Shown piece by piece: positions 1-64,000 of a DNA stretch of 64,000 nt. The notes under the pieces were generated by a model. That model made no database searches. It worked only from the letters and a program-made list of their open reading frames with translations, and was not told the DNA's origin. The stretch's first letter is position 1, and every line of letters starts with the position of its first letter. The stretch is from Candidatus Syntrophopropionicum ammoniitolerans (lineage in GTDB: Bacteria > Bacillota > Desulfotomaculia > Desulfotomaculales > Pelotomaculaceae), in contig JABMJD010000008.1 in the NCBI GenBank assembly GCA_013201395.1, positions 1-64,000 on the forward strand. Reading direction: 5' to 3'. The position numbers and the translations under genes are program-made.

Positions 1-54
1 CGCACGCTGGGATCTGTACGGGGGGTGCCGGGTAACCGGTATTCCTACCGTGAC
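1..54 (+). ncRNA. 3' end of a group II intron (domain V 3' strand and domain VI)
   Basis: The first bases read like the end of a bacterial group II intron: the 3' half of the domain V hairpin (CGCACGCTGGGATC), a TGTACGGGGGG linker, then a small domain VI hairpin (TGCCGGGTAACCGGTA) ending in the usual CTACC-type tail with the branch-point A. The catalytic core and any reverse transcriptase would lie upstream of the window. The 3' boundary near 54 is supported by a second copy of the downstream exon-like sequence at 5438 that is not preceded by intron sequence. Only the 3' end is visible, so the intron subclass cannot be fixed. Confidence 0.65.
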
Positions 55-82
55 TGTTGTGTTGTAATAGAGAACGGCAACA
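55..82 (+). repeat. Exon-side repeat next to the group II intron end
   Basis: TGTTGTGTTGTAATAGAGAA and the following GGCAAC recur with few changes at 5438-5465. This segment directly abuts the intron end, so it is the probable 3' exon of the insertion site. The second occurrence looks like an unoccupied version of the same dispersed repeat. Confidence 0.6.
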
Positions 83-240
83 AGCCTGAGGACGGTGTTG
101 AACGTGAATTAGCAGGCTGAATGAAGTCCATTACCGGTAAAAACAAGAAAAAGGGAGCTGTTTTACACCATGTTATCTATGGGTGAGAAAGCGCACCTAT
201 TAGTATCCACCATGTGCTCCAGTGTGGAGAAAAAATGAAA

Positions 241-457
241 GCCATTTTCCCCAAGGGCAGGCAAGGGTTAGGTTCTGGGAACGGCGAAGCACGAAGACAC
301 CTGGACACCTCCCCCCGCCCCGACCACCAAATAATGAAGTCAACTAAGCCCTTCGGGTAGCCAAAACTAAACTACCCGAAGGGCCCAGCTCCTGCCACAA
401 GCCGTAATCCCGGCAGGTGAGATTATATTCTCGGCACCAGTTAAAGCTGGTGGGCCG
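241..457 (+). repeat. Repeat A, copy 1, with a perfect 13-bp hairpin
   Basis: About 215 bp that recur in diverged form at 4161-4380, in the same orientation and order relative to repeat B. The core is a hairpin at 348-384: GCCCTTCGGGTAG, a short A-rich loop, then CTACCCGAAGGGC, followed by a conserved AGCTCCTGCCACAA segment. Copy 2 keeps the stem although both arms have changed, which suggests selection on structure. No known riboswitch or RNA family was recognised. The 60-codon ORF at 367-549 on the minus strand lies over this hairpin and is not supported as a gene. From 55 to 670 I see no convincing protein gene. Confidence 0.6.
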
Positions 458-670
458 GGAGAGCATAGGCCAACAATAGGGTATATTGCAACTACTCCGT
501 TAGTTATCAGCATAAAAAAGAGCCGGGGAATTTTTCCCCGGCTCCTCACTATCTGATAAAAATGAATCAGGTGAAGATGGTTCTTGATTTAAATCAGTCT
601 ATCAGGTGCGTGATGATTATGGGTAAGTATGGAAAATGGGTTCGGGGGTAGTATTTAGATAAAGGGTGTC

Positions 671-1762
671 TTAATCTGAATTTATCATTTCCTTTTGTTT
701 AGAATATATCGCGAAGTAACTCCGATCATAACCCGCGTTCAACAGGTGCCTGTGTATTTCATAGGGCTTTTGGTTATTGATGATGCCATATTCTACAATT
801 TTTAATTCATGATTGGACCAATATTTTTTTGGTTGAGCAGGAACTAAATTGACATTATGCTTTCTTGACAATTCCTTTACATGCCTGTTTAAATCGTATT
901 TTTTCCAAAAGGATACAGCATTTACCTGGGATAAGTAAGGTTTAATCATTCGGCTAACTAATTTAATCTGTTTCATTCCTAATATTGTTAGTCTTAAACC
1001 GTATTCACTTGGTAATGAGGTGGTGGATAGTTGCAACCCGGTAGTTTCCTCTATAATTTGTTTTAAATTGCAGCAGGATTCCTCGGAAAATCCCTGACTA
1101 TAGATAATATACGTAAAATTTACTGTTTTCCCCCTGGTAAACGCCGCTAATGTCCCATCGTCACCGATAAGTATGGCCAGAGCTAACCAGGGGTTGCTCG
1201 CAAAGGTCTCCCGGCACTTTTGTTTAATAATGGAACCTATGTGTTTTTCTCGTTTTTTCCGTGGATCGCCATCTTTATGCCTTGCACTTGCTTTTTTATA
1301 AAAATGACCTTCCAATTCAGAAAAAAAAGGTTTGGATTGGGAAACCATTGAGCAGGTGCTGTCCTTGTATTGTCGAATTTTAAAATATGGTTCAGGAGGC
1401 AGAAAGGTAGCCTTGAATTTTAACCAATCATATTGTTGCATACTGTGATGGTCACGAAATACAGCATATCCTCTTTTAACGGGGCTTAACTCGCCGTCCC
1501 CCAAGATGCTGGCCAGTAAAATAATTTTCGCTTGCGGATAACCGGATAGGGTTATTATGAAATTATGGTGCCTGGCGTTATAATATGCTTGTAAACCTGC
1601 CCTGGTCTTTTCCCATCCTTGTTTTAACCCTTGAGGGGATTTTTTTATTTTGAGCCGGCGGTTAATATCCGCTAATTGATCGTAGCTGACAAATAAACCA
1701 AATTCATCGGTCAGTATATTTATTGACTGTTGGTTGGTAAACTGTTTGGCTTGATAATCTGC
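671..1762 (-). CDS. LAGLIDADG homing endonuclease-like protein, start unclear, possibly frameshifted
   Basis: Two LAGLIDADG motifs are visible: LLASILGDGEL (spanning the TTG that the ORF track uses as a start) and LALAILIGDDGTL about 110 residues later, followed by a QGFSEE segment and an IKPYL helix typical of LAGLIDADG_2 endonucleases. The reading frame is open upstream to about 1762, about 85 residues beyond the ORF track, and that extension reads as ordinary protein, so the TTG at 1504 cannot be the start. No ATG, GTG or TTG occurs in the extension. An overlapping frame from an ATG at 1878 runs to about 1720, so a single frameshift there could restore a start. The gene lies between repeat A and repeat B, and is absent from the second repeat copy. 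It is transcribed divergently from the Rpn gene. The function as a DNA endonuclease is inferred from the motifs; the gene may be inactive. Confidence 0.7.
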   Translation of the reverse strand, partial: ADYQAKQFTNQQSINILTDEFGLFVSYDQLADINRRLKIKKSPQGLKQGWEKTRAGLQAYYNARHHNFIITLSGYPQAKIILLASILGDGELSPVKRGYAVFRDHHSMQQYDWLKFKATFLPPEPYFKIRQYKDSTCSMVSQSKPFFSELEGHFYKKASARHKDGDPRKKREKHIGSIIKQKCRETFASNPWLALAILIGDDGTLAAFTRGKTVNFTYIIYSQGFSEESCCNLKQIIEETTGLQLSTTSLPSEYGLRLTILGMKQIKLVSRMIKPYLSQVNAVSFWKKYDLNRHVKELSRKHNVNLVPAQPKKYWSNHELKIVEYGIINNQKPYEIHRHLLNAGYDRSYFAIYSKQKEMINSD

Positions 1763-1899
1763 TTAACATAGTGGCGGCTAATAGCAATTTCATTCCCTAC
1801 AATGGTGTTGTTTTTGTTATTCCTGGCCGGACTGGGGAGTCGGCTTGTTTTCCTAATTTCTGTATCCCCCGTCACCATTTTTTGATATAATTAGTCCAC
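1761..1899 (+). repeat. Repeat B, copy 1 (intergenic region upstream of rpn)
   Basis: About 140 bp between the divergent LAGLIDADG and Rpn genes, ending in TTGATATAATTAGTCCA. The same sequence recurs at 4423-4562 with scattered substitutions and a one-base indel. It carries a TATAAT-like element close to the Rpn start and probably contains its promoter, although no good -35 box was identified. Confidence 0.75.
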
Positions 1900-1916
1900 A
1901 AAGGGGGTTGGTGCCT

Positions 1917-2831
1917 TTGGGTGAATATGATCCAGTTATAAAGATTCTTGTTGAACGATACATAGACCAGATTGCTTCCTTTATCAGGGGCAGGCAGTTA
2001 TCTATAGAACAGATAGAAGACAAAGACAAAGAGGCTGTGGCCGTGAGGCGCACCTCCGACGTACTGGTCAAGGTATGTGAAGACGGCTATGAATACCTAA
2101 TGCTGGTTGAGTTTCAGACCAGGCCGGACAGAAAGATGGGCCGGCGGCTTTTGGAATACACGGTCATGCATCACCGGCGGCATGGAAAACCAGTTTACCC
2201 GGTAGTCATTAACCTTACAGGTGGCAGCCGGCAGGATGAACAATATATAATGGAATGCATTGATCTGACAGTGGTGGATTTTAACTACCGCCAGATCAAC
2301 CTGCGGGACATAGCCGGCAGGAATCTGCTTTACCGGGGACCGGTAGGACTGCTGCCCCTGGTGCCGCTGATGCGGCAGGAGGAACCACCGGAGGCGGTGC
2401 TTGAGAAATGTGCGGCACGTATCGGGCAAGAGGTTGAGGTAGAAAAAGATAGGGATGTCCTGTATGTTGCCCTCGCGGCGTTATCATCTTTAAAGCTTCA
2501 TAAGGATTTGATTCTAAAAATTCTGGAGGTGAGCAAATTGGAAAACTTACCGTTATTTGACGGCATCCGAGAAGAATGGGAAGCCCGAGGAGAGGCCAGA
2601 GGAGAAGCCAGAGGAGAAGCCAGAGGAGAGGCCAGGGGAAGGGTTGAAGGGCAGCTGGAAACACTTTTGGATCTACTGGAAGCTAAATTTGGAAAGGTGC
2701 CTCACGGGCTAAAAGAACATTTAAAATCTTTAAAGGACAGAGAACAGATTAGAAAGGCTACTCATAAGGTCATAAGCGCGGAAACAATTGATGAATATAT
2801 GGTGGAAATTCAGGTTAAGGATGGTTCTTGA
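1917..2831 (+). CDS. Rpn family recombination-promoting nuclease / putative transposase (PD-(D/E)XK)
   Basis: A protein of about 304 residues of the Rpn (YhgA-like, PD-(D/E)XK transposase) family, DNA nucleases linked to RecA-independent recombination. The nuclease core is seen as RRTSDVLVKV followed by YLMLVEFQTRPD, giving the Asp and Glu-x-Gln pair, and then a HHRRHGKPVYPVVI strand. The C-terminal third holds four to five EARG units encoded by 12-bp tandem repeats, then a leucine-rich helical tail, the usual layout for this family. TTG at 1917 is the preferred start because it sits about 9 nt after AAGGGGG and gives the MGEYDP N-terminus; TTG 1908 and GTG 1911 are too close to the ribosome binding site. 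A 5'- and 3'-truncated second copy lies at 4562-4912, and a C-terminal remnant lies at 46398-46612. Confidence 0.85.
   Translation: MGEYDPVIKILVERYIDQIASFIRGRQLSIEQIEDKDKEAVAVRRTSDVLVKVCEDGYEYLMLVEFQTRPDRKMGRRLLEYTVMHHRRHGKPVYPVVINLTGGSRQDEQYIMECIDLTVVDFNYRQINLRDIAGRNLLYRGPVGLLPLVPLMRQEEPPEAVLEKCAARIGQEVEVEKDRDVLYVALAALSSLKLHKDLILKILEVSKLENLPLFDGIREEWEARGEARGEARGEARGEARGRVEGQLETLLDLLEAKFGKVPHGLKEHLKSLKDREQIRKATHKVISAETIDEYMVEIQVKDGS
2580..2640 (+). repeat. 12-bp tandem repeat encoding EARG units
   Basis: About five copies of a GAGAAGCCAGAG-like 12-mer encode consecutive E-A-R-G tetrapeptides inside the Rpn gene. Such arrays are prone to in-frame length change. A shorter, decayed version (E-E-A-R units) occurs at about 46412-46450. 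Confidence 0.85.
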
Positions 2832-2840
2832 ACAGAACAC

Positions 2841-2906
2841 TTGAATTAGCCGACCGGATGTGGGGTAATGCTGGCAAAAACCAGGGGCTGTGGCAGCGAC
2901 ATTTCC
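2841..2906 (+). repeat. Repeat C, copy 1
   Basis: CTTGAATTAGCCGACCGGAT and the following 45 bases recur at 6049-6110 (CTTGAATTAGCCGGCTGGAT...), both ending in CATTTCCA. The start of the 2890 ORF lies inside this repeat. Function unknown. Confidence 0.6.
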
Positions 2907-3225
2907 ACCCGGGAATATATGCGGTGCATGTTATGATACCTTGTCCTATGGAGATAAGAATGACTGTCGAATAATTAAAAGCTGTATAGAAGATGCAAAT
3001 AGTTGTGCTTTCTTTCTGACAACCAATAAAAGAGATTTTATATATAATAGCAAAAAGAGGGGATTAAAACGGTTTACACAAGAGGCGTTTAGGGTAAACT
3101 TATTTATTGGTGAACTAACAGAAGATTGTCTTGATGAAATCCAAAGGGCTATAAAGGAGGCACCCTGCTTGGATTCTACCCGAGAGCCTGTACAATACGT
3201 TGACTATGGCTGGTCAACGAGGTAG
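2890..3225 (+). pseudogene. Hypothetical ORF, possible PIN-like remnant truncated by repeat C
   Basis: An open frame of 111 codons whose first residues are read from repeat C and therefore are probably not native. From about residue 14 on it looks like real protein: CRIIKSCIEDANSCAFFLTTNKRDF resembles the C-terminal half of a PIN-domain RNase, where a TTNxxDF segment follows the last acidic helix. No ATG is available at a plausible native start. It overlaps the end of the convergent PIN gene by about 20 bp. It may be the 3' part of a lost toxin gene; this is a tentative reading. Confidence 0.35.
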
Positions 3226-3608
3226 GGATTAATAACAGCGAGCCCCTCAATATATTTGAAATGTTTCGTGTTCAGTGTAAATAGAACAGCTTCGTTAGTT
3301 GAAGCCGTTGCTGCGATTATTGCGTCCATGGGCTCTAACCCGTGTGAAGCGCGATATCTTGCCAGGTACCTTCCAGCAACAGTAGCTATTCGTTCGTCCA
3401 CAGGAACATGTTCAAACATTTCAATCAGCGTCTTTATTATTTTAAAGCGTTTTTCTGTCATTCTCGGCGCTGCCATTAGTTCCAGTATGGTGATTGTTGA
3501 TATTAAGCCCTCGAAACTGCCGTTTTCGACCTCTTCTAATAAACTGGTTGCCTGGGGTATATTGCGTAGGTGGTCAATGATTACATTGGTATCGCTAACA
3601 ATTTTCAA
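3204..3608 (-). CDS. PIN-domain toxin (VapC family RNase)
   Basis: A protein of 134 residues of normal VapC length. The PIN acidic residues are visible: Asp in SDTNVIIDHL near the N-terminus, Glu in ITILELMAAP, Asp in LEPMDAIIAATA, and the closing LFTLNTKHF segment. VapC toxins are Mg-dependent RNases acting on tRNA or rRNA in the cytoplasm. The gene overlaps the end of the upstream AbrB-type gene by 14 bp, the standard coupling of a toxin to its antitoxin. All expected residues are present, so the toxin looks intact. Confidence 0.88.
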   Translation of the reverse strand: MKIVSDTNVIIDHLRNIPQATSLLEEVENGSFEGLISTITILELMAAPRMTEKRFKIIKTLIEMFEHVPVDERIATVAGRYLARYRASHGLEPMDAIIAATASTNEAVLFTLNTKHFKYIEGLAVINPYLVDQP

Positions 3609-3867
3609 ATCTGTCTAGCCTCCTGCCGGAACCTTTGCGAATACCTTTTATGTATTCCAACCCGTCTATTTCCATATCCGACAGCAAACCTGCTGTTTGA
3701 GCCACCACACCCTTTTTGGCCCTATCCCGCCGGGTGAGCTTAAACACCAACCTGTTGCCGCCCTCAATGTCTGCTGAAAGAATATCCCCTTCCTTGATGT
3801 TTAATCTTTTTCTAATTTCGGGGGGAATTACCACCTGCCCCCTGGACAAAACAACAGTTTTATACAT
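3595..3867 (-). CDS. AbrB/SpoVT-type antitoxin (VapB-like)
   Basis: A 90-residue protein. The N-terminal half is a swapped-hairpin AbrB domain: VVLSRGQVVIPPEIRKRLNIKEGD is close to the family signature (xxGQVxIPxxIRxxLxIxxGD). The C-terminal half, rich in charged residues, is expected to bind the PIN toxin encoded immediately downstream with overlap. Such antitoxins bind their own promoter; the promoter would lie just upstream of 3867, where AT-rich sequence is seen but no clear operator. Confidence 0.88.
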   Translation of the reverse strand: MYKTVVLSRGQVVIPPEIRKRLNIKEGDILSADIEGGNRLVFKLTRRDRAKKGVVAQTAGLLSDMEIDGLEYIKGIRKGSGRRLDRFENC

Positions 3868-4160
3868 TCTTACTTACCTTCCTTGTGTATCCTGTTTTAT
3901 TTACTATATCACTAAAACATCCCAATTTACCAGTAGTTTAGCATCTAGCAAAAAACCTTGCTTTTTTAGCTTTAATAAATTTTCTGTATTGGCTAAGGTT
4001 TGATGGTGGCTGGGCTTGGGAGCAGGTTTTATCCCATCTACCGGGACAATCATCATCTAATTAGCAAGCCCAGGTGGCTTTAAGTATCATAGGACTGCCT
4101 CTTTGGGGGGGAACGCCGGTGCTTGTGAGGAATGTGGCCAGGTCATTGTACACTACAACA

Positions 4161-4380
4161 CATTATTTCCCCAGGATAGGATAGGGTTGGGCTTTTGGGA
4201 ACAGCAAAGCAAGGAGATACCTCCTACACCGCCACCCACCAGATGATGATCCAATGAAGCCCCTTGGGTAGCCAAAACTACCCGAAGGGGCTAGCTCCTG
4301 CCACAAACAGTAATCCCAGCAGAACGGGGTTATAGCCTAGGTGCCAGTATGGGCCTGCTAGAGAGGCGGCAAAACAATCT
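4161..4380 (+). repeat. Repeat A, copy 2, with conserved hairpin
   Basis: A diverged second copy of 241-457. The hairpin at 4259-4291 has arms GCCCCTTGGGTAG and CTACCCGAAGGGGC: one extra C:G pair was added on both sides relative to copy 1, and one base was lost from the 5' arm. The conserved AGCTCCTGCCACAAAC segment follows. The stretch 3868-4560 contains no supported gene; before repeat A' it is simple AT-rich sequence. Confidence 0.6.
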
Positions 4381-4422
4381 GCGGGCAATACAGGGAAGCC
4401 TTATGGCTGCAGAAAATGATTT

Positions 4423-4562
4423 GCTTAACATAGTGGCGGCTAATAGCAATTTCATCCCCTACAAAGGCGTTGTTTTTGTTATTCCCGGCCAGGCTGAGGG
4501 AGCCGGCTTATTTCCCTAATTTCTGTATCCCTTTTTACCAATTTTTGATATAATTAGTCCAC
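4423..4562 (+). repeat. Repeat B, copy 2
   Basis: A copy of 1761-1899. In copy 2 it follows repeat A' after only about 43 bp, instead of the 1.3 kb that holds the LAGLIDADG ORF in copy 1. It joins Rpn coding sequence directly: about 100 bp containing the Rpn start region is missing. Confidence 0.75.
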
Positions 4563-4912
4563 TATCCATAGAACAAATAGAGGATAAAGACAAAGAGGCT
4601 GTGGCCGTAAGGCGCACCTCCGATGTACTGGTCAAGGTGCATGAGGACGGCTATGAATACTTGATGCTGGTTGAATTCCAGACCAGGCCGGACAGAAAGA
4701 TGGGCCGGCGGCTTTTGGAGTACACGGCCATGCATCACTGCCGGCATGGAAAACCAGTTTACCCGGTAGTCATTAACCTTACCGGTGGCAGCCGGCAGGA
4801 TGAACAATATATAATGGAATGCATTGACCTGACAGTGGTGGATTTCAACTACCGCCAGATCAACCTGCGGGACATAGCAGGCAGGGACCTGCTTTACCGG
4901 GGGCCGGTGGCA
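4562..4912 (+). pseudogene. Truncated second copy of the Rpn nuclease gene
   Basis: The frame reads LSIEQIEDKDKEAVAVRRTS and continues nearly identically to residues about 28-144 of the intact Rpn protein, up to LLYRGPV. The 5' end is missing because of a deletion at the B'/Rpn junction. At the 3' end the sequence jumps into an unrelated PIN gene read on the other strand. The nuclease core is kept, but no start and no C-terminal EARG region remain, so it is a pseudogene. Confidence 0.85.
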
Positions 4913-5038
4913 AAGTTCAACATAAACCTGTTTAGGTAATACTATTTTTCCTGGAAACAGCTCAAATAAAATATCCTCTTTATTCACCCACAAAAAAGCA
5001 GACAGGCAATCTGCATCAAAAAATAGTTTACTAGTCAT
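4913..5038 (-). pseudogene. N-terminal fragment of a PIN-domain protein
   Basis: About 42 residues starting MTSKLFFDADCLSAFLW and continuing with IVLPKQVYVEL: a PIN first strand with its Asp, then the usual IVLP(K)xVxxEL segment containing the second acidic residue. The sequence then breaks at the junction with the truncated Rpn copy. Its ATG overlaps the stop of the upstream gene (ATATGACTAG), as in a toxin/antitoxin pair. The ORF track joins it to antisense Rpn sequence, which is an artefact. Confidence 0.7.
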
Positions 5039-5425
5039 ATCTTTCTTTCTCTTCTGTATCAAGACCGTAAACAATATCGGCTCTAAAGCCATTTAATAAT
5101 AGTTCTTCATATTTACCAGTTGATACAAGTTCCCTGGCCTTTAATTCCTCAGCTAATCTAATATATTTGCCAAAGGTAGCATATTGCTTATCCTCTCGTG
5201 TGGGTGTGTATAGCGTATCATCATAGCCAAGCTTCCTTGCTGAAACTATTATGTCTGTTTTCATAGTATCAGCTTTCTCAGATTTTAAATAGCCATCATT
5301 TAACAATCTCCACAGCACAGCCTGCCTACTCATGCCAAAATGCTGTTCTATTCTTACAACATCCTCTATTTCAAGTTTTTGTTTTTCTTTTCCAAATTGT
5401 TTTCTTATAAAATAGGAGGCAACAC
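5031..5425 (-). pseudogene. C-terminal fragment of a regulator/protease-like antitoxin partner
   Basis: About 130 residues with a helix-turn-helix-like segment, VRIEQHFGMSRQAVLWRLLNDGYL, of the kind found at the C-terminus of XRE/ImmA-IrrE family proteins, which often precede a PIN gene. The native sequence appears to start near ASYFIRKQFGKEKQ; everything before it in the ORF is translated from the repeat at 5438-5465. The N-terminal DNA-binding or peptidase part is therefore lost. It overlaps the following PIN fragment by a few bases. Confidence 0.55.
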
Positions 5426-5437
5426 AGAGGGACGGTC

Positions 5438-5465
5438 CTGTTGTGTTGCAATAGGGAATGGCAAT
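5438..5465 (+). repeat. Unoccupied copy of the intron-flanking repeat
   Basis: TGTTGTGTTGCAATAGGGAA with GGCAAT matches 55-82, but here it is preceded by ACAGAGGGACGGTCC rather than by group II intron sequence. It interrupts the regulator gene fragment read on the minus strand. The GGGACGGTCC motif resembles dispersed repeats common in Clostridia. Confidence 0.6.
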
Positions 5466-5548
5466 ACGGGGATCTACTATGATTGAAACCACTCATCCGG
5501 AAGGGAGTGAGACAGGGATGACCTTGGTACAGGCGTTCTCTGCCTGGA

Positions 5549-5827
5549 CTAAATAAATTCATCCAGTCGGTAACAGGGTTTCTTTTTTTCATTTTTAATA
5601 TAGCAGACCTTTAAATCCAGGGTGTATTGATTGTCCCCGAGAATCTTACCTGGTAGTTGGATAGTTATCTTTTCCTGCTCATCTTTACCGCAGGTTACTA
5701 TTTCTGTGGCAGCAATGGGTTTTTCTTCAATAGCCTTTGCTGTTTGGGGTGTTTTAGTACAGTAAAAGAAGGTGGCCATGAATAAACCGATGGAAAACAG
5801 CGCCAGGCCAATGTTTATAAGTTCCAC
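5549..5827 (-). CDS. Small single-pass membrane protein, unknown function
   Basis: A 92-residue protein with a GTG start at 5827, behind a strong GAGGAGG site about 8 nt upstream. An N-terminal hydrophobic segment (LINIGLALFSIGLFMATFFYC) could be a membrane anchor or signal sequence. The rest is a soluble domain with three cysteines in a Gln/Lys-rich context. I do not recognise the family. The good ribosome binding site argues that it is real. It lies between island repeats and the flagellar-side genes. Confidence 0.5.
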   Translation of the reverse strand: MELINIGLALFSIGLFMATFFYCTKTPQTAKAIEEKPIAATEIVTCGKDEQEKITIQLPGKILGDNQYTLDLKVCYIKNEKKKPCYRLDEFI

Positions 5828-6048
5828 CCTGATACCTCCTCATTAATATCCTACCATTATCCTATGAGTATCCTGCCAGCACAAAACAACGGGTTTGGAC
5901 TAGCTTACCTTCTATGACACAACCAACCCCATGTATTGCAATGTTAGAAACGCCTGCTCACTAATCAAACCAATGATTATATTATACACCAATATGGAAA
6001 CATATGGCAAACGGTGATCTGTGGAAATGCTCCGGGAGTTACCCCTGT

Positions 6049-6110
6049 CTTGAATTAGCCGGCTGGATGTGGGATAATTTTGGCAAAGGCGTTGAAAAAA
6101 CATTTCCAAG
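6049..6110 (+). repeat. Repeat C, copy 2
   Basis: Matches 2841-2906 (CTTGAATTAGCCGGCTGGAT, then GGCAAAGG and CATTTCCA). It sits immediately upstream of the 82-residue ORF at 6114. The preceding stretch 5828-6048 contains no supported gene. Confidence 0.55.
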
Positions 6111-6113
6111 AGG

Positions 6114-6362
6114 ATGATCATTATTATTAACCACAATGAAGATTATCTCAAACAAAAGCAAATATGGGTGGAACTACGGATGGCGGCCCTGGGGGAGATG
6201 GAGGCCAAACTGCTGGAGATGCGGTCTTTGGCCGCCTATGCGCGAGATAACTATATAAATCGGGATGTGGCCCAAAAGCTCACTACCCGCCTGGGTGTCT
6301 TGCAAGAGGAAATCAACATGCTTGATGAGCAGACCAGGGTGTTTTGGATGGATTGTCAGTAA
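6114..6362 (+). CDS. Small helical protein, unknown function
   Basis: An 82-residue, mostly alpha-helical protein with heptad-like Leu/Met spacing (MAALGEMEAKLLEMRSLAAYA, then LQEEINMLDEQ). I do not recognise the family. It lies 90 bp upstream of the YjfB-like gene and in the same direction, so it may belong to the motility neighbourhood. AAGAGG overlaps the annotated ATG, so the true start may be a few codons downstream. Confidence 0.5.
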   Translation: MIIIINHNEDYLKQKQIWVELRMAALGEMEAKLLEMRSLAAYARDNYINRDVAQKLTTRLGVLQEEINMLDEQTRVFWMDCQ

Positions 6363-6454
6363 GTTAGGTATAATTCCAATTTGCACCATTAAAATAAAGA
6401 ACAAAAAGTATCAGCATCTATAGAGGAGCTTGACTTGAGTTTTATTGGGGGTGT

Positions 6455-6664
6455 TTGCAGGTGGACATAGCGGCGTTATCAATCATCAAGAACCATTTCC
6501 AACTGAAACAGGATGCAGGTATTGCCGTAATGAAAAAGGCTCTGGGAGAAGCAAAGCAAGGGGGCAATCTGGTTAATCAAATGCTGGCCAAGGCAAATGA
6601 AGGGCAGGCTGCCACGCAGGTCGGTATTCCTGGAGTAGGCACCAATATAGATGTGTATGTGTGA
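6455..6664 (+). CDS. yjfB: YjfB family putative motility protein
   Basis: A 69-residue protein with the YjfB layout: an N-terminal VDIAALSI helix, a central QDAGIAVMKKALGEAKQ helix, and a C-terminal G-x-N-I-D-V-x-V strand (TNIDVYV). YjfB proteins are found next to flagellar genes in Firmicutes and belong to the sigma-D regulon in Bacillus; their molecular role is unknown. The TTG start follows GGGGGTG by about 4 nt. A strong terminator follows at 6703. Confidence 0.75.
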   Translation: MQVDIAALSIIKNHFQLKQDAGIAVMKKALGEAKQGGNLVNQMLAKANEGQAATQVGIPGVGTNIDVYV

Positions 6665-6702
6665 CTGCCGATGGTGGTAAAAGAATAAAAAGACCGAAGA
6701 AG

Positions 6703-6751
6703 ACGGTGTTTATTGTGTCGTTTCCTAAGACATAGTAGCGCCGTTTTTTTT
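6703..6751 (+). terminator. Intrinsic terminator after yjfB
   Basis: Outer stem ACGGTG/CGCCGT enclosing an inner stem ATTGTGTC/GACATAGT (with G:U pairs), followed by a run of eight T. It separates yjfB from the fliD transcription unit. Confidence 0.75.
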
Positions 6752-6915
6752 AATCAAATGGAGACGCCTCAGATATGCATACATGTCAGTTTTTTTCATC
6801 AGTGTGCTCCTGTGTCCGGCGTGAATTGCTACAACTGTCCTTGACTGGGGTTGGCCGGCTGAAGGCAGGTGTTCTAATAAGGCCGGGGGCATTTGTTCAC
6901 AGGCAAAAGAAAAAT

Positions 6916-7043
6916 CTGCTTACCAAGGTTGTGAAAAAACTGCTTACCATCTGGAGAAAATTCTGCTTACCGTACTGGGTCAAAAACTGCTTACCACGCC
7001 GATAAAAAAATCCTTACCGAAAATTGTGAAAAAAGTGCTTGAC
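6916..7043 (+). repeat. Phased CTGCTTACC direct-repeat array
   Basis: CTGCTTACC occurs at 6916, 6940, 6963 and 6987, with a TCCTTACC form at 7011 and a degenerate GTGCTTGAC at 7035: a spacing of 23-25 bp throughout. The bases between the copies are A/G-rich and only loosely conserved. The short plus-strand ORF 6775-7005 merely reads through it. The region 6752-7200 has no other supported gene. The even spacing suggests an array of protein binding sites. Confidence 0.6.
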
Positions 7044-7200
7044 TTTTACAAATAAGGCATGGAACTGTGGAATGTTTTTCTATGGCGCTTATTGTCTAGA
7101 GTAAAAAAGCATTGTTTGTACCTTGTACCTAACCGGAACAATACCAATTCAAGTTCAAGAACCGTCCCCGGCTTGAATTAAAAATATTTTGTCGGGGATG

Positions 7201-7227
7201 TAAAGAATTTGGCGTTTTAACCGATAG
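7201..7227 (+). promoter_or_regulatory. Sigma-28 (SigD/FliA) promoter upstream of fliD
   Basis: TAAAGAAT at 7201 and ACCGATAG at 7220, with exactly 15 bp between TAAA and the -10 element, match the sigma-28 consensus (TAAA, N15, GCCGATAA) closely. Transcription would start near 7235, just ahead of fliD. The sigma factor itself is encoded at the end of the same cluster (28084-28830). Confidence 0.75.
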
Positions 7228-7262
7228 GTAGATTAGGAGCTAAAAGGAAAGGGTGGTAGCAA

Positions 7263-8780
7263 GTGTCTCCAATTAACCGGGTGTTTGGTTTGTCCGGCTC
7301 CGGCCTGGATGTTGATAAGCTCGTTGCCGATATGATGAAAGTTCAGCGTATGAAGCAAGATACCATTAAGCAGAATAAGCAAATTGCTCAATGGCAGGAA
7401 GAAAGCTACCGGGATTTGAACAACTCCCTGCGGTCTTTGCGGGACAGCGCTTTTACGATGAAACTGCAGGGCACTTTTCTGGCCCGGAAGGTGACCTCTT
7501 CTAATGAGAGGATCGTGCAGGTGACGGCAAACTCTTTGGCTGTAACCGGCTCCCACACCCTGAAGGTAACCCAATTGGCCGCCAATGCCCGCCTGAACAG
7601 CACTTCTGCAGTGGAGTTTGACGGCAGCAAAACTACCTTAGCGGAGCAATTGGGCCTGGAGGAGGGTATTGTTACCTTTTCCATCAATGGGAGCAAGGAG
7701 ATTACCATCAATACCAGTGAGGATAGCATTGACACCCTGGCCAGTATGATAAACGGGGCCACAATGGCAGACGGCACCAGAGCCGGGGTTAGCGCCTCTT
7801 TTGACAGGGTCTTAAGCCGGATGTTTATTTCCTCTACTGCTACCGGCGCCCAGGCAGAGGTGAATATTACAGCAGGGGAAGGACAGGAAGGCTCAGAACT
7901 TCTAGCTAATTTGTTTTCGGCACTAAGGTTGAATTCCCTCGAACCAGACACTCCTCTGCATGCACATGGCCGGGATGCTGAAATTGTTTACGATGGTTTG
8001 CACCTGAACCAATCCTGTAACCAGTTTACTATCTCCGGGGTCAGTTATACCTTGACGGGTACATCAGATACGGAGGTAGTAAATATCAGCCTGACTAACG
8101 ACACCGATGCTGTCTTTGACGCCATTAAATCCTTTGTGGAGCTTTACAACACTACTATTGAACAGATCAACACAAAGCTTGGCGAGGTGAAAAACAGGGA
8201 TTACTTGCCCCTCACCGATGATCAGCGGGAGGAGCTCAGTGAGAAACAGCAGGAAAAATGGGAAGATAAAGCCAGGATCGGCCTGTTGCGCAATGACAGT
8301 ATTTTAGATGGTGTGATTAATGATATGCGCCGGACCTTGTCTTCCCTTGTTGAGGGTACTGATGCCACTTGTAGAAGCCTGGCCGACATAGGTATCACGA
8401 CGGGTGCCTGGTATGAAAGAGGCAAGTTGTATATTAATGAAGATCAGCTTAAAGAGGCTCTGACCGCCAATCCCCAGGGTGTGATGGATCTCTTTACAAG
8501 GACATCAGAGGTCAACAGTGAAAAAGGTTTGGCGACCAGGATCTACGATAATTTAACGACCAGAATTAGCCAGATTATAGATAAGGCAGGCAGTAATGAC
8601 AGCGTTCTAGGTAAAAGGATTGCTGACTACGACAAACAAATAGTCCTTTGGGATAACAAATTGCAAGATATGGAGCAACGTTACTATAAACAGTATGCGG
8701 CTCTGGAGACTGCCCTGGCTAGAATGAACCAGCAAAGTCTATCTTTAATGTCGCTGTTTGGCCAGGGTAATTGGGGTTAA
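7263..8780 (+). CDS. fliD: Flagellar filament capping protein FliD (HAP2)
   Basis: A 505-residue protein. The N-terminal FliD_N domain reads FGLSGSGLDVDKLVADMM, then a coiled stretch ending QWQEESYRDLN, typical of the cap protein. The C-terminal FliD_C domain (about 230-490) ends in a helical AALETALARMNQQ segment. FliD forms the oligomeric cap that folds exported flagellin at the filament tip. GTG start at 7263 after AAAGGGTGG. First gene behind the sigma-28 promoter and followed closely by fliS. Confidence 0.95.
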   Translation: MSPINRVFGLSGSGLDVDKLVADMMKVQRMKQDTIKQNKQIAQWQEESYRDLNNSLRSLRDSAFTMKLQGTFLARKVTSSNERIVQVTANSLAVTGSHTLKVTQLAANARLNSTSAVEFDGSKTTLAEQLGLEEGIVTFSINGSKEITINTSEDSIDTLASMINGATMADGTRAGVSASFDRVLSRMFISSTATGAQAEVNITAGEGQEGSELLANLFSALRLNSLEPDTPLHAHGRDAEIVYDGLHLNQSCNQFTISGVSYTLTGTSDTEVVNISLTNDTDAVFDAIKSFVELYNTTIEQINTKLGEVKNRDYLPLTDDQREELSEKQQEKWEDKARIGLLRNDSILDGVINDMRRTLSSLVEGTDATCRSLADIGITTGAWYERGKLYINEDQLKEALTANPQGVMDLFTRTSEVNSEKGLATRIYDNLTTRISQIIDKAGSNDSVLGKRIADYDKQIVLWDNKLQDMEQRYYKQYAALETALARMNQQSLSLMSLFGQGNWG

Positions 8781-8793
8781 GGGGGGTGGGTAC

Positions 8794-9186
8794 ATGTTAA
8801 ATGCCAATCCATACCAACAGTATCAACAAAATGCAATCAAAGGTGCCAGCAGGGGTGATTTGACCCTGATGCTTTATAATGGCGCCATCAGGTTTATCAG
8901 ACAAGCAATAAGACATACCAGGGAAAAAAATATTCCAGAATCTCATAATGCCGTTGTTCGAGCACAGGAGATCATCAGCCATCTAAGCAACACACTGAAT
9001 ATGGAGTATAGGCTGTCGTCCAACCTGGCATCTATATATGAATACATTAACAGGCGCCTTATGGAAGGAAACATAAAAAAAGAGGTAATGTTCCTGGCTG
9101 AGGCTTTGGACCTGGTTGAGGAATTGCGAAATACCTGGCAAAGGGCACTCAAGCAGGCCAGAGCGGATGTGGTTGCCGAGCGATGA
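8794..9186 (+). CDS. fliS: Flagellin export chaperone FliS
   Basis: About 130 residues starting MLNANPYQQYQQNAIKGASR, followed by LTLMLYNGAIRFIRQA, the classic FliS N-terminus and first helices. FliS binds the flagellin C-terminus in the cytosol and prevents premature polymerisation. ATG 8794 is chosen because AAGGGGGGTGGGT lies just before it; the ORF track start at 8758 overlaps fliD. The stop overlaps the next start (ATGA). Confidence 0.95.
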   Translation: MLNANPYQQYQQNAIKGASRGDLTLMLYNGAIRFIRQAIRHTREKNIPESHNAVVRAQEIISHLSNTLNMEYRLSSNLASIYEYINRRLMEGNIKKEVMFLAEALDLVEELRNTWQRALKQARADVVAER

Positions 9187-9674
9187 GCGGCATGAGCCTA
9201 CCAGGCAATTTGCTGGGGGAAGCCACTGACTTGATGGTTAAAAAAAAATGCCTGGTGATGGAGATTTTGCAGTTGACAGAGGCGCAGGCCAAATTATTAA
9301 AACCGGGGCAGGCTGAGGAGCTTTTGCGGCTAATTGAGCAAAGGCAGAGGTATATAGAAGGCATTACTATTATTGATCAGGATTTACAGCGGGTGGAGGA
9401 TGGCCTTTTAAAATTGTCGGGGCTGTCTTCCTCGTGTGCGGGCAGTACAGCCCTCAACGAGGGTTGGCAGCAGGTTTTGGATCTGCGCAAGAGAATCCGG
9501 GTGCTTTGGGATAAGGTTAATAATAGGGATCAGCTAAATAGGCAAATTATTGTGCAAGAATTAGTAGCGCTAAAGAGAACCTTGCAGGGTCTACGTACCA
9601 GGAGAGGAACCATGCAAGCCTACCGGGGTACTGCACCACAGCGAGGTGGGTATTTTATAGATCACAAAAAATAG
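9183..9674 (+). CDS. Flagellar chaperone-like protein (FliT/FlgN-type position)
   Basis: A 163-residue helical protein directly after fliS with an ATGA overlap, the usual location of FliT in Firmicutes. The sequence is a series of amphipathic helices (MVKKKCLVMEILQLTEAQ, then EELLRLIEQRQRYIEGI) like the FliT/FlgN chaperones for cap and hook-associated proteins. Sequence similarity inside this group is weak, so the assignment rests mainly on position, size and helical nature. Confidence 0.6.
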   Translation: MSGMSLPGNLLGEATDLMVKKKCLVMEILQLTEAQAKLLKPGQAEELLRLIEQRQRYIEGITIIDQDLQRVEDGLLKLSGLSSSCAGSTALNEGWQQVLDLRKRIRVLWDKVNNRDQLNRQIIVQELVALKRTLQGLRTRRGTMQAYRGTAPQRGGYFIDHKK

Positions 9675-9692
9675 TTCCGGTGGTGAGTGTCA

Positions 9693-10067
9693 ATGAAAGT
9701 GGCGGGGATTAATCAAGGCAGCGTGTTATTTCTAGATAAGGAGGTTAAACAGAAGTCTATGCCTGTGGGGCAGGAAGCATGCCGGACAGGCGCAAAGGTC
9801 CAACCCCGGGAACAAAGAGATGGGCACAACGAAATAGCTTTTCCCCCCCAGGTTTTGCATGAGGCGGTTGATAAGGCTAATCATATCCTGGAGGTGTATG
9901 GTACGGAGTTGCATTTCAGCCTCCATGAAGCCAGCGGGGAAATGATCGTCAGGGTGATCAATACAAAAGATGAATCTGTAATCCGGGAAATCCCCCCGGA
10001 GCGGGTTTTGGATTTTGTAGCAGATGTTAAGGAAATGCTGGGGTTTATTATTGATAAGTTAATTTAA
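9693..10067 (+). CDS. flaG: FlaG family protein
   Basis: A 124-residue protein with the FlaG core in its C-terminal half: ELHFSLHEASGEMIVRVINT, then ESVIREIPPERVLDFVADV. FlaG proteins influence filament length and are encoded near fliD/fliS; the mechanism is unclear. The first 55 residues are poorly conserved linker. ATG 9693 follows GGTGGTGAG; the GTG at 9687 is less well spaced. The following 350 bp to flgB contain a weak hairpin (GCAGG...CCTGC near 10144) but no clear terminator or promoter. Confidence 0.85.
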   Translation: MKVAGINQGSVLFLDKEVKQKSMPVGQEACRTGAKVQPREQRDGHNEIAFPPQVLHEAVDKANHILEVYGTELHFSLHEASGEMIVRVINTKDESVIREIPPERVLDFVADVKEMLGFIIDKLI

Positions 10068-10417
10068 ATCTGTCTGGCTAGAAAATATATAACAGGCTGT
10101 TATGGGGTTGGCGGGTCTAGTTTTCTTAAAAAAGGTCGATCTTTGCAGGAAAAATTATTTCCCTGCCGAATATTGCAAATTGTTTGGTGTAATCTTTTCC
10201 ATGGAAAAGTTACCCCCGAAGAAAAAAATAAATTAACGAATATTGGATAGTTGTATGGTGTTGGGTTGGGGCCCTGTAAAATAGTTGAATTCGTCCAGTC
10301 CTATAAGGGTGGATTGTGCATGTAGGGTTGGGTAAACATGAAGCCGACTTCACTATTAGTTTGGTTTTTTTATTTAGGTGGTTCAAATCTCCTACTGAGA
10401 AGGGGGATGCAGGTAAA

Positions 10418-10825
10418 TTGGAGTTGTTTTTAAACCCAATAATGGTTTCTTTGCAAAAAGGTTTGGATGCAGGCGCCTTAAGACAGAGGACAATAGCCAA
10501 TAACATTGCTAACGTAAACACACCCGGCTTTAAAAAATCCACTGTTGCATTTGAGAGCTTGCTAAAAAAGGCCTGGGGTGCTGAAGCCACAAATCTCAAG
10601 GCCACACATCCCAGGCACCTCTGTAGGGCTGTGCAGTTAAAGGAAGTGCAACCAAGGTTACACAGGGATGGGTCAACTTTTATGCGCACCGATGGCAATA
10701 ATGTTGACATTGATGAAGAAATGACCAACCTGGCAGCCAACGGAATTCAATATCAGTTGCTGGGTAGAGAATTGAGCGAGCGCTTTTCACTTCTACGATG
10801 TGTCATTACGGGGGGGAAGGGGTAA
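10418..10825 (+). CDS. flgB: Flagellar basal-body rod protein FlgB
   Basis: About 135 residues. The rod-protein signature TIANNIANVNTPGFKKS is near the N-terminus, with the FlgB C-terminus LSERFSLLRCVITGGKG. FlgB forms the proximal rod. TTG 10418 is chosen because AGGGGG lies about 11 nt upstream and it gives a normal N-terminus; the ORF track start at 10316 adds an unlikely 34-residue extension. First gene of the large basal-body operon. Confidence 0.93.
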   Translation: MELFLNPIMVSLQKGLDAGALRQRTIANNIANVNTPGFKKSTVAFESLLKKAWGAEATNLKATHPRHLCRAVQLKEVQPRLHRDGSTFMRTDGNNVDIDEEMTNLAANGIQYQLLGRELSERFSLLRCVITGGKG

Positions 10826-11266
10826 TTGAGTATATTTAGTTCTTTTTCGATAAGCGCTTCGGGGCTTACAGCGGAAAAGCTGCGCCTGGACCTCATTGCC
10901 AACAATATTGCCAATATGAACACTGCAGGCCGGCTTAACGATCCTGCCAACCCGCCCTACTGCCGCAAGATCCCTGTATTTGAGCAAATATTAGAAAGGG
11001 CTTGTGCGGGTGGTTCCCCTCGAGCAAATTATAGGGGTGTTGGTGTACGGGTAGCGCAGATTTTTGAAGATCCCCGCGCACCCAGGCTAGCCTACGAACC
11101 ATCTGATCCTTTGGCGGATGACCAAGGTTATGTGGCTTACCCAAACATAAATATGGTCAATGAAATGGTCAATATGATCTCCGCCACCAGGTCTTACGAA
11201 GCAAATGTGACAGCTCTAAATGCTGCCAAGGATATAGCCCTAAAGGCTCTGGAAATTGGGCGTTAG
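10826..11266 (+). CDS. flgC: Flagellar basal-body rod protein FlgC
   Basis: A 146-residue rod protein: ISASGLTAEKLRLDLIANNIANMNTAG at the N-terminus and EMVNMISATRSYEANVTALNAAKDIALKALEI at the C-terminus, both diagnostic of FlgC. TTG start immediately after the flgB stop codon, with GGGGGAAGGGG as ribosome binding site inside the end of flgB, so translation is probably coupled. Confidence 0.96.
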   Translation: MSIFSSFSISASGLTAEKLRLDLIANNIANMNTAGRLNDPANPPYCRKIPVFEQILERACAGGSPRANYRGVGVRVAQIFEDPRAPRLAYEPSDPLADDQGYVAYPNINMVNEMVNMISATRSYEANVTALNAAKDIALKALEIGR

Positions 11267-11281
11267 TTAAGGGGGGTTAGT

Positions 11282-11581
11282 ATGCAGGTTTTACCTATTG
11301 AGTTACTGCCGCCTCAACTGCTGCAACCGGCTAATGCCGGTGTTAAGCAAGAAGATGGGGTGAATTCCTTTGCAATGATTTTGGATGATGCCTTAAAGCA
11401 ACTTAATAATACCCAGATTAAGGCGGATCAGTTGACTGTGGACTTGCTTACCGGTCAGACTGAGGATGTTCATCAGGTTATTATAGCTATGACAGAAGCC
11501 AAATTGGCGATGCAGCTAGCGGTTGAAGTGAGGAATAAGATGGTTGAAGCATACCAAGAAGTCTCCCGTATGCAGGTTTAA
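11282..11581 (+). CDS. fliE: Hook-basal body complex protein FliE
   Basis: A 99-residue protein with the FliE pattern: NSFAMILDDALKQLNNTQIKAD, then TGQTEDVHQVIIAMTEAKLAMQLAVEVRNKMVEAYQEVSRMQ. FliE joins the MS ring and export gate to the rod. Position between flgC and fliF is the standard one. Confidence 0.96.
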   Translation: MQVLPIELLPPQLLQPANAGVKQEDGVNSFAMILDDALKQLNNTQIKADQLTVDLLTGQTEDVHQVIIAMTEAKLAMQLAVEVRNKMVEAYQEVSRMQV

Positions 11582-11611
11582 AATGCCTTATCATGGTTTG
11601 GGGTGGTCTAA

Positions 11612-13144
11612 TTGACTCCGGCTAACTTACTTGCCAGGTTAAGGGAAAGATGGGAGTCTTTAAACCAAAGTCGGAAAGTTGTTTCTGTTTTAGTTGTCTT
11701 GGGGGTTGTAATTAGTGTTGTTTGCCTGGGGCGAATAGCAATGCAGCCTGCCTATGCTCCGCTATTTACAGGGCTGGAATCCAAAGAGGCGGGAATGATT
11801 GCAGAAAATTTAAAAACCATGAAGGTTCCCTACCAGATAACAGATCAGGGCAAAACTATAATGGTACCGGAACGACAGGTTTATGAGGTGCGGAACCAAT
11901 TGGCCGGTAGCGGTGCCCTGAGCAGCAGCATAATTGGTTTTGAACTCTTTGATCAGAGTAAGTTTGGTCAAACAGATTTTGAACAGCAGGTGGGTTACCA
12001 GCGTGCCCTACAGGGTGAATTGAGTAGGACGGTGGTTCAGCTGGATGGTGTGGAACAGGCCTGGGTACACCTGGTATTGCCTGAAAAAAGTGTTTTTCTC
12101 AGTGAGCAGGGTACGCCTTCGGCGTCAGTAGCCTTAAAGCTTGAGTCCGGAGCGCTCCTAAAACCGGAACAGATCCAGGGTATTTGTGATCTTTTTGTGG
12201 GTAGCGTGGCGGGACTCGAGCCCGATAACGTCCACATTATAGACACTGAAGGCAATATATTAAGTGATAACTTAGAGCCAAGTGACCCGGGAGCCGTCAT
12301 CACGAGGATGGCTCTTGAACAAATGGCTGCCAAAAGGGAATATGAAAAAGAACTGGAAAAAAGAGTGCAGCAAATGCTGGCCCAGATTATCGGGCTGAAT
12401 AATGCCGTGGCTATGGTAACAGCAGATCTGGATTTTGATCAAAAACATACCAACAGTTCCATTGCTTCCAACCCGGATGAATTGAAAGTAAGTGAATATA
12501 GTGTTGCTGAAAGTGGCACGGGTACCGATGGTGGTGGGGTAGTGGGCACGGATTCTAACGTGACAACAACCCCCTTTGTTCGGGACCCGGGTTCTTCAAG
12601 TTATACCAAAGAGGAACATACAGTCAACTATCAGGTTAGCACACTGGAGGAATCAGTGGTAAATGCCCCCGGTAGTGTCAAGCGTTTATCTGCTTCTGTG
12701 GTCATAAATGAAACGGCTGTTCCATTGGGCGTGCATGATATCCAGACAGTTGTGGGGGCCGCTATTGGTTACAATCAAGACAGAGGGGATCAAATCCATG
12801 TAACTAGTATGGCCTTTGAGGATTCCTATCTTAAAAAGGTTGAAGCCGAAATGGCCATGCTTGATGAGCTGGCACAAAAAGAACTGTGGTATAAATATGC
12901 CCTTGCAGGGGGGGCCCTATTGTTTGTCCTCCTGGCCACACTTACGGCATTACTGCTGTGGAGGCGTAGGGGTGTTGGTTTAGATGTTGGTGAGGAGCTT
13001 GTGGGAGTATTTCCTATTGAGGATATAGAGGAACGTGAACCGGAACAAATAGTCAAAAAGGATAAACAGCAACAAATTATAGATATGTATCAGAAATCAC
13101 CTGATAAAATAGCAGAAATTATAAAGGTGTGGATGAAGGAATAG
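11612..13144 (+). CDS. fliF: Flagellar MS-ring protein FliF
   Basis: A 510-residue membrane protein. The first transmembrane segment (about 25-43, VVSVLVVLGVVISVVCLGR) is followed by the periplasmic ring-building YscJ-like domain (APLFTGLESKEAGMIAENL, ALQGELSRTV). The second transmembrane helix lies near residue 430 (YALAGGALLFVLLATLTALLLW), and a short cytosolic tail binds FliG (DKIAEIIKVWMKE). TTG start behind TTTGGGGTGG. Confidence 0.96.
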   Translation: MTPANLLARLRERWESLNQSRKVVSVLVVLGVVISVVCLGRIAMQPAYAPLFTGLESKEAGMIAENLKTMKVPYQITDQGKTIMVPERQVYEVRNQLAGSGALSSSIIGFELFDQSKFGQTDFEQQVGYQRALQGELSRTVVQLDGVEQAWVHLVLPEKSVFLSEQGTPSASVALKLESGALLKPEQIQGICDLFVGSVAGLEPDNVHIIDTEGNILSDNLEPSDPGAVITRMALEQMAAKREYEKELEKRVQQMLAQIIGLNNAVAMVTADLDFDQKHTNSSIASNPDELKVSEYSVAESGTGTDGGGVVGTDSNVTTTPFVRDPGSSSYTKEEHTVNYQVSTLEESVVNAPGSVKRLSASVVINETAVPLGVHDIQTVVGAAIGYNQDRGDQIHVTSMAFEDSYLKKVEAEMAMLDELAQKELWYKYALAGGALLFVLLATLTALLLWRRRGVGLDVGEELVGVFPIEDIEEREPEQIVKKDKQQQIIDMYQKSPDKIAEIIKVWMKE

Positions 13145-13154
13145 GGGGATGGCC

Positions 13155-14168
13155 ATGCAGTTGCCTGCGAAACTCAAAGGTATCAAAAAAGCTGCCATTT
13201 TGTTGATAGCCCTTGGTTCAGAACTGTCATCCCAGGTATTGAAAAGGGAGTTTACTGAAGTAGAAATTGAGCAGCTAACTATGGAGATATCCAAATTGAA
13301 CCATGTACCTGCTGAGACAACGATTGCTGTTCTTGACGAGTTCATAGAGCTGCAGCAGGCCAGGGAATACCTCCTGCATGGTGGGATCAGCTACGCCAGG
13401 GAACTGCTGGAAAAGGCTGTCGGCAGCCAAAGGGCTCTAGAAATATTGGATAAGCTTACCGGCAATGTTGAGTCCATTCCCTTTAGTATACTTCGGGATA
13501 CGGATCCCAAACAGCTATTAAATTTCATTAGGGATGAACATCCCCAAACTATCGCCCTGATCCTTGCTCACCTTTCGTCACAGCAGGCGGCAGCCATTCT
13601 AGAAGACTTGCCCCCGGAATTGCAGAGTGAAATATCCAGGCGAATTGCCGGCATTGACCGTTTAGCACCGGACATTGTCCAGAGGGTAGAGTCGGTGTTG
13701 GAAAGCAAACTGTTATCGGTAGGCCAGCAGGGAAGGATGGCAGTAGGTGGCGTGCAATCACTTGTGAATATTTTGAACAAGGTGGGCAGGGGTGCTGAGA
13801 AGGTGATTCTGGAAGGATTGGAGGAGGGGGATCCGGTTCTTGCCGAAAAGGTAAAGATGCGCCTGTTTATTTTTGAGGACATCAGGATCCTTTCTGATAA
13901 TGATATCCAGCGGGTGCTTAGAGAGGTTGAAACTAGGGATCTGGCCCTGGCTATGCGCGGTGCCAATGAGGAGGTGCATGGCCGGATTTATAAAAATATG
14001 TCTAGGCGTGCAGCAGATATGCTGCGAGAGGAAATAGAGATAATGGGACCGGTACGTCTCAGAGATGTGGAGCAGGCACAGCAAAAAACTGTGACAGTCA
14101 TTCGTAAACTAGATGAAGCGGGGGAAATCATTATATCCCGGGGTGGCGATGAAGATGTCATCATATAA
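13155..14168 (+). CDS. fliG: Flagellar motor switch protein FliG
   Basis: A 337-residue protein. The N-terminal FliF-binding domain begins LKGIKKAAILLIALGSELSSQVLK, the middle domain contains EHPQTIALILAHL, and the C-terminal torque domain contains the charged helix LSDNDIQRVLREVETRDLALAMRG. FliG transmits torque and switches rotation. ATG 13155 is 6 nt after TAGGGGG, better placed than ATG 13149. The gene starts 10 bp after the fliF stop. Confidence 0.96.
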   Translation: MQLPAKLKGIKKAAILLIALGSELSSQVLKREFTEVEIEQLTMEISKLNHVPAETTIAVLDEFIELQQAREYLLHGGISYARELLEKAVGSQRALEILDKLTGNVESIPFSILRDTDPKQLLNFIRDEHPQTIALILAHLSSQQAAAILEDLPPELQSEISRRIAGIDRLAPDIVQRVESVLESKLLSVGQQGRMAVGGVQSLVNILNKVGRGAEKVILEGLEEGDPVLAEKVKMRLFIFEDIRILSDNDIQRVLREVETRDLALAMRGANEEVHGRIYKNMSRRAADMLREEIEIMGPVRLRDVEQAQQKTVTVIRKLDEAGEIIISRGGDEDVII

Positions 14169-14964
14169 GATTATCAAGGCTGCCCAGGTGCAGGAAAACC
14201 CTTTTCAGGTCCTGCCCCTGAGTAACCATAAAACCCTGGAATTGCAGGAATACATAAAATGTGCGGATGACAGCACCGCCGAAGCTACACCTGATCAAGC
14301 CAGCGAGGATCAGTTGCAGGCTGAGGAAATTGTGAACCTGGCCCACACCAGGGCAGATGAAATTATTAAAATGGCTCGCCATAAAGAGCAGGAAATAATC
14401 GACAAGGCTCAGTCCCGGGGAGAACAAATTAAGCAAGAGGCCTATCAAAACGCTTTTGACAAGGGCCACAAAAAAGGCAGTGAGGCCGGCTACCAGGATG
14501 GCCTGGCCCAAGCAAATGAAGAGGCCATAGCCATCCGGCTGCAAGCCGAGGAAGTATTGGCTCAGGCTGAAAAAATTCGCCGGCAGACACTGGAAACAAT
14601 GGAGCAGGAAATTGTTGAGCTGGCCCGGGAAATAGCGGAAAAACTGGTATCCCAACAGTTGGCTTTGGCTCCTGAAATGGTGATACAGATAGCAGAAGAG
14701 TCGTTACGTCTTGTGGCCGATCGCCTCCAGGTTGTTTTATATATCAATCCCCAGGAGATGGAATTGGTTGAGTCCAGGCGTGACCATTTGGCGTCCCTTC
14801 TGCCGGAGCGGGCCCAGTTGCAGTGCATTGCCGATGGGGAAATACAGCCGGGTGGATGCTGGGTGGAAACTGAACAGGGACGGGTAGATGCCACCATGAA
14901 AACCCGCTGGGATGAGTTGGTTCGGGCCCTTTATGGCCCTGGATCTGATATAAAGACGACTTAA
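14155..14964 (+). CDS. fliH: Flagellar export ATPase regulator FliH
   Basis: A 269-residue protein with a long central coiled coil rich in Glu/Ala/Gln (AEEIVNLAHTRADEIIKMAR onwards), a GHKKGSEAGYQDGLAQA segment as in FliH/YscL, and a C-terminal V-ATPase E-like domain. FliH holds the FliI ATPase at the export gate. ATG 14155 (MSSYKIIKAAQV) is chosen because GGGGTGG lies about 7 nt upstream; it overlaps the end of fliG by 14 bp. The ORF track start at 14113 is unlikely. Confidence 0.93.
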   Translation: MSSYKIIKAAQVQENPFQVLPLSNHKTLELQEYIKCADDSTAEATPDQASEDQLQAEEIVNLAHTRADEIIKMARHKEQEIIDKAQSRGEQIKQEAYQNAFDKGHKKGSEAGYQDGLAQANEEAIAIRLQAEEVLAQAEKIRRQTLETMEQEIVELAREIAEKLVSQQLALAPEMVIQIAEESLRLVADRLQVVLYINPQEMELVESRRDHLASLLPERAQLQCIADGEIQPGGCWVETEQGRVDATMKTRWDELVRALYGPGSDIKTT

Positions 14965-14979
14965 ATATATTCAGGATGG

Positions 14980-16338
14980 GTGACCACTGTGGAAATCGAG
15001 CCGGTAAATCTTGCTCCCTGGCGTTTTCGTTTAAAAAATGCAAAACTGTTGAAACTCTATGGTCAGGTAACCCAGGTAATTGGGCTCACCGTCGAAGCCA
15101 GGGGTATCAATGCTTCTATCGGTGAGGTTTGTGAGATTGTGATCCCCGATGAACAGGAGGCAGTCCGGGCTGAGGTGGTTGGTTTTCGTGATGGGAGTGC
15201 CATACTGATGCCCCTGGGTGAACTGCGCGGCGTATCTCAGGGATGTAGTGTTGTTCCCAGTGGCAAATCGTTTTCCGTCCCGGTTGGGGAGCAGCTATTG
15301 GGCAGGGTTTTAAATGGTCTGGGAGAGCCCATAGATGGGCTCGGTACACTGGATGAGATGTCTAAAGCCGGTTATTATCCGGTAGACAGCCGTCCTCCCA
15401 ACCCCATGACGAGAAAAAGGATCACTGAGGTTCTACCCACCGGGCTGCGGGTTGTCGATGGACTGCTGACTTGTGGAAAGGGTCAGCGTATTGGTATATT
15501 TGCCGGCAGCGGGGTGGGCAAGAGTACCCTGCTGGGTATGATTTCCCGGTATAGCAATGCCGATGTTAATGTGATTTCCCTGGTGGGAGAGCGGGGTCGT
15601 GAGGTGTTGGATTTTATCGAAACCGACTTGGGCCCGGCGGGGCTGGCCCGTTCCGTGGTCGTGGTGGCTACCTCTGAACAGCCGGCACTGGTGCGTCTGA
15701 AGGGCGCTTTTGTGGCCTGTGCTATTGCCGAATATTTCCGCGACCAGGGGAAAAATGTGATGTTGATGATGGATTCTGTAACTCGTTTTGCTATGGCCCA
15801 GCGGGAGGTGGGGCTGGCCACCGGTGAACCACCGGCAACTAAAGGTTATACTCCTTCCGTGTTTGCTCTGTTGCCGCGGCTGCTGGAAAGGCCCGGTATG
15901 TCCCATGATGGTTCTATTACGGCTTTTTTTACAGTGCTGGTGGATGGGGATGATCTAAACGAACCGATTGCTGATGCTGTCCGGGGGATCCTGGATGGGC
16001 ACATCGTCTTATCACGTTCCCTTGCATCAGCCAACCACTATCCGGCGGTAGATGTGCTCAACAGTGTCAGCCGCCTGATGCCGGACATTACCAGCGAGGA
16101 GCACCGGGCTGATGCCGGCAGGTTACGGGATCTGTTGGCAGCCTACCGGCAGGCGGAGGATCTAATTAACATTGGCGCCTATGTGGCCGGTTCTAACCCA
16201 CGGGTTGATGAAGCTATTGCTGTTTACGAGACCATCATTGATTTTCTAAAACAGGACGTACAGGAACATTCTGCATACAAACACACATTGGAAATGCTCA
16301 AGACTATTGTACATAAAGGGGCGAGTGAGCATCACTAG
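14980..16338 (+). CDS. fliI: Flagellum-specific ATP synthase FliI
   Basis: A 452-residue ATPase of the F1-beta/type III family. The Walker A motif GIFAGSGVGKSTLLG is near residue 175, Walker B is in NVMLMMDSVTRFAMAQRE, and the signature GEPPATKGYTPSVFALLPRLLERPG follows. It drives unfolding and export of flagellar substrates together with FliH and FliJ. GTG start at 14980 after CAGGATG. Confidence 0.97.
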   Translation: MTTVEIEPVNLAPWRFRLKNAKLLKLYGQVTQVIGLTVEARGINASIGEVCEIVIPDEQEAVRAEVVGFRDGSAILMPLGELRGVSQGCSVVPSGKSFSVPVGEQLLGRVLNGLGEPIDGLGTLDEMSKAGYYPVDSRPPNPMTRKRITEVLPTGLRVVDGLLTCGKGQRIGIFAGSGVGKSTLLGMISRYSNADVNVISLVGERGREVLDFIETDLGPAGLARSVVVVATSEQPALVRLKGAFVACAIAEYFRDQGKNVMLMMDSVTRFAMAQREVGLATGEPPATKGYTPSVFALLPRLLERPGMSHDGSITAFFTVLVDGDDLNEPIADAVRGILDGHIVLSRSLASANHYPAVDVLNSVSRLMPDITSEEHRADAGRLRDLLAAYRQAEDLINIGAYVAGSNPRVDEAIAVYETIIDFLKQDVQEHSAYKHTLEMLKTIVHKGASEHH

Positions 16339-16774
16339 GTTTCTGTTTCGTCTGGAGCCGGTGCTGCAGAGGCGCTCGGATCGGGCTGCGGCTGCCGAGC
16401 AGGCCCTGGCTCTGGCCCATAATAAATACAAGCAGCTTTTAATTGTACTTAATGATACCAGGCAGCGTCTGGAAAAAACATTTCAACAGGGCGATCAGAA
16501 AAAATTGGACCTATTTATGGGTAGGCAGTTTTCATTTTACCGGATATCCCTTAATAAAAAAATAATCAAACAAAAAAAGGATTTGTGCGAAGCAGCCCAC
16601 CTGGTTGAAAAAAGGCGTAACGAAGCTGTTGAAGCCCGTCAAGAGAGGCAGGTACTGGAGAAACTAAAGGAACATAGCCTGAATAATTTCAAGCGGGAAA
16701 TGGCCTTAAGAGAGCAAAAGGAAATTGATGAAATGTCCCAGGCTGCCTATCAACGCCGCCGCAGGGGACTATAG
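16325..16774 (+). CDS. fliJ: Flagellar export protein FliJ
   Basis: About 149 residues, nearly all coiled coil, beginning FRLEPVLQRRSDRAAAAEQALA, the typical FliJ N-terminus. FliJ acts as the stalk of the FliI hexamer. GTG 16325 follows AAAGGGGC and overlaps fliI by 14 bp; the ORF track start at 16307 lacks a site. Confidence 0.9.
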   Translation: MSITRFLFRLEPVLQRRSDRAAAAEQALALAHNKYKQLLIVLNDTRQRLEKTFQQGDQKKLDLFMGRQFSFYRISLNKKIIKQKKDLCEAAHLVEKRRNEAVEARQERQVLEKLKEHSLNNFKREMALREQKEIDEMSQAAYQRRRRGL

Positions 16775-16795
16775 CCGGATGAGAAAGGTGGTGAC

Positions 16796-18289
16796 ATGGT
16801 GCTGACAGGAGCCGTGAATAATATGTTGTCCCGGCAAAAAAAGGGTATACATTTTCCCCCCACCAGGGAAGAACCACGTGAATTTGACCAGCTGATGGTT
16901 GCTATACTGGCCGGTGACGTACCCACCAACGGGGCACAGTGGAATAGTGGTTTTTCCCTGAGGGTGGATGCCCAACAGCGGAACCAAATTCCTATGTCGC
17001 CAGAGTTAACTGATGGATTGGCAAGGGTAACTGGGGAAGATGTTCTTTCGGGAGAGATCATGGTGCCGGAAAAGGCCGGGATTGCCGGGGCTCAACAGGT
17101 ATTTGCAGACTGTCTGGTCCCTGGACAGGTAGCGGGCGCCACTGCTGCCAATGGACTGGTTAATCATGTCCCCAAAGGGGCACCGGCATTCCCGGTGCAG
17201 CCGGAAGGAGAGATGGGCCTTCACCAGGTTGTCCAGGGGTGCACGACGACCCCTGAACCTATGGCCGGCACTATTGTTTTCAATCCAGGCCCGGCCGATC
17301 AGGGTGTTAATAAGTGTGCGCTCCCTTTTGATAATGTATTCAAGGTGGACTCTGCATTTCCTGTGCAGCAGGAAGAGGCCATGTTGCAGGTAAAAACAGG
17401 GCTGGTTGGCCAGTCTTTTGAAGACGGTTCAGCCGGGGGAGAATCTAAACAGCCGGCATTGATGTCAGACCAGCCGCCACCCGGCCGGCAGTCCCAGGCT
17501 ACTAATCTGGTGGGGGTGGCCGGGATTGGGAGTCACCGGATTGTTGAACGGCATGCCTTTTCTGAAGAGGCACCGGTGGACGCGGCAACTATTACCGGTA
17601 ACCCGGTAAGAGAAGGATCTGAAAAAATCGCCGCCCACCTGCAGCGTGTGTTTAGAGTGCCGGAGATCGCTAGTAGGCAAGACCAGGGGCAACTGGACAA
17701 GCCCGGCGCCAATGGGGTTACTATTGACCAGGGAGGCAGCCCCTCTGAGGCACCCACGTCTGGTAGTGGGACTGGCTCTACTGCTGCATTTGAGGCTGTC
17801 CTGTCTCAGACAAATGTCCCCCAGTCCGAGCTCTTTTTGCCAGGTGTTAGCTGGCTAGATCTTAAAGCCCAATTGGCTCGGGAGCTAAAACAAATTCTAA
17901 ACACCCGCCAGGGCAGTCAGCAAACAGAGGTGCAGCTTAAGCTGGTTCCGGAACATCTGGGCCGGCTAACCATCAGAATGTTTATTGAACAGGGTGAATT
18001 AAGTGTTTATTTCTATACGGGCAACCAGCAGGTTAAAGAGGTTTTAGAGGGTTCACTGCAGCACTTGAGGGATTCCCTTAACCAGCATAATTTACGGTTG
18101 GATCAAGCCTTTGTTCTTACAGAAGATGGGGGTGGGGATGGTATAGGCCGTCAAGGTGCCCAAGGGAACAGCAGATCCCGGTGGGCATACATAGGTTCCC
18201 AAAAAGGTGCCTTCTCCGGGGAGCAACTTGAAGGGGCGCCTTTAACCCCAATGGAAAAGAGCATCGGCCGCATTAATTATTTAATTTAA
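16796..18289 (+). CDS. fliK: Flagellar hook-length control protein FliK
   Basis: A 497-residue protein with a long low-complexity, Gly/Pro/Gln-rich N-terminal ruler part and a compact C-terminal Flg_hook domain at about 370-450 (QTEVQLKLVPEHLGRLTIRM, then QLKEV-like and LNQHNLRLDQAFV). FliK measures hook length and triggers the switch in export specificity. Position between fliJ and flgD is canonical. The start ATG 16796 follows GAAAGGTGG. Confidence 0.92.
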   Translation: MVLTGAVNNMLSRQKKGIHFPPTREEPREFDQLMVAILAGDVPTNGAQWNSGFSLRVDAQQRNQIPMSPELTDGLARVTGEDVLSGEIMVPEKAGIAGAQQVFADCLVPGQVAGATAANGLVNHVPKGAPAFPVQPEGEMGLHQVVQGCTTTPEPMAGTIVFNPGPADQGVNKCALPFDNVFKVDSAFPVQQEEAMLQVKTGLVGQSFEDGSAGGESKQPALMSDQPPPGRQSQATNLVGVAGIGSHRIVERHAFSEEAPVDAATITGNPVREGSEKIAAHLQRVFRVPEIASRQDQGQLDKPGANGVTIDQGGSPSEAPTSGSGTGSTAAFEAVLSQTNVPQSELFLPGVSWLDLKAQLARELKQILNTRQGSQQTEVQLKLVPEHLGRLTIRMFIEQGELSVYFYTGNQQVKEVLEGSLQHLRDSLNQHNLRLDQAFVLTEDGGGDGIGRQGAQGNSRSRWAYIGSQKGAFSGEQLEGAPLTPMEKSIGRINYLI

Positions 18290-18303
18290 AAGGGGGTGGC
18301 ACC

Positions 18304-18720
18304 TTGCAGGTAAATGCAGCAACCGGCTATGGCCAACAGGCCCATACTGTCGCAACGCCAGTGAAAAACCTGGACAAGGATGCCTTTCTATTATTGTTTG
18401 TGGAACAACTAAAAAACCAGAACCCTATGAGTCCCCAGGACTCCGGTGAGTTTATGGCCCAGATGGCCCAGTTCAGCATGCTTGAACAGCTGACTAATAT
18501 AAATGAGAATATTTTACAGGCCAGGCTGACTCAGTCCATAGGGGGGGCAGCGGCACTCCTGGGTAAACAGGCTACAGTTAAAACGATAGATGGTCTGATA
18601 TCCGGGTGTGTAGAAAAAATAACTGTGGTTGGTTATGATGTTCAGGTTGTAATCGAGGGCAAATGTTACGGCCTGGATCAAGTGAGCGAGTTGAGGCCGG
18701 GGGTGTCCACCCCGGAATAA
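18304..18720 (+). CDS. flgD: Flagellar hook assembly scaffold FlgD
   Basis: A 138-residue short FlgD with the conserved core DKDAFLLLFVEQLKNQNPMSPQDSGEFMAQMAQFSMLEQL. FlgD caps the growing hook. It lacks the C-terminal Ig-like domain of longer enterobacterial FlgD, as is usual in Firmicutes. TTG start after AAAGGGGGTGG. Confidence 0.95.
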   Translation: MQVNAATGYGQQAHTVATPVKNLDKDAFLLLFVEQLKNQNPMSPQDSGEFMAQMAQFSMLEQLTNINENILQARLTQSIGGAAALLGKQATVKTIDGLISGCVEKITVVGYDVQVVIEGKCYGLDQVSELRPGVSTPE

Positions 18721-18751
18721 AGGTGGCCCAACCAAAAGGAGGCTAATAATA

Positions 18752-19579
18752 ATGATCAGATCTCTATACTCGGGTGCCTTGGGTATGAAGAACCACCAGA
18801 TTCGAATGGATGTGATCAGTAATAATATTGCCAATGTCAACACTACTGGTTTTAAAAGCAGCCGAGCCAATTTTGAGGAAGTGTTGGTACAGACCCTGCG
18901 TTCTCCCAGTGGTCCAAGTGATGACGGTGGTCTTGGTTCCATAAACCCGTCCCAGGTAGGCACCGGTGTGGGGCTGGCTAGTATTGATATGGATATGGGC
19001 CAGGGTGCCATGCAGAGCACCGGCCGCAGCCTGGATCTGGCTATTGAGGGAAACGGTTTTTTTCAGGTCACTGATGGGACTAACACCTTTTATACCAGGA
19101 ACGGGGTGTTCTACATTGATACAGAGGGTTACCTGGTGGATGGCAACGGATACAGGCTAAGTGATGGTGAAGGTGGTGGTGATAATCCGGGGGAGGTTAT
19201 CCAATTAGTCGATGATGAAGAGACAGTAGTGGGCACCATAAATATTGCTGCAGACGGCACAATTACTGCTTTTGATACTGATGGGGTGGATCTAGATGTT
19301 TACCAAAAAATCGGCCTTTATTCTTTTGTTAACCAGGAGGGCCTGGCCAGGGCCGGCCATAACTATTACCAGCAAACAGAGGCCAGTGGGGAGGCAAAAT
19401 CTATAGATGCAGTGGGCACCACCAGCAAAATCAACTCCAAATACCTGGAAATGTCCAATGTGGATCTCACAGATGAATTTGTGAATATGATTACTACCCA
19501 GAGGGGTTATCAAGCCAATGGGCGGGCCATTACCACCTCGGATCAGATGTTGTTGGAATTATTGGACATTAAGAGATAA
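18752..19579 (+). CDS. flgE: Flagellar hook protein FlgE (short form)
   Basis: A 275-residue hook/rod family protein: MIRSLYSGALGMKNHQIRMDVISNNIANVNTTGF at the N-terminus and DLTDEFVNMITTQRGYQANGRAITTSDQMLLELL at the C-terminus. Position after flgD and before fliL identifies it as the hook protein, formerly called flgG in Bacillus. It is short, with a small D1 domain and no inserted outer domains. AAAGGAGG lies 9 nt before the ATG. Confidence 0.9.
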   Translation: MIRSLYSGALGMKNHQIRMDVISNNIANVNTTGFKSSRANFEEVLVQTLRSPSGPSDDGGLGSINPSQVGTGVGLASIDMDMGQGAMQSTGRSLDLAIEGNGFFQVTDGTNTFYTRNGVFYIDTEGYLVDGNGYRLSDGEGGGDNPGEVIQLVDDEETVVGTINIAADGTITAFDTDGVDLDVYQKIGLYSFVNQEGLARAGHNYYQQTEASGEAKSIDAVGTTSKINSKYLEMSNVDLTDEFVNMITTQRGYQANGRAITTSDQMLLELLDIKR

Positions 19580-19603
19580 TTAATTGTATCTTTACTGTGT
19601 AAA

Positions 19604-20101
19604 GTGGGTGAAAGAGTGCCTGTAAGTGAAGCGCCCGGGGTCAAAGGGAAGACTGGGCAAAAAACCAAGCCCCATAAGAATAAATTATCAATCTTGCTGT
19701 TAGTGGCAGTGTTTTTGGCCGGCCTATTTACAGGCGGGTACTATTATGTGAATTCGCCCGGAGCAGCCGGTGGTTCAAGGATAATGGGTGCGGCGATGAC
19801 ATCCAGTTTGGATCTGGGTGAGATAGTGGTGAATATTAATGGAGATGGCAGGGGGCATTACCTCAGGGTGAATGTTACTATTGAATACCCCAAAGATAGA
19901 AAACTATCCAGGGAACTTGCAGTAAAAAGACCTCAGCTATTGGACATTATCATCACCACCCTGCGCAGCAAAACCCTGGAAGAGGTGGGGCATGTGGGCT
20001 CAGTTGACGTTATTAGAGATAACCTGCTTGAGGAAATAAACAAAAACCTGGATAGTGGTAGGGTGACTACTATCTATTTCACAGACTATCTGTTTCATTA
20101 A
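19604..20101 (+). CDS. fliL: Flagellar basal-body associated protein FliL
   Basis: A 165-residue protein with one N-terminal membrane segment (LSILLLVAVFLAGLFTGGYYYV) preceded by a Lys-rich cytosolic tail, and a periplasmic FliL domain (DLGEIVVNINGDGRGHYLRVNVTIEY, ending VTTIYFTDYLFH). FliL supports the stator around the motor. No swrD/flbD gene separates it from flgE, unlike in Bacillus. GTG 19604 or 19616 could be the start. Confidence 0.92.
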   Translation: MGERVPVSEAPGVKGKTGQKTKPHKNKLSILLLVAVFLAGLFTGGYYYVNSPGAAGGSRIMGAAMTSSLDLGEIVVNINGDGRGHYLRVNVTIEYPKDRKLSRELAVKRPQLLDIIITTLRSKTLEEVGHVGSVDVIRDNLLEEINKNLDSGRVTTIYFTDYLFH

Positions 20102-20113
20102 GGGGAAGTTGCT

Positions 20114-20494
20114 ATGTTGACTGAAGATGAAATCAGGTCCTTCCTGGCCGGTGGGAACAATAGCAAAATAAGCATTAAAAAGGTGGAGTTTCCTACCCTG
20201 GAACAGGCCCAGGTAAAAGGCAATGTGAAAGTTAGCATGTCTCATCTTGAAGATGTCCAGGTTGAAATTACTGCTGAACTTGGGCAGGTAGAGAAAAAAA
20301 CATGGGAGATACTTGAGCTTTCTGAAGGTTCAATTATTAAACTTAACAATGGGGTGGGTAACGGGATCGCAGTATTCATGAATCAGAAGCAGTTTGCTAA
20401 AGGCGAAGTGGTTATCGTCAATGATAATTTTGGTGTACATATCAGTGAAGTGAATCATGGCCAGAAGCTGAAACTAACTGAGAAACTGCTATGA
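20114..20494 (+). CDS. Short SpoA-domain C-ring protein (mini FliM/FliN)
   Basis: A 126-residue protein. The N-terminus MLTEDEIRSFLAGG looks like the CheY-P binding peptide of FliM and FliY (LSxEEIDALL). The C-terminal 75 residues form a SpoA/FliN domain (WEILELSEGSIIKLNN, then GEVVIVNDNFGVHISEV). The central CheC-like domain of FliM is absent. It occupies the place that fliM holds in Bacillus, whereas full-length fliM and fliY are at the end of this cluster. It is probably an additional C-ring component; calling it simply FliN is possible. Its stop overlaps the fliO-fliP start (ATGA). Confidence 0.75.
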   Translation: MLTEDEIRSFLAGGNNSKISIKKVEFPTLEQAQVKGNVKVSMSHLEDVQVEITAELGQVEKKTWEILELSEGSIIKLNNGVGNGIAVFMNQKQFAKGEVVIVNDNFGVHISEVNHGQKLKLTEKLL

Positions 20495-21687
20495 GTGGTG
20501 GTGATCTTGTCTGGACGGTAGTGCGTTTGTTTGTAGCCCTGCCTCTAGTTCTCGGTCTGGCCTATTTGGTTTTAAAGTATGGTCTTTCCCGCCGTTATAC
20601 AGTGGCAAGGGGAAGGCCCCGGATGAAACTGGTAGAACAACTGTCGTTGGGGCCGAAAACCATCCTGAGCCTGGTAGCATTTGATGGTAAATACTATCTC
20701 TTTGCCCACCAGGATAATGCTGTAAGTTTGATAAAAGAGCTGGACGAGCTTGCTGATGCTGGTGAAATAATTGATGAGAACATGGAACAGTTTACACCGC
20801 GCACAGCCAGGGAGTTTGATAAGCTTCTGAAGTCTATGGCCTCTGATGCGCCGGGAAAACTCCATAAAATTAAAAAAACAATTTGGACCAGTCTGACTGC
20901 AGAAGGTACCCTGGGTCCGGGGAAAATAGGGTTAAGGGTTGCACTTCTGGTGATTTTACTAATATTGATCATCGGTGTGATCCTGATGTTCGGTAGGGAA
21001 GCGGCGGCCCAGCCCTTGCCGGCCATAGATCTGAATGTGCATCCTGCCGATAGCCCGGCCCAGGTGGTGGATAGTTTAAAGTTGTTGGTGCTGCTGACAC
21101 TTTTGACCCTGGCACCGGCTATTCTGGTGATGCTCACTTCATTTACCAGGATCATTATTGTCTTATCTTTACTGCGCAACGCCCTGGGGGTACAAGCTGT
21201 ACCGGCTAACCAGATAATTATCGGGCTGGCCATATTCCTTACTGTTTTTATTATGGCCCCCACCGGCAAAGAAATTAATGAGCTGGCGATTCAACCTTAT
21301 TTGAACAACCAGATTGGCCAGGAGGAGGCCCAGGAACTGGGGGCCCAGCCGCTGCGGGAATTTATGTTGCGGCAAACCAGGGAAAAGGACCTGGAATTGT
21401 TCATCAACCTGGCCAAGATAGAAAAACCGGGTACACCTGATGATGTGCCCCTGCACATCGTGGTTCCCTCCTTTGTAGTCAGTGAACTGAAAACTGCCTT
21501 TGAAATAGGGTTTTTGCTGTTTGTTCCTTTCCTGGTAATAGATATGGTGGTAGCAAGTATCCTAATGTCTATGGGCATGTTTATGTTGCCGCCGATAATG
21601 ATTTCCCTACCCTTTAAATTGCTGTTATTTGTTATGGTGGACGGTTGGTATCTGGTGGTTAAGTCTCTTGTGGAGAGCTTTAGGTAA
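20491..21687 (+). CDS. Fused FliO-FliP flagellar export gate protein
   Basis: One uninterrupted 398-residue frame carries two export-gate proteins. Residues 1-130 are FliO: a membrane helix (VVRLFVALPLVLGLAYLVLKY), then the small soluble domain (MKLVEQLSLGPKTILSLVAF, then KYYLFAHQDN). Residues 146-398 are a complete FliP: signal-like helix, LLTLLTLAPAILVMLTSFTRIIIVLSLLR, and the closing MISLPFKLLLFVMVDGWYLVVKSL. FliP forms the core of the type III export channel and FliO is its assembly factor. There is no stop and no strong internal start between them, although a GTG near 20950 after AAGGG could allow some internal initiation. Confidence 0.9.
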   Translation: MSGGDLVWTVVRLFVALPLVLGLAYLVLKYGLSRRYTVARGRPRMKLVEQLSLGPKTILSLVAFDGKYYLFAHQDNAVSLIKELDELADAGEIIDENMEQFTPRTAREFDKLLKSMASDAPGKLHKIKKTIWTSLTAEGTLGPGKIGLRVALLVILLILIIGVILMFGREAAAQPLPAIDLNVHPADSPAQVVDSLKLLVLLTLLTLAPAILVMLTSFTRIIIVLSLLRNALGVQAVPANQIIIGLAIFLTVFIMAPTGKEINELAIQPYLNNQIGQEEAQELGAQPLREFMLRQTREKDLELFINLAKIEKPGTPDDVPLHIVVPSFVVSELKTAFEIGFLLFVPFLVIDMVVASILMSMGMFMLPPIMISLPFKLLLFVMVDGWYLVVKSLVESFR

Positions 21688-21699
21688 GGGGGAGGGGTA

Positions 21700-21969
21700 T
21701 TGACTCAAACTTTTGTGATTCACCTGGCCCGTGAGGCCCTGCTGATGACTTTGGCCCTAGCTGGACCGGTAATGGCCGTGGCCCTATCCATTGGTCTGAT
21801 AATTAGTATTCTGCAAGCAGCTACCCAGGTTCAGGATCAGATGCTGAACATGGCGCCGAAAATCCTCGGTGTTTTCCTGGTACTAATGCTATTGGGGGCG
21901 TGGATGCTGAATATTGCCATTAGTTTTACAACCAATCTTTTTACCCAGATTCCCAGTATAGTTCGCTAA
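21700..21969 (+). CDS. fliQ: Flagellar export gate protein FliQ
   Basis: An 89-residue protein with two membrane helices and the FliQ signature LIISILQAATQVQDQMLNMAPKILGVF. Part of the FliP5-Q4-R1 channel. TTG start behind GGGGGAGGGG. Confidence 0.96.
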   Translation: MTQTFVIHLAREALLMTLALAGPVMAVALSIGLIISILQAATQVQDQMLNMAPKILGVFLVLMLLGAWMLNIAISFTTNLFTQIPSIVR

Positions 21970-21985
21970 CGGGGGTGGTGATGTT

Positions 21986-22750
21986 TTGCCCGACTGGGAA
22001 CAGTATGCCGCCTTTTTGTTGGTGTTTATGCGTGTGATTGCCTTTATGGTTTCCGGTCCCCTTTATGCAATCAAGGGTATTCCGCCACTCTTTAAGGTAG
22101 CTTCTTCCCTGGCCCTGGCGGTGGTTATTTATCCCGTAGTGGAATTTGAGTTCCCATTACCGGCAGGTACCTGGGGTTTTGGTCTGGCCGTGGTTAGTGA
22201 AATTGGTGTCGGCCTTTTGCTGGGTTTTGCAGTGACCATGATTTTAAACAGCATCAGGATGGCCGGGGCCTTTATCGACCTGCAGATCGGCTACGCCATG
22301 TCAAACGTTGTTGGTCCGTCAACTGGGACTATGGGCACCTTGCTTTCCCAGTATCTTTATTTACTGGGGCTAGTATTCTTCCTGGTGATTAACGGTCATC
22401 ATACCCTTATTATCGCCCTGACCAAGAGCTATCTGTTTGTGCCTTTGAGTACGGCTGCTTTTAGTGGTGCCATATCCCCTGTGCTTTTAAATATATTTGC
22501 CGGTACATTTACCTTTGGCTTTCAAGTGGCTGCACCAATTCTAGCTGTGGTGCTGGTGACCGACCTGGCTTTGGGTTTCTTAACCCGAACAACCCCGCAG
22601 ATTAATGTATTCCTAACTGGTTTTCCTATTAAAATAACCGTTGGCCTTTTAACATTAAGTTTTTTGGTACCATTTTATGGCTCCGTGTTTAGTTCATTAC
22701 TGGGTACAATTGAAAAAGATTTATATTCACTGTTGGAAGTGTTGAGATAG
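21986..22750 (+). CDS. fliR: Flagellar export gate protein FliR
   Basis: A 254-residue polytopic membrane protein with FliR features: FLLVFMRVIAFMVSGPL at the N-terminus, GLLLGFAVTMILNSIRMAGAFIDLQIGYAM, and GFPIKITVGLLTLSFLVPFYG near the C-terminus. TTG start after ACGGGGGTGG. The stop codon abuts the flhB start. Confidence 0.96.
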   Translation: MPDWEQYAAFLLVFMRVIAFMVSGPLYAIKGIPPLFKVASSLALAVVIYPVVEFEFPLPAGTWGFGLAVVSEIGVGLLLGFAVTMILNSIRMAGAFIDLQIGYAMSNVVGPSTGTMGTLLSQYLYLLGLVFFLVINGHHTLIIALTKSYLFVPLSTAAFSGAISPVLLNIFAGTFTFGFQVAAPILAVVLVTDLALGFLTRTTPQINVFLTGFPIKITVGLLTLSFLVPFYGSVFSSLLGTIEKDLYSLLEVLR

Positions 22751-23833
22751 ATGGCTGCCGGCGCACAGGAGAAAACAGAAAAGGCCACGCCGCGACGAAT
22801 CAAGGAGGCACGTCGCAAGGGTCAGGTGGCCAGAAGTACTGACCTGACCGGTGCTTTGTGCCTGCTGGCAATGGTAGCCTTATTTTATGCAATAAATGAT
22901 CAGTTGATTTATGATTTGCGGGTCTACCTGACCAGCTATTTCAGCCAGGTGGCACACCTGCATATTTTTGAAAACAGGCAAGCAGTGTCGCTAAATAATG
23001 CGGCCTCTATTTATTTGAAGTCGATAGCACCTTTTTTGGGGACAGCCTTCATTGTGGTTATAGCAGCTAACCTGGTTCAGGTGGGATTTTTATTTGCTTC
23101 CGAGTCCCTGAAGCCCAAGGTGGAGACCTTGAATCCGGTATCCGGCTTGCAACGCATGTTCTCCACCCGCAGTGCGGTAGAGTTAATCAAGTCTATTTTA
23201 AAACTGACCATGATTAGTGGTGTCACCTATTTATTGATCAAGGGCAACCTGGATGAGCTTTTGTTGGTGTTCAGACTCCCCCCGGAAGGGATTTATCGCA
23301 CCATTGTTGCTTTTGTTTTAACAGTAGCCTGGTGGGGGGCATTGGCCTACTTGGTCCTGGCGCTGTGTGACTATATGTACCAACGGTATGAATATGATAA
23401 AAGTTTGAAAATGGACAAGCATGAGGTTAAGGAAGAATTCAAACAGAGTGAAGGTGATCCGCTGGTTAAATCCAGACAGCGGGAGATGCGCCACAGTATG
23501 TCTTTAAACAATATTATCAGTGAGGTGCCACAAGCAACAGTGGTGATCACCAACCCCACCCACCTGGCAGTGGCCTTGCTCTATAGGCAAGGGGAGATGT
23601 CCGCACCCAAGTTGGTGGCTAAAGGCGCCGGTTGGTTGGCGGAAAAAATCAAGGAAGTTGCCCGATCAAATGGTGTCCCAGTGATAGAGAACAGGGAAGT
23701 GGCACGCTTTCTGTTCCAAAGTGTGGATGTGGGGCGGGAAATCCCACTAGAGGTTTACCAGGCCGTCGCCCAGGTCCTGGCGTTGGTTTACCGGCTGAAA
23801 GCAAAAGAAAAATACAAAGCAACTGATTGGTAA
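22751..23833 (+). CDS. flhB: Flagellar export substrate-specificity switch FlhB
   Basis: A 360-residue protein. The N-terminus EKTEKATPRRIKEARRKGQVARSTDL is the family hallmark, followed by four membrane helices and a cytosolic domain. The autocleavage motif is intact: VVITNPTHLAVAL, with Asn at about residue 268. Cleavage there permits the change from hook to filament export. It starts directly after the fliR stop. Confidence 0.97.
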   Translation: MAAGAQEKTEKATPRRIKEARRKGQVARSTDLTGALCLLAMVALFYAINDQLIYDLRVYLTSYFSQVAHLHIFENRQAVSLNNAASIYLKSIAPFLGTAFIVVIAANLVQVGFLFASESLKPKVETLNPVSGLQRMFSTRSAVELIKSILKLTMISGVTYLLIKGNLDELLLVFRLPPEGIYRTIVAFVLTVAWWGALAYLVLALCDYMYQRYEYDKSLKMDKHEVKEEFKQSEGDPLVKSRQREMRHSMSLNNIISEVPQATVVITNPTHLAVALLYRQGEMSAPKLVAKGAGWLAEKIKEVARSNGVPVIENREVARFLFQSVDVGREIPLEVYQAVAQVLALVYRLKAKEKYKATDW

Positions 23834-23858
23834 TTTACGGTTACCGGGGGTTATTATC

Positions 23859-25943
23859 ATGGCTTCACCGGCTCCATTAATTGTCACTGCTAACACTTAC
23901 ATAAGAAAAAATACCGATTTAATTATCGTGGGGTTGATTATCTGTATGATCCTGCTGATGATCATCCCTCTTTCACCTGGTATACTGGATGTTTTGCTGG
24001 CGTTAAGCATTACCCTGGCGCTGGTAATCCTTTTGATAACTATGTTTACCCTGGAGCCATTGCAGTTTTCAGTGTTTCCCTCGCTATTACTGGTGGCTAC
24101 CCTTTACCGGTTGGCCCTAAGTATTTCCTCCACCCGGTTAATCCTCAGTGACGCTGCTGCCGGTAAGGTGATTGCCGCCTTTGGCGGTTTTGTGGTTGCC
24201 GGGAACTATGTGGTTGGTTTTGTGATTTTCATAATCATTACTATTATCCAGTTTGTGGTGATCACTAACGGTGCGGGCAGGGTTGCTGAGATTGCCGCCA
24301 GATTTACATTGGATGCTATGCCGGGCAAGCAGATGAGTATTGATGCCGAATTTAACAGTGGCCTAATTAATGAATCTGAAGCCCGCGCCCGGCGCAAGCG
24401 CCTGCAGCGGGAAGCGGACTTTTTCGGTGCTATGGACGGGGCCAGCAAGTTTGTTAGGGGCGATGCTATCGCCGGTATCATTATCATTATTATTAATATC
24501 CTGGGTGGCTTTGTTATTGGGGTAACCCAAAAGGGCATGCAATTGCTGGAAGCAGTACAGACCTACACCCTGCTGACTATTGGGGATGGCTTGGTGACCC
24601 AGATACCGGCACTGGTAATCGCTACCGCTACAGGCATTTTGGTTACTCGCTCCACCTCAGATGCCAGTTTTGGCAAGGAGCTCACCAGCCAGTTTACAAA
24701 TTTCCCTAAGGCCCTGATGATGGCTGCGGGCATCCTTTTTATTCTAGGGCTTGTCCCGGCAATGCCCAACCTGTTGTTTCTTTCCCTGGCCGGTATTACC
24801 GGGTATGGTGCATTCAACATGATAAAGGGGGATAAGCAAAGGCAGGCCAAAGAGCAGGAGCAAATGGCTGCCCAAAAGATCCAGGCTCAGAAAAAAGAGC
24901 CGGAAAACATTTTTTCCTATTTTCAGGTGGATACCCTGGAAATCGAGATTGGCTACAACCTCATCTCCCTGACGGAGGAAAAGCAGGGTGGTGATTTATT
25001 GCAACGCCTGGCCGCCGTTAGAAGGCAATGTGCGGCGGAAATGGGTATTTATGTCCGGCCAATCCGTATACGTGATAATCTGCAGCTCAACCCTGGTGCC
25101 TATTCAATTAAACTACGTGGGATTGAGGTCGCCTCTGGGGAGTTGATGCCGGCCCACTACCTGGCTATGAACCCATTGGATCAGGAAATTGATATTAAGG
25201 GCATATCAACCACAGAGCCTACCTTTGGGCTTCCCGCCTGGTGGGTATCCACCGATGAGCGGGAACGGCTGGAAATGGCAGGTTGTACAGTGGTGGATAA
25301 TTCCACTGTTCTGGTAACACATTTGACAGAGATTATTAAACTAAATGCCCATGAGCTTTTGGGCAGGCAAGAAGTTAAGGAACTGTTGGATGTGGTAAAA
25401 GAAAAAACCCCGGTGGTAGTTGAGGAATTGGTTCCGGATTTGCTGACAATGGGCGAGGTGCAAAAAATTTTACAAAATCTACTGCGTGAGAAGGTTCCCA
25501 TTAGGGATCTGGCCGGTATCCTAGAGGCTCTGTCCGATGGGGCCAGGGCCAGTAAAGATGCAGACTTTCTTACCGAATGGGCCCGGCAGTCCCTGGGTAG
25601 AACAATTTGCCGTCAATATAGTGGGACGGAGGGGAAAATTGCCGTACTCACCCTGCACCCAAAATTAGAGCAGCTACTAACAGATTCTATCGAGCAGACC
25701 CAGATTGGTTCCTACCCTGTTCTAGAGCCACAGGTGGCCAGTCGGGTTTTTAACAGGTTAAAGGAATCAGCAGAAAAACTTAGTTTGCAAAACCTGCCCC
25801 CGGTGCTGATTTCTTCATCCCGGGTGAGATTACCCTTGCGGAGGTTAATAGAAAAAAACCTACCCAACCTGGCAGTTCTCTCTCTTAATGAGATTGATCC
25901 CAATATTGAAATAGAGGTCGTGGGGACGGTGATGCTGGAGTGA
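23859..25943 (+). CDS. flhA: Flagellar export gate protein FlhA
   Basis: A 694-residue protein. The membrane half (about 20-330, seven to eight helices) holds the FHIPEP signature region (RVAEIAARFTLDAMPGKQMS and the following ADFFGAMDGASKFVRGDA). The cytosolic half (about 350-694) docks substrates and chaperones and contains LPAWWVSTDERERLEMAGCTVVD and the LGRQEVKELLD segment. The end overlaps flhF (GAGTGAAAA). Confidence 0.97.
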   Translation: MASPAPLIVTANTYIRKNTDLIIVGLIICMILLMIIPLSPGILDVLLALSITLALVILLITMFTLEPLQFSVFPSLLLVATLYRLALSISSTRLILSDAAAGKVIAAFGGFVVAGNYVVGFVIFIIITIIQFVVITNGAGRVAEIAARFTLDAMPGKQMSIDAEFNSGLINESEARARRKRLQREADFFGAMDGASKFVRGDAIAGIIIIIINILGGFVIGVTQKGMQLLEAVQTYTLLTIGDGLVTQIPALVIATATGILVTRSTSDASFGKELTSQFTNFPKALMMAAGILFILGLVPAMPNLLFLSLAGITGYGAFNMIKGDKQRQAKEQEQMAAQKIQAQKKEPENIFSYFQVDTLEIEIGYNLISLTEEKQGGDLLQRLAAVRRQCAAEMGIYVRPIRIRDNLQLNPGAYSIKLRGIEVASGELMPAHYLAMNPLDQEIDIKGISTTEPTFGLPAWWVSTDERERLEMAGCTVVDNSTVLVTHLTEIIKLNAHELLGRQEVKELLDVVKEKTPVVVEELVPDLLTMGEVQKILQNLLREKVPIRDLAGILEALSDGARASKDADFLTEWARQSLGRTICRQYSGTEGKIAVLTLHPKLEQLLTDSIEQTQIGSYPVLEPQVASRVFNRLKESAEKLSLQNLPPVLISSSRVRLPLRRLIEKNLPNLAVLSLNEIDPNIEIEVVGTVMLE

Positions 25944-27220
25944 AAATCAAACGTTATGTAGTGAAGGAAATGCAGGAGGCCATCCGTTTAATAAAGCAAG
26001 ACCTGGGACCGGAAGCGGTAATTGTCAGTAGTTATAAAGTTTCATCGGCAAAAGGGTTGTTTGGTTTGTTTTCACCGCGGTTGTTTGAGGTTACTGCTGT
26101 GTTGGATGACAATTCTGATCTTAAAATAGACAAGGCCTTGCCGGGCGCAGATGTTCCTCAGATTCACCAGCCCACTGGGCGGGCTGAAAATGGTAGAAAA
26201 CAAATCAACACACTTATTGACAATGCTGTGGCGCTGTTTACCGGTAAACAGGAGGACCATGAAAATTTGCCGGATGAATGTCCTATTAGAGAACAGGGGG
26301 GAGGGGTGACTGCCTGTCCACCCCCCAGGGACTTACTGATAAGGGACAGATTTTTTTCTCAAGCAGGTAACGGGAGCCCTTTTGACGTTATGGTAACCAA
26401 ATACATGGAGGCGGGTGTAGACGGCGACGGGGTTTTAATGTGGCGTAAAGCACTTCTAGACATGGAGGTACAGGAAAACATTGTGGAACTTATCTTGCCT
26501 ATGGGGGAAAAAGAGCAACATTTACAGGATACTAGGGGGCAAGACTACCATGTAGATGTTTTTAAACAAATCATAAGTCTATTGGAACCAGCTTATTGCC
26601 CGGCAAAAAAGGCCAGGGTAATGACTTTCATTGGCCCCGCAGGTGTAGGGAAGACCACAACCCTGGCCAAACTTGCTACCAGGTTTAGCCTGGATAACAA
26701 AAAGGTGGCCATAGTAACTGTTAATACCTACCGGATTGGTGCAGTGGAACAGCTCCAGGCCTATGGGGATCTGCTGAATATTCCAGTGGAAGTGGTTATG
26801 ACACCCGGCCGGTTGGCTGAAGCGGTAGCCAGGCACAGCGATAAGGATTACATATTTATTGACACCGCCGGTCGTTCCGCAGGCAATGTGGGGCAGATAT
26901 TGGAGCTAAAGAGATTTTTAGATGCGGTAGCAGTGCCCCAGGATATTTTCCTTGTATTGAATTTGACAACTAAAAACAGGGATCTAAAAAGAATAGCCAA
27001 CGCATTTATGATCACAAATTACTCCAAGTTGGTTTTTACCAAAGTTGATGAGACCGAAACACATGGTGCAATACTTAATTTGGTTTATACCCTGGGAAGG
27101 CCGGCAGCCTATCTGGCCCATGGTCAGGGTGTGCCCGACGATATCAGTACAGCCGACCCACAAAAAATAGCTGAATTATTGGTTAGGGGAGTTGACCCTG
27201 ATGAGACTATGGCCGTCTAG
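25940..27220 (+). CDS. flhF: SRP-like GTPase FlhF, flagellar positioning
   Basis: A 426-residue SRP-family GTPase. The N-terminal B domain begins MKIKRYVVKEMQEAIRLIKQDLGPEAVIVSS. A variable linker follows, then the NG domain with the P-loop FIGPAGVGKTTTLAKLA (about 229-245), the NTYRIGAVEQLQAYG motif, DTAGRS, and the TKVDET guanine-specificity box. FlhF sets site and number of flagella with FlhG. GTG start overlapping the flhA stop. Confidence 0.96.
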   Translation: MKIKRYVVKEMQEAIRLIKQDLGPEAVIVSSYKVSSAKGLFGLFSPRLFEVTAVLDDNSDLKIDKALPGADVPQIHQPTGRAENGRKQINTLIDNAVALFTGKQEDHENLPDECPIREQGGGVTACPPPRDLLIRDRFFSQAGNGSPFDVMVTKYMEAGVDGDGVLMWRKALLDMEVQENIVELILPMGEKEQHLQDTRGQDYHVDVFKQIISLLEPAYCPAKKARVMTFIGPAGVGKTTTLAKLATRFSLDNKKVAIVTVNTYRIGAVEQLQAYGDLLNIPVEVVMTPGRLAEAVARHSDKDYIFIDTAGRSAGNVGQILELKRFLDAVAVPQDIFLVLNLTTKNRDLKRIANAFMITNYSKLVFTKVDETETHGAILNLVYTLGRPAAYLAHGQGVPDDISTADPQKIAELLVRGVDPDETMAV

Positions 27221-28067
27221 GGCAAACCAGAGAATAAGTCCGAAAAAAATTGAAATAACTGAGCAGTCTATTGCCGGACCCCGCGCTATTGCCGTCTCCA
27301 GTGGCAAAGGTGGGGTAGGTAAAACAAGCATTTCTATTAATTTGGCCCTTTGCCTGGCTAAAATGAGCTATCGGGTGGCAGTTTTTGACGCTGATCTAGG
27401 GATGGCTAATGCTGAGGTAATGCTGGGCCTTGCCCCCCGTTACAGCCTATATGATGTTCTTTTTGGCAATAAAAGACTTGATGACATTATTGTCCAGGGT
27501 CCCGGGGGAATTAGCATTATTTCAGGGGGTTCAGGTTTTTTGGAAATGGCCAACCTGAACCAGGACAGGAGACAAAAACTGATTGGGATGCTTAATATGG
27601 TCAACAATTATTATGACTTCGTCCTTTTTGACACTGCCGCCGGTATCAATAAAAATGTGCTTGGTTTTGTTGCCGCAGCCGGCGAGGTAATCATCGTAGC
27701 TACCCCTGAACCTACATCACTCACTGACGCTTATGCCTTAATTAAAGTGCTGTCATGTTTTAACGTGCATAGTGAGGTTCATGTAGTGATAAATCGTGCT
27801 GCCAATGAGTTGGAGGCCAGGCGTACCCTGGAAAAACTTCAATTTACCGTGGGCCGGTTTTTGAATACCAGAATAAACAATCTGGGGTGGATCCCTGAAG
27901 ATAAAACGGTTAGCCAGGCGATTAAAAAGCAGAATCCCTTTTTCCTGGCTGAACCTAGCTCTGCTGCTTCCCGGGGTGTGGCCGGTATTGCCGGGTGTCT
28001 TACCAATACCACCCCATTAATACAAGACAAAGGGTTCTGGGGTAAGTTGGTGTCTTTGTTTGGCTAG
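27201..28067 (+). CDS. flhG: MinD-like ATPase FlhG (YlxH), flagellar number regulator
   Basis: About 288 residues. The deviant Walker A motif AVSSGKGGVGKTSISINLAL is followed by AVFDADLGMANAEVMLGL and the DTAAGI switch, as in MinD/ParA-type FlhG. It stimulates the FlhF GTPase and interacts with C-ring components. ATG 27201 follows AGGGGAG by about 8 nt; TTG 27192 (ORF track) is too near. It overlaps flhF by 20 bp. Confidence 0.94.
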   Translation: MRLWPSRANQRISPKKIEITEQSIAGPRAIAVSSGKGGVGKTSISINLALCLAKMSYRVAVFDADLGMANAEVMLGLAPRYSLYDVLFGNKRLDDIIVQGPGGISIISGGSGFLEMANLNQDRRQKLIGMLNMVNNYYDFVLFDTAAGINKNVLGFVAAAGEVIIVATPEPTSLTDAYALIKVLSCFNVHSEVHVVINRAANELEARRTLEKLQFTVGRFLNTRINNLGWIPEDKTVSQAIKKQNPFFLAEPSSAASRGVAGIAGCLTNTTPLIQDKGFWGKLVSLFG

Positions 28068-28083
28068 GTGGGGGGAGTTGGAT

Positions 28084-28830
28084 ATGAATGCAGCCAAAGA
28101 TATGTGGCGGGAGTACCGCCGCACAAGAGACGAACAACTGAAACATGAACTGTGTTTGGCGCACCTTTCTCTGGTCAAATATCTGGCCGGCCGGCTGGCC
28201 ATAAGGCTACCCCCCTACATCAATCAAGAAGATTTGGAAAGTTGTGGGGTGTTCGGCCTTTTGGAAGCGATAGAAAAATATAACCCGGATCGGGGTACCA
28301 GCTTTAAAGCCTATGCCTATAGCAGGGTGCGCGGTGCCATGATTGATGAAATTAGGAGGTTGAACTGGGTCCCCCGCGCACTCAGGCAGAAGGTGAAGCG
28401 GGTAAATGCGGTTAGGGAAAGATTACAGCAGGAAATCGGCGAGAATATCACTGATGAAAACCTGGCTAACGCCCTGGGAATAGAGGTTTCTGAGCTGCAT
28501 AATTTGACTGGACAAGCAAGTCAGTTTGCTGTTTCTTCTCTTGATGAAACCTTCCCGATAACAGGTGGTGAGGTGGTACGCCTGGGCGATATCATTGCCG
28601 ATCCGGACAGTTCCGATCCACTAGATCTTATTGAAGTGGAAGATGGCCGGAAAATGCTGATAGAGGCGATAGATAAACTTTCTAAAAGAGATTTGATGGT
28701 GCTTTCCCTATATTATCAGGAAGGCCTAACCTTAAAGGAAATCGGTAAGGTATTGGAGGTATCGGAGTCACGGGTCTGCCAGATTCATACCAGGGCTTTA
28801 AGAAGGCTAAGGGAGAAACTGACCCAATAG
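28084..28830 (+). CDS. fliA: RNA polymerase sigma factor for flagellar operon (sigma-28)
   Basis: About 248 residues with the sigma-28 layout: region 2 (HLSLVKYLAGRLAIRLPPYINQEDLESCGVFGLLEAIEKY, then TSFKAYAYSRVRGAMIDEIRRLNWVPR), region 3, and region 4 (LSKRDLMVLSLYYQEGLTLKEIGKVLEVSESRVCQIHTRALRRLR). It should read promoters such as the one at 7201. Called sigD in Bacillus. ATG 28084 follows GGTGGGGGGAG. No che genes lie between flhG and this gene, unlike in Bacillus. The anti-sigma factor FlgM is not in the window. Confidence 0.95.
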   Translation: MNAAKDMWREYRRTRDEQLKHELCLAHLSLVKYLAGRLAIRLPPYINQEDLESCGVFGLLEAIEKYNPDRGTSFKAYAYSRVRGAMIDEIRRLNWVPRALRQKVKRVNAVRERLQQEIGENITDENLANALGIEVSELHNLTGQASQFAVSSLDETFPITGGEVVRLGDIIADPDSSDPLDLIEVEDGRKMLIEAIDKLSKRDLMVLSLYYQEGLTLKEIGKVLEVSESRVCQIHTRALRRLREKLTQ

Positions 28831-28915
28831 GAAAAAGGGGTTGTATCCAAGAAAAAGAAGGTAGCTGAGTAAAATCAGCTGTTGTTGGTAGCTTATAGCG
28901 AGGGGGGATTGGGAA

Positions 28916-29707
28916 ATGATTAGGGGATTGTATTGTTCCACAGCAGCGATTGACATTCAACAGGCCAGGGTCGAGGGTATTTCCAATAATCTGGCCAATG
29001 TCTCTACCCCTGGTTTTAAACAAGAATATATGCAGGTGCAAAGTTTCCCGGAAGCGCTGCTGGTGCAAATGGGGGGGCCAAACCACCGCCTTCCTGTTCC
29101 TGGTAAGCATCAGGGAATTGGTTTTGCGGGAATGGGCTCTCTAGTGGCAGAGGTACACACCGATCAAGGTTCCGGGGATATTCAGGAAACAGGCAAGGCC
29201 ACAGACATGGCACTCAGGGGGCCAGGCTTTTTTGTGGTTAATTTACCACCTATGGCGGGGAGTCCCGCGGGGCTTGGTTATAGCCGCAATGGGGCCTTTA
29301 GAACGGATGCCGAGGGCTATCTGACTACCGGTGGTGGGCACCGTGTTCTAGGTGAGGGCGGCCCAATTAGGGTGGAGGATAGGGATTTTCGGGTAGGCCC
29401 CGATGGAATAATTGAAGCAGGCGGGAGTGTAGTGGACAGGTTGTGGCTGGTTGAATTTGCTAATCGGGACAGGCTGCGCCGGCAAGGTGCCGATATGTTT
29501 GTGGATTTTCGGGGAGAGGCGGGTGCCAATAGGGCGGTCATGACCACCGTTAGCCAGGGTAGACTGGAGCGATCCAACGTTAATGTTGTTGACCAAATGG
29601 CCGGTCTACTAGCTGTAATGCGTTCTTTTGAAGCCAACCAAAGGATAATCCAGGCCTACGATGAACAATTGGCCAAAGCAGTAAATCAGGTAGGCAGTCT
29701 TAGATAA
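28916..29707 (+). CDS. flgF: Flagellar rod protein FlgF (FlhO-type)
   Basis: A 263-residue rod/hook family protein: MIRGLYCSTAAIDIQQARVEGISNNLANVSTPGFKQ at the N-terminus and NVNVVDQMAGLLAVMRSFEANQRIIQAYDEQLAKAVNQVG at the C-terminus. First of a tandem rod pair, hence FlgF (proximal/distal rod). GAGGGGGGATTGGGAA precedes the ATG. Upstream (28831-28915) no sigma-28 promoter was seen. Confidence 0.9.
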   Translation: MIRGLYCSTAAIDIQQARVEGISNNLANVSTPGFKQEYMQVQSFPEALLVQMGGPNHRLPVPGKHQGIGFAGMGSLVAEVHTDQGSGDIQETGKATDMALRGPGFFVVNLPPMAGSPAGLGYSRNGAFRTDAEGYLTTGGGHRVLGEGGPIRVEDRDFRVGPDGIIEAGGSVVDRLWLVEFANRDRLRRQGADMFVDFRGEAGANRAVMTTVSQGRLERSNVNVVDQMAGLLAVMRSFEANQRIIQAYDEQLAKAVNQVGSLR

Positions 29708-29731
29708 TTTGTTTAAGGGAGGTTGAACCCT

Positions 29732-30505
29732 ATGCTCAGGGCCCTTACTAGCGGGGTTTCAGGTCTTAATGCCCAACAAATAAAGGTAGATATTATTGCT
29801 AATAACCTGGCCAATGTTAATACTAGGGGCTTTAAAAAAAGCCGGGTGAATTTTAATGAATTATTGAGCAAAAGTATGTTGGATTCCGGCTTGCCCGTGG
29901 CAGCAGAGAACAACCAGGTTGGATTGGGCGGCGGGGTGCGGGTAGCCAATGTGGACAGGATCTATGATTTGGGGAACATAGTTGAAACAGGAATGATGAT
30001 GGATTTGGCCATCGGCGGAGAGGGTTTTTTTAAGGTACTATTACCTGACGGTGAGGAACGGTTTACCCGGGACGGTAGTTTTAGGTTTGATCAGGATGGA
30101 AGCATTGTTACCTCCGCTGGTTACAAACTAGAAGGAGTCCAACTTGCACCCAGTGCAGGTAAAATTAATGTATGCCCCGATGGAACAATTATGGCCAAAG
30201 ATGAAGGGGAAGATACCACCAGAGTAGGCCAAATTAGATTGTATATGTTTACCAATATGTCAAAATTGCATGCTGTGGGGGAAAATCTTTATTCATTTAC
30301 AGGCAACACAGGGGAGGTTTTGACGGGAAGACCTGGGGTGGAAAAATTCGGGGAACTAAAGCCGGGTTTTATAGAAGCAGCCAACGTTGGGTTAGTGGAA
30401 GAGATGACAAATTTGATCGAAGCCCAGCGTGCCTATGGATTTAACACCCGCATTGTACGCACAGCTGATGAAATGTGGAGCATGGCCAATAATTTGCGTA
30501 AATAG
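29732..30505 (+). CDS. flgG: Flagellar distal rod protein FlgG (FlhP-type)
   Basis: About 257 residues: MLRALTSGVSGLNAQQIKVDIIANNLANVNTRGFKKSR, then the central GGEGFFKVLLPDGEERFTRDGSF core, and NVGLVEEMTNLIEAQRAYGFNTRIVRTADEMWSMANNL at the C-terminus, close to FlgG. ATG 29732 lies 9 nt after AAGGGAGG; TTG 29723 would overlap the site. Confidence 0.92.
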   Translation: MLRALTSGVSGLNAQQIKVDIIANNLANVNTRGFKKSRVNFNELLSKSMLDSGLPVAAENNQVGLGGGVRVANVDRIYDLGNIVETGMMMDLAIGGEGFFKVLLPDGEERFTRDGSFRFDQDGSIVTSAGYKLEGVQLAPSAGKINVCPDGTIMAKDEGEDTTRVGQIRLYMFTNMSKLHAVGENLYSFTGNTGEVLTGRPGVEKFGELKPGFIEAANVGLVEEMTNLIEAQRAYGFNTRIVRTADEMWSMANNLRK

Positions 30506-30577
30506 GGGATTTGTACAAGAGCCCCGTTTTAGGCTGGATAAAATTATTGCATTTAAGATGGGAATGATGATTAGGTT

Positions 30578-31567
30578 ATGGATGTCCTATCACAAAACAA
30601 GATAGATGCTATACTGGAAGCCTTGTCTACAGGTGTAATAAAGACAGAAGAATTTGAGGAAACACCTGGGGAGATTGATTATGAAAAATATGACTTCAGA
30701 CGCCCAAATAAATTTTCCAACGAACAGTTGCGTACCTTGCAAACACTTCATGATGTTTTTGCGCGGTTGGTGTCAAAATTCTTAACGGGCTATCTGCGCA
30801 GTGGCATTGAAATTGAGGTTGCTGCCGTGAGCCAAATGACATATGAGGACTTTATTGGTTCCATCCCAAACCCGGCAGCCTTAACAATTTTTTCTTTGGA
30901 GCCTTTAAAGGGTATGGCCATCATCCAGTTTGATCCGATGTTCATTTTTCCCATGATTGATCTGTTCTTGGGAGGAAAGGGCGAAGGTTTGAACCTGGCC
31001 CGGGAATTTACCGATATCGAGATTTCTTTGATCCACAATTTGTCGAGCAAAATTTTGGAGAATCTCGCTATAGCCTGGAAGGACATAGTTAGAGTTAAGC
31101 CAACTATAGATTTTGTGGAGACAAACCCCCATTTGCACCAAATATTATCCTTTAATGAAATTGTAGCCTTGATTACCCTGGCTACGAGGGTAGGTGACGC
31201 TGAAGGTTTTATTAACCTTTGTCTGCCATTTCCTTTTGTGGCGCCACTGGTGACAAACCTGGCTTACCACAGAAATCCCAAACCCGATGTGGAAGATGTG
31301 AACATCGAGGAAACAAAAAGGCTAGAACACTTGCTTGGCTTTCCCATGATTGAACTTACCGTTCTAACTGGACAAACCCAAATAACAGTGGATGATTTTT
31401 TGCATTTGCAGGAGGGTGACGTCTTGCTTTTAGATAAGAAGGTGAATGACGATATGGACCTCTATGTGGGGGAGTTTTTAAAATACAAGGTTCAGCCCGG
31501 CAAGCTGGGCAGCAAATTAGCCGTACAGGTTACAGCGTTAACCGCCGGAGGTGAGCAAGATGACTAA
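30578..31567 (+). CDS. fliM: Flagellar motor switch protein FliM
   Basis: A 329-residue protein with N-terminal MDVLSQNKIDAILEAL (CheY-P binding peptide, weakly conserved), the CheC-like middle domain (NKFSNEQLRTLQTLHDVFARLVSKFLTGYLR, then FMFIFPMIDLFLGGKG-like segment), and a C-terminal SpoA domain (ELTVLTGQTQITVDDFLHLQEGDVLLLDK). A complete FliM, placed here at the end of the cluster instead of after fliL. Confidence 0.95.
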   Translation: MDVLSQNKIDAILEALSTGVIKTEEFEETPGEIDYEKYDFRRPNKFSNEQLRTLQTLHDVFARLVSKFLTGYLRSGIEIEVAAVSQMTYEDFIGSIPNPAALTIFSLEPLKGMAIIQFDPMFIFPMIDLFLGGKGEGLNLAREFTDIEISLIHNLSSKILENLAIAWKDIVRVKPTIDFVETNPHLHQILSFNEIVALITLATRVGDAEGFINLCLPFPFVAPLVTNLAYHRNPKPDVEDVNIEETKRLEHLLGFPMIELTVLTGQTQITVDDFLHLQEGDVLLLDKKVNDDMDLYVGEFLKYKVQPGKLGSKLAVQVTALTAGGEQDD

Positions 31568-32633
31568 TAAACATTTAAGCCGGGAAGAAATAGATGCACT
31601 GCTGAACAGTCAAGTTCCGGAACTTTTGCGTCCAGATAAGGCAAAAGAAAAAACAGATGAACAGGCTGCCCAGGACTCCACTGAAAGGGAGTTTGTTGAC
31701 CGTCAAAATGCCCGAGTAGCGGAAGCAAATGGGTCGCAGGTTGAGCTGTGGTCCCTAACAGATGAAGAAAGAGATGCTCTGGGAAGGGTTGGTAGCATAT
31801 GTATGGGTTCTGCCTCCAAAACCCTTTCCCTGTTGTTAAAACAACAGGTAGATATAACCAACCCCAGGGTGGAGGTTACATCCACAGGGGAATTTTTAAA
31901 GTGCTTTACCAGTCCTCACATATCCTTTCGGGTTAACTTTACTGAGGGACTTACGGGGTGCGGCTACCTGATCATAAAGCAGGAGGATACCGCAGTGCTG
32001 GCAGACTTGATGGCGGGGGGGGAAGGTGCCGGTATTTCTAAGGAAATTACTGAGACCACCATCAGCGCAGTTTCTGAGGCCATGAACCAGGCAATCAGGG
32101 TGGTTTCTACTGCTATGACCACAATTTTTAGGCGCATGGTATGTATCTCCCCGCCTGAAATAAAGGTTCATCCTGGGCCCGAAGAATTGCCCGAGCAGGG
32201 CCACGTTGTTGTTATTTGGTTCAAAATGACTGTGGGAAGTGTTCTGGACACTCAAATCATACAGATAATGAATATTACCACAGCCAGGGAGCAAGCGGAT
32301 TTGGTTCTCGATCAGATAGAAACGGCTGACGACAATCATTCGAAAAAGACACAGCCATCTATCACTAATCAGCAGCATCTGGACCTAATTAGGGATATCC
32401 CTTTGAAGGTTACCGTACTCCTGGGCCGGACCAAATGGTCAATTAAAGATATACTGGAGCTGACACCCGGATCCGTGGTTGAATTGCAAAGCCTGGTGGA
32501 TGAGCCGGTGGAGGTGCTGGTGAATGGAACCCTGGTGGCTATGGGGGAAATTGTGGTGGTCAACGAAAACTTTGGGGTGCAGCTAACCCAGATCATTAAA
32601 CCGGAAGAAAGGATGCAAAATATTAGGAAATAG
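31560..32633 (+). CDS. fliY: Flagellar motor switch phosphatase FliY
   Basis: About 357 residues. N-terminal LSREEIDALLNSQVPEL peptide, CheC-like phosphatase domain with a D/E-x3-N-type motif in ISAVSEAMNQAI, and a C-terminal FliN/SpoA domain (LKVTVLLGRTKWSIKDILELTPGSVVEL, then VVVNENFGVQLTQI). FliY is the Gram-positive C-ring protein that also dephosphorylates CheY-P. ATG 31560 follows GGAGGTGA and overlaps fliM by 8 bp. Confidence 0.94.
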   Translation: MTNKHLSREEIDALLNSQVPELLRPDKAKEKTDEQAAQDSTEREFVDRQNARVAEANGSQVELWSLTDEERDALGRVGSICMGSASKTLSLLLKQQVDITNPRVEVTSTGEFLKCFTSPHISFRVNFTEGLTGCGYLIIKQEDTAVLADLMAGGEGAGISKEITETTISAVSEAMNQAIRVVSTAMTTIFRRMVCISPPEIKVHPGPEELPEQGHVVVIWFKMTVGSVLDTQIIQIMNITTAREQADLVLDQIETADDNHSKKTQPSITNQQHLDLIRDIPLKVTVLLGRTKWSIKDILELTPGSVVELQSLVDEPVEVLVNGTLVAMGEIVVVNENFGVQLTQIIKPEERMQNIRK

Positions 32634-32652
32634 AAATAAGAATACAAATTTT

Positions 32653-33315
32653 CTAACAGGTGAAGTTTATTCTGTTTCCCAGTACCTTGTTAACATAGTC
32701 CCTGGTTTCCTGATAATTTGGTATGCCGCCGGCCCGATCAACGGTCCCCGGACCGGCATTATAAGCAGCCAGGGCCAGCGAGGTGTTGCCATGATAACGA
32801 TCCAGCATCTGCCTGAGATAAAGCACACCACCCTCCAGGTTCTGGGCCGGGTCATAGGGGTTGCCCACCCCCAGGCTGTTTGCAGTGCCGGGCATCAGCT
32901 GCATCAGACCCATTGCCCCCGCTTGTGAGGTAGCATTGGGATTGAAATTGGACTCGGCCTGGACAACGGATTTAACCAGAGCCGGGTCAACACGATGCCT
33001 CCCCGCTATTTCGTTAATCAAATCCACCAATCTGCTATTGTTACCCATAGCAGGCTTATTTCCCATGGGGCCGGCTTGAGAGGCCGCAACCTGTGCTTCC
33101 CCCGGCAACCCGTCAATCCTTACTCTGGTACCTGGGGTGTTGTCACCCAGGGCGGCACCCGGAAACAGGGCCCCCGTTTTAAGGCCATTTCCTGCCAGGG
33201 CAAGGGCCAAAAACGAAGCAAATTGATCGTTCTTTTCTTTTTCAACCGGGCTTGCCGGCCATTGTCTTTTGCCCAGGAAATCCAGCAAGAGAACCCTTAC
33301 TAACATGCCTACCAA
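32653..33315 (-). CDS. Lytic transglycosylase (SLT family), likely flagellum-associated
   Basis: A 220-residue protein whose C-terminal 125 residues are an SLT domain: [29 protein letters not shown] with the catalytic Glu, then [11 protein letters not shown]. The N-terminal 90 residues are a linker without a clear signal peptide. Convergent with fliY, 19 bp apart. Lack of a signal sequence and location suggest a FlgJ-like role (opening peptidoglycan for the rod, exported by the flagellar apparatus), which is inference. TTG start about 9 nt after AAAGGGG. Confidence 0.85.
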
Positions 33316-33901
33316 TAGAATATTCCCCTTTCACCCATCATAGCCGTTCACTATAAAAACAGTATATCAAACTAGTAGTTGTTTAAAAACTGTTTTTTCC
33401 AGATTAATTGCATTAACCAATCAATGGATTAATCGTTTTTATTAATAAATAAATTTTTTAATGGGACTGATTGTATTAAGTAATAAATAAAACTGGGAAG
33501 GGAAGGGATTTGCGTAATAATAGCAGGTTTGTCTCAGCCATATCACGGGATAATGCCAGGCAGGACAAGACGTGAGAGCGTTTTTTAACACCGCCTGTGT
33601 TTGCACATTGCCTATATCAGTATACAACAAGGGGGCTTATTGCCAAGTTTGATTAGTTTTATCAATAAATAGAGGACTTGTTTGCCAAAAAAACATATGT
33701 CATTAACTTTATTAATCGTTACTTTCTATTAGTGATTGGCCTGTTTGCATTACATAGCAGAAGTTTTATGTTAAAATACAAGCGAGATGTATAGATTTAG
33801 TTTTGTAGTTTTTACTGCAAATGCGGTGCCATTGCCCGCGCTGCCCGTAAATTGTATGGCGTGCAAGCACAAATATTTTAAGCATAGATGAGGTGAAGTT
33901 A
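33316..33901. other. AT-rich intergenic region without recognised gene
   Basis: About 585 bp upstream of the small Cys-rich gene. It is AT-rich with repeated ATTAAT motifs. A possible promoter (TTGCAT at 33745 and TATGTT or TAAAAT near 33770) lies in the right part, but the spacing is ambiguous. No ORF with a ribosome binding site was found. Confidence 0.4.
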
Positions 33902-34186
33902 ATGGCACATAGATATTGTTCCAATCCTGATTATATGAGGCCGCCCGACAGCTATGGCCTTCTAGACAGGATTGTATGCAGTTGCACTGAAGTTGCGAAT
34001 TGTTTGGGGGAAAAATGTTCGTGTTGGCATAATAGCCGTATCAGGGCATTCGAGCGCCTACGTTCCCTTGATGAAGAAAAACAGGAGCACATCTCAAAAA
34101 AATATTACGGTGGTAAACGCCCCTGGGCGGAAGCAGAAATGGAAATGTTGTTGCAAAACTACTGGCAAGGTACACAGAATTTTTAG
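33902..34186 (+). CDS. Small cysteine-rich protein, unknown function
   Basis: A 94-residue protein with clustered Cys and His: RYCSNPD near the N-terminus and VCSCTEVANCLGEKCSCWH in the middle, which could bind a metal. The C-terminal half is helical and charged. I do not recognise the family. ATG 33902 follows GAGGTGAAG by about 6 nt, which supports translation. A small hairpin with T-run follows at 34259. Confidence 0.55.
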   Translation: MAHRYCSNPDYMRPPDSYGLLDRIVCSCTEVANCLGEKCSCWHNSRIRAFERLRSLDEEKQEHISKKYYGGKRPWAEAEMEMLLQNYWQGTQNF

Positions 34187-34258
34187 CGGATGCCGGGGGA
34201 GATTACTGCGAATAGGCGAATACAAAGCAAAAAAGCCGCCATCTTAATCGGGCTGCGC

Positions 34259-34278
34259 CAGGCATATTGCCTGTTTTA
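34259..34278 (+). terminator. Small candidate terminator
   Basis: CAGGCATATTGCCTG followed by TTTT: a 6-bp stem with a three-base loop and a short T-run, about 75 bp after the Cys-rich gene. The stretch 34187-34426 otherwise contains nothing I can name. Confidence 0.4.
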
Positions 34279-34426
34279 TACTAGAGGCCCCGCTACCCTA
34301 GACATGCAGAGGGGAAATAGCCGGCTGTTCTAACCTGTATAGGTGCATGGATTTTCGCAAAGCTCGTGCCTTTTCTATCAACATGCTGACAGCAGCAGAA
34401 AATAGAAACAGGACGGGCTTATCTTT

Positions 34427-34519
34427 ATGCATTTTTACCCTTTTTTAGAACAGGGGTCCTTCACTGCATGGGAAATATTTGATAAGCTTATTGAAAAGAT
34501 ATCTGAGGAGAGGGATTAA
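34427..34519 (+). CDS. Possible 30-residue peptide coupled to the HAD gene
   Basis: ATG 34427 begins a 30-codon frame (MHFYPFLEQGSFTAWEIFDK...) whose stop overlaps the next start as TAATG. GGACGGG lies 9 nt upstream. The residue choice looks protein-like, and the last codons supply the ribosome binding site (GAGGAGAGG) of the HAD gene. It could be a genuine coupled leader peptide or a chance frame. Confidence 0.3.
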   Translation: MHFYPFLEQGSFTAWEIFDKLIEKISEERD

Positions 34520-35232
34520 TGTTTGAGGCCATATTGTTCGATCTTGACGGGACACTGCTGGATGCAGATATGAGTGTCTTTTTTAAACATTATTTTCAGG
34601 CTATGGGGGAATTTGCTGTTGAAAAAGGATTTGGGGATCCGGAACAGCTGGTGAAGCTGGTGGATCGGTGTACCTGGCACATGATCAGGGATCATAGTGG
34701 CGGGAACACTAATATAGGGACCTTCATGGAAAGGTTCCTGGATCAATGGACCTGCACGGAGGAACAAGCAAATGACTTCTTTAATGAGTTCTATGAGGTG
34801 AAATTTCCACTTTTGGAGCAGTATTGCCGGGCTTTTCCGGGGATGAAAGAAATGATGGCCGGGCTGTGCAGACATAAGCAGCAGATTGTTATTGCCACCC
34901 AACCAATTTTCCCTATCCGGCCCATACAATGCCGTCTGAACTGGGCAGAGGTGGGGGATTTCCCCTATGCATTGATCACATCGGGTGAGCACATGCATTA
35001 TTGCAAACCCGCTGTAGAATATTATGCTGAAATTGTGGAGCGAATAGGTGCGAACCCGGCTAATTGTCTGATGGTTGGCAACGATACCGATAGTGATCTG
35101 GCGGCAGGGGAATTGGGGATGAAAACTTTTCTTTTGGAGGAACGGTTGATTGATCAGGGCAACAACTCCTACCGACCCGATTGGCGTGGTAAACTCCCAG
35201 ATCTATATGACTTCATGGAAGAAATCATTTAA
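34519..35232 (+). CDS. HAD superfamily hydrolase
   Basis: A 237-residue HAD phosphatase. Motif I ILFDLDGTLLD gives the nucleophile Asp and acid/base Asp; motif II is VIATQP; motif III has a Lys in HYCKPAVEYY; motif IV is MVGNDTDSDLAAGELGMKTF. A helical cap is inserted after motif I (C1 type), with substrate unknown. GAGGAGAGG lies 8 nt before the ATG. Confidence 0.88.
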   Translation: MFEAILFDLDGTLLDADMSVFFKHYFQAMGEFAVEKGFGDPEQLVKLVDRCTWHMIRDHSGGNTNIGTFMERFLDQWTCTEEQANDFFNEFYEVKFPLLEQYCRAFPGMKEMMAGLCRHKQQIVIATQPIFPIRPIQCRLNWAEVGDFPYALITSGEHMHYCKPAVEYYAEIVERIGANPANCLMVGNDTDSDLAAGELGMKTFLLEERLIDQGNNSYRPDWRGKLPDLYDFMEEII

Positions 35233-35275
35233 CCAAAGCAGTTTAAATTGGCGTGTATGGAAGATGGTGAAGCAT

Positions 35276-35560
35276 ATGGGGGATAAACTGATAACCATTA
35301 GAATACCCGGCGATATTTTGACTGAAATGGACAGCCATGTATTAGAAGGTGATAGAAACAGTTTTATCATAGGTCTTGTTCGTCAGGAACTAGACAGGCT
35401 GAAACGGTTGAAAAAAAAGAAAATCACAGGCAAAAAAAAGGGTGTTTTTGTTGATACCGGCTATCCGGAACTAAAAACTCTTGAGGATATTACCAACTGG
35501 GCCAAAAAAAGAAGAGCGGAGTTTGCGGCTAGTAAGAAGGATTCCCATAGTGAAAAATGA
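35276..35560 (+). CDS. Ribbon-helix-helix DNA-binding protein
   Basis: About 94 residues. The first half is a CopG/Arc-like ribbon-helix-helix: LITIRIPGDILTEMDSHVLEGDRNSFIIGLVRQELDRL. The Lys-rich tail (KRLKKKKITGKKKG) may add DNA contacts, and the end may bind a partner. No toxin gene follows, so this may be an autonomous regulator or an orphan antitoxin. The start is ATG 35276 or ATG 35264. Confidence 0.75.
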   Translation: MGDKLITIRIPGDILTEMDSHVLEGDRNSFIIGLVRQELDRLKRLKKKKITGKKKGVFVDTGYPELKTLEDITNWAKKRRAEFAASKKDSHSEK

Positions 35561-35770
35561 CAAATTTTTTGCAAAATAAAATAATTATTTATCATGCAGA
35601 TAGAGTCGTTTAAGGCCATATTAAGCCCTGGTTTATCTGGACAAGCTATTACCGGATGTATCGCCAATCATGATGCTGGTTAGCAACAATTACGTTTTTT
35701 CCCTCCCCAATTGATCACTCCTGGGGCCATATTTTCACCCTTTACCAGTCCTTGACCCGGCAAAAAAGTA

Positions 35771-35799
35771 TTTACAGGAGGCAACTTGTTTGCTATATT
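35771..35799 (+). promoter_or_regulatory. Sigma-A promoter for the betaine transporter
   Basis: TTTACA (35771-35776), 17 bp, TATATT (35794-35799): five of six matches to each consensus box at ideal spacing. Transcription would begin near 35806, about 45 nt before the binding-protein start. Confidence 0.65.
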
Positions 35800-35813
35800 A
35801 AAGTTGTCTCCTG
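35775..35813. promoter_or_regulatory. Dyad overlapping the transporter promoter (candidate operator)
   Basis: CAGGAGGCAACTT and AAGTTGTCTCCTG are inverted copies (12 of 13 bp plus one G:T) separated by 13 bp. They flank the -10 box, with the left arm touching the -35 box and the right arm covering the start point. This layout fits a repressor operator; as RNA the right arm would be transcribed alone, so an attenuator is less likely. Confidence 0.5.
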
Positions 35814-35850
35814 GCGCATTTTGTTAATTATTGTTATTGGGGGGAGTTTG

Positions 35851-36732
35851 TTGATCAAGAGTAAAAGGTTCGTATTTTTGTTGGTAATAATCTTAAGTTC
35901 AGTGCTGGTAATCACCGGATGTGGGACTGATAGTGATCCTGTAGGAGGTACAGATGGAAAAATTAAAGTCTCCATCGGGAAGGTGCCTTATCCGGATATG
36001 TGGCCGGCGGCTTACATTATGAGAGATGTTGCGGCAGAACTGGGTCATGAAACAGAGATTGTCGAGGCTGATATGGGGCTAATGTATCAGGGATTGGCTC
36101 AGGGCAGCATCACTGTTTTCCCTGACGTCTGTCTGCCCTTTTTGCACCAGTCCTATGTAGATAAGTATGAGGGTCAATTTGAGGTAGTGGGGAAGGTTTA
36201 TGAGGATGCACCCAGTGGTTTCACAGTGCCCACATATGTTGATATTGACACTATTGACGAATTAAAAGGGCGTGCAGGGGATTTTGGCGGCCGTGTTGTG
36301 GGTATAGAACCAAGTGCCGGCATTATGATCCAGGCTATAGAGGCCATGGAGGCTTATGGGCTAGATGGATATGAATTGTTGGAGGGTAGTACACCGGCTA
36401 TGCTGGCGGATGTTAAAAATGCTACCAGTAATGAAAATCCCATACTCTTTTTATCCTGGCGTCCACACCCCATGTGGGTAGACTATGATCTGAAAATACT
36501 AGAGGATTCAAAGGGTATCTGGCATCCCTATGATTGCCGAACCGGCGTAAATAATAATCTAAAAGAAGATGCTCCGGAGTTGTATAATTTTATTCAAGGG
36601 TTCGGTATCTCTCTAGAGGATATTGAAAAAATGCTCGTAAAAATGGAGGTTGACGGGATGGACCCGGAGGCCCTGGCCAAAGATTGGATTGAACAAAACC
36701 GGGCTTTGGTTGATGAACTGATTGGCAAATAA
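35851..36732 (+). CDS. opuAC: Glycine betaine/proline ABC transporter, substrate-binding lipoprotein
   Basis: A lipoprotein of about 293 residues: signal peptide KRFVFLLVIILSSVLVITGC with lipobox ITGC, then an OpuAC/ProX-type periplasmic-binding fold. Conserved parts include GKVPYPDMWPAAYIMRDV, DMGLMYQGLAQGSITVFPDV and ILFLSWRPHPMWVDYDL; the Trp residues probably form the aromatic cage for the quaternary amine. TTG 35851 (or 35848) lies right after GGGGGGAG. The ORF track start at 35752 lies upstream of the promoter and is wrong. First gene of a three-gene transporter for osmoprotectants or related substrates. Confidence 0.85.
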   Translation: MIKSKRFVFLLVIILSSVLVITGCGTDSDPVGGTDGKIKVSIGKVPYPDMWPAAYIMRDVAAELGHETEIVEADMGLMYQGLAQGSITVFPDVCLPFLHQSYVDKYEGQFEVVGKVYEDAPSGFTVPTYVDIDTIDELKGRAGDFGGRVVGIEPSAGIMIQAIEAMEAYGLDGYELLEGSTPAMLADVKNATSNENPILFLSWRPHPMWVDYDLKILEDSKGIWHPYDCRTGVNNNLKEDAPELYNFIQGFGISLEDIEKMLVKMEVDGMDPEALAKDWIEQNRALVDELIGK

Positions 36733-36843
36733 TTTGTTGTTTACAGGAATTTAGATAAAACTTCATAACACTATTATTTGCAGTTAGTTGGGCAACATGT
36801 TGAAGGAGACATGCCTGGAAGTGAGTTGTTATTTAGCTTATCG

Positions 36844-36876
36844 ATTGGGTATTGAACAAATTGTTCAATACCCAAT
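36844..36876. promoter_or_regulatory. 33-bp palindrome between opuAC and opuAA
   Basis: ATTGGGTATTGAACAA, a central A, then TTGTTCAATACCCAAT: a perfect 16-bp inverted repeat followed by TTTTATC, 12 bp before the next start. It could act as a weak terminator or RNA stabiliser that lets the binding protein be made in excess over the ATPase and permease, or as an operator. Confidence 0.65.
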
Positions 36877-36888
36877 TTTATCGGGGGG

Positions 36889-38115
36889 TTGTTAAAAATA
36901 GAAAGCAAGGAAATAAAAAATAAGATAGAAATAAAAAATTTGTATAAAATTTTTGGCGTATATCCGGAAAGGGCAGTTAAGCTGCTCCAGGATAACAAAA
37001 ACAAAGATGAAATCCTATCTGGAACAAAAAACGTCGTGGGGCTAAATGATGTGTCTCTTTCCATTAGATCCGGTGAAACTTTTGTGGTTATGGGTCTATC
37101 GGGCAGCGGCAAATCAACCCTGGCCAGATGCATAAATAGACTGATTGAGCCCACATCGGGAGAGATATATATCGACGGTGAAAATATTACGGCTATGTCT
37201 TATAAAGAACTACTACAGGTGCGGCGCAATAAAATCGGCATGGTTTTTCAAAGCTTTGCCCTGTTTCCTCATTTAAACCTGTTGGACAATGTAGCCTATG
37301 GTCTAAAGGTGCAGGGTGTGCCTGTGGCCAAAAGACATGAACGAGCCTTTCATTCCCTCCAGGGGGTCGGCTTGAGCGGTTGGGAAAAATACTATCCGGA
37401 ACAGTTGAGTGGGGGAATGCGCCAGCGAGTAGGACTGGCCAGGGCCCTGGCCAATGATCCCGGTATTCTATTAATGGATGAAGCCTTCAGTGCTTTGGAT
37501 CCCTTGATTAGACAGGACATGCAGGATGAATTGATGAATTTACAGGACAAAATGAACAAAACTATCGTGTTTATTACCCATGACCTAAATGAGGCGCTAA
37601 AGTTGGGGGATCGTATCGCTTTAATGAAAGATGGGGAAATTAACCAGGTTGGTACCCCGGAGGAGATTTTGGTCTCACCGGCTACAGAATATGTGGCCCG
37701 TTTCGTTGAAGGTGTAGACAAAACAAAGGTATTTACAGCCGCCCACGTCATGAAAAGACCGCAGCCATTGGTATATGCTAAGGACGGACCCCGGGTGGCA
37801 CTGCATAAAATGAAGAAGGCCGGCATATCAAGTATATTTGTCGTTGGCAGAGGGAAAAAGGTGCAGGGGTTGTTGTATGCCGATCAGGCAGCGGCAGCGC
37901 TGCGGGAAGGGCAGGACACGGTGATCCCCTATTTAGATATTGGTTATCCCAAGGTAGCACCGGAAACCTGCATTAGTGATATGTTTGACATGATGGCGTC
38001 TGCTAATGGTCCGGTAGCTGTTACCTCGCCGGAGGACGAGTTGCTGGGCATTATCGTCCGTGGGGCAATTTTTGCCGGACTGTCAGGAGGTGAGTCTCCC
38101 TATGCCGGAATTTAG
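36889..38115 (+). CDS. opuAA: Glycine betaine/proline ABC transporter, ATPase with CBS domains
   Basis: A 408-residue ATPase. Walker A GLSGSGKST, the Q-loop FQSFALFPHLN, signature LSGGMRQRVGLARALA and Walker B GILLMDEAFSALDP are all present. The N-terminal YKIFGVYPERAVKLL element and C-terminal tandem CBS region (about 285-400) are typical of OpuA/ProV, where CBS domains sense ionic strength. TTG start behind CGGGGGG. Confidence 0.93.
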   Translation: MLKIESKEIKNKIEIKNLYKIFGVYPERAVKLLQDNKNKDEILSGTKNVVGLNDVSLSIRSGETFVVMGLSGSGKSTLARCINRLIEPTSGEIYIDGENITAMSYKELLQVRRNKIGMVFQSFALFPHLNLLDNVAYGLKVQGVPVAKRHERAFHSLQGVGLSGWEKYYPEQLSGGMRQRVGLARALANDPGILLMDEAFSALDPLIRQDMQDELMNLQDKMNKTIVFITHDLNEALKLGDRIALMKDGEINQVGTPEEILVSPATEYVARFVEGVDKTKVFTAAHVMKRPQPLVYAKDGPRVALHKMKKAGISSIFVVGRGKKVQGLLYADQAAAALREGQDTVIPYLDIGYPKVAPETCISDMFDMMASANGPVAVTSPEDELLGIIVRGAIFAGLSGGESPYAGI

Positions 38116-38971
38116 AATACCTCTGGGGGATGTAACTAACGATATATTTGATCAATTAATTACAGTGATTGCCCCTGTTACCAATGGGATCAGCAGTAGT
38201 TTGGAAACCTTTTTGAAATGGAACGAAGCATTTCTTCTGATGTGGCCGCCATTGCTGATTGTGGCAGTGCTGGGGCTGCTGGTATGGTTTTTTGTAGATA
38301 AAAAACTCAGCTTGTTTATCGTCTTCAGTTTGATTTTTATGCTGGGTCTTAACCTTTGGGATCAAACAATGAGCACTGTGGGGCTGGTTATTGCCGGCAC
38401 CTTGTTATCACTTTTGTTCGGGATCCCACTGGGGATTTTGGCCTCCCAAAACGACACGACGGAAAAAATAATCAGTCCCATTTTGGATCTGATGCAGACC
38501 ATGCCCAGTTTTGTGTATCTAATACCGGCGGTGATCTTTTTTGGACTGGGCAAGGTGGCTGCCCTGGCAGCTATTTTAATTTTCGCCCTTCCACCGGCCA
38601 TCCGTTTGACTAATCTAGGGATTCGGCAGGTTCCCGCAGAAATGGTAGAAGCCGCCAGTGCATTTGGATCCACCAGGTTACAAATTTTAAAAGAGGTGCA
38701 GTTACCCCTGGCCATGCCGACCATAATGACGGGAGTAAACCAATGTATTATGATGTCTCTTTCTATGTCCGTTATTGCTGCTATGATTGGTGCCGGTGGT
38801 TTGGGTCGTGAGGTGCTTACCGCCATGCAGACTGTGGACATTGGACTGGGGATGGAAGGTGGGCTGGGCATAGTTGTGGTAGCGATTATTATGGACCGGG
38901 TATCCCAGAAGCTGGCCAGGCGCAGTCAGAAGGGGGAAGAAATTGCCGGTAGTGGGGCAGGCAGTAAATAA
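38102..38971 (+). CDS. opuAB: Glycine betaine/proline ABC transporter, permease
   Basis: About 289 residues with six or more membrane helices and the BPD_transp_1 coupling loop (EMVEAASAFGSTRLQILKEVQLPLAMPTIMTGVNQCIMMSLSM). ATG 38102 follows AGGAGGTGA by 8 nt and overlaps opuAA by 14 bp; the ORF track start at 38060 is too early. Completes the transporter. Confidence 0.93.
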   Translation: MPEFRIPLGDVTNDIFDQLITVIAPVTNGISSSLETFLKWNEAFLLMWPPLLIVAVLGLLVWFFVDKKLSLFIVFSLIFMLGLNLWDQTMSTVGLVIAGTLLSLLFGIPLGILASQNDTTEKIISPILDLMQTMPSFVYLIPAVIFFGLGKVAALAAILIFALPPAIRLTNLGIRQVPAEMVEAASAFGSTRLQILKEVQLPLAMPTIMTGVNQCIMMSLSMSVIAAMIGAGGLGREVLTAMQTVDIGLGMEGGLGIVVVAIIMDRVSQKLARRSQKGEEIAGSGAGSK

Positions 38972-39016
38972 TAATAGAAAAGGCCTATCAGATGACAGCA
39001 GGGTATTTGCAGGCTC

Positions 39017-40207
39017 CTACACCAAATACATGTAAGCCACGTGACCAAAATGGGGAATGGGACTGCTTTCTTTGGTCAGTACCCAGAGCACGGGGTAGTG
39101 GGGCGGTTCTTCAGGCAGGGTTGCATCCCCGTCAGTAAGAAAAACCATCAGGGAAGGGGTAATGTTGCGTTTTTCGATTTCCTGGAACAAGGGCTGGAAG
39201 TTTGTCCCGCCACAACCCTTGAACTGCATGGGGATATTGTCCGGGTCGAGCTCCTGGAAGAGTTGGACGGCGGTGTCACAATGAGCAATGTAGCCCTTGA
39301 ACTCCGGGTAGGAGTGGACAATGTTGACCATTTCGGTGATGAACTGCTTGTAAAAACGCCAAACTGAACCTGAGGTATCAATGGCCACAACTACATCTTC
39401 CAGACCTTCACTGCCAAACTCCGGTAGGAACACGTAATCAAAGCGCCTGTCCGGGGGGATGAAGGTGTAGTCCGAACGGGTGGGCTGGACAAAGGAGGCC
39501 AGGGCTTCCTGCCAGTCTAATTTGGGGTAGAGGATATTCTCAATTATTTGGATCATACCGGCGGGAAGGAACCCTCTTTGTTGGGCATCCTGAGCCGCCT
39601 GGGCTGTGCGCATCTTCCAGGTTAGTGCATCTGCGTCGGCGTTGCTGGGCTGTTCCGGCCCACTCTTATTTTTGTCCCACTGGGAATGGTCATCCAGCAG
39701 CTTGCCTGCCGGCTTTTCTTTTTTTTTCTGCCGGTATTTGTCCGGGCTGCTCTGGGGGGCGACATTGCCTGCCCCATCCCGGGATTCGGGGGGCAGTTCC
39801 TGGAGCAGGATGTTGTACACGGCATCTGCCGACATATCTTTAAAGCGGTCGGAGACGAATACACCCGGGGGCAGCTGCAGTCCTTGTTCTTTGACGATTA
39901 AGTTAACGACATAGTCACAGGCCATATCCCAAAGGCCTTTGTCCCGGGTACCCCGCCGCCAGATGTGCTGCAGGGCGGCGTGCATTACCTCATGGGTCAG
40001 AGCGCCCATCAGCATGGGAATACCACCGCTGTTGAATAGGCCCTGGATAAAATCATGATGATAAATGAGATCAAAACCCTCTGTCCGCATAGTTGGTGTA
40101 GAGGGGTTTTCTTTAGGTTGCAGGAAAAGGGCCAGAGAGCCGAAAAAGGGATACTTCATCAGCATCCGGGCCCTGGCTTTGCTAATTAAATAATGAGCGT
40201 CCGGCAC
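39017..40207 (-). CDS. VWA-like putative metallopeptidase (DUF2201 family)
   Basis: A 396-residue protein. The N-terminal part has a zinc motif ALTHEVMHAALQHIWRR (HExxH). A central low-complexity Lys/Pro/Asn-rich linker (about 160-190) follows. The C-terminal third is a von Willebrand A-like domain with DTSGS metal site (VVAIDTSGSVWRF) and a later FLTDGDATL. Last gene of a three-gene operon after a MoxR-type ATPase. GTG start 7 nt after AGGAGGTG. Such AAA+/VWA pairs often act together as chaperone-like machines; substrate unknown. Confidence 0.85.
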   Translation of the reverse strand: MPDAHYLISKARARMLMKYPFFGSLALFLQPKENPSTPTMRTEGFDLIYHHDFIQGLFNSGGIPMLMGALTHEVMHAALQHIWRRGTRDKGLWDMACDYVVNLIVKEQGLQLPPGVFVSDRFKDMSADAVYNILLQELPPESRDGAGNVAPQSSPDKYRQKKKEKPAGKLLDDHSQWDKNKSGPEQPSNADADALTWKMRTAQAAQDAQQRGFLPAGMIQIIENILYPKLDWQEALASFVQPTRSDYTFIPPDRRFDYVFLPEFGSEGLEDVVVAIDTSGSVWRFYKQFITEMVNIVHSYPEFKGYIAHCDTAVQLFQELDPDNIPMQFKGCGGTNFQPLFQEIEKRNITPSLMVFLTDGDATLPEEPPHYPVLWVLTKESSPIPHFGHVAYMYLV

Positions 40208-40227
40208 CGGCGTGCACCTCCTGATTG

Positions 40228-41259
40228 CTAATCTGCCCCGACCAATACATCTGCATTTTTGGCCAACCAGTGGCGAAATTCCGGCAGCATAACCAGATCT
40301 GTTCTCAGACCCGCTTTTACAGCATCATTGATGGCCAACACCTGGTACTCAATCATCAATTTGCAGACAAAGGCAAAGAAGTTACCCAGGCGGATCTCAG
40401 TTTTATTGTTGGATAGGCTGCTGACCAGGGCGCCAATACAGGCGTAAATCATATCAGGTGAATCCGGGACCATTTTTGTCCTACCGTCCAGGATTTCATC
40501 TGCGTCGGGTATTTGATCCAACATCCGGCAGAAGGCGGTAAATTCTGTGGCGGGGCCTTCTCCTACTGCACCGCAGATAGCTGGGAAAGCCTTGTCCGCC
40601 TGACCATAGGAGGGCAGGATTTTATGGACAAATTCCCAGCTGCGCGGGCTGGGGAAGGCTTTGATTTCCGCGGCCTGGCTGGGCAACCGGTAAAGCAGTT
40701 CCGGCCGAAAGTTCAAAAAGCTAATCACCCGGTGGTCAATCTGGTTGGGGATGGCCCAAAGCTTCCAATCGTCTACCGAGCTGGTCACTTCAAAATGAAT
40801 CATCCTGTTGGCCAGTGCTGCAGGCATCTGGTTGACTACGCCTTTATCCTGAGCCCTGTTACCCGCCGCCACCTGGCGCCACCCTTCCGGCAGGGTGTAT
40901 TCCCCTACACGCCGATCCAGGATCAACTGGTAGGCAGCAGCCTGGACAGCTCGTGGTGCGGAAGTAATCTCATCATAAAGGATGATCCCCTCGGTGCCGT
41001 CACGCCTGACATGGGGCAGGAAGGAGGGGGTGAGCCAGTCTGCCTGCCGGGTCATCCTGTTGGGATAGGGGATACCGCGCAGGTCAATGGGATTCAAAAG
41101 CAAGAGCCGCAGGTCGAGGAAACCCCAGTCCTTTTCTGCAGTTATTTGCTGCACAATGCTGGATTTGCCTACTCCGGGAGGGCCCCACAGCATCACAGTA
41201 GGGACCTCCGGATCGGCCAAAAGGATTTTAAGGTGTTCTTTCGCTTCAGTTGCAAACAT
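40228..41259 (-). CDS. MoxR-like AAA+ ATPase
   Basis: A 343-residue AAA+ protein. Walker A is LWGPPGVGKSSIVQQI, Walker B GIILYDEITSAP, sensor 1 VAAGNRAQD, and an arginine finger region follows in MPAALANRMIHFEV. The C-terminal lid is helical. ATG 41259 follows AGGAGTGG. It ends 20 bp before the VWA/HExxH gene, so the two are surely co-expressed and likely form a working pair. Confidence 0.9.
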   Translation of the reverse strand: MFATEAKEHLKILLADPEVPTVMLWGPPGVGKSSIVQQITAEKDWGFLDLRLLLLNPIDLRGIPYPNRMTRQADWLTPSFLPHVRRDGTEGIILYDEITSAPRAVQAAAYQLILDRRVGEYTLPEGWRQVAAGNRAQDKGVVNQMPAALANRMIHFEVTSSVDDWKLWAIPNQIDHRVISFLNFRPELLYRLPSQAAEIKAFPSPRSWEFVHKILPSYGQADKAFPAICGAVGEGPATEFTAFCRMLDQIPDADEILDGRTKMVPDSPDMIYACIGALVSSLSNNKTEIRLGNFFAFVCKLMIEYQVLAINDAVKAGLRTDLVMLPEFRHWLAKNADVLVGAD

Positions 41260-41296
41260 AATACAGCCACTCCTAAAACTTATCAGTCTAATTAAA

Positions 41297-41848
41297 TCAA
41301 CGGCCCGTGAGCATGGTCAGGGCGTCGTGTAAATGGGCAATCTTCTTTTTGCTGGCGTCGTCGGGGGCATTTTGGCCTTTTTTTATGACCGCATAACCAC
41401 CATTAAAGAGGATTAATAGTTCGCAGTATTCCAGGTCGTCAAATATAGTCACGGGAAATTGTTTGGGGACTGCACGCTGGCTGGTTGCTATTATCCCCCA
41501 GAGGAGCAAAACCTCCTCTTCCTCCCATTGATCCTTGGCCCAGGGGTTATCAAGCTCCGGGTTGTCATAATATAGGCCGCGTACATTCTTACCGAAGGTA
41601 CCATGTGACAGCATAAAGCCCGGTGTTCCTGCGGCCCCGGCAGTTTCGTGGATAGCCAGATCCACCCGTGGATCACCATATACAATGTCCTGTCCTACTA
41701 CCAGATCATAGAGGCCATTGCGACACCGGTTGGTAATTGTGCCGTTGACATCATAAACACGGCAGGAAATCCGATCGGTAATGGTAAGAGATGCCTTGAG
41801 GTTAGCCAGGTTCTCAATATAGACAGCCGGGTAATTATAAACAGGCAT
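41297..41848 (-). CDS. Hypothetical protein, first gene of the AAA+/VWA operon
   Basis: A 183-residue soluble protein (MPVYNYPAVYIENLANLKAS). I do not recognise a family. ATG 41848 follows AGGTGATTC; the ORF track start at 41911 lacks a site. It lies 37 bp before the AAA+ gene, so it is probably a partner or substrate adapter of that ATPase. Acidic WEEEEVLLLW segment near residue 110. Confidence 0.7.
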   Translation of the reverse strand: MPVYNYPAVYIENLANLKASLTITDRISCRVYDVNGTITNRCRNGLYDLVVGQDIVYGDPRVDLAIHETAGAAGTPGFMLSHGTFGKNVRGLYYDNPELDNPWAKDQWEEEEVLLLWGIIATSQRAVPKQFPVTIFDDLEYCELLILFNGGYAVIKKGQNAPDDASKKKIAHLHDALTMLTGR

Positions 41849-42018
41849 GGTAGAATCACCTAATAATGATCTTTTTGGGAAAAATATTGCCTTATAAGGT
41901 CTTTTATACATTATATTAAAAAACCCTGCTAGTTCATGAAAAAAGTATCCCGGGACAAGGTGGATTAAACCAGGCTTGCCTCACGCCAAATGTAGGGTTT
42001 TATGTCATAGTTATATAG

Positions 42019-42026
42019 GCCGATAA
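42019..42026 (+). promoter_or_regulatory. Perfect sigma-28 -10 motif upstream of menA (uncertain)
   Basis: GCCGATAA matches the sigma-28 -10 consensus in all eight positions, but the expected TAAA at 15-16 bp upstream is replaced by TTAT/TTTA. It may be a weak promoter or chance. Confidence 0.25.
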
Positions 42027-42094
42027 AGAAGGTTTATGGGATAAAAAACACGAATAACTAGGATAATGGGATATGCAAAACAGGGGACTTACTC

Positions 42095-43006
42095 ATGAAG
42101 CAAACTGGTGAAAACCTGAGTAGCAGCAAGATATGGATATTGGCTATTCGCCCCAAAACACTACCGGCCTCCATTGGCCCGGTGGTAATGGGCACGGCCC
42201 TGGCACTGGGTGATGGAGTCTTCAGGTTTGGCCCGGCGGCAGCGGCTTTTGTTGCTGCTCTCCTTTTGCAGATCGGTTCCAACCTGGCCAATGATGTGTT
42301 TGACTTCATTAAAGGTACAGACACCAGGGAAAGGACGGGCCCTGTAAGAGTGACCCAGGCAGGCCTCCTGTCACCCCGCCGGGTCAAAAGCGGTATGTGG
42401 GTGGTTTTTGCCCTGGCTGTTTTGCTGGGGGCTTATCTTGTCTGGGTGGGCGGATGGCCGATAATTGTGATCGGCATATTAGCCATTGCGGCGGCTATTG
42501 CCTATACCGGGGGCCCTTACCCCCTTGGTTATCACGGGCTTGGCGAGGTTTTAGTCTTTATTTTTTTTGGGCCGGTGGCAGTTTGTGGCACATACTATGT
42601 CCAGGCTTTAGAGCTGACCACAGTGGTTTGGTGGGCCTCACTGCCAATGGGGTTTTTGATATCGGCTCTTTTGGTAGTAAATAATATTCGGGATATAGAA
42701 ACCGACAAGAAAACGGGAAAGAAAACCTTAGCCGTTCGGTTGGGTTTGTTCGGCGCCCAAATGGAATATTACATTTTGTTGGCTGTATCTATGGCCATAC
42801 CCCTGGTGATGTACCTGTGCGGGCTTAGTTCCCCATGGATCCTTATTTCCTGGCTGTCGCTATTCTTGATACCGCCGCTAACCAGGGATATCCGTCTCAA
42901 AAAGGGTGCTCCTCTCAATGTCACATTAGCAGGCACCGCCCGTTTAGGCCTGGTTTTCAGCATTTTGTTCTCTATAGGTTATCTTTTGAACAAGCTGCTT
43001 GTTTAA
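42095..43006 (+). CDS. menA: 1,4-dihydroxy-2-naphthoate polyprenyltransferase MenA
   Basis: A 303-residue UbiA-family membrane prenyltransferase. The first aspartate motif is NLANDVFDFIKGTDT and the second is NNIRDIETDKKTGKKTLAVRLG, as in MenA. The N-terminus AIRPKTLPASIGPVVMGTALA is also typical. It attaches the isoprenoid tail in menaquinone synthesis. It stands alone here, without other men genes. Confidence 0.92.
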   Translation: MKQTGENLSSSKIWILAIRPKTLPASIGPVVMGTALALGDGVFRFGPAAAAFVAALLLQIGSNLANDVFDFIKGTDTRERTGPVRVTQAGLLSPRRVKSGMWVVFALAVLLGAYLVWVGGWPIIVIGILAIAAAIAYTGGPYPLGYHGLGEVLVFIFFGPVAVCGTYYVQALELTTVVWWASLPMGFLISALLVVNNIRDIETDKKTGKKTLAVRLGLFGAQMEYYILLAVSMAIPLVMYLCGLSSPWILISWLSLFLIPPLTRDIRLKKGAPLNVTLAGTARLGLVFSILFSIGYLLNKLLV

Positions 43007-43106
43007 CAAGGGTTAACCTGCTTCTGCTGTCGAAACCCAAGGCGATTCGTCAGAATTGTACCATTTCGTGTCAGCCGATGTTATAATGCATGTGGGGCGA
43101 TAAAAA

Positions 43107-44122
43107 CGTATTATCATGAGATTGTTTTATTACGCGCCTTGGCTTGTATTGGCGTGGTTGTTATCCACGCCAACCTGCCATTCGGCGACACATTTATAAA
43201 CGGCCTACTTCGTTATTCTACCCCGCTATATGTTGCTATAGCAGGGTTTTTAGTGGGCGCAAAACCTTTGAAGATTGACCTATGGCCCTTTATGCGCCGT
43301 AAGCTTCAGTTCCTGCTGCCGCCATTTTTTGTGTGGAGTATAATTTATCTGGCCTGGTCTACAAAAATGACCATGCCGCAGCTGGATCTGAGCAGTTTGT
43401 TGCTGTTCATAGCGATGGGCGGTGCAAAGGGACACCTTTATTTTGTGCCCTTAATCCTACAGCTATATTTAATTTTCTACCTGTCCAAACGGGGTAAAAT
43501 TAGCCCTCTGACCACATTAATCATGGGCCTGGTTTTCTTTTTGCCGTGGATGTATTTTGTAGTGGCACAAGGGGCCATTAACGTATTTAACCCCCTGGCA
43601 TTTTTCCCTTCGATGATGGTGTATTTTGCCCTGGGCTATTTCCTGGCCCATAATAGGGATTTATATGCAAACCCACGCCCCGTTTTTGTGCTAGGCGCGG
43701 CAATTGCTGCCCTGGTAGGCATAGGCATATTTTTTTACTGTCAGGCTGTTTTGCCACAAAGGGGCTTCAGCCAGCACTTTTATTCCATGGGTTATGCTGT
43801 GTTCTCTATATACCTTTTTTTCTGCTTGTGCTACCGGATCAAAACTGTTCCCGGGCCGCTGGCAAAAATCAGCCAGTATTCTTTTTGCATCTACCTCGCC
43901 CACTGGTTGTTTATTGACATATTAAACGTGACTATTGTTAACCAGACAGCTACAATCAAGTTTGCTATTTTGTCCATAGGGGCTCTGGTTGCTTCTTATC
44001 TGCTCGGTGTGGTGGTCAACATGCTGCCATACGGCAAATACCTGGCGGGACGGCCTACGAAAACAGCATCTGCTCTGGGAAAACAAAAGACATTAAAACA
44101 AGTTGCCGCTTCCGGTAGCTAA
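43107..44122 (+). CDS. Acyltransferase 3 family membrane protein, start unclear
   Basis: A polytopic protein of about 335 residues of the acyltransferase 3 (OafA/WecH-like) family, which O-acetylates surface carbohydrates. The expected N-terminus is read as YYHEIVLLRALACIGVVVIHAN, which includes the catalytic His; the ORF track start (TTG 43139) cuts into it. In this longer frame there is no ATG/GTG/TTG before the motif; an ATG at 43117 is one frame off. So either a rare start or a small frameshift exists. A TATAAT box at 43081 and GGGGCG near 43094 sit just upstream. About ten membrane helices follow. Confidence 0.8.
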
Positions 44123-44362
44123 TCGGAAAGGCTTACACAACGAAGCCGTGAAAATTGGCAGCGGATCTCTTTTACCGTACCTTTCAGACATTGTCCCATT
44201 TATCTTCAAAAGGAATCAGAAAGGCTTTTTATTGACAGGTCTGTTCAACGTAGATAAGATATGCACTACCATAGTTACAAGATGTAAAATAGTCATTGGC
44301 CCTCACTAGATATGTTTTTGTATAAGGAAAATGATCCAACATAAAAAAGGAGTGGAATACAT

Positions 44363-44986
44363 ATGAAAATACTAGCCATTAACGGCAGTCATCGCAAGGG
44401 AAAAAACACAGCAGCGCTGCTCAAAATAGTGTTGGAAGAGGCTACCGCCCTGGGTGCTGCCACCGAACTGCTGGAGCTATCTGATATGAATATTGAACTA
44501 TGTGCTGCCTGCAACAAGTGTTTAGGCCAATGCCAATGTTCTATTACCAACGACGACATGGCAATTGTAGAAGAAAAGTTACTGGCGGCCGATGGTATTC
44601 TATTGGGTTCGCCTGTATATTGGGTTAACGTTACTACCCTGATGAAAAATTTTATGGATCGCACCCGCTATTTGCATATATACAGAAATGTCCTTGACGG
44701 CAAGGTAGGTGCTGCTTTAACTACTGCCGGACTGCTTTACGGTGGGCAAGAAACCACATTAAAAATCATGGAAAGTTTTTTGCAGTTTCAGGGCTTGCAT
44801 GTTGTGGACTGCCGTAACCCCAACGAAGCCATTAAGGCTCCTATTTTGGCTGGTTCCTTGATGGAAGGTTTCAAAGACGAGAGGGTAATCTGGAGGCGCA
44901 ATGCTATAGACGATCAGTTAATAGTTGCATCCTGTAAGCAACTGGCACGAAATATGGTTAAACTGATACATCAACTAAATAAGTAA
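44363..44986 (+). CDS. Flavodoxin/NADPH-dependent FMN reductase family protein
   Basis: A 207-residue protein. The N-terminal strand and FMN-binding loop MKILAINGSHRKGKNTAALL, a Cys cluster CAACNKCLGQCQC that resembles iron-sulfur flavoproteins, and the SPVYWVNVTTLMKNFMDRT motif identify the family. It probably transfers electrons between flavin and a partner; the Cys cluster may bind an iron-sulfur centre. AAAGGAGTGG precedes the ATG. Confidence 0.85.
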   Translation: MKILAINGSHRKGKNTAALLKIVLEEATALGAATELLELSDMNIELCAACNKCLGQCQCSITNDDMAIVEEKLLAADGILLGSPVYWVNVTTLMKNFMDRTRYLHIYRNVLDGKVGAALTTAGLLYGGQETTLKIMESFLQFQGLHVVDCRNPNEAIKAPILAGSLMEGFKDERVIWRRNAIDDQLIVASCKQLARNMVKLIHQLNK

Positions 44987-45034
44987 TAGATTTTAGTATT
45001 TCAACTCCATTGGCAGCAATTAAAGATGTTGTTA

Positions 45035-45061
45035 TGAGCCTGGCCCAGCCTCAGGGTTAGC
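45035..45061 (+). terminator. Weak candidate terminator
   Basis: CCTGGC and GCCAGG separated by about 15 bases and followed by TTTTT, downstream of the flavoprotein gene. The stretch 44987-45286 has no other supported feature. Confidence 0.4.
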
Positions 45062-45286
45062 CAGGTTTTTGTTTGTGTGACCTTTCCCGTGGTTTAGGAG
45101 CAACTACTAGTGTGTTACCTTGAGGCATCACTGGCCTCATCATCGCGGAGATGAAAACTATTAATGACATGGGGGGTTCACAATTGTTAAAATTGGGGCA
45201 GTGCCGATTCATCAAGGCCTGCTTCATATTTTCCCCCATGTCTAATAGCAGGGGGCTTTATTTCCGCAAAAAGAGGTGAATTAATC

Positions 45287-46351
45287 TTGAAGTTGCCAAC
45301 GTCACACCTTGCCCCTGGTATGCGCCTTGCACGTCCGGTATACGGGACAAAAGGGGAAAAATTACTGAATCAGGGAGTAGAGCTAACAGACGCTTATATT
45401 AAGGCTTTACGCCGGCGTGGTGTACTTGCTGTTTGTGTTGGTGATCCCAATGATCAGTTTTATGAAGATGTATTAGAAGAGGAAATACGGATTAATGCTA
45501 TGGAAGCCGTCCGGTCATGGGTAGAAAATAGTTCCCAGGAGAAGAACCTGAAGCAGGTAATTGAATCTGTTGAGGCGATTGTAGAGGAGATACTAGCCGG
45601 AAAATATTGCGTCAGCAGTTTAACTGAAATTTGTACTACGGATGCATATACTTACATGCATAGTGTTGATGTATGTGTGCTTTCGCTAACAGTCGGGGTG
45701 GAATTAGGGTTTGCAAAAAAGGATCTGATCCGCCTGGGAACAGGAAGTATTTTGCATGATCTTGGCAAAACCCGTATCCCGCTGGAAATACTAAATAAGC
45801 CCGGCAGGTTAACGGTGGAGGAATTCGCTGAAATTAAAAAACATCCTGTATTAGGCTATGAAGTGTTGCTTTCGAAAACAAATGAAATTGATTTAGAAAC
45901 AGCCTCAGTAGTGTTGGATCATCATGAGCGCTATGACGGATCAGGTTATCCACGGGGTCTCAGGGGAGAAGATATTGGGATAATGCCGGCTATTTGTGCC
46001 GTTTCGGATGTTTATAATGCTATAACAACCGATAGGGTTTATCGGAAAGCGTTTCCCCCCCACAAAGCCTATGAGATGCTAATGGGTTCTGGAAACACCA
46101 TGTTTGATGCTGATGTTGTAAACGCATTTTTACTATGCATTTCCCCGTATCCGATAGGTTCATTGGTCAAATTGTGTAATGGCCTTATTGCGCGTGTTAT
46201 AAAAACACGAAAAAACCAGCCATTTAGGCCAATAATTGGTCTCCTTGATGCTAATCAGGAAAATGGGGAACTGGATTTAATGAAGGAAAATAATATTGTA
46301 ATAGCCGGGGTCGTTGATTCGAATGAGGCGTGTGCAATAATTGCAAAGTGA
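45287..46351 (+). CDS. HD-GYP domain cyclic-di-GMP phosphodiesterase
   Basis: A 354-residue protein. The HD-GYP domain (about 105-285) has SILHDLGKTRIP, VLDHHERYDGSGYPRGL and the DVYNAITTDRVYRKA motif, which carries the GYP and metal ligands. The N-terminal region (LAPGMRLARPVYGTKGEKLLNQG) is the small domain often fused to it. It hydrolyses c-di-GMP and so could promote motility, in line with the flagellar genes nearby. TTG start after AGAGGTGA. Confidence 0.92.
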   Translation: MKLPTSHLAPGMRLARPVYGTKGEKLLNQGVELTDAYIKALRRRGVLAVCVGDPNDQFYEDVLEEEIRINAMEAVRSWVENSSQEKNLKQVIESVEAIVEEILAGKYCVSSLTEICTTDAYTYMHSVDVCVLSLTVGVELGFAKKDLIRLGTGSILHDLGKTRIPLEILNKPGRLTVEEFAEIKKHPVLGYEVLLSKTNEIDLETASVVLDHHERYDGSGYPRGLRGEDIGIMPAICAVSDVYNAITTDRVYRKAFPPHKAYEMLMGSGNTMFDADVVNAFLLCISPYPIGSLVKLCNGLIARVIKTRKNQPFRPIIGLLDANQENGELDLMKENNIVIAGVVDSNEACAIIAK

Positions 46352-46397
46352 GGCCGGATCGCCACCCATATTAGTGGTAGCGTGAAATTACCAATAA

Positions 46398-46612
46398 TAT
46401 GCAGACAGCCTTTAGGACATCCAAGAAGAAGAAGCCAGAGAAGAAGCCAGAGAAGAAGCAAGAGGCAGGGTTGAAGATCAGCTGGGAATGCTTTTGGTTT
46501 TGCTTGAAACCTGATTTGGCAGGGTGTCTGGTGTAGTAAAAGAGCATCTTAAGGGACCAGGGAAGATTGAGCAGGCTGTGGGTAAAGTGGTAGGCGCGCG
46601 CTGGGTAGTTAG
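46398..46612 (+). pseudogene. C-terminal remnant of an Rpn nuclease gene
   Basis: Read in one frame, QEEEAREEAREEARGRVEDQ then LLETstopFGRVSGVVKEHLKG matches the EARG region and tail of the Rpn protein at 1917-2831 (EARGRVEGQLETLLDLLEAKFGK...LKEHLKS). A stop codon and no N-terminal part show it is dead. It marks an earlier Rpn insertion next to the collagen gene. Confidence 0.8.
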
Positions 46613-46659
46613 GACATGGGTTCCTGAAAAATGAAGGTTTGCCGGGTCAGGCTGATAGA

Positions 46660-46685
46660 GAGGAGCTGCCGTGAGGCGGCTCCTC
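46660..46685 (+). other. Strong hairpin upstream of the collagen-like gene
   Basis: GAGGAGCTGCC, loop GTGA, GGCGGCTCCTC: an 11-bp stem with one G:T pair, followed by TGTTAT rather than a T-run. It could end upstream transcription before the collagen promoter. Confidence 0.5.
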
Positions 46686-46728
46686 TGTTATATGGGGAGT
46701 TATGCTTTTCGGATGGATTTGCCACTGC

Positions 46729-46756
46729 ACACTTCAGCGGGTTAATACATAGACTA
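46729..46756 (+). promoter_or_regulatory. Sigma-K-type promoter of the collagen-like gene
   Basis: AC at 46729-46730, 17 bp, then CATAGACTA at 46748-46756: exact match to the Bacillus sigma-K pattern (AC, N16-17, CATAnnnTA). Start of transcription near 46764 gives a 40-nt leader before ATG 46805. Sigma-K drives late mother-cell spore-coat genes, fitting a spore-surface protein. Confidence 0.5.
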
Positions 46757-46804
46757 TCATGGCTGTTAGCCAAAATATGGATAATGTGGAAAGGATATCT
46801 GGAA

Positions 46805-48133
<1,329 letters not shown>

Positions 48134-48202
48134 AAAGCTGCATTTTAGCGGATTGACATTTCCACGCCGACTGAAGCGGATAAATGAAAGGCCCTTCCCG
48201 TA

Positions 48203-48252
48203 AAATAAATAATCCCGTAGCCTCATATTGTGGGGCTACGGGATTATTTTAT
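48203..48252. terminator. Bidirectional terminator between the convergent collagen genes
   Basis: AATAATCCCGTAGCC and GGCTACGGGATTATT form a perfect 15-bp stem with about a 9-base loop, flanked by T-runs in both directions (TTTTAT on plus, TTATTTA on minus). It ends both collagen transcripts. Confidence 0.85.
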
Positions 48253-48279
48253 AGATGAGAGGGTTTGATGATAACGGGT

Positions 48280-49449
48280 TTAGCATTTATTCGTGATTCC
48301 CCATATAGAGATCATCGCTGCAAACTCTGCCAATGTATTAAACATAATATCCCGGCCGTAATTTATAATGCAAAGTCTGGTGTTCCTTTCCGTTACCTCT
48401 ATCACATCGGTAAAAGAAATTGGTAAGGCACAAGTATCAGCCTGTTTCAAAATGACATCATGAGTAATGTGTGTTTTTCCATTTAACATAAGGCAAATCT
48501 GCGTGTAGTCTCCGCAAATAAGATTGGAAATATACAATAGGCCATGGACAACATATTTGCCCCGGTCGGCAAACATAAAGGTGTTTGTCCTGCAGTCGCA
48601 GCAGATATATGGGTTTCCGCTTGTAATTTCCTTATTAAAATGTAGTTCCTCTCCTGATAGCCAAAGTCGCTTTTTTTGTTTTCCATGATATTTCAGGCCA
48701 TATTGCCCCCCAATAAGAATACAGGCGGGGCCCATAGGGCCGGTTGGCCCTGTTGGCCCTGCGGGACCGGGATACCCTGGCTCTCCCTTATGACCCATGG
48801 GACCATGACAACCCTTTGGCCCCTGGGGTCCTTGCGGGCCCAAGGGGCCAACGGCGCCCTCAGGTCCCATAGGGCCCACAGGCCCCTCCGGTCCCATCTC
48901 CCCCTGGGGCCCTTCCGGTCCCGCCGGGCCGCGGAATCCCATGGGCCCGTAATCTCCCCTGGGCCCCATTGGCCCGGGGATGCCCCTGGGGCCCTGGGGG
49001 CCGGGGTTTCCTTTGGGGCCCATGGGCCCGGGGCAACCTGGATCACCCTGGGGGCCCACATCCCCGCGAACGCCGGTTCTGCCCATTGGACCCTGGGGGC
49101 CCTGCCTACCGGGTGATCCCCGGGGACCTGTTGGGCCTATAGGGCCCTGATAGCCCTTTGGCCCCCGTGGCCCCTGAGGTCCGGGGGGGCCCGTAGGCCC
49201 TACGGGAACAGTTGGACACACGGGTACCCAAGTGGTACACCCCCCATACTGGCCCGGCTTGTAGACGGAACCGCATGTAGGATAGGTACAGGGATATTTT
49301 TTATACTTTATATATGGTTTATTTCCATAATAACCTTTCAAATCCTTGATCCCCTTTCCTGGTAGCAAAACTAGTTGCCATTTCTTACCTTTGTTTTTTT
49401 CCCTTATAATAGAATACGCATAAGCCTGTTTTACTGTGCAGGGAATCAC
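48280..49449 (-). CDS. Second collagen-like protein with distinct C-terminal domain
   Basis: A 389-residue protein: an N-terminal part with Cys-rich [20 protein letters not shown] segment, about 55 Gly-X-Y triplets ([17 protein letters not shown] onwards), and a 150-residue C-terminal domain ([20 protein letters not shown] onwards) that differs from that of the first protein and has several Cys. GTG 49449 is the ORF start, but TTG at the KDLKGYYGN position, with GGAAAGGGG upstream, is also plausible and removes about 36 residues. Cys inside triplets again occurs ([16 protein letters not shown]). Convergent with the first collagen gene. Confidence 0.85.
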
Positions 49450-49487
49450 CCCTTATTTAAAGTAAAGGTTATATCCTTGCGGGTGGC

Positions 49488-49514
49488 ACATCCTGGGGAT
49501 AAACACATATATTG
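49488..49514 (+). promoter_or_regulatory. Possible sigma-K promoter for the glycosyltransferase pair
   Basis: AC at 49488, 16 bp, CATATATTG at 49506-49514: one mismatch to CATAnnnTA. It lies 80 bp before the first glycosyltransferase start. Confidence 0.35.
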
Positions 49515-49515
49515 T

Positions 49516-49524
49516 TAAAGTATG
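49516..49524 (-). promoter_or_regulatory. Possible sigma-K -10 element for the second collagen gene
   Basis: On the minus strand CATACTTTA matches CATAnnnTA exactly, about 67 bp before the GTG at 49449. No AC at the right -35 distance, so support is only partial. Confidence 0.3.
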
Positions 49525-49594
49525 GCCGACTAAGATACAACCGGGAACTGGCGGTTTACAACAGGACAAGATTGTGGGTGCAGGGGGGTGTATG

Positions 49595-50704
49595 ATGGGT
49601 AAATACAAGATTTGCGTTTATGCAATCAGTAAAAACGAGGAAAAATTTGTCCATCGCTGGATGGATGCCGTATCCGAGGCTGACACCGTTATTGTTTTGG
49701 ATACGGGTTCAAGCGACAGGACAGTGGAGAAGTTGCGGGAGAGGGGCGCATTGGTTTATGAGAGGCGAATATCACCCTGGCGTTTTGATGAGGCTCGCAA
49801 TTATGCATTAGGCTGTGTACCGGAAGACACTGATATCTGCGTTTCTAATGATTTGGACGAGGTCTTTGAACTGGGCTGGCGACGGAAATTGGAGTCCGCC
49901 TGGCGCCCCTGGTACACCCGGGCCAGATATATATTCGTTTGGGATCACAAGCCCGACGGCAGTCCAAGGAAGTGTTATTTCATGGAAAAAATACATCGGA
50001 GGCATGGCTTTAAATGGATTCACCCCGTCCATGAGATCTTGGAATACGACAGGATGAAGGGCGAGGAAAAAATTTTGCGGCTAGAAGGACTTGTACTCCA
50101 CCATTACCCGGATTTAACAAAGTCCAGAGAAAACTATCTTCCCTTGTTGGAGCTGTCCGTAAGTGAGGATCCTGGTAACGATAGAGCCATGTTTTGGCTG
50201 GGCCGGGAATATGTCTACCGGGGAGAATATAATAGGGGAATAGAAATTTTGACAAAACACCTGGCCCTTCCTTCGGCAAGGTGGAAGGAAGAACGGAGCG
50301 CCTCAATGAGGTTGATTGCCCAATGTTATGAGGCAAAGGGAAACAAAAATAAAGCCAGGGCCTGGCTTTTCCGGGCTCTGGGGGAGTGCCCCGATGTCCG
50401 TGAACCGTATCTTGGCCTGGTTCGGTTCGGGTATAGGGAGGGAAACTGGCCTTTGGTATATGCAATGGCCGATAAGGGTCTGTCTATTGTTCATAGAACG
50501 GACAGTTACCTGGTGGAACCCGAAAGTTGGGGATTTGCCTTTTATGACTACGCTGCCCTTGCCGCCTACCGTTTGGGTTTATATGAAAAGGCCGGGCATT
50601 ATGCCCTCAGGGCATATCAATTAAACCCTGGGGACAAGAGGTTGAAACACAACCTTGAACTGATTAATCAGCGGTGCATTGAACATTTCAATAAAGGTGA
50701 GTGA
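49595..50704 (+). CDS. Family 2 glycosyltransferase with TPR-like C-terminus (first of pair)
   Basis: A protein of about 369 residues. The N-terminal GT2 domain has ICVYAISKNEEKFVHRWMDAV, VLDTGSSDRTVEKLRERGA and the metal motif SNDLDEVFE. The C-terminal half is built of TPR-like helical repeats (FWLGREYVYRGEYNRGIEIL, then YEKAGHYALRAYQLNPGDKRLKHNLE). ATG 49595 follows CAGGGGGGTGT. Paralogous to the next gene and adjacent to collagen genes, so glycosylation of the collagen-like filaments is a reasonable inference. Confidence 0.88.
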   Translation: MGKYKICVYAISKNEEKFVHRWMDAVSEADTVIVLDTGSSDRTVEKLRERGALVYERRISPWRFDEARNYALGCVPEDTDICVSNDLDEVFELGWRRKLESAWRPWYTRARYIFVWDHKPDGSPRKCYFMEKIHRRHGFKWIHPVHEILEYDRMKGEEKILRLEGLVLHHYPDLTKSRENYLPLLELSVSEDPGNDRAMFWLGREYVYRGEYNRGIEILTKHLALPSARWKEERSASMRLIAQCYEAKGNKNKARAWLFRALGECPDVREPYLGLVRFGYREGNWPLVYAMADKGLSIVHRTDSYLVEPESWGFAFYDYAALAAYRLGLYEKAGHYALRAYQLNPGDKRLKHNLELINQRCIEHFNKGE

Positions 50705-50709
50705 AGGTT

Positions 50710-51816
50710 ATGGCGGGACTAAAAATATGTGTTTATGCCATCTGCAAGAATGAGTCGGCCTTTGTTGAGAAATGGATGGACTCCATGAAGGAATCCGACC
50801 TGGTTGTGGTGACTGATACGGGATCAACTGATGACACGGTAGCAAAGCTAAGAGAAAAAGGGGCCATTGTGTATATTGAGGAGATAAAGCCGTGGCGATT
50901 TGATCGGGCGAGGAATATTTCTTTAAGTCATGTGCCTGAAGATGTAGATATCTGTGTTTGCACCGATCTTGACGAGTTTTTTGAACCCGGCTGGAGGAAT
51001 AAACTGGAGCAAGCATGGTTAAATCATAAACCGGTTCACAAGGGGCCAATATCGAAAACGGGGAGATATATCTACAATTGGAGTTTAAAACCGGACGGCT
51101 CCGGTGATACGCAATTTTATTATTTCAAGGTCCATGGACGCAAAGGTTTCCGCTGGAAGTGTCCGGTGCATGAATATATTGAACATGTGGGAAAGATCCC
51201 ACTGGAGATGGTGTTTATAGAAGGCATGGTACTCAATCATTGCCCTGATCCCACCAAATCCCGCGGGTCCTATTTAGAGCTGTTGAAATTGGGCGTAGAG
51301 GAAGCACCCGGCGATACCAGGATGCGCTATTATCTTGGTAGAGAATATATGTATAAGGGTGAATGGCAGAAATGTGTGGACACCCTGCTTATGTATCTTG
51401 CCATGCCGAACGCGCAATGGGGCGAAGAACGGTGTGCCGCCATGCGTTGGATAGCAAAATCCAACCATATGTTAAAACGGGGCAAGGAAGCCTGCGCCTG
51501 GTATTACAAGGCAATCGGGGAGGCGCCCCATATGCGGGATCCCTATATTGACTTCGCGTTAATGTGCTGTGGCTTGAGGGACTGGCCCATGACCTATTTT
51601 TTGGCCGAAGAGGCATTGAAAATATGGGAAAAATCGAAAACCTTCGTCAATGCGGGATACGCATGGGATCACACGCCTGACGACTTGTGTGCCGTATCCG
51701 CATATTATATGGATATGCCGAACAAGGCGCTGGAGCATGCTCAAAAAGCGCTGGGTTATACACCTGGTAATGAAAGGTTAGTCAACAATCTTAAAAAAAT
51801 TATGGGGATCATATGA
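50710..51816 (+). CDS. Family 2 glycosyltransferase with TPR-like C-terminus (second of pair)
   Basis: About 368 residues, a paralogue of the preceding protein with the same order of parts: ICVYAICKNESAFVEKWMDSM, VVTDTGSTDDTVAKLREKGA, CTDLDEFFEPGW, then TPR-like helices (YYLGREYMYKGEWQKCVDTL). The start is ATG 50710, or GTG 50701 overlapping the previous stop (GTGA). Followed by a terminator. Confidence 0.88.
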   Translation: MAGLKICVYAICKNESAFVEKWMDSMKESDLVVVTDTGSTDDTVAKLREKGAIVYIEEIKPWRFDRARNISLSHVPEDVDICVCTDLDEFFEPGWRNKLEQAWLNHKPVHKGPISKTGRYIYNWSLKPDGSGDTQFYYFKVHGRKGFRWKCPVHEYIEHVGKIPLEMVFIEGMVLNHCPDPTKSRGSYLELLKLGVEEAPGDTRMRYYLGREYMYKGEWQKCVDTLLMYLAMPNAQWGEERCAAMRWIAKSNHMLKRGKEACAWYYKAIGEAPHMRDPYIDFALMCCGLRDWPMTYFLAEEALKIWEKSKTFVNAGYAWDHTPDDLCAVSAYYMDMPNKALEHAQKALGYTPGNERLVNNLKKIMGII

Positions 51817-51845
51817 GGATGAGTGCAGCACACATCCCCGGTCGA

Positions 51846-51886
51846 AAAAAACACCAGGTTTTTATACCATAAAACCTGGTGTTTTT
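51846..51886. terminator. Bidirectional terminator (glycosyltransferases and tRNA-Leu)
   Basis: ACACCAGGTTTT and AAAACCTGGTGT form a 12-bp perfect stem with a short loop, with TTTTT on the plus side and a long A-run (T-run on minus). It ends the glycosyltransferase operon on plus and the tRNA gene on minus. Confidence 0.85.
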
Positions 51887-51894
51887 AAGCGATC

Positions 51895-51978
51895 TGGTGT
51901 CGGAGGAGGGACTTGAACCCTCACGGTAAAACCACACGCCCCTCAAACGTGCGCGTCTGCCTGTTCCGCCACTCCGAC
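51895..51978 (-). tRNA. tRNA-Leu (anticodon GAG)
   Basis: On the minus strand the sequence begins GTCGGAGTGGCGGAACAGGC and ends GGGTTCAAGTCCCTCCTCCGACACCA. The acceptor stem GTCGGAG/CTCCGAC is perfect, the anticodon stem CACGT/GCGTG encloses TTGAGGG with anticodon GAG, a long variable arm is present (class II), and CCA is encoded. It reads CUC and CUU. Confidence 0.95.
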
Positions 51979-52228
51979 ATGTTGTTTTTAGATGCCTTGA
52001 GGCTAATTTTTCGCTTTCCCGCAAAAATTATTATAACAGAGAGCCATTTTAAAAACAAGTGGGTTAGGGGTTATTAAGGACAGTCAGGAACCATCATGTG
52101 GGGTTTTGCATGGTGTCGGCCCCAGTAAAGGTAAAATTTTAATCAACCGGCGAGGGCAGGTAAGGCCTGATGCCATGTAGAAGTAATCAATGTTTTGAAA
52201 GGAATTATGATGGTAATGGGGGGATAAA

Positions 52229-52990
52229 TTGTATCCACAAACACATGTTTATTTTGCTGAGGCACTGATAGGTAGGCAGTCGGATCAGGTAACCCTGGGC
52301 AGTATTCTGCCGGACATGCTGGTTGGCAGAGGATTTAATCACCTGGAAGCTCACAGCAAAGGAGCTGAGATATATTGTTTTCTGAGAAAAAACCGTGCTC
52401 TGCCGGACTTTAGGTTAGCTGTTCCCACCCATGGTTTTGTTCCCAAAGGACTTGATTATTATGGGGATGAAAAGTATCTTGACTTTGAAAAGGGTTACTG
52501 TTTTGAAAAGGCCAGGCCTTTTACTATTAAAACAATTGAGGCCTGTAATATACCACCGGAAATGGGCTGGTGGAAGGCCCATAATATTATTGAAATGGGT
52601 GTGGAACTGCTAGTTGGTGCAGCGGGTGATTACAGTGGTCGGCTAAAAAGTGCTTTTACCAATCAGGCCCTTGTTTCAGAGGTAGATGAAATGTTATGTA
52701 CCCTCTGGCCGGACCGGGATATCGGATTCAGCAGAAGGGTAAAAAGATTTGCCGGCCTGGTTAATGTAGAAAGACCCAGTGTAGAGTCACTGGCCCAGAA
52801 GTACAAGGTACAAATGCAGGTCAGACACCAGACGGAAATAGATACAAAAAAGACAGCCCAACTGATTTACCAGGCAGCCGAAAGTGTCACTGATGATATT
52901 TATCAGTTTTTTGATAATGTTACTGCTAGTGTGAGAAGAAACATTGAGGAACTGCAAACGGATTTTAAAATGGGTCGGCAGACGGATTAG
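52229..52990 (+). CDS. Hypothetical protein, possibly zinc-dependent phospholipase C-like
   Basis: A 253-residue protein with ordered His and Asp: THVYFAEALIG, TLGSILPDM, FNHLEAHSKGAEIY and PTHGFVPKGLDYYGDEKY, a pattern like the metal site of the zinc-dependent phospholipase C/S1-P1 group. No signal peptide is seen. The C-terminus is helical. The family assignment is tentative. TTG start after ATGGGGGGATAAA. Convergent with pssA. Confidence 0.6.
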   Translation: MYPQTHVYFAEALIGRQSDQVTLGSILPDMLVGRGFNHLEAHSKGAEIYCFLRKNRALPDFRLAVPTHGFVPKGLDYYGDEKYLDFEKGYCFEKARPFTIKTIEACNIPPEMGWWKAHNIIEMGVELLVGAAGDYSGRLKSAFTNQALVSEVDEMLCTLWPDRDIGFSRRVKRFAGLVNVERPSVESLAQKYKVQMQVRHQTEIDTKKTAQLIYQAAESVTDDIYQFFDNVTASVRRNIEELQTDFKMGRQTD

Positions 52991-52992
52991 GT

Positions 52993-53496
52993 TTATATTC
53001 TGGGAATGGGGATGGAGCTGATCATAGCCAGGGCAATGATCACGCTGGCAACCAATATTACCGGGGGGTTGTGAAAGAAGAGGACCATTAGTATTGCCAG
53101 GGTAGTACCGCCTGCAGTGATGGGTAAACCCCGGAAATGATCAGTACTGCCGGATATGTTGTACCTGGCCAGGCGAAAGGCACCACATAAGACAAAGAAG
53201 GCGAAACCAACCAGGCCGAGGAGGTGCCATTTTTCAGCTAAGGCGGCATATAACATAACTGAGGGGGCTACACCAAATGAAACCAGGTCCGCTAGCGAAT
53301 CCAGCTCCCTGCCAAAGTCGGAAGAGGAGTTGTAACGGCGAGCCAGGTAGCCGTCAAGCCTATCCAGGATTGCGGCCAGTATAATTAGCACTGTGGCCAA
53401 CACATAATTATGATTAAAAACAGCAGCAATAGCCAGGACGCCAAACAGTAGATTACCGCCTGTGCATATATTTGGTAGTGCGTTTATTTCGATCAC
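52993..53496 (-). CDS. pssA: CDP-diacylglycerol-serine O-phosphatidyltransferase
   Basis: A 167-residue membrane enzyme with the CDP-alcohol phosphatidyltransferase motif DRLDGYLARRYNSSSDFGRELDSLAD complete. It makes phosphatidylserine from CDP-diacylglycerol and serine. It follows psd by 8 bp and shares its operon, giving the two steps to phosphatidylethanolamine. Confidence 0.95.
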   Translation of the reverse strand: MIEINALPNICTGGNLLFGVLAIAAVFNHNYVLATVLIILAAILDRLDGYLARRYNSSSDFGRELDSLADLVSFGVAPSVMLYAALAEKWHLLGLVGFAFFVLCGAFRLARYNISGSTDHFRGLPITAGGTTLAILMVLFFHNPPVILVASVIIALAMISSIPIPRI

Positions 53497-53504
53497 AGCC
53501 TTAC

Positions 53505-54182
53505 TCAGTTGAACTTGTCCAAGGGCAAAATACCTATAATCGTTTCCCCTGCCCGCACCCTGTCACCCTTTTTTACTACCAGCTCGGATTCCATTGGTAT
53601 AAATAGTTCTGCGCCGGAGCCGAATTTAATGGCGCCGAAAATTTCACCACTGGCCAGTTTTTTGCCCTCTGTAACCCAGCATTTGATCCTGCGGGCTATA
53701 AAACCTGTAATTTGGCAAACAACTAGTTTGTACGAATTGCTTTTGATGCCGATATAGTTTTTTTCATTAATTTCCGAGGCATGACTTTTAAATGCGGGAA
53801 TGAACCGACCGGCCCGATAGTACCTATATCTAACCTCGCCTTGTAGGGGTGAGCGATTAATATGGACGTTAAAAATAGATAAAAATATATAAACCCTAAT
53901 AGCCTTACCCTTAATAAAGTTTTCCTCATACACCTCATCAATCCCAACTATAACACCGTCGGCCGGAGAAAGAATCAGATTTTCTGCTGTGGGTATATTT
54001 CTCCTGGGATTGCGAAAAAAATAGATGATGAAAACAGCCAAAAGTACGGGTAAAGGCATGAAAATTGGGGCTGTAAAATAGAAAACCACCAGCAAGCCGA
54101 ACAGGATTAGCAAGAAAGGCCAGGCTAGTTTTAAGGTTACGGCCACCCTGCCGGAAAAATTGTTCTCGTTGTTGAAAACCAA
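53505..54182 (-). CDS. psd: Phosphatidylserine decarboxylase
   Basis: About 225 residues (short type). Two membrane helices at the N-terminus, then the Psd core LILSPADGVIVGIDEV, YIFLSIFNVHINRSPLQGEV and IGAIKFGSGAELFIP-like C-terminus with the autocleavage Gly-Ser. TTG 54182 lies 7 nt after GGGAGGAAGG, better than the ORF start at 54254. The pyruvoyl motif reads FGSG rather than LGST, as in short family members. Forms PE with pssA. Confidence 0.92.
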   Translation of the reverse strand: MVFNNENNFSGRVAVTLKLAWPFLLILFGLLVVFYFTAPIFMPLPVLLAVFIIYFFRNPRRNIPTAENLILSPADGVIVGIDEVYEENFIKGKAIRVYIFLSIFNVHINRSPLQGEVRYRYYRAGRFIPAFKSHASEINEKNYIGIKSNSYKLVVCQITGFIARRIKCWVTEGKKLASGEIFGAIKFGSGAELFIPMESELVVKKGDRVRAGETIIGILPLDKFN

Positions 54183-54389
54183 TCTGCAACCTTCCTCCCG
54201 CCACATGTAATGCTTTAAAATACCGTGTATATCATACCTTGTAGGACATCCCATTGCAAGATTTTATAATAATGACTAAATGGTTAACATTGGCTGAAAG
54301 CCAGTCTGAACAGGCCAGTTCTCAACTGGTTGAATTTGTTTTTGACACCCGGCGGTAGTTTAGCTATACTCGTGATTCTTGGGTCAGTT

Positions 54390-54487
54390 GGAAAGTGGAA
54401 AGCGGAAAGTGGAAAGCGGAAAGCAGAAAGTAGAAAGTAGAAAGCAGAAAGCAGAAAGTAGAAAGCAGAAAGCGGAAGGCGGAAAGG
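54390..54487. repeat. Heptanucleotide tandem repeat, 14 units
   Basis: Fourteen consecutive 7-mers of form RGAAAGY (GGAAAGT, GGAAAGC, AGAAAGT, AGAAAGC). It lies in the 517-bp space between psd and sleB; the minus-strand ORFs here (LLSAFCF repeats) are translations of this array and are not genes. Confidence 0.9.
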
Positions 54488-54611
54488 TGGACAGGAGATG
54501 TGGGCACTGTTTGAGCCGCGTTAGCGGCGAGTTGGCCCGAGCCCGAGGGTGAAGGAGCTCGGACAATTATAAGGGGCGAGCGGAGCTGCGTTGTAAGCCT
54601 TGCGGATAGAT

Positions 54612-54646
54612 GGTGGTTGGTGGTTAGTGGTTGGTGGTTAATTGTT
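54612..54646. repeat. Second heptanucleotide array (GGTGGTT)
   Basis: Four to five 7-mers: GGTGGTT, GGTGGTT, AGTGGTT, GGTGGTT and a degenerate AATTGTT. G-rich on the plus strand. Confidence 0.8.
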
Positions 54647-54694
54647 CGGGAGGGTTCCTGAACAAGGAACCAGGATAGGGGTAGGACATAGGAA

Positions 54695-54747
54695 CGGGGA
54701 CACACCTCTGTTTGGGGATTGGCTTTGCAGTCGGAGGAATGTCCCCG
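54695..54747. repeat. Inverted repeat CGGGGACA/TGTCCCCG upstream of sleB
   Basis: Perfect 8-bp inverted repeat with 37-bp centre, 25 bp before the sleB start. It resembles the dispersed GGGGACA-type repeats of Clostridia. The ORF track start for sleB (54712) falls inside it. Confidence 0.5.
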
Positions 54748-54771
54748 AACTACCGGAAATGGGGTGAATAC

Positions 54772-55338
54772 ATGGGGAAATGGCGTGAAATCTTGGAGAA
54801 TAAGCGGATCAAAGGCCTGATCACCTGTTTGGTGCCCTTGCTTACGGCGCTATTAATCGCAGGTGTGATAACAGTAAAAAAAATTGCTGTACCCAGGGAA
54901 CAACAAACTATTTCCAGTGTTATGGAGGTGCAAACAACAGCTAGGGAAAAAGTTATACCTGCTTCACGGGGTGTTGTTGCTGCTGACCGCAGGGATATCC
55001 AAGTTCTGGCACAGGTGATAGAAGGAGAAGCTGCCGACGAACCTTATCAGGGTAAGGTAGCGGTAGGAGCCGTGATTATGAACCGCTGTGAGAACCCGGA
55101 GTTTCCCAATACTATCCCGGGTGTTATCAGCCAGGTAGACGCATTTGAATCTGTAAGCAATGGCCAGTATCAAAGGCCGTTGAGCGAGGAATCTATGCGG
55201 GCGGCGGTAGAAGCCCTAAATGGGGATGATCCCAGTGGGGGAGCGCTGTATTTCTGGAATCCGGCCAAATCAACTAGTAATTGGGTCTGGTCGCGTCCGG
55301 TGATCAAACGGATTGGCAATCATGTGTTTGCCGGATAG
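54772..55338 (+). CDS. Spore cortex-lytic enzyme, SleB/CwlJ-type cell wall hydrolase
   Basis: About 188 residues: a membrane or signal segment (GLITCLVPLLTALLIAGVITV) followed by a Hydrolase_2 domain (LAQVIEGEAADEPYQGKVAVGAVIMNR, then FESVSNGQYQRPLSEESMRAAVEALNGDDPSGGALYFWNP) with the catalytic Glu. It should hydrolyse spore cortex muramic lactam-containing peptidoglycan in germination. ATG 54772 lies 5 nt after GGGGTGA. No N-terminal peptidoglycan-binding domain. Confidence 0.88.
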   Translation: MGKWREILENKRIKGLITCLVPLLTALLIAGVITVKKIAVPREQQTISSVMEVQTTAREKVIPASRGVVAADRRDIQVLAQVIEGEAADEPYQGKVAVGAVIMNRCENPEFPNTIPGVISQVDAFESVSNGQYQRPLSEESMRAAVEALNGDDPSGGALYFWNPAKSTSNWVWSRPVIKRIGNHVFAG

Positions 55339-55369
55339 CGCTATAAAACCCCAGCCAAATCTGTTGCTG

Positions 55370-55954
55370 TCAGGTTTTTTCCCCCTTGTACAAGAGGCTA
55401 TATATTTTATGGTACCTGAGAACCTTTTTGATATAATGCCTTGTTTCAGGAAAAGGTATATTATCAATTTCATTGATATGACCATCTGCAAGCCATTCCG
55501 TTACATTGCCGATCCCACCGTTGTAAGCAGCCAGCATTAGGGTCACATTGCCGTTAAATTCATCTTCCAGGCCTGCCAGATAACAGGCACCTATATTGAT
55601 GTTAATCTCCGGAATAAAAAGTTGATCTATGTTGAAATCAGTGAAGCCCAGCTGATCAGCTACAGACCGGCCTGTTCCCGGCATAATCTGCATCAGGCCT
55701 CTGGCGCCTCTTACTGAAACGGCACCGGGCCGGAAACCGCTTTCCACTTTCATCATTGCAGAAAGCAGATAAGGGTCTTGATTGTAAGCCTGGGCATATT
55801 TTAATGTTAAATCATAGTAGGGAAGGGGGTAAAAAAGGCGCCTGACACGATCTGCATTTAGAAAAACAGCCAGCAAAATCAGTATAATAACGACTAGTAT
55901 CCTGCGCCTGGTGTAGATTTTATTCTTTTTTCTTCTATAAAAAGCCGCGCTCAA
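55370..55954 (-). CDS. Membrane-anchored lytic transglycosylase (SLT family)
   Basis: A 194-residue protein: Lys/Arg-rich start, transmembrane anchor (ILVVIILILLAVFL), then SLT domain with catalytic Glu in AMMKVESGFRPGAVSVRGARGLMQIMPGT and MLAAYNGGIGNV. It cleaves peptidoglycan on the outer face of the membrane. TTG start after GGAGTGA. Convergent with sleB and probably in the polA-to-coaE transcription unit. Confidence 0.9.
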   Translation of the reverse strand: MSAAFYRRKKNKIYTRRRILVVIILILLAVFLNADRVRRLFYPLPYYDLTLKYAQAYNQDPYLLSAMMKVESGFRPGAVSVRGARGLMQIMPGTGRSVADQLGFTDFNIDQLFIPEININIGACYLAGLEDEFNGNVTLMLAAYNGGIGNVTEWLADGHINEIDNIPFPETRHYIKKVLRYHKIYSLLYKGEKT

Positions 55955-55992
55955 TTATTTCACTCCGCTGGTTTTTGCCCACTCTTTTTCAG

Positions 55993-56625
55993 TTATATTC
56001 CGTCTCGGGTCCGGAAATGCTTTTTAAGCATATTATCCCAGTGGCAGTCAACTTGTTTTATAGTCCTATCTTTATCCCCGCTGTTGTCGATTATCCTGGT
56101 GGCATGTCTAAGTTTTTCCTCCTGGGGCAGCTGCGCGGCAATGCGCCTTAAGGCTTCTTCCTGTGTTAGGTTGTCCCTTTTTGCTAGACGCTTCACCTGC
56201 TTTTCCTGATCTATTTTAACCACCCAGATCTCATCTGCATCCTTTTCCAACCCTACCTCGATTAAGAGGGCGGCATCAACTACCAGCGCTCTTGGGCGCC
56301 GACCACCCTTACCTTTTCTGCATTCTTCTATTTGTCTATTGATATCAGCCTTGATTATCGGATGGGTGATATTATTAAGTTTTTCCATTGAACGGGGATC
56401 AGCAAAAACTATAGAGCCCATTTTTTTTCGGTTCAGTTCCCCGGCGCTGTCTAAAACCTCGGAACCGAAATGCTCGGCGATTTCCCGTAAGGCGGGTGCC
56501 CCAGGTAATACCACCTCACGTGCCACCTGATCGGCGTCGATAATTTTTGCTCCCAGTTTCCTGAGGCGGTGGGCCACGGTGCTTTTTCCGCTACCAATGT
56601 TGCCAGTAAGTCCGATGATGATCAT
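55993..56625 (-). CDS. coaE: Dephospho-CoA kinase
   Basis: About 210 residues with P-loop GLTGNIGSGKSTVAHRLRKLGA, then IDADQVAREVV and the lid region VKRLAKRDNLTQEEALRRIAAQLP. It catalyses the last step of CoA synthesis. ATG 56625 follows GGGGGAG. Position downstream of polA, mutM and ytaF matches Bacillus. Confidence 0.95.
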   Translation of the reverse strand: MIIIGLTGNIGSGKSTVAHRLRKLGAKIIDADQVAREVVLPGAPALREIAEHFGSEVLDSAGELNRKKMGSIVFADPRSMEKLNNITHPIIKADINRQIEECRKGKGGRRPRALVVDAALLIEVGLEKDADEIWVVKIDQEKQVKRLAKRDNLTQEEALRRIAAQLPQEEKLRHATRIIDNSGDKDRTIKQVDCHWDNMLKKHFRTRDGI

Positions 56626-56773
56626 TGTTCTCCCCCGCATAGACATAGTCTTCTTATTTTCGCGTTAAATCTTGTACTTCCTCTATAAAAATTCATTATA
56701 TTTGTGAATGTGAACAAAACCGCTACTCCTGTACATTGATAGGATACAGCTTTTTGTGTAATTTTTGCAACTA

Positions 56774-56816
56774 GAAAAAAGGCCGCCCGTATTTTACAGG
56801 TGGCTCCGGCCTAATC
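56774..56816 (-). terminator. Candidate terminator between ytaF and coaE
   Basis: On the minus strand AGGCCGGAGCC pairs imperfectly with GGGCGGCCT, followed by TTTTTT. It would separate polA-mutM-ytaF from coaE, or attenuate. Confidence 0.55.
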
Positions 56817-56864
56817 ACATTTGTTTTATAGGTTCGGCCTCATGAAGTGCATATCCCTAATTTC

Positions 56865-57524
56865 CTAGTAAAATAGTTTTAATAGCCCTAAAACGATTAA
56901 CAGGCATCCCGGTAGAGTAGTCAGGCGGCGGCCAAGCCGAAATTTTGTCACCGATCGCCCCGCCAGCAGGCCGAGATAGGTGAGGAAAAAATGGCCCAGA
57001 CCGACCACTGCCGCTGTTAAAACGATGGAAAAGCCCAGTATGGAAACCGCGAATCCGGCGGCGAAGGCGTCCATTGCCAGGGCCACACCCAGTATTGTAG
57101 CCTCGCCTGGAGAGATTATACCGGACTTATCCAGGTCAGCCTTGGTTGGTTCTTTCAGGATTTGGATTACCAGGCCCAGCGGCCGGATGTGTATTTTTAT
57201 CGTCTTGCCTGTGTTGTTTTTGTCAGAGGTAGTATTTTCCATCACTCGATCCTGATCCCGGCGGGTTTGATAAAGCACCCATAAACCAATGAGCATCAAA
57301 AGAATGCCGCCTGCCCTTTGAGCCAAAGTAACCGGCAAAGCAGCCAGCAGGATTTGCCCCCCAAGCATAGAAACAGTGATGGCAGCTACGGAAATCAGGC
57401 TGATAATACAAAGTGAGGATACAGGCACCTTGATCTGCCTTGAGCCGTAAGCCATCCCGGCCCCAAAAGAGTCCAGGTTTAACGCCAGAGCGAAAAAAAC
57501 ATATGAAAGCAGTTCCAACCCCAT
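56865..57524 (-). CDS. ytaF: Sporulation membrane protein YtaF (MntP-like)
   Basis: A 219-residue six-helix membrane protein with two DUF204/MntP-type repeats: ALALNLDSFGAGMAYGSRQI in the first half and GVALAMDAFAAGFAVSILGF in the second, with Asp residues in the helices as in manganese exporters. A charged loop (about 90-140) separates them. The position between mutM and coaE identifies it as YtaF; actual transport activity is not known. Confidence 0.88.
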   Translation of the reverse strand: MGLELLSYVFFALALNLDSFGAGMAYGSRQIKVPVSSLCIISLISVAAITVSMLGGQILLAALPVTLAQRAGGILLMLIGLWVLYQTRRDQDRVMENTTSDKNNTGKTIKIHIRPLGLVIQILKEPTKADLDKSGIISPGEATILGVALAMDAFAAGFAVSILGFSIVLTAAVVGLGHFFLTYLGLLAGRSVTKFRLGRRLTTLPGCLLIVLGLLKLFY

Positions 57525-57683
57525 TCCTCCCGTTGTGTTTATCCTGCCACATACTAATTTATGATTAATTTATGGAGGTAATGAAGGGTTGGTTACTGCC
57601 AAACACCTAGCAATATATGCCTTAAATTGGTAAGCCTGGAATTAGCATCTCCCAGGCCGATAAAACAGAGTTAATCGCAGCTA

Positions 57684-58508
57684 TTATTTCTGGCAGATCG
57701 GGCAGTAATAAGAACTACGTCCGCCTATTTTCTTCCTAATTATGGTCTGGCCGCAGTGCAGGCAGGGTTGGCCTTCCCGGTTATAGGCACGCAGGTGTTC
57801 CTGGTGGTTGCCGGCCCTGCCGTCCCCGTTGATGAAGTTGCGAAAGGTAGTACCCTTGTGTTCGATTCCCGCTGTTAGGACATCTACAATAGCATGGTGT
57901 AGTTTGGCCGCCTCACGGGCAGTTAGGGTTGAAGCCGAGCGTTCCGGGTTTATTCCGGCCCGATGCAGAGCCTCATCTGTATAAATATTACCCAGACCGG
58001 CGATAAATTTTTGATCCAGAAGCAGGGATTTAATCCGAGTACGCCGGTGTCTGAGTCCTTTTTTGAAGGAATCCCGGGTAAAGCATTCTTCCAACGGTTC
58101 CATTCCTAAATCCTTGTAGCCGGAGAGGTTGGCTAAAGTAGAAGTGGGTACCAGCCACATCCCTCCAAACTGTCTCATATCCGCAAATATAAGCCGGTGG
58201 CCGTTATCCAGGTGCAGCAGGACATGGGTATACTTAATGGGCGGTTTGTCACCCGTACAATAAATGAGAGCGCCGGTCATGCGCAAGTGTACCGCCATAG
58301 AGTAACTATTACTTAAGGTAAGTAGAAGGTATTTGCCACGCCGGTTCACCTGTAGTATTTTTTTGTTTTTGATCAGCTCTATAAATTTTTGCGGGTCAGG
58401 TGTACGTACAATTTTAGGCAATAGTATTTCTCCACCGGTAAATATTAGTCCGGCCAGTTTAGCCTCCAGCGTACGCCTGACGGTTTCCACCTCCGGTAGT
58501 TCCGGCAT
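57684..58508 (-). CDS. mutM: Formamidopyrimidine-DNA glycosylase (Fpg/MutM)
   Basis: A 274-residue protein with catalytic PELPEVETVRRTLE N-terminus (Pro1, Glu2), the helix-two-turn-helix IAGLGNIYTDEALHRAGI, and a C-terminal zinc finger (CLHCGQTIIRKKIGGRSSYYCPIC). It removes 8-oxoguanine. It begins 11 bp after polA. Confidence 0.97.
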   Translation of the reverse strand: MPELPEVETVRRTLEAKLAGLIFTGGEILLPKIVRTPDPQKFIELIKNKKILQVNRRGKYLLLTLSNSYSMAVHLRMTGALIYCTGDKPPIKYTHVLLHLDNGHRLIFADMRQFGGMWLVPTSTLANLSGYKDLGMEPLEECFTRDSFKKGLRHRRTRIKSLLLDQKFIAGLGNIYTDEALHRAGINPERSASTLTAREAAKLHHAIVDVLTAGIEHKGTTFRNFINGDGRAGNHQEHLRAYNREGQPCLHCGQTIIRKKIGGRSSYYCPICQK

Positions 58509-58519
58509 TGTTTCACTCC

Positions 58520-61270
58520 CTAGATAGTTTTAACATCGTGCCAATTTGCACCTATTTTAATATCAATCACTAAAGGGACATCCAGCACCAGGGCATTTTC
58601 CATGCAATGTTTTACCAGTTTCTTTATTTGTTCCAGCTCTTCCGGCGGGAATTCAAAGATCAGTTCGTCATGTACCTGTAGAAGCATCTTTGCCTTGAGG
58701 CCATGTTCAGCCAGCTCGCGGCTGATATTAACCATGGCCAGCTTGATAATATCTGCGGCACTGCCCTGGATGGGGGTGTTCATAGCTGTACGCTCACCGG
58801 CATTGCGCAGGACGCGGTTAGGACTGAATAGGTCAGGCAGGTAACGCCGCCTGTTTAAAAGCGTAGTGACATAGCCCTTTTCCCTTGCTTCCCGGACAAC
58901 CCTTTCCAGATAGTCTTTTACCCCCGCATAGCGTTGAAAGTAGTTTTGAATATAACGGCGGGCTTCCTGCCTGCTCACCTTGATATCCCGGGCCAGGCCA
59001 AACTCGCTCAGGCCGTAGATAATGCCGAAATTGACTGCTTTTGCTCGGCTGCGCATTTCCGGGGTCACTTCATCCGGGCTAACGGCAAAAACCTCTGCTG
59101 CCGTCCGAGTGTGGATGTCTTCTCCACTCATAAAGGAGCCTATAAGTGTCTGATCCCTACTGATATGAGCAAGCACCCGCAGTTCGATTTGCGAATAGTC
59201 GGCCGCCAGCAGCAGGTTGCCTGGCTCAGAGGGAATAAAGACCTTCCTAATCAAACGGCCTGCCGGCAGCCTTATAGGTATATTCTGCAGATTGGGTTCA
59301 GCACTGGATAGCCTGCCGGTGGCAGTAACAGTTTGGTGGAATGTGGTGTGCAGGCGCCTGGTTTGTGAGTTTATCAGGGCAGCAAGGCCGTCTGTATAGG
59401 TTGATTTTAGCTTCATCAATTGGCGGTATTCCAACACTTTGACCACAATATCATGAGACATGGCTAGTTGATCTAATACCCTGGCATCTGTGGAATAGCC
59501 TGTCTTTGTCCTTTTAATGACCGGCAGCTTCAGCTCTTCAAACAACACCTTTCCCAGTTGTTTAGGGGAGTTAATATTAAATACCACACCGGCCAGCTGG
59601 TGAATTTGTTTCTCCAAATCCCCAATTTGGCGGCCCAATTCTGTGGACATCCCTTGTAAACCGTTCTGATCAACTGCTACCCCCATGATTTCCATTGTTG
59701 CCAGGACCTCCACCAGGGGCAACTCTACGTCAAAATAGAGCCTGTCTTGTTCATACAGGTTCATGCTTTTTTCCAGCAGGGGAACAAGCTGAGAAATGCA
59801 CAGGGCCTTGGCCGGCAGCTTTTTTTCACCTTCAGGCAGCACAGCGTCCAGGTGTTCCAGGGCAATATCAGCCAGATCGCTGTTGGCGGCGGCAGGGTTG
59901 AGCAGGTAGGAGGCAATCATAGTATCAAAGGCCAGGTGATTTAATTTTATTTTGTTTTTATGCAGCAGCCAAATTAGCTCTTTGGCGTTATGACAGTATT
60001 TTTTTATAGTGGGGTCTTCACAGACAGCTTTTAATGTGGTCAGATGTTCTCCCTGGGATGTTGCGGTAATGTCCGGTGTTTGTTCTATGTTTTGGAATAG
60101 GTTTGCCTGGTCTGTGGTGCCGTTTTCATGCTCTAACTGCAGGTTAAGATAATAGGCTCTATCTTCATCTAGAACAAATCCCACCTCAGTAATTCTCCAG
60201 CCGGCGTAATTTAAAGCCAGATAAACACGGCCCGCCTTTTGAGCAGCTTTGACAAAGTTTTTTTGTTTGGTGGGGGTATCCAGGTAGGTGTATGTTACCG
60301 GATAGGTTTCCAGGTCGGGTTCTGACAGCACCCGTTTTAACTTTTTACCCTTTCCCGGCCCTAATTTATCGCCTTCCTCTTGTCCTGTGTCCCTGATGCT
60401 GTCGCGATAGATGGATTTGATCAGTGATTTAAATTCTAGTTTTTTGAGCATTTGCAAAAGGTTGTGGTAGTCCGGTTTTTGAAGGCGGCACTCTTCCAGA
60501 TCAATTTCTGTGGGTACATGGCGATCAATGGTGGCCAGTTTTTTTGATAGTATGGCCAGGTCTTTTGAGTTGCTTACCAAATTGGAGGCGCGCCCGACTA
60601 GTTCATCGGCATGGGTGATGATTTCTTCCAATGTGCCGTATTCTTTGAGCAGGCGGGAAGCTGTTTTTTCACCGATACCCCGTATGCCCGGTATATTATC
60701 CGAACTATCACCGGTCAGGCCTCTAAAATCAGTGTACTGGCGCGGTGTAATGCCATAACGATCCCAGACCCTGCCTTCATCATATTCATCCAGTTCGCTG
60801 ATGCCCCGCTTTGTAAGCCTGACCCTGGTGAGGGGGGAAACTAGCTGGAGAGCGTCCCGATCTCCAGTCACTACAACGCTCTTCAGGCCATCCTGCTCAG
60901 CTATTTGTACTATGGAGCCAATCAGGTCATCTGCCTCGTAGCCATCCAACTCATATATTTTTACTTGCATAGCTTCTAATAGGTTTTTTACTAATGGAAA
61001 CTGTGGGCGGAGGTCCTCCGGCGTGGGTGGCCTGTTGGCCTTGTAATCTGCAAAATCAGCATGGCGGAAGGTTACCCGGCCTTTGTCAAATGCTATCGCT
61101 ACCCTGACCGGGGATTCATCTTTAATTAGTTTTACCAGCATGTTGGTAAAACCATAAACCGCGTTGGTTACCAGCCCTTCACTGGTTGAGAGCGGCGGAA
61201 TGGCGTGAAAAGCCCTATGGACCAGGCTGTTGCCATCAATTATAATTAAGTCAAGAATTTTATCTAGCAC
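58520..61270 (-). CDS. polA: DNA polymerase I
   Basis: A 916-residue protein. The 5'-3' exonuclease/FEN domain (about 1-290) has IIIDGNSLVHRAFHA and GYEADDLIGS. The middle domain (about 300-500) lacks the acidic DxE residues of a proofreading exonuclease (RVYLALNYAGWRI at that place), so proofreading is probably lost, as in other Firmicutes. The polymerase domain (about 510-916) has motifs ADYSQIELRVLAHIS, KAVNFGIIYG and LQVHDELIFE. GTG start 61270. Repair and Okazaki fragment processing. Confidence 0.97.
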   Translation of the reverse strand: MLDKILDLIIIDGNSLVHRAFHAIPPLSTSEGLVTNAVYGFTNMLVKLIKDESPVRVAIAFDKGRVTFRHADFADYKANRPPTPEDLRPQFPLVKNLLEAMQVKIYELDGYEADDLIGSIVQIAEQDGLKSVVVTGDRDALQLVSPLTRVRLTKRGISELDEYDEGRVWDRYGITPRQYTDFRGLTGDSSDNIPGIRGIGEKTASRLLKEYGTLEEIITHADELVGRASNLVSNSKDLAILSKKLATIDRHVPTEIDLEECRLQKPDYHNLLQMLKKLEFKSLIKSIYRDSIRDTGQEEGDKLGPGKGKKLKRVLSEPDLETYPVTYTYLDTPTKQKNFVKAAQKAGRVYLALNYAGWRITEVGFVLDEDRAYYLNLQLEHENGTTDQANLFQNIEQTPDITATSQGEHLTTLKAVCEDPTIKKYCHNAKELIWLLHKNKIKLNHLAFDTMIASYLLNPAAANSDLADIALEHLDAVLPEGEKKLPAKALCISQLVPLLEKSMNLYEQDRLYFDVELPLVEVLATMEIMGVAVDQNGLQGMSTELGRQIGDLEKQIHQLAGVVFNINSPKQLGKVLFEELKLPVIKRTKTGYSTDARVLDQLAMSHDIVVKVLEYRQLMKLKSTYTDGLAALINSQTRRLHTTFHQTVTATGRLSSAEPNLQNIPIRLPAGRLIRKVFIPSEPGNLLLAADYSQIELRVLAHISRDQTLIGSFMSGEDIHTRTAAEVFAVSPDEVTPEMRSRAKAVNFGIIYGLSEFGLARDIKVSRQEARRYIQNYFQRYAGVKDYLERVVREAREKGYVTTLLNRRRYLPDLFSPNRVLRNAGERTAMNTPIQGSAADIIKLAMVNISRELAEHGLKAKMLLQVHDELIFEFPPEELEQIKKLVKHCMENALVLDVPLVIDIKIGANWHDVKTI

Positions 61271-61499
61271 CTACCTTATCTTAGTTTATTAAGGACAGTA
61301 GTGATCCTAATGTAAGTAATTTGTAGTATTACACCTGGCAAAGCAAAATACCTCCCTGCTCTAAAAAAATCACATCTTTGGAAAAAAATGCAGGACTTTA
61401 TCCAGCGGGAGCGAAAATATTTACCTATAAACATGGAGATCCAGACAGTTATTCCTGGATAATTGTGTTTTCTAATAGGGGAAGGAACGGTGGCTTTTC

Positions 61500-62996
61500 A
61501 TGCGCAAAATGCATTTTTTGCATTTTATCCTGGTGATAGTACTTATTTGTATCCTTGGCGGGGCAAGGCCATCTTTTGCCGCCGAGCACCCAGCTCCAGG
61601 TATGGATACCCTGGAGGAGATCCTCAGTGACGTACAGCTATTGCACATCAGTGTCCCAGACAACCAGACCCTGGTTAAGGGTGCCATTGAAGGTCTTATT
61701 GAAACCCTGGATGATCCGTACACCAACTACCTGACGCCGGAGGAGCTCAGGGAGTTTAGAAATACAATAGATGGTAACTATGTGGGCATCGGCGTGCAGA
61801 TGCAGCCGGGAAAAATATACCCCCAGGTTCTTAATACCATTGAAAATACCCCCGCCGGCAAAGCAGGCATAAGGCCGGGTGATTGGATCATAAAAATAGA
61901 TGGGGTTGATATTTCCAATGAGCTTTTGGGCCAGGTTGTGGAAAAAATTCGGGGGCCGGCGGGAACAAAATTAACCTTAACCATTCGCAGGGATGGAGCG
62001 GCCGATTTTGATATCATACTTACGCGGGCCGGGGTCACTACCCCTACTGTATCAGGTGATGTTCTTAATGGTAATGTCGGTTACATATATATTAGCATGT
62101 TTGGGGATCTTACCGGAGATGAATTTAAAAAAATATTAGGTAAGCTGATAGAGCGGGGGGCCTCCAAGCTAATTCTGGATTTACGGGATAATCCCGGTGG
62201 CATCATCCACCCGGCTCTCAGTGTCGGAGGTAACTTTATTGAACCGGGCAATGTTGTGGTCAGTATTTGTGATAACTTGGGCAATAGGGAAGAATATCTA
62301 GCCGAAAGGCTCGACGGCCAAGACATGCCCATAATTAAGGATATGACCGTGGCAGTGCTTGTCAACGAATATACCTCCAGCGCGGCCGAGTTGGTGGCGG
62401 GCGCACTCCAGGACTATGGACTGGCAACCCTAATTGGCGGACAGACCTTTGGCAAAGGTACTGTTCAGGCTGTAATCCCGCTGGAAACAGGTGGGGCTCT
62501 AAAGATTACAGTGGCCAGGTATTTTACACCCAGGGACAGGGCCATTGATGGTACAGGGTTGAAGCCTGACGTCCAGGTATTGACACCCGACCTATCCCCA
62601 GCGGTAGCCTATGCCTATCTTAATGGGGATGAGGATTATACGATAGTGTTTGATAGGGATAGAGATGAGGTAGTGGTGAATGGTATTCTTATCGGAAATG
62701 AGCGGATCATCCAACTGCAGAATAAAATCTACCTGCCGTTAAGACTATTGTTGGAATCTCTGGGGTATAAGGTTGATTGGTTGCCCGGCGAGGGTGTTGT
62801 GCAGGTGGTAGGGTCCCAGTCAGCGGCTTCCTTTTATCCAGGGGGCGACTATTATATTGTTAACGGTCAGACCTATCCGGCTACAGCAGAAGTTTTGTCC
62901 ATAGAAGGACATATGTATATTCAGGAATCCCTGTTGCCGTTTTTTAAGGCCATGATCAGACATGAGGGGAATACTGTCATTATTGAGAAAAAATAA
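61500..62996 (+). CDS. S41 family C-terminal processing peptidase with copper amine oxidase-like domain
   Basis: A 498-residue secreted or anchored protease. Signal peptide HFLHFILVIVLICILGGARPSFA, PDZ domain (about 95-170, GVQMQPGKIYPQVLNTIENTPAGKAGIRPGDWI), and S41 catalytic core with Ser in NEYTSSAAELVAGAL (about 292) and Lys in TFGKGTVQAVIP (about 317). The C-terminal 120 residues (YTIVFDRDRDEVVVNGI, then LPLRLLLESLGYKVDW) are a copper amine oxidase N1-like wall-associated domain. CtpA/B-like processing of envelope or sporulation proteins is likely. Confidence 0.9.
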   Translation: MRKMHFLHFILVIVLICILGGARPSFAAEHPAPGMDTLEEILSDVQLLHISVPDNQTLVKGAIEGLIETLDDPYTNYLTPEELREFRNTIDGNYVGIGVQMQPGKIYPQVLNTIENTPAGKAGIRPGDWIIKIDGVDISNELLGQVVEKIRGPAGTKLTLTIRRDGAADFDIILTRAGVTTPTVSGDVLNGNVGYIYISMFGDLTGDEFKKILGKLIERGASKLILDLRDNPGGIIHPALSVGGNFIEPGNVVVSICDNLGNREEYLAERLDGQDMPIIKDMTVAVLVNEYTSSAAELVAGALQDYGLATLIGGQTFGKGTVQAVIPLETGGALKITVARYFTPRDRAIDGTGLKPDVQVLTPDLSPAVAYAYLNGDEDYTIVFDRDRDEVVVNGILIGNERIIQLQNKIYLPLRLLLESLGYKVDWLPGEGVVQVVGSQSAASFYPGGDYYIVNGQTYPATAEVLSIEGHMYIQESLLPFFKAMIRHEGNTVIIEKK

Positions 62997-63057
62997 TGGT
63001 TATGATATAAATAATAACAACCAATATGCTTTATAGTAGAGGAGGGTAAGGAGAAAA

Positions 63058-64000
63058 ATGCATATAAATAAAAAAATGCTTTATTCTCTTGAACAAGCAA
63101 GATGGCAGCGTGCCGGACAGGAACTACGGCATAGGCTAGGCCGGTTTGCTGATCAACAGGACTTTGCCAACGATGCTGCCCATGCCCAGGACCTCTATCT
63201 GGAATATATCGATAAAGAGCTGATAGATAGCGACGACGACTTTATTATGGAACGCTGTTTTGAATGGTTTATCTTTGATTACAGGTTGTGCAGTGGCAAG
63301 ACTATTATTGAAACATATCATGATAGACACCGCCAATCATTGAGTAAACATGAGGTTGCCTTATTGCAAAAATGGGCGGTTTCATACAATTCCATTTATG
63401 AAGTAATCGAGGTTTTACCGGAAGAAGGGCTAATAATAAGGGATATTTTTAATCCAACACAGATTAAGGTTGGCGATGTCAGCGCTTCCTTTGATATGGA
63501 GCAGGGTAGTATTCTTTTGATGAGGGTCCTACAGGTAGGGGAAGAATATGAATTTTCCACAAACGGTCTAGCGTTACCCGGTGAGCTAAAAGAACCACTG
63601 CGGCAGAAACTGCAAAGAGACTGGTCGGAGGTTTATAAAGGGAAAAAAATTAGTACACCCCGATGGGGATACTACCTAAAAGAAAGAGCCCATGTAATTA
63701 ATGCCTGGGTTATGAATTTGGGCATGCCGAATTCAGGATCCGGGAGGAATATGCTGGGGAAAGAAGCGATGGATAGAATAGCCATTCATACCATAACCTG
63801 CTGGCAGGAAGTGCTTGCCTCTATCAAAGGTTCCAGCCGGTTCAGGCTAATTGGTGAGACGAATGACGCCCTGGGTGCTTTCCAGCAGGCTACGGCAGCA
63901 ATACTTGGCCCGGGCCGCCATACTAAAACCCGGGAAAAAAATGTGGACGGCTGCGAGGGGAAGGGTCAGGGGCCTGATCAAGCATTGGATGTTTTGCAAC
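63058..64000 (+). CDS. Unknown protein, incomplete at window end
   Basis: An open frame of at least 314 codons from ATG 63058, 6 nt after AAGGAG, running off the end; the ORF track omits it. It starts MHINKKMLYSLEQARWQRAG and contains KWAVSYNSIYEVIEVLPEEGLIIRDIF followed by a DVSASFDMEQGSILLMRVLQ segment, a pattern I associate with SEC-C-motif proteins, but the diagnostic C-terminal Cys motif would be beyond the window. Mostly soluble and helical. Not otherwise recognised. Confidence 0.75.
   Translation, partial: MHINKKMLYSLEQARWQRAGQELRHRLGRFADQQDFANDAAHAQDLYLEYIDKELIDSDDDFIMERCFEWFIFDYRLCSGKTIIETYHDRHRQSLSKHEVALLQKWAVSYNSIYEVIEVLPEEGLIIRDIFNPTQIKVGDVSASFDMEQGSILLMRVLQVGEEYEFSTNGLALPGELKEPLRQKLQRDWSEVYKGKKISTPRWGYYLKERAHVINAWVMNLGMPNSGSGRNMLGKEAMDRIAIHTITCWQEVLASIKGSSRFRLIGETNDALGAFQQATAAILGPGRHTKTREKNVDGCEGKGQGPDQALDVLQ

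What the first reader, a model, noticed from the sequence alone, without database searches (positions are those of the whole stretch)
241..4912. Candidate mobile unit: repeat A, LAGLIDADG ORF, repeat B, Rpn nuclease, with a copy lacking the LAGLIDADG ORF
Copy 1 is A(241-457)-LAGLIDADG-B(1761-1899)-Rpn; copy 2 is A'(4161-4380)-B'(4423-4562)-partial Rpn. In copy 2 only about 43 bp separate A' from B', so the endonuclease ORF is present in one copy and absent in the other. Association of a homing-type endonuclease with an Rpn nuclease in one repeated unit is not something I can name.
Basis: partly seen in the sequence, partly recalled or inferred. Interest (0 to 1): 0.7.

Follow-up and report, generated by a model that had tools for sequence, protein, structure and literature searches.

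The report
Decayed flagellin intron and homing endonuclease
The "mobile unit" is the worn-down end of a flagellin gene that once held a self-splicing intron beside a gene for a DNA-cutting enzyme, and intact versions of this pair in other bacteria suggest that the enzyme helps both spread from one flagellin gene to another.

Summary
The repeats and ORFs are real, but A-LAGLIDADG-B-Rpn is not one element. Repeat A (to 461) is the 3' part of a decayed flagellin group I intron. It is followed by a decayed flagellin 3' exon (462-503), a terminator, and an antisense LAGLIDADG gene (671-1756) that lost its first ~100 codons where B begins. B-Rpn is an unrelated duplication: B starts inside an IS110 fragment, and no other LAGLIDADG locus examined has an Rpn gene. 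A' (4166-4346) is a second intron relic.

Relatives across Bacillota show the intact arrangement. A 340-360 bp ORF-less group I intron interrupts the end of flagellin. A LAGLIDADG gene lies outside the intron, convergent, typically 27-180 nt past the flagellin stop. In a 37-genome class, the gene or a remnant occurs in 9/12 genomes with the intron and 2/25 without (p = 8e-5). In one order, intron-bearing alleles of different genera share the 3' exon (83-96%) more than the 5' exon (77-78%). This fits "collaborative homing", described in phages: a free-standing endonuclease drives a neighbouring intron. Cleavage and splicing were not tested. Flagellin introns and LAGLIDADG genes beside flagellin were each reported before; I found no report of their pairing.

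The parts
229..461 (+). Repeat A: 3' part of a decayed group I intron of the flagellin (site 2) type; last intron base G at 461
   Evidence: Profile of 18 flagellin introns with exons hits 346-502 at E = 1.7e-11, intron alone 346-461 at 4e-5; best of 1000 dinucleotide shuffles 2.5 bits against 37.8. The limit 229 comes from a profile that included this copy, so 229-345 rests on weaker evidence.
462..503 (+). Decayed flagellin 3' exon, stop TAG at 501-503
   Evidence: Same hit runs through the intron/exon junction GGGAG|AGCATAGGCCAAC
508..563 (.). Terminator-like hairpin between the 3' exon and the endonuclease gene
   Evidence: Read directly from the sequence: AGCCGGGGAATTTTTCCCCGGCT flanked by A and T
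671..1756 (-). LAGLIDADG endonuclease gene, 5'-truncated (about 102 N-terminal residues missing); both motif aspartates kept (ILGDGEL, LIGDDGTL)
   Evidence: 50-56% identical to L006, L007, L023; predicted fold of L006 matches I-WcaI and I-SceI; profile match starts at position 103 of 466
1754..1899 (+). Repeat B: end of an IS110 transposase fragment plus the region upstream of Rpn; not part of the homing cassette
1908..2831 (+). Rpn/YhgA-like nuclease gene (TTG start); not part of the homing cassette
   Evidence: Weak PF04754 and TIGR01784 matches; no Rpn at other endonuclease loci
4166..4346 (+). Repeat A': second flagellin-type group I intron relic, without exon
   Evidence: Independent intron profile scores 12.9 bits on this region; best of 1000 shuffles 6.6
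4348..4431 (+). Internal fragment of an IS110-family transposase gene, overlapping the start of B'
   Evidence: 74% identical to the coding sequence of L010:989-2092
4416..4562 (+). Repeat B'
   Evidence: 88% identical to B
4563..4908 (+). Partial Rpn copy lacking both ends
   Evidence: 93% identical to 1999-2344

Best explanation
The window begins near a flagellin gene and holds the dead remains of a two-part homing cassette. [quoted passage not shown] Part two was a free-standing LAGLIDADG endonuclease gene on the opposite strand, just past the flagellin stop. In intact relatives the intron would be spliced from flagellin mRNA. The endonuclease would cut intron-less flagellin alleles at or near the intron insertion site, and repair from the donor would copy intron, 3' exon and endonuclease gene together (collaborative homing). 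Here the endonuclease gene lost its start where an unrelated IS110-B-Rpn segment joins it. Shown by sequence: the anatomy, its recurrence, the association of intron and gene, shared 3' exons, purifying selection, and decay. Inferred: splicing, cleavage and the cut site.
For: Intron profile hit running into the flagellin 3' exon, E = 1.7e-11 (shuffles). LAGLIDADG fold and Pfam LAGLIDADG_2 in relatives. 16 of 19 genomes with the gene or a remnant have flagellin within about 6 kb on the same contig, convergent; the exceptions are a contig without flagellin, a short scrap about 9 kb away, and the window's genome, whose flagellin ends 156 bp from a contig end. Flagellin split by a group I intron (Rfam above cut-off in 14 of 20 split loci scanned) with exon-T and intron-G boundaries. 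Endonuclease gene outside the intron, 27-180 nt past the flagellin stop in eight genomes; 168 nt in the window. Intron and gene co-occur, 9/12 against 2/25, p = 8e-5. Desulfotomaculales intron alleles share the 3' exon at 83-96% but the 5' exon at 77-78%. dN/dS 0.09-0.28. Remnants at several stages.
Against: No cleavage or splicing data. G041 and G208 have the gene but uninterrupted flagellin; G230 has the intron but no trace of the gene; G004 has the intron but only 610 bp of downstream sequence. Introns at another flagellin position (G505, G033) have no adjacent gene. Related species inflate the association. The 3' exon is only 48 nt, and over all cross-genus pairs the exon effect is small.
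Confidence: 0.7

Rival explanations
1. Intron and endonuclease gene are independent parasites that both settle at the flagellin 3' end. The endonuclease homes into its own site just past the flagellin stop, and the intron spreads by reverse splicing or ordinary recombination.
For: The gene sits past the stop, not at the intron site. Each is found without the other (G041, G208; G230). G335 and G516 differ in the intron although their downstream sequence, with the same gene remnant, is 99% identical.
Against: Association p = 8e-5 and 3' exons shared together with the intron. If the cut lies close by, repair would carry both in any case.
Confidence: 0.2
2. The LAGLIDADG protein has been domesticated as a regulator or recombination factor for flagellin, like WhiA or yeast HO, and is kept for the host.
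For: Strict location beside flagellin, constant convergent orientation, purifying selection, and extra helical parts in the full-length model.
Against: Patchy presence (5 of 113 genomes in the order) and many broken copies suggest a gain-decay-loss cycle; both motif aspartates are kept.
Confidence: 0.08
3. One reading: A-LAGLIDADG-B-Rpn as one mobile element.
For: A and B occur in the same order in both copies and only twice in the genome.
Against: The endonuclease gene is truncated at B, B begins inside an IS110 fragment, A and B differ in divergence, and no relative has Rpn near the gene.
Confidence: 0.02

Closest known systems
Collaborative homing in phages: free-standing endonucleases that target the insertion site of a neighbouring ORF-less group I intron (PMC3984707, PMC10448857)
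   Same: ORF-less group I intron in a conserved gene, endonuclease gene next door and outside the intron, co-occurrence and shared flanking exon
   Different: Bacterial chromosomes rather than phages, flagellin as host gene, LAGLIDADG endonuclease on the opposite strand; cutting at the intron site not shown
Group I introns in flagellin genes of thermophilic Bacillus/Geobacillus (Hayakawa and Ishizuka 2009, 2012, cited in PMC3984707)
   Same: Group I intron in a flagellin gene
   Different: Those papers were not available here, so insertion position and neighbouring genes could not be compared; the present introns are in other families of Bacillota
edn1/edn2 LAGLIDADG genes between flaA2 and flaG in Geobacillus (PMC5109656)
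   Same: LAGLIDADG gene next to flagellin, patchy between strains
   Different: That paper links them to glycosylation islands and does not mention introns
LAGLIDADG homing endonucleases I-SceI, I-WcaI, I-DmoI
   Same: Predicted fold with two LAGLIDADG units
   Different: The present proteins are free-standing, with extra N- and C-terminal helical parts that may bind DNA
WhiA/DUF199 (domesticated LAGLIDADG regulator)
   Same: LAGLIDADG fold joined to helical DNA-binding parts; also found by Foldseek
   Different: From general knowledge WhiA is widely conserved in Gram-positive bacteria; the present family is patchy and often broken

Membership tests
LAGLIDADG homing endonuclease | Two LAGLIDADG motif helices with acidic residues in an alpha-beta-beta-alpha-beta-beta-alpha fold | tested here: met
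   Model of L006 and Foldseek match to I-WcaI/I-SceI; Pfam LAGLIDADG_2 in relatives; both motif aspartates invariant in the near family. The window copy itself is truncated.
LAGLIDADG homing endonuclease | Site-specific DNA cleavage | not testable with these tools
   Needs biochemistry
Group I intron | Group I core recognised by the covariance model, exon ending in T and intron ending in G | tested here: met
   Relatives: RF00028 above cut-off in 14 of 20 split loci; boundaries. Window relic: sequence profile only, no Rfam hit.
Group I intron | Self-splicing | not testable with these tools
   Needs RT-PCR or in vitro splicing
[quoted passage not shown]
Collaborative homing system | Intron and gene occur and move together | tested here: inconclusive
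   Association p = 8e-5 and shared 3' exons support it; exceptions G041, G208, G230 and relatedness of the genomes limit it
Collaborative homing system | Endonuclease cuts the intron insertion site | not testable with these tools
   Needs cleavage mapping
   A-LAGLIDADG recurs as intron plus gene; B and Rpn are found only in the window's own genome among the loci examined

The most novel reading that the evidence does not exclude
A widespread chromosomal form of collaborative homing in Bacillota: antisense LAGLIDADG endonucleases beside flagellin cut the insertion site of a neighbouring ORF-less group I intron and move intron, flagellin 3' exon and endonuclease gene together between species.
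Probability: 0.5. Interest if true: 0.75.

Novelty: new variant of a known kind. Interest (0 to 1): 0.6.

Why it matters
If true, it extends a mechanism described in phages to bacterial chromosomes and gives a natural series of intact, half-lost and decayed stages in many species. It joins two separate earlier reports (introns in flagellin; LAGLIDADG genes beside flagellin) into one testable system. It also warns annotators that many flagellin genes seem to end early only because an intron carries a stop codon, and that an unexplained repeat beside flagellin can be an intron relic.

Tried and rejected
The composite unit with Rpn: rejected. A as an IS200/IS605 end, omega RNA or bridge RNA: considered from its hairpins; no Rfam support, and the flagellin-intron profile explains it. 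Phage origin of the endonuclease gene: no relative in viral contigs and no DNA match in phage records. First genome-contig scan with the window protein alone found nothing; an alignment was needed. PDB sequence search gave no relative. A group II intron at the two contig ends was not confirmed by Rfam. The short L011 match lies in a helicase gene and was judged chance. The search for an intact IS110 parent in the own genome found only a distant fragment.

Full report
Observation. A and B each occur only twice in the genome. A and A' align at about 75% with indels, B and B' at 88%, the Rpn segments at 93%. Copy 2 has lost 99 bp at the start of Rpn and is cut at 4908. The space between A' and B' contains an internal piece of an IS110 transposase gene (4348-4431), and B in copy 1 begins with the last 16 or so nt of that piece. 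Copy 2 is therefore not an empty site.

The LAGLIDADG ORF. The minus-strand frame has no start codon near its 5' end and lacks about 102 N-terminal residues compared with full-length relatives of 466 and 469 aa. Its homology stops within about 3 bp of the B boundary, so the gene was broken there. The near family has no convincing Pfam, NCBIfam or PDB sequence match. An AlphaFold model of the L006 relative (mean pLDDT 77.6) shows two LAGLIDADG units, and Foldseek returns I-WcaI and I-SceI first. More distant relatives match Pfam LAGLIDADG_2.

Where the family lives. Sequence-only searches of the order (113 genomes), the phylum (399 genomes) and one further class (37 genomes) found genes or remnants in 19 genomes. 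In 16 of them a flagellin gene lies within about 6 kb on the same contig, in convergent orientation; in G041 the gene lies between two flagellins and is convergent with the farther one. The exceptions are a 33-aa scrap about 9 kb from flagellin (G510), a contig without flagellin (G156), and the window's genome. There flagellin ends 156 bp before the end of contig C62, and the window is the start of contig C23. The two contig ends look like halves of one hairpin (...CAACACAGGGGGACGGTTC and CTGTTGTGTTG...), perhaps split by a group II intron. That adjacency is an inference; Rfam did not confirm the intron. In G506 a group II intron does lie between flagellin and the endonuclease remnant.

The intron. 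Many flagellins beside the gene end early (...AMLE..AA*), with the usual ending (AQANQxPQxVLQLLR*) about 340-360 bp further on. The intervening sequence matches the Rfam group I intron model above its cut-off in 14 of 20 split loci scanned; the rest are closely similar in sequence to these where compared. The 5' exon ends in ATGCT and the intron in G, as group I introns require. The introns are too short for an endonuclease ORF. The endonuclease gene ends 27-180 nt past the flagellin stop in eight genomes, on the other strand, outside the intron. A second intron position, about 20 codons upstream, occurs in G505, G033 and G015.

Association. In the 37-genome class, searched for the gene without reference to flagellin, 9 of 12 genomes with the site-2 intron and 2 of 25 without it have the gene or a remnant (Fisher p = 8e-5). 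A nucleotide search found further short remnants in G335 and G518 (with intron) and G516 (without). Relatedness contributes to this figure. Restricting to the two informative genera and to genes or pieces of about 100 aa or more gives 8 of 11 against 0 of 8, stratified exact p about 0.001; that is a hand calculation.

Movement. Intron-bearing alleles of three genera of the order (G004, G039, G101) are 83-92% identical in the 3' exon but 77-78% in the 5' exon. A fourth (G015) is 92-96% identical to them in the 3' exon. The two flagellins of G004, one with and one without the intron, are 73% identical in the 3' exon. This is what copying of intron and downstream DNA from a donor would give. Averaged over all cross-genus pairs the effect is small. 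The G515 intron is 98% identical to that of G506 in another genus and 83-85% to those of its own. The gene is under purifying selection (dN/dS 0.09-0.28). G335 and G516 are 99% identical downstream of flagellin but differ in the intron.

Back to the window. A profile of the flagellin introns with exons matches window 346-502 at E = 1.7e-11; the best of 1000 dinucleotide shuffles scores 2.5 bits against 37.8. The match runs through the intron's 3' end (461) into a decayed flagellin 3' exon ending TAG at 503. The endonuclease stop follows 168 nt later on the other strand, close to the 180 nt in Desulfoscipio geothermicus. A' is a second intron relic (12.9 bits against 6.6 for the best shuffle). 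The window therefore holds a decayed intron-exon-endonuclease cassette, presumably from a second flagellin gene; the intact flagellin on C62 has no intron. The B-Rpn segment is a separate duplication.

Literature. Collaborative homing is described from phages (PMC3984707; PMC10448857). Flagellin group I introns are cited for a thermophilic Bacillus (PMC3984707), and LAGLIDADG genes between flaA2 and flaG for Geobacillus (PMC5109656, which does not mention introns). Searches of the held library found no paper joining the two. That library lacks most subscription journals, so prior work may exist.

Limits. Splicing and cleavage are inferred and the cut site is unknown. Most genomes searched are anonymous, and several contigs end near the genes. 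Sampling was one genome per species.

Noticed in passing
window 1-80 and L030:8560-8655 (end of G000:C62): Contig ends look like two halves of a hairpin split by a group II intron, which would place the intact flagellin directly upstream of the window. The unsplit hairpin recurs at window 5422-5455.
   Followed up: partly
L028 (G015) 12406-14812: A flagellin gene interrupted by two group I introns (RF00028 at 12464-12776 and 12884-13204), with a 1046-aa ORF and an endonuclease remnant downstream.
   Followed up: partly
L097 (G335) and L108 (G516): Downstream of flagellin these are 99% identical over 2.2 kb, yet only G335 has the flagellin intron: a good pair for studying recent intron gain or loss.
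   Followed up: partly
L100 (G506) 1249-1823: A group II intron lies between the intron-bearing flagellin and the endonuclease remnant.
   Followed up: no
window 3204-3867: PIN-domain toxin and MazE-like antitoxin gene pair on the minus strand between the two copies.
   Followed up: no
window 4909-5492: The truncated Rpn copy runs into what looks like the start of a toxin-like gene on the minus strand, with a second reading frame upstream of it; a decayed gene neighbourhood.
   Followed up: no
window 103-141, 2840-2878, 6049-6087: Three copies of a 39-nt repeat (64-87% identical) scattered through the first 6 kb.
   Followed up: no
L039 (G319) and L040 (G208): These endonucleases lack the C-terminal helical part seen in their relatives; G208 has uninterrupted flagellin.
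   Followed up: no
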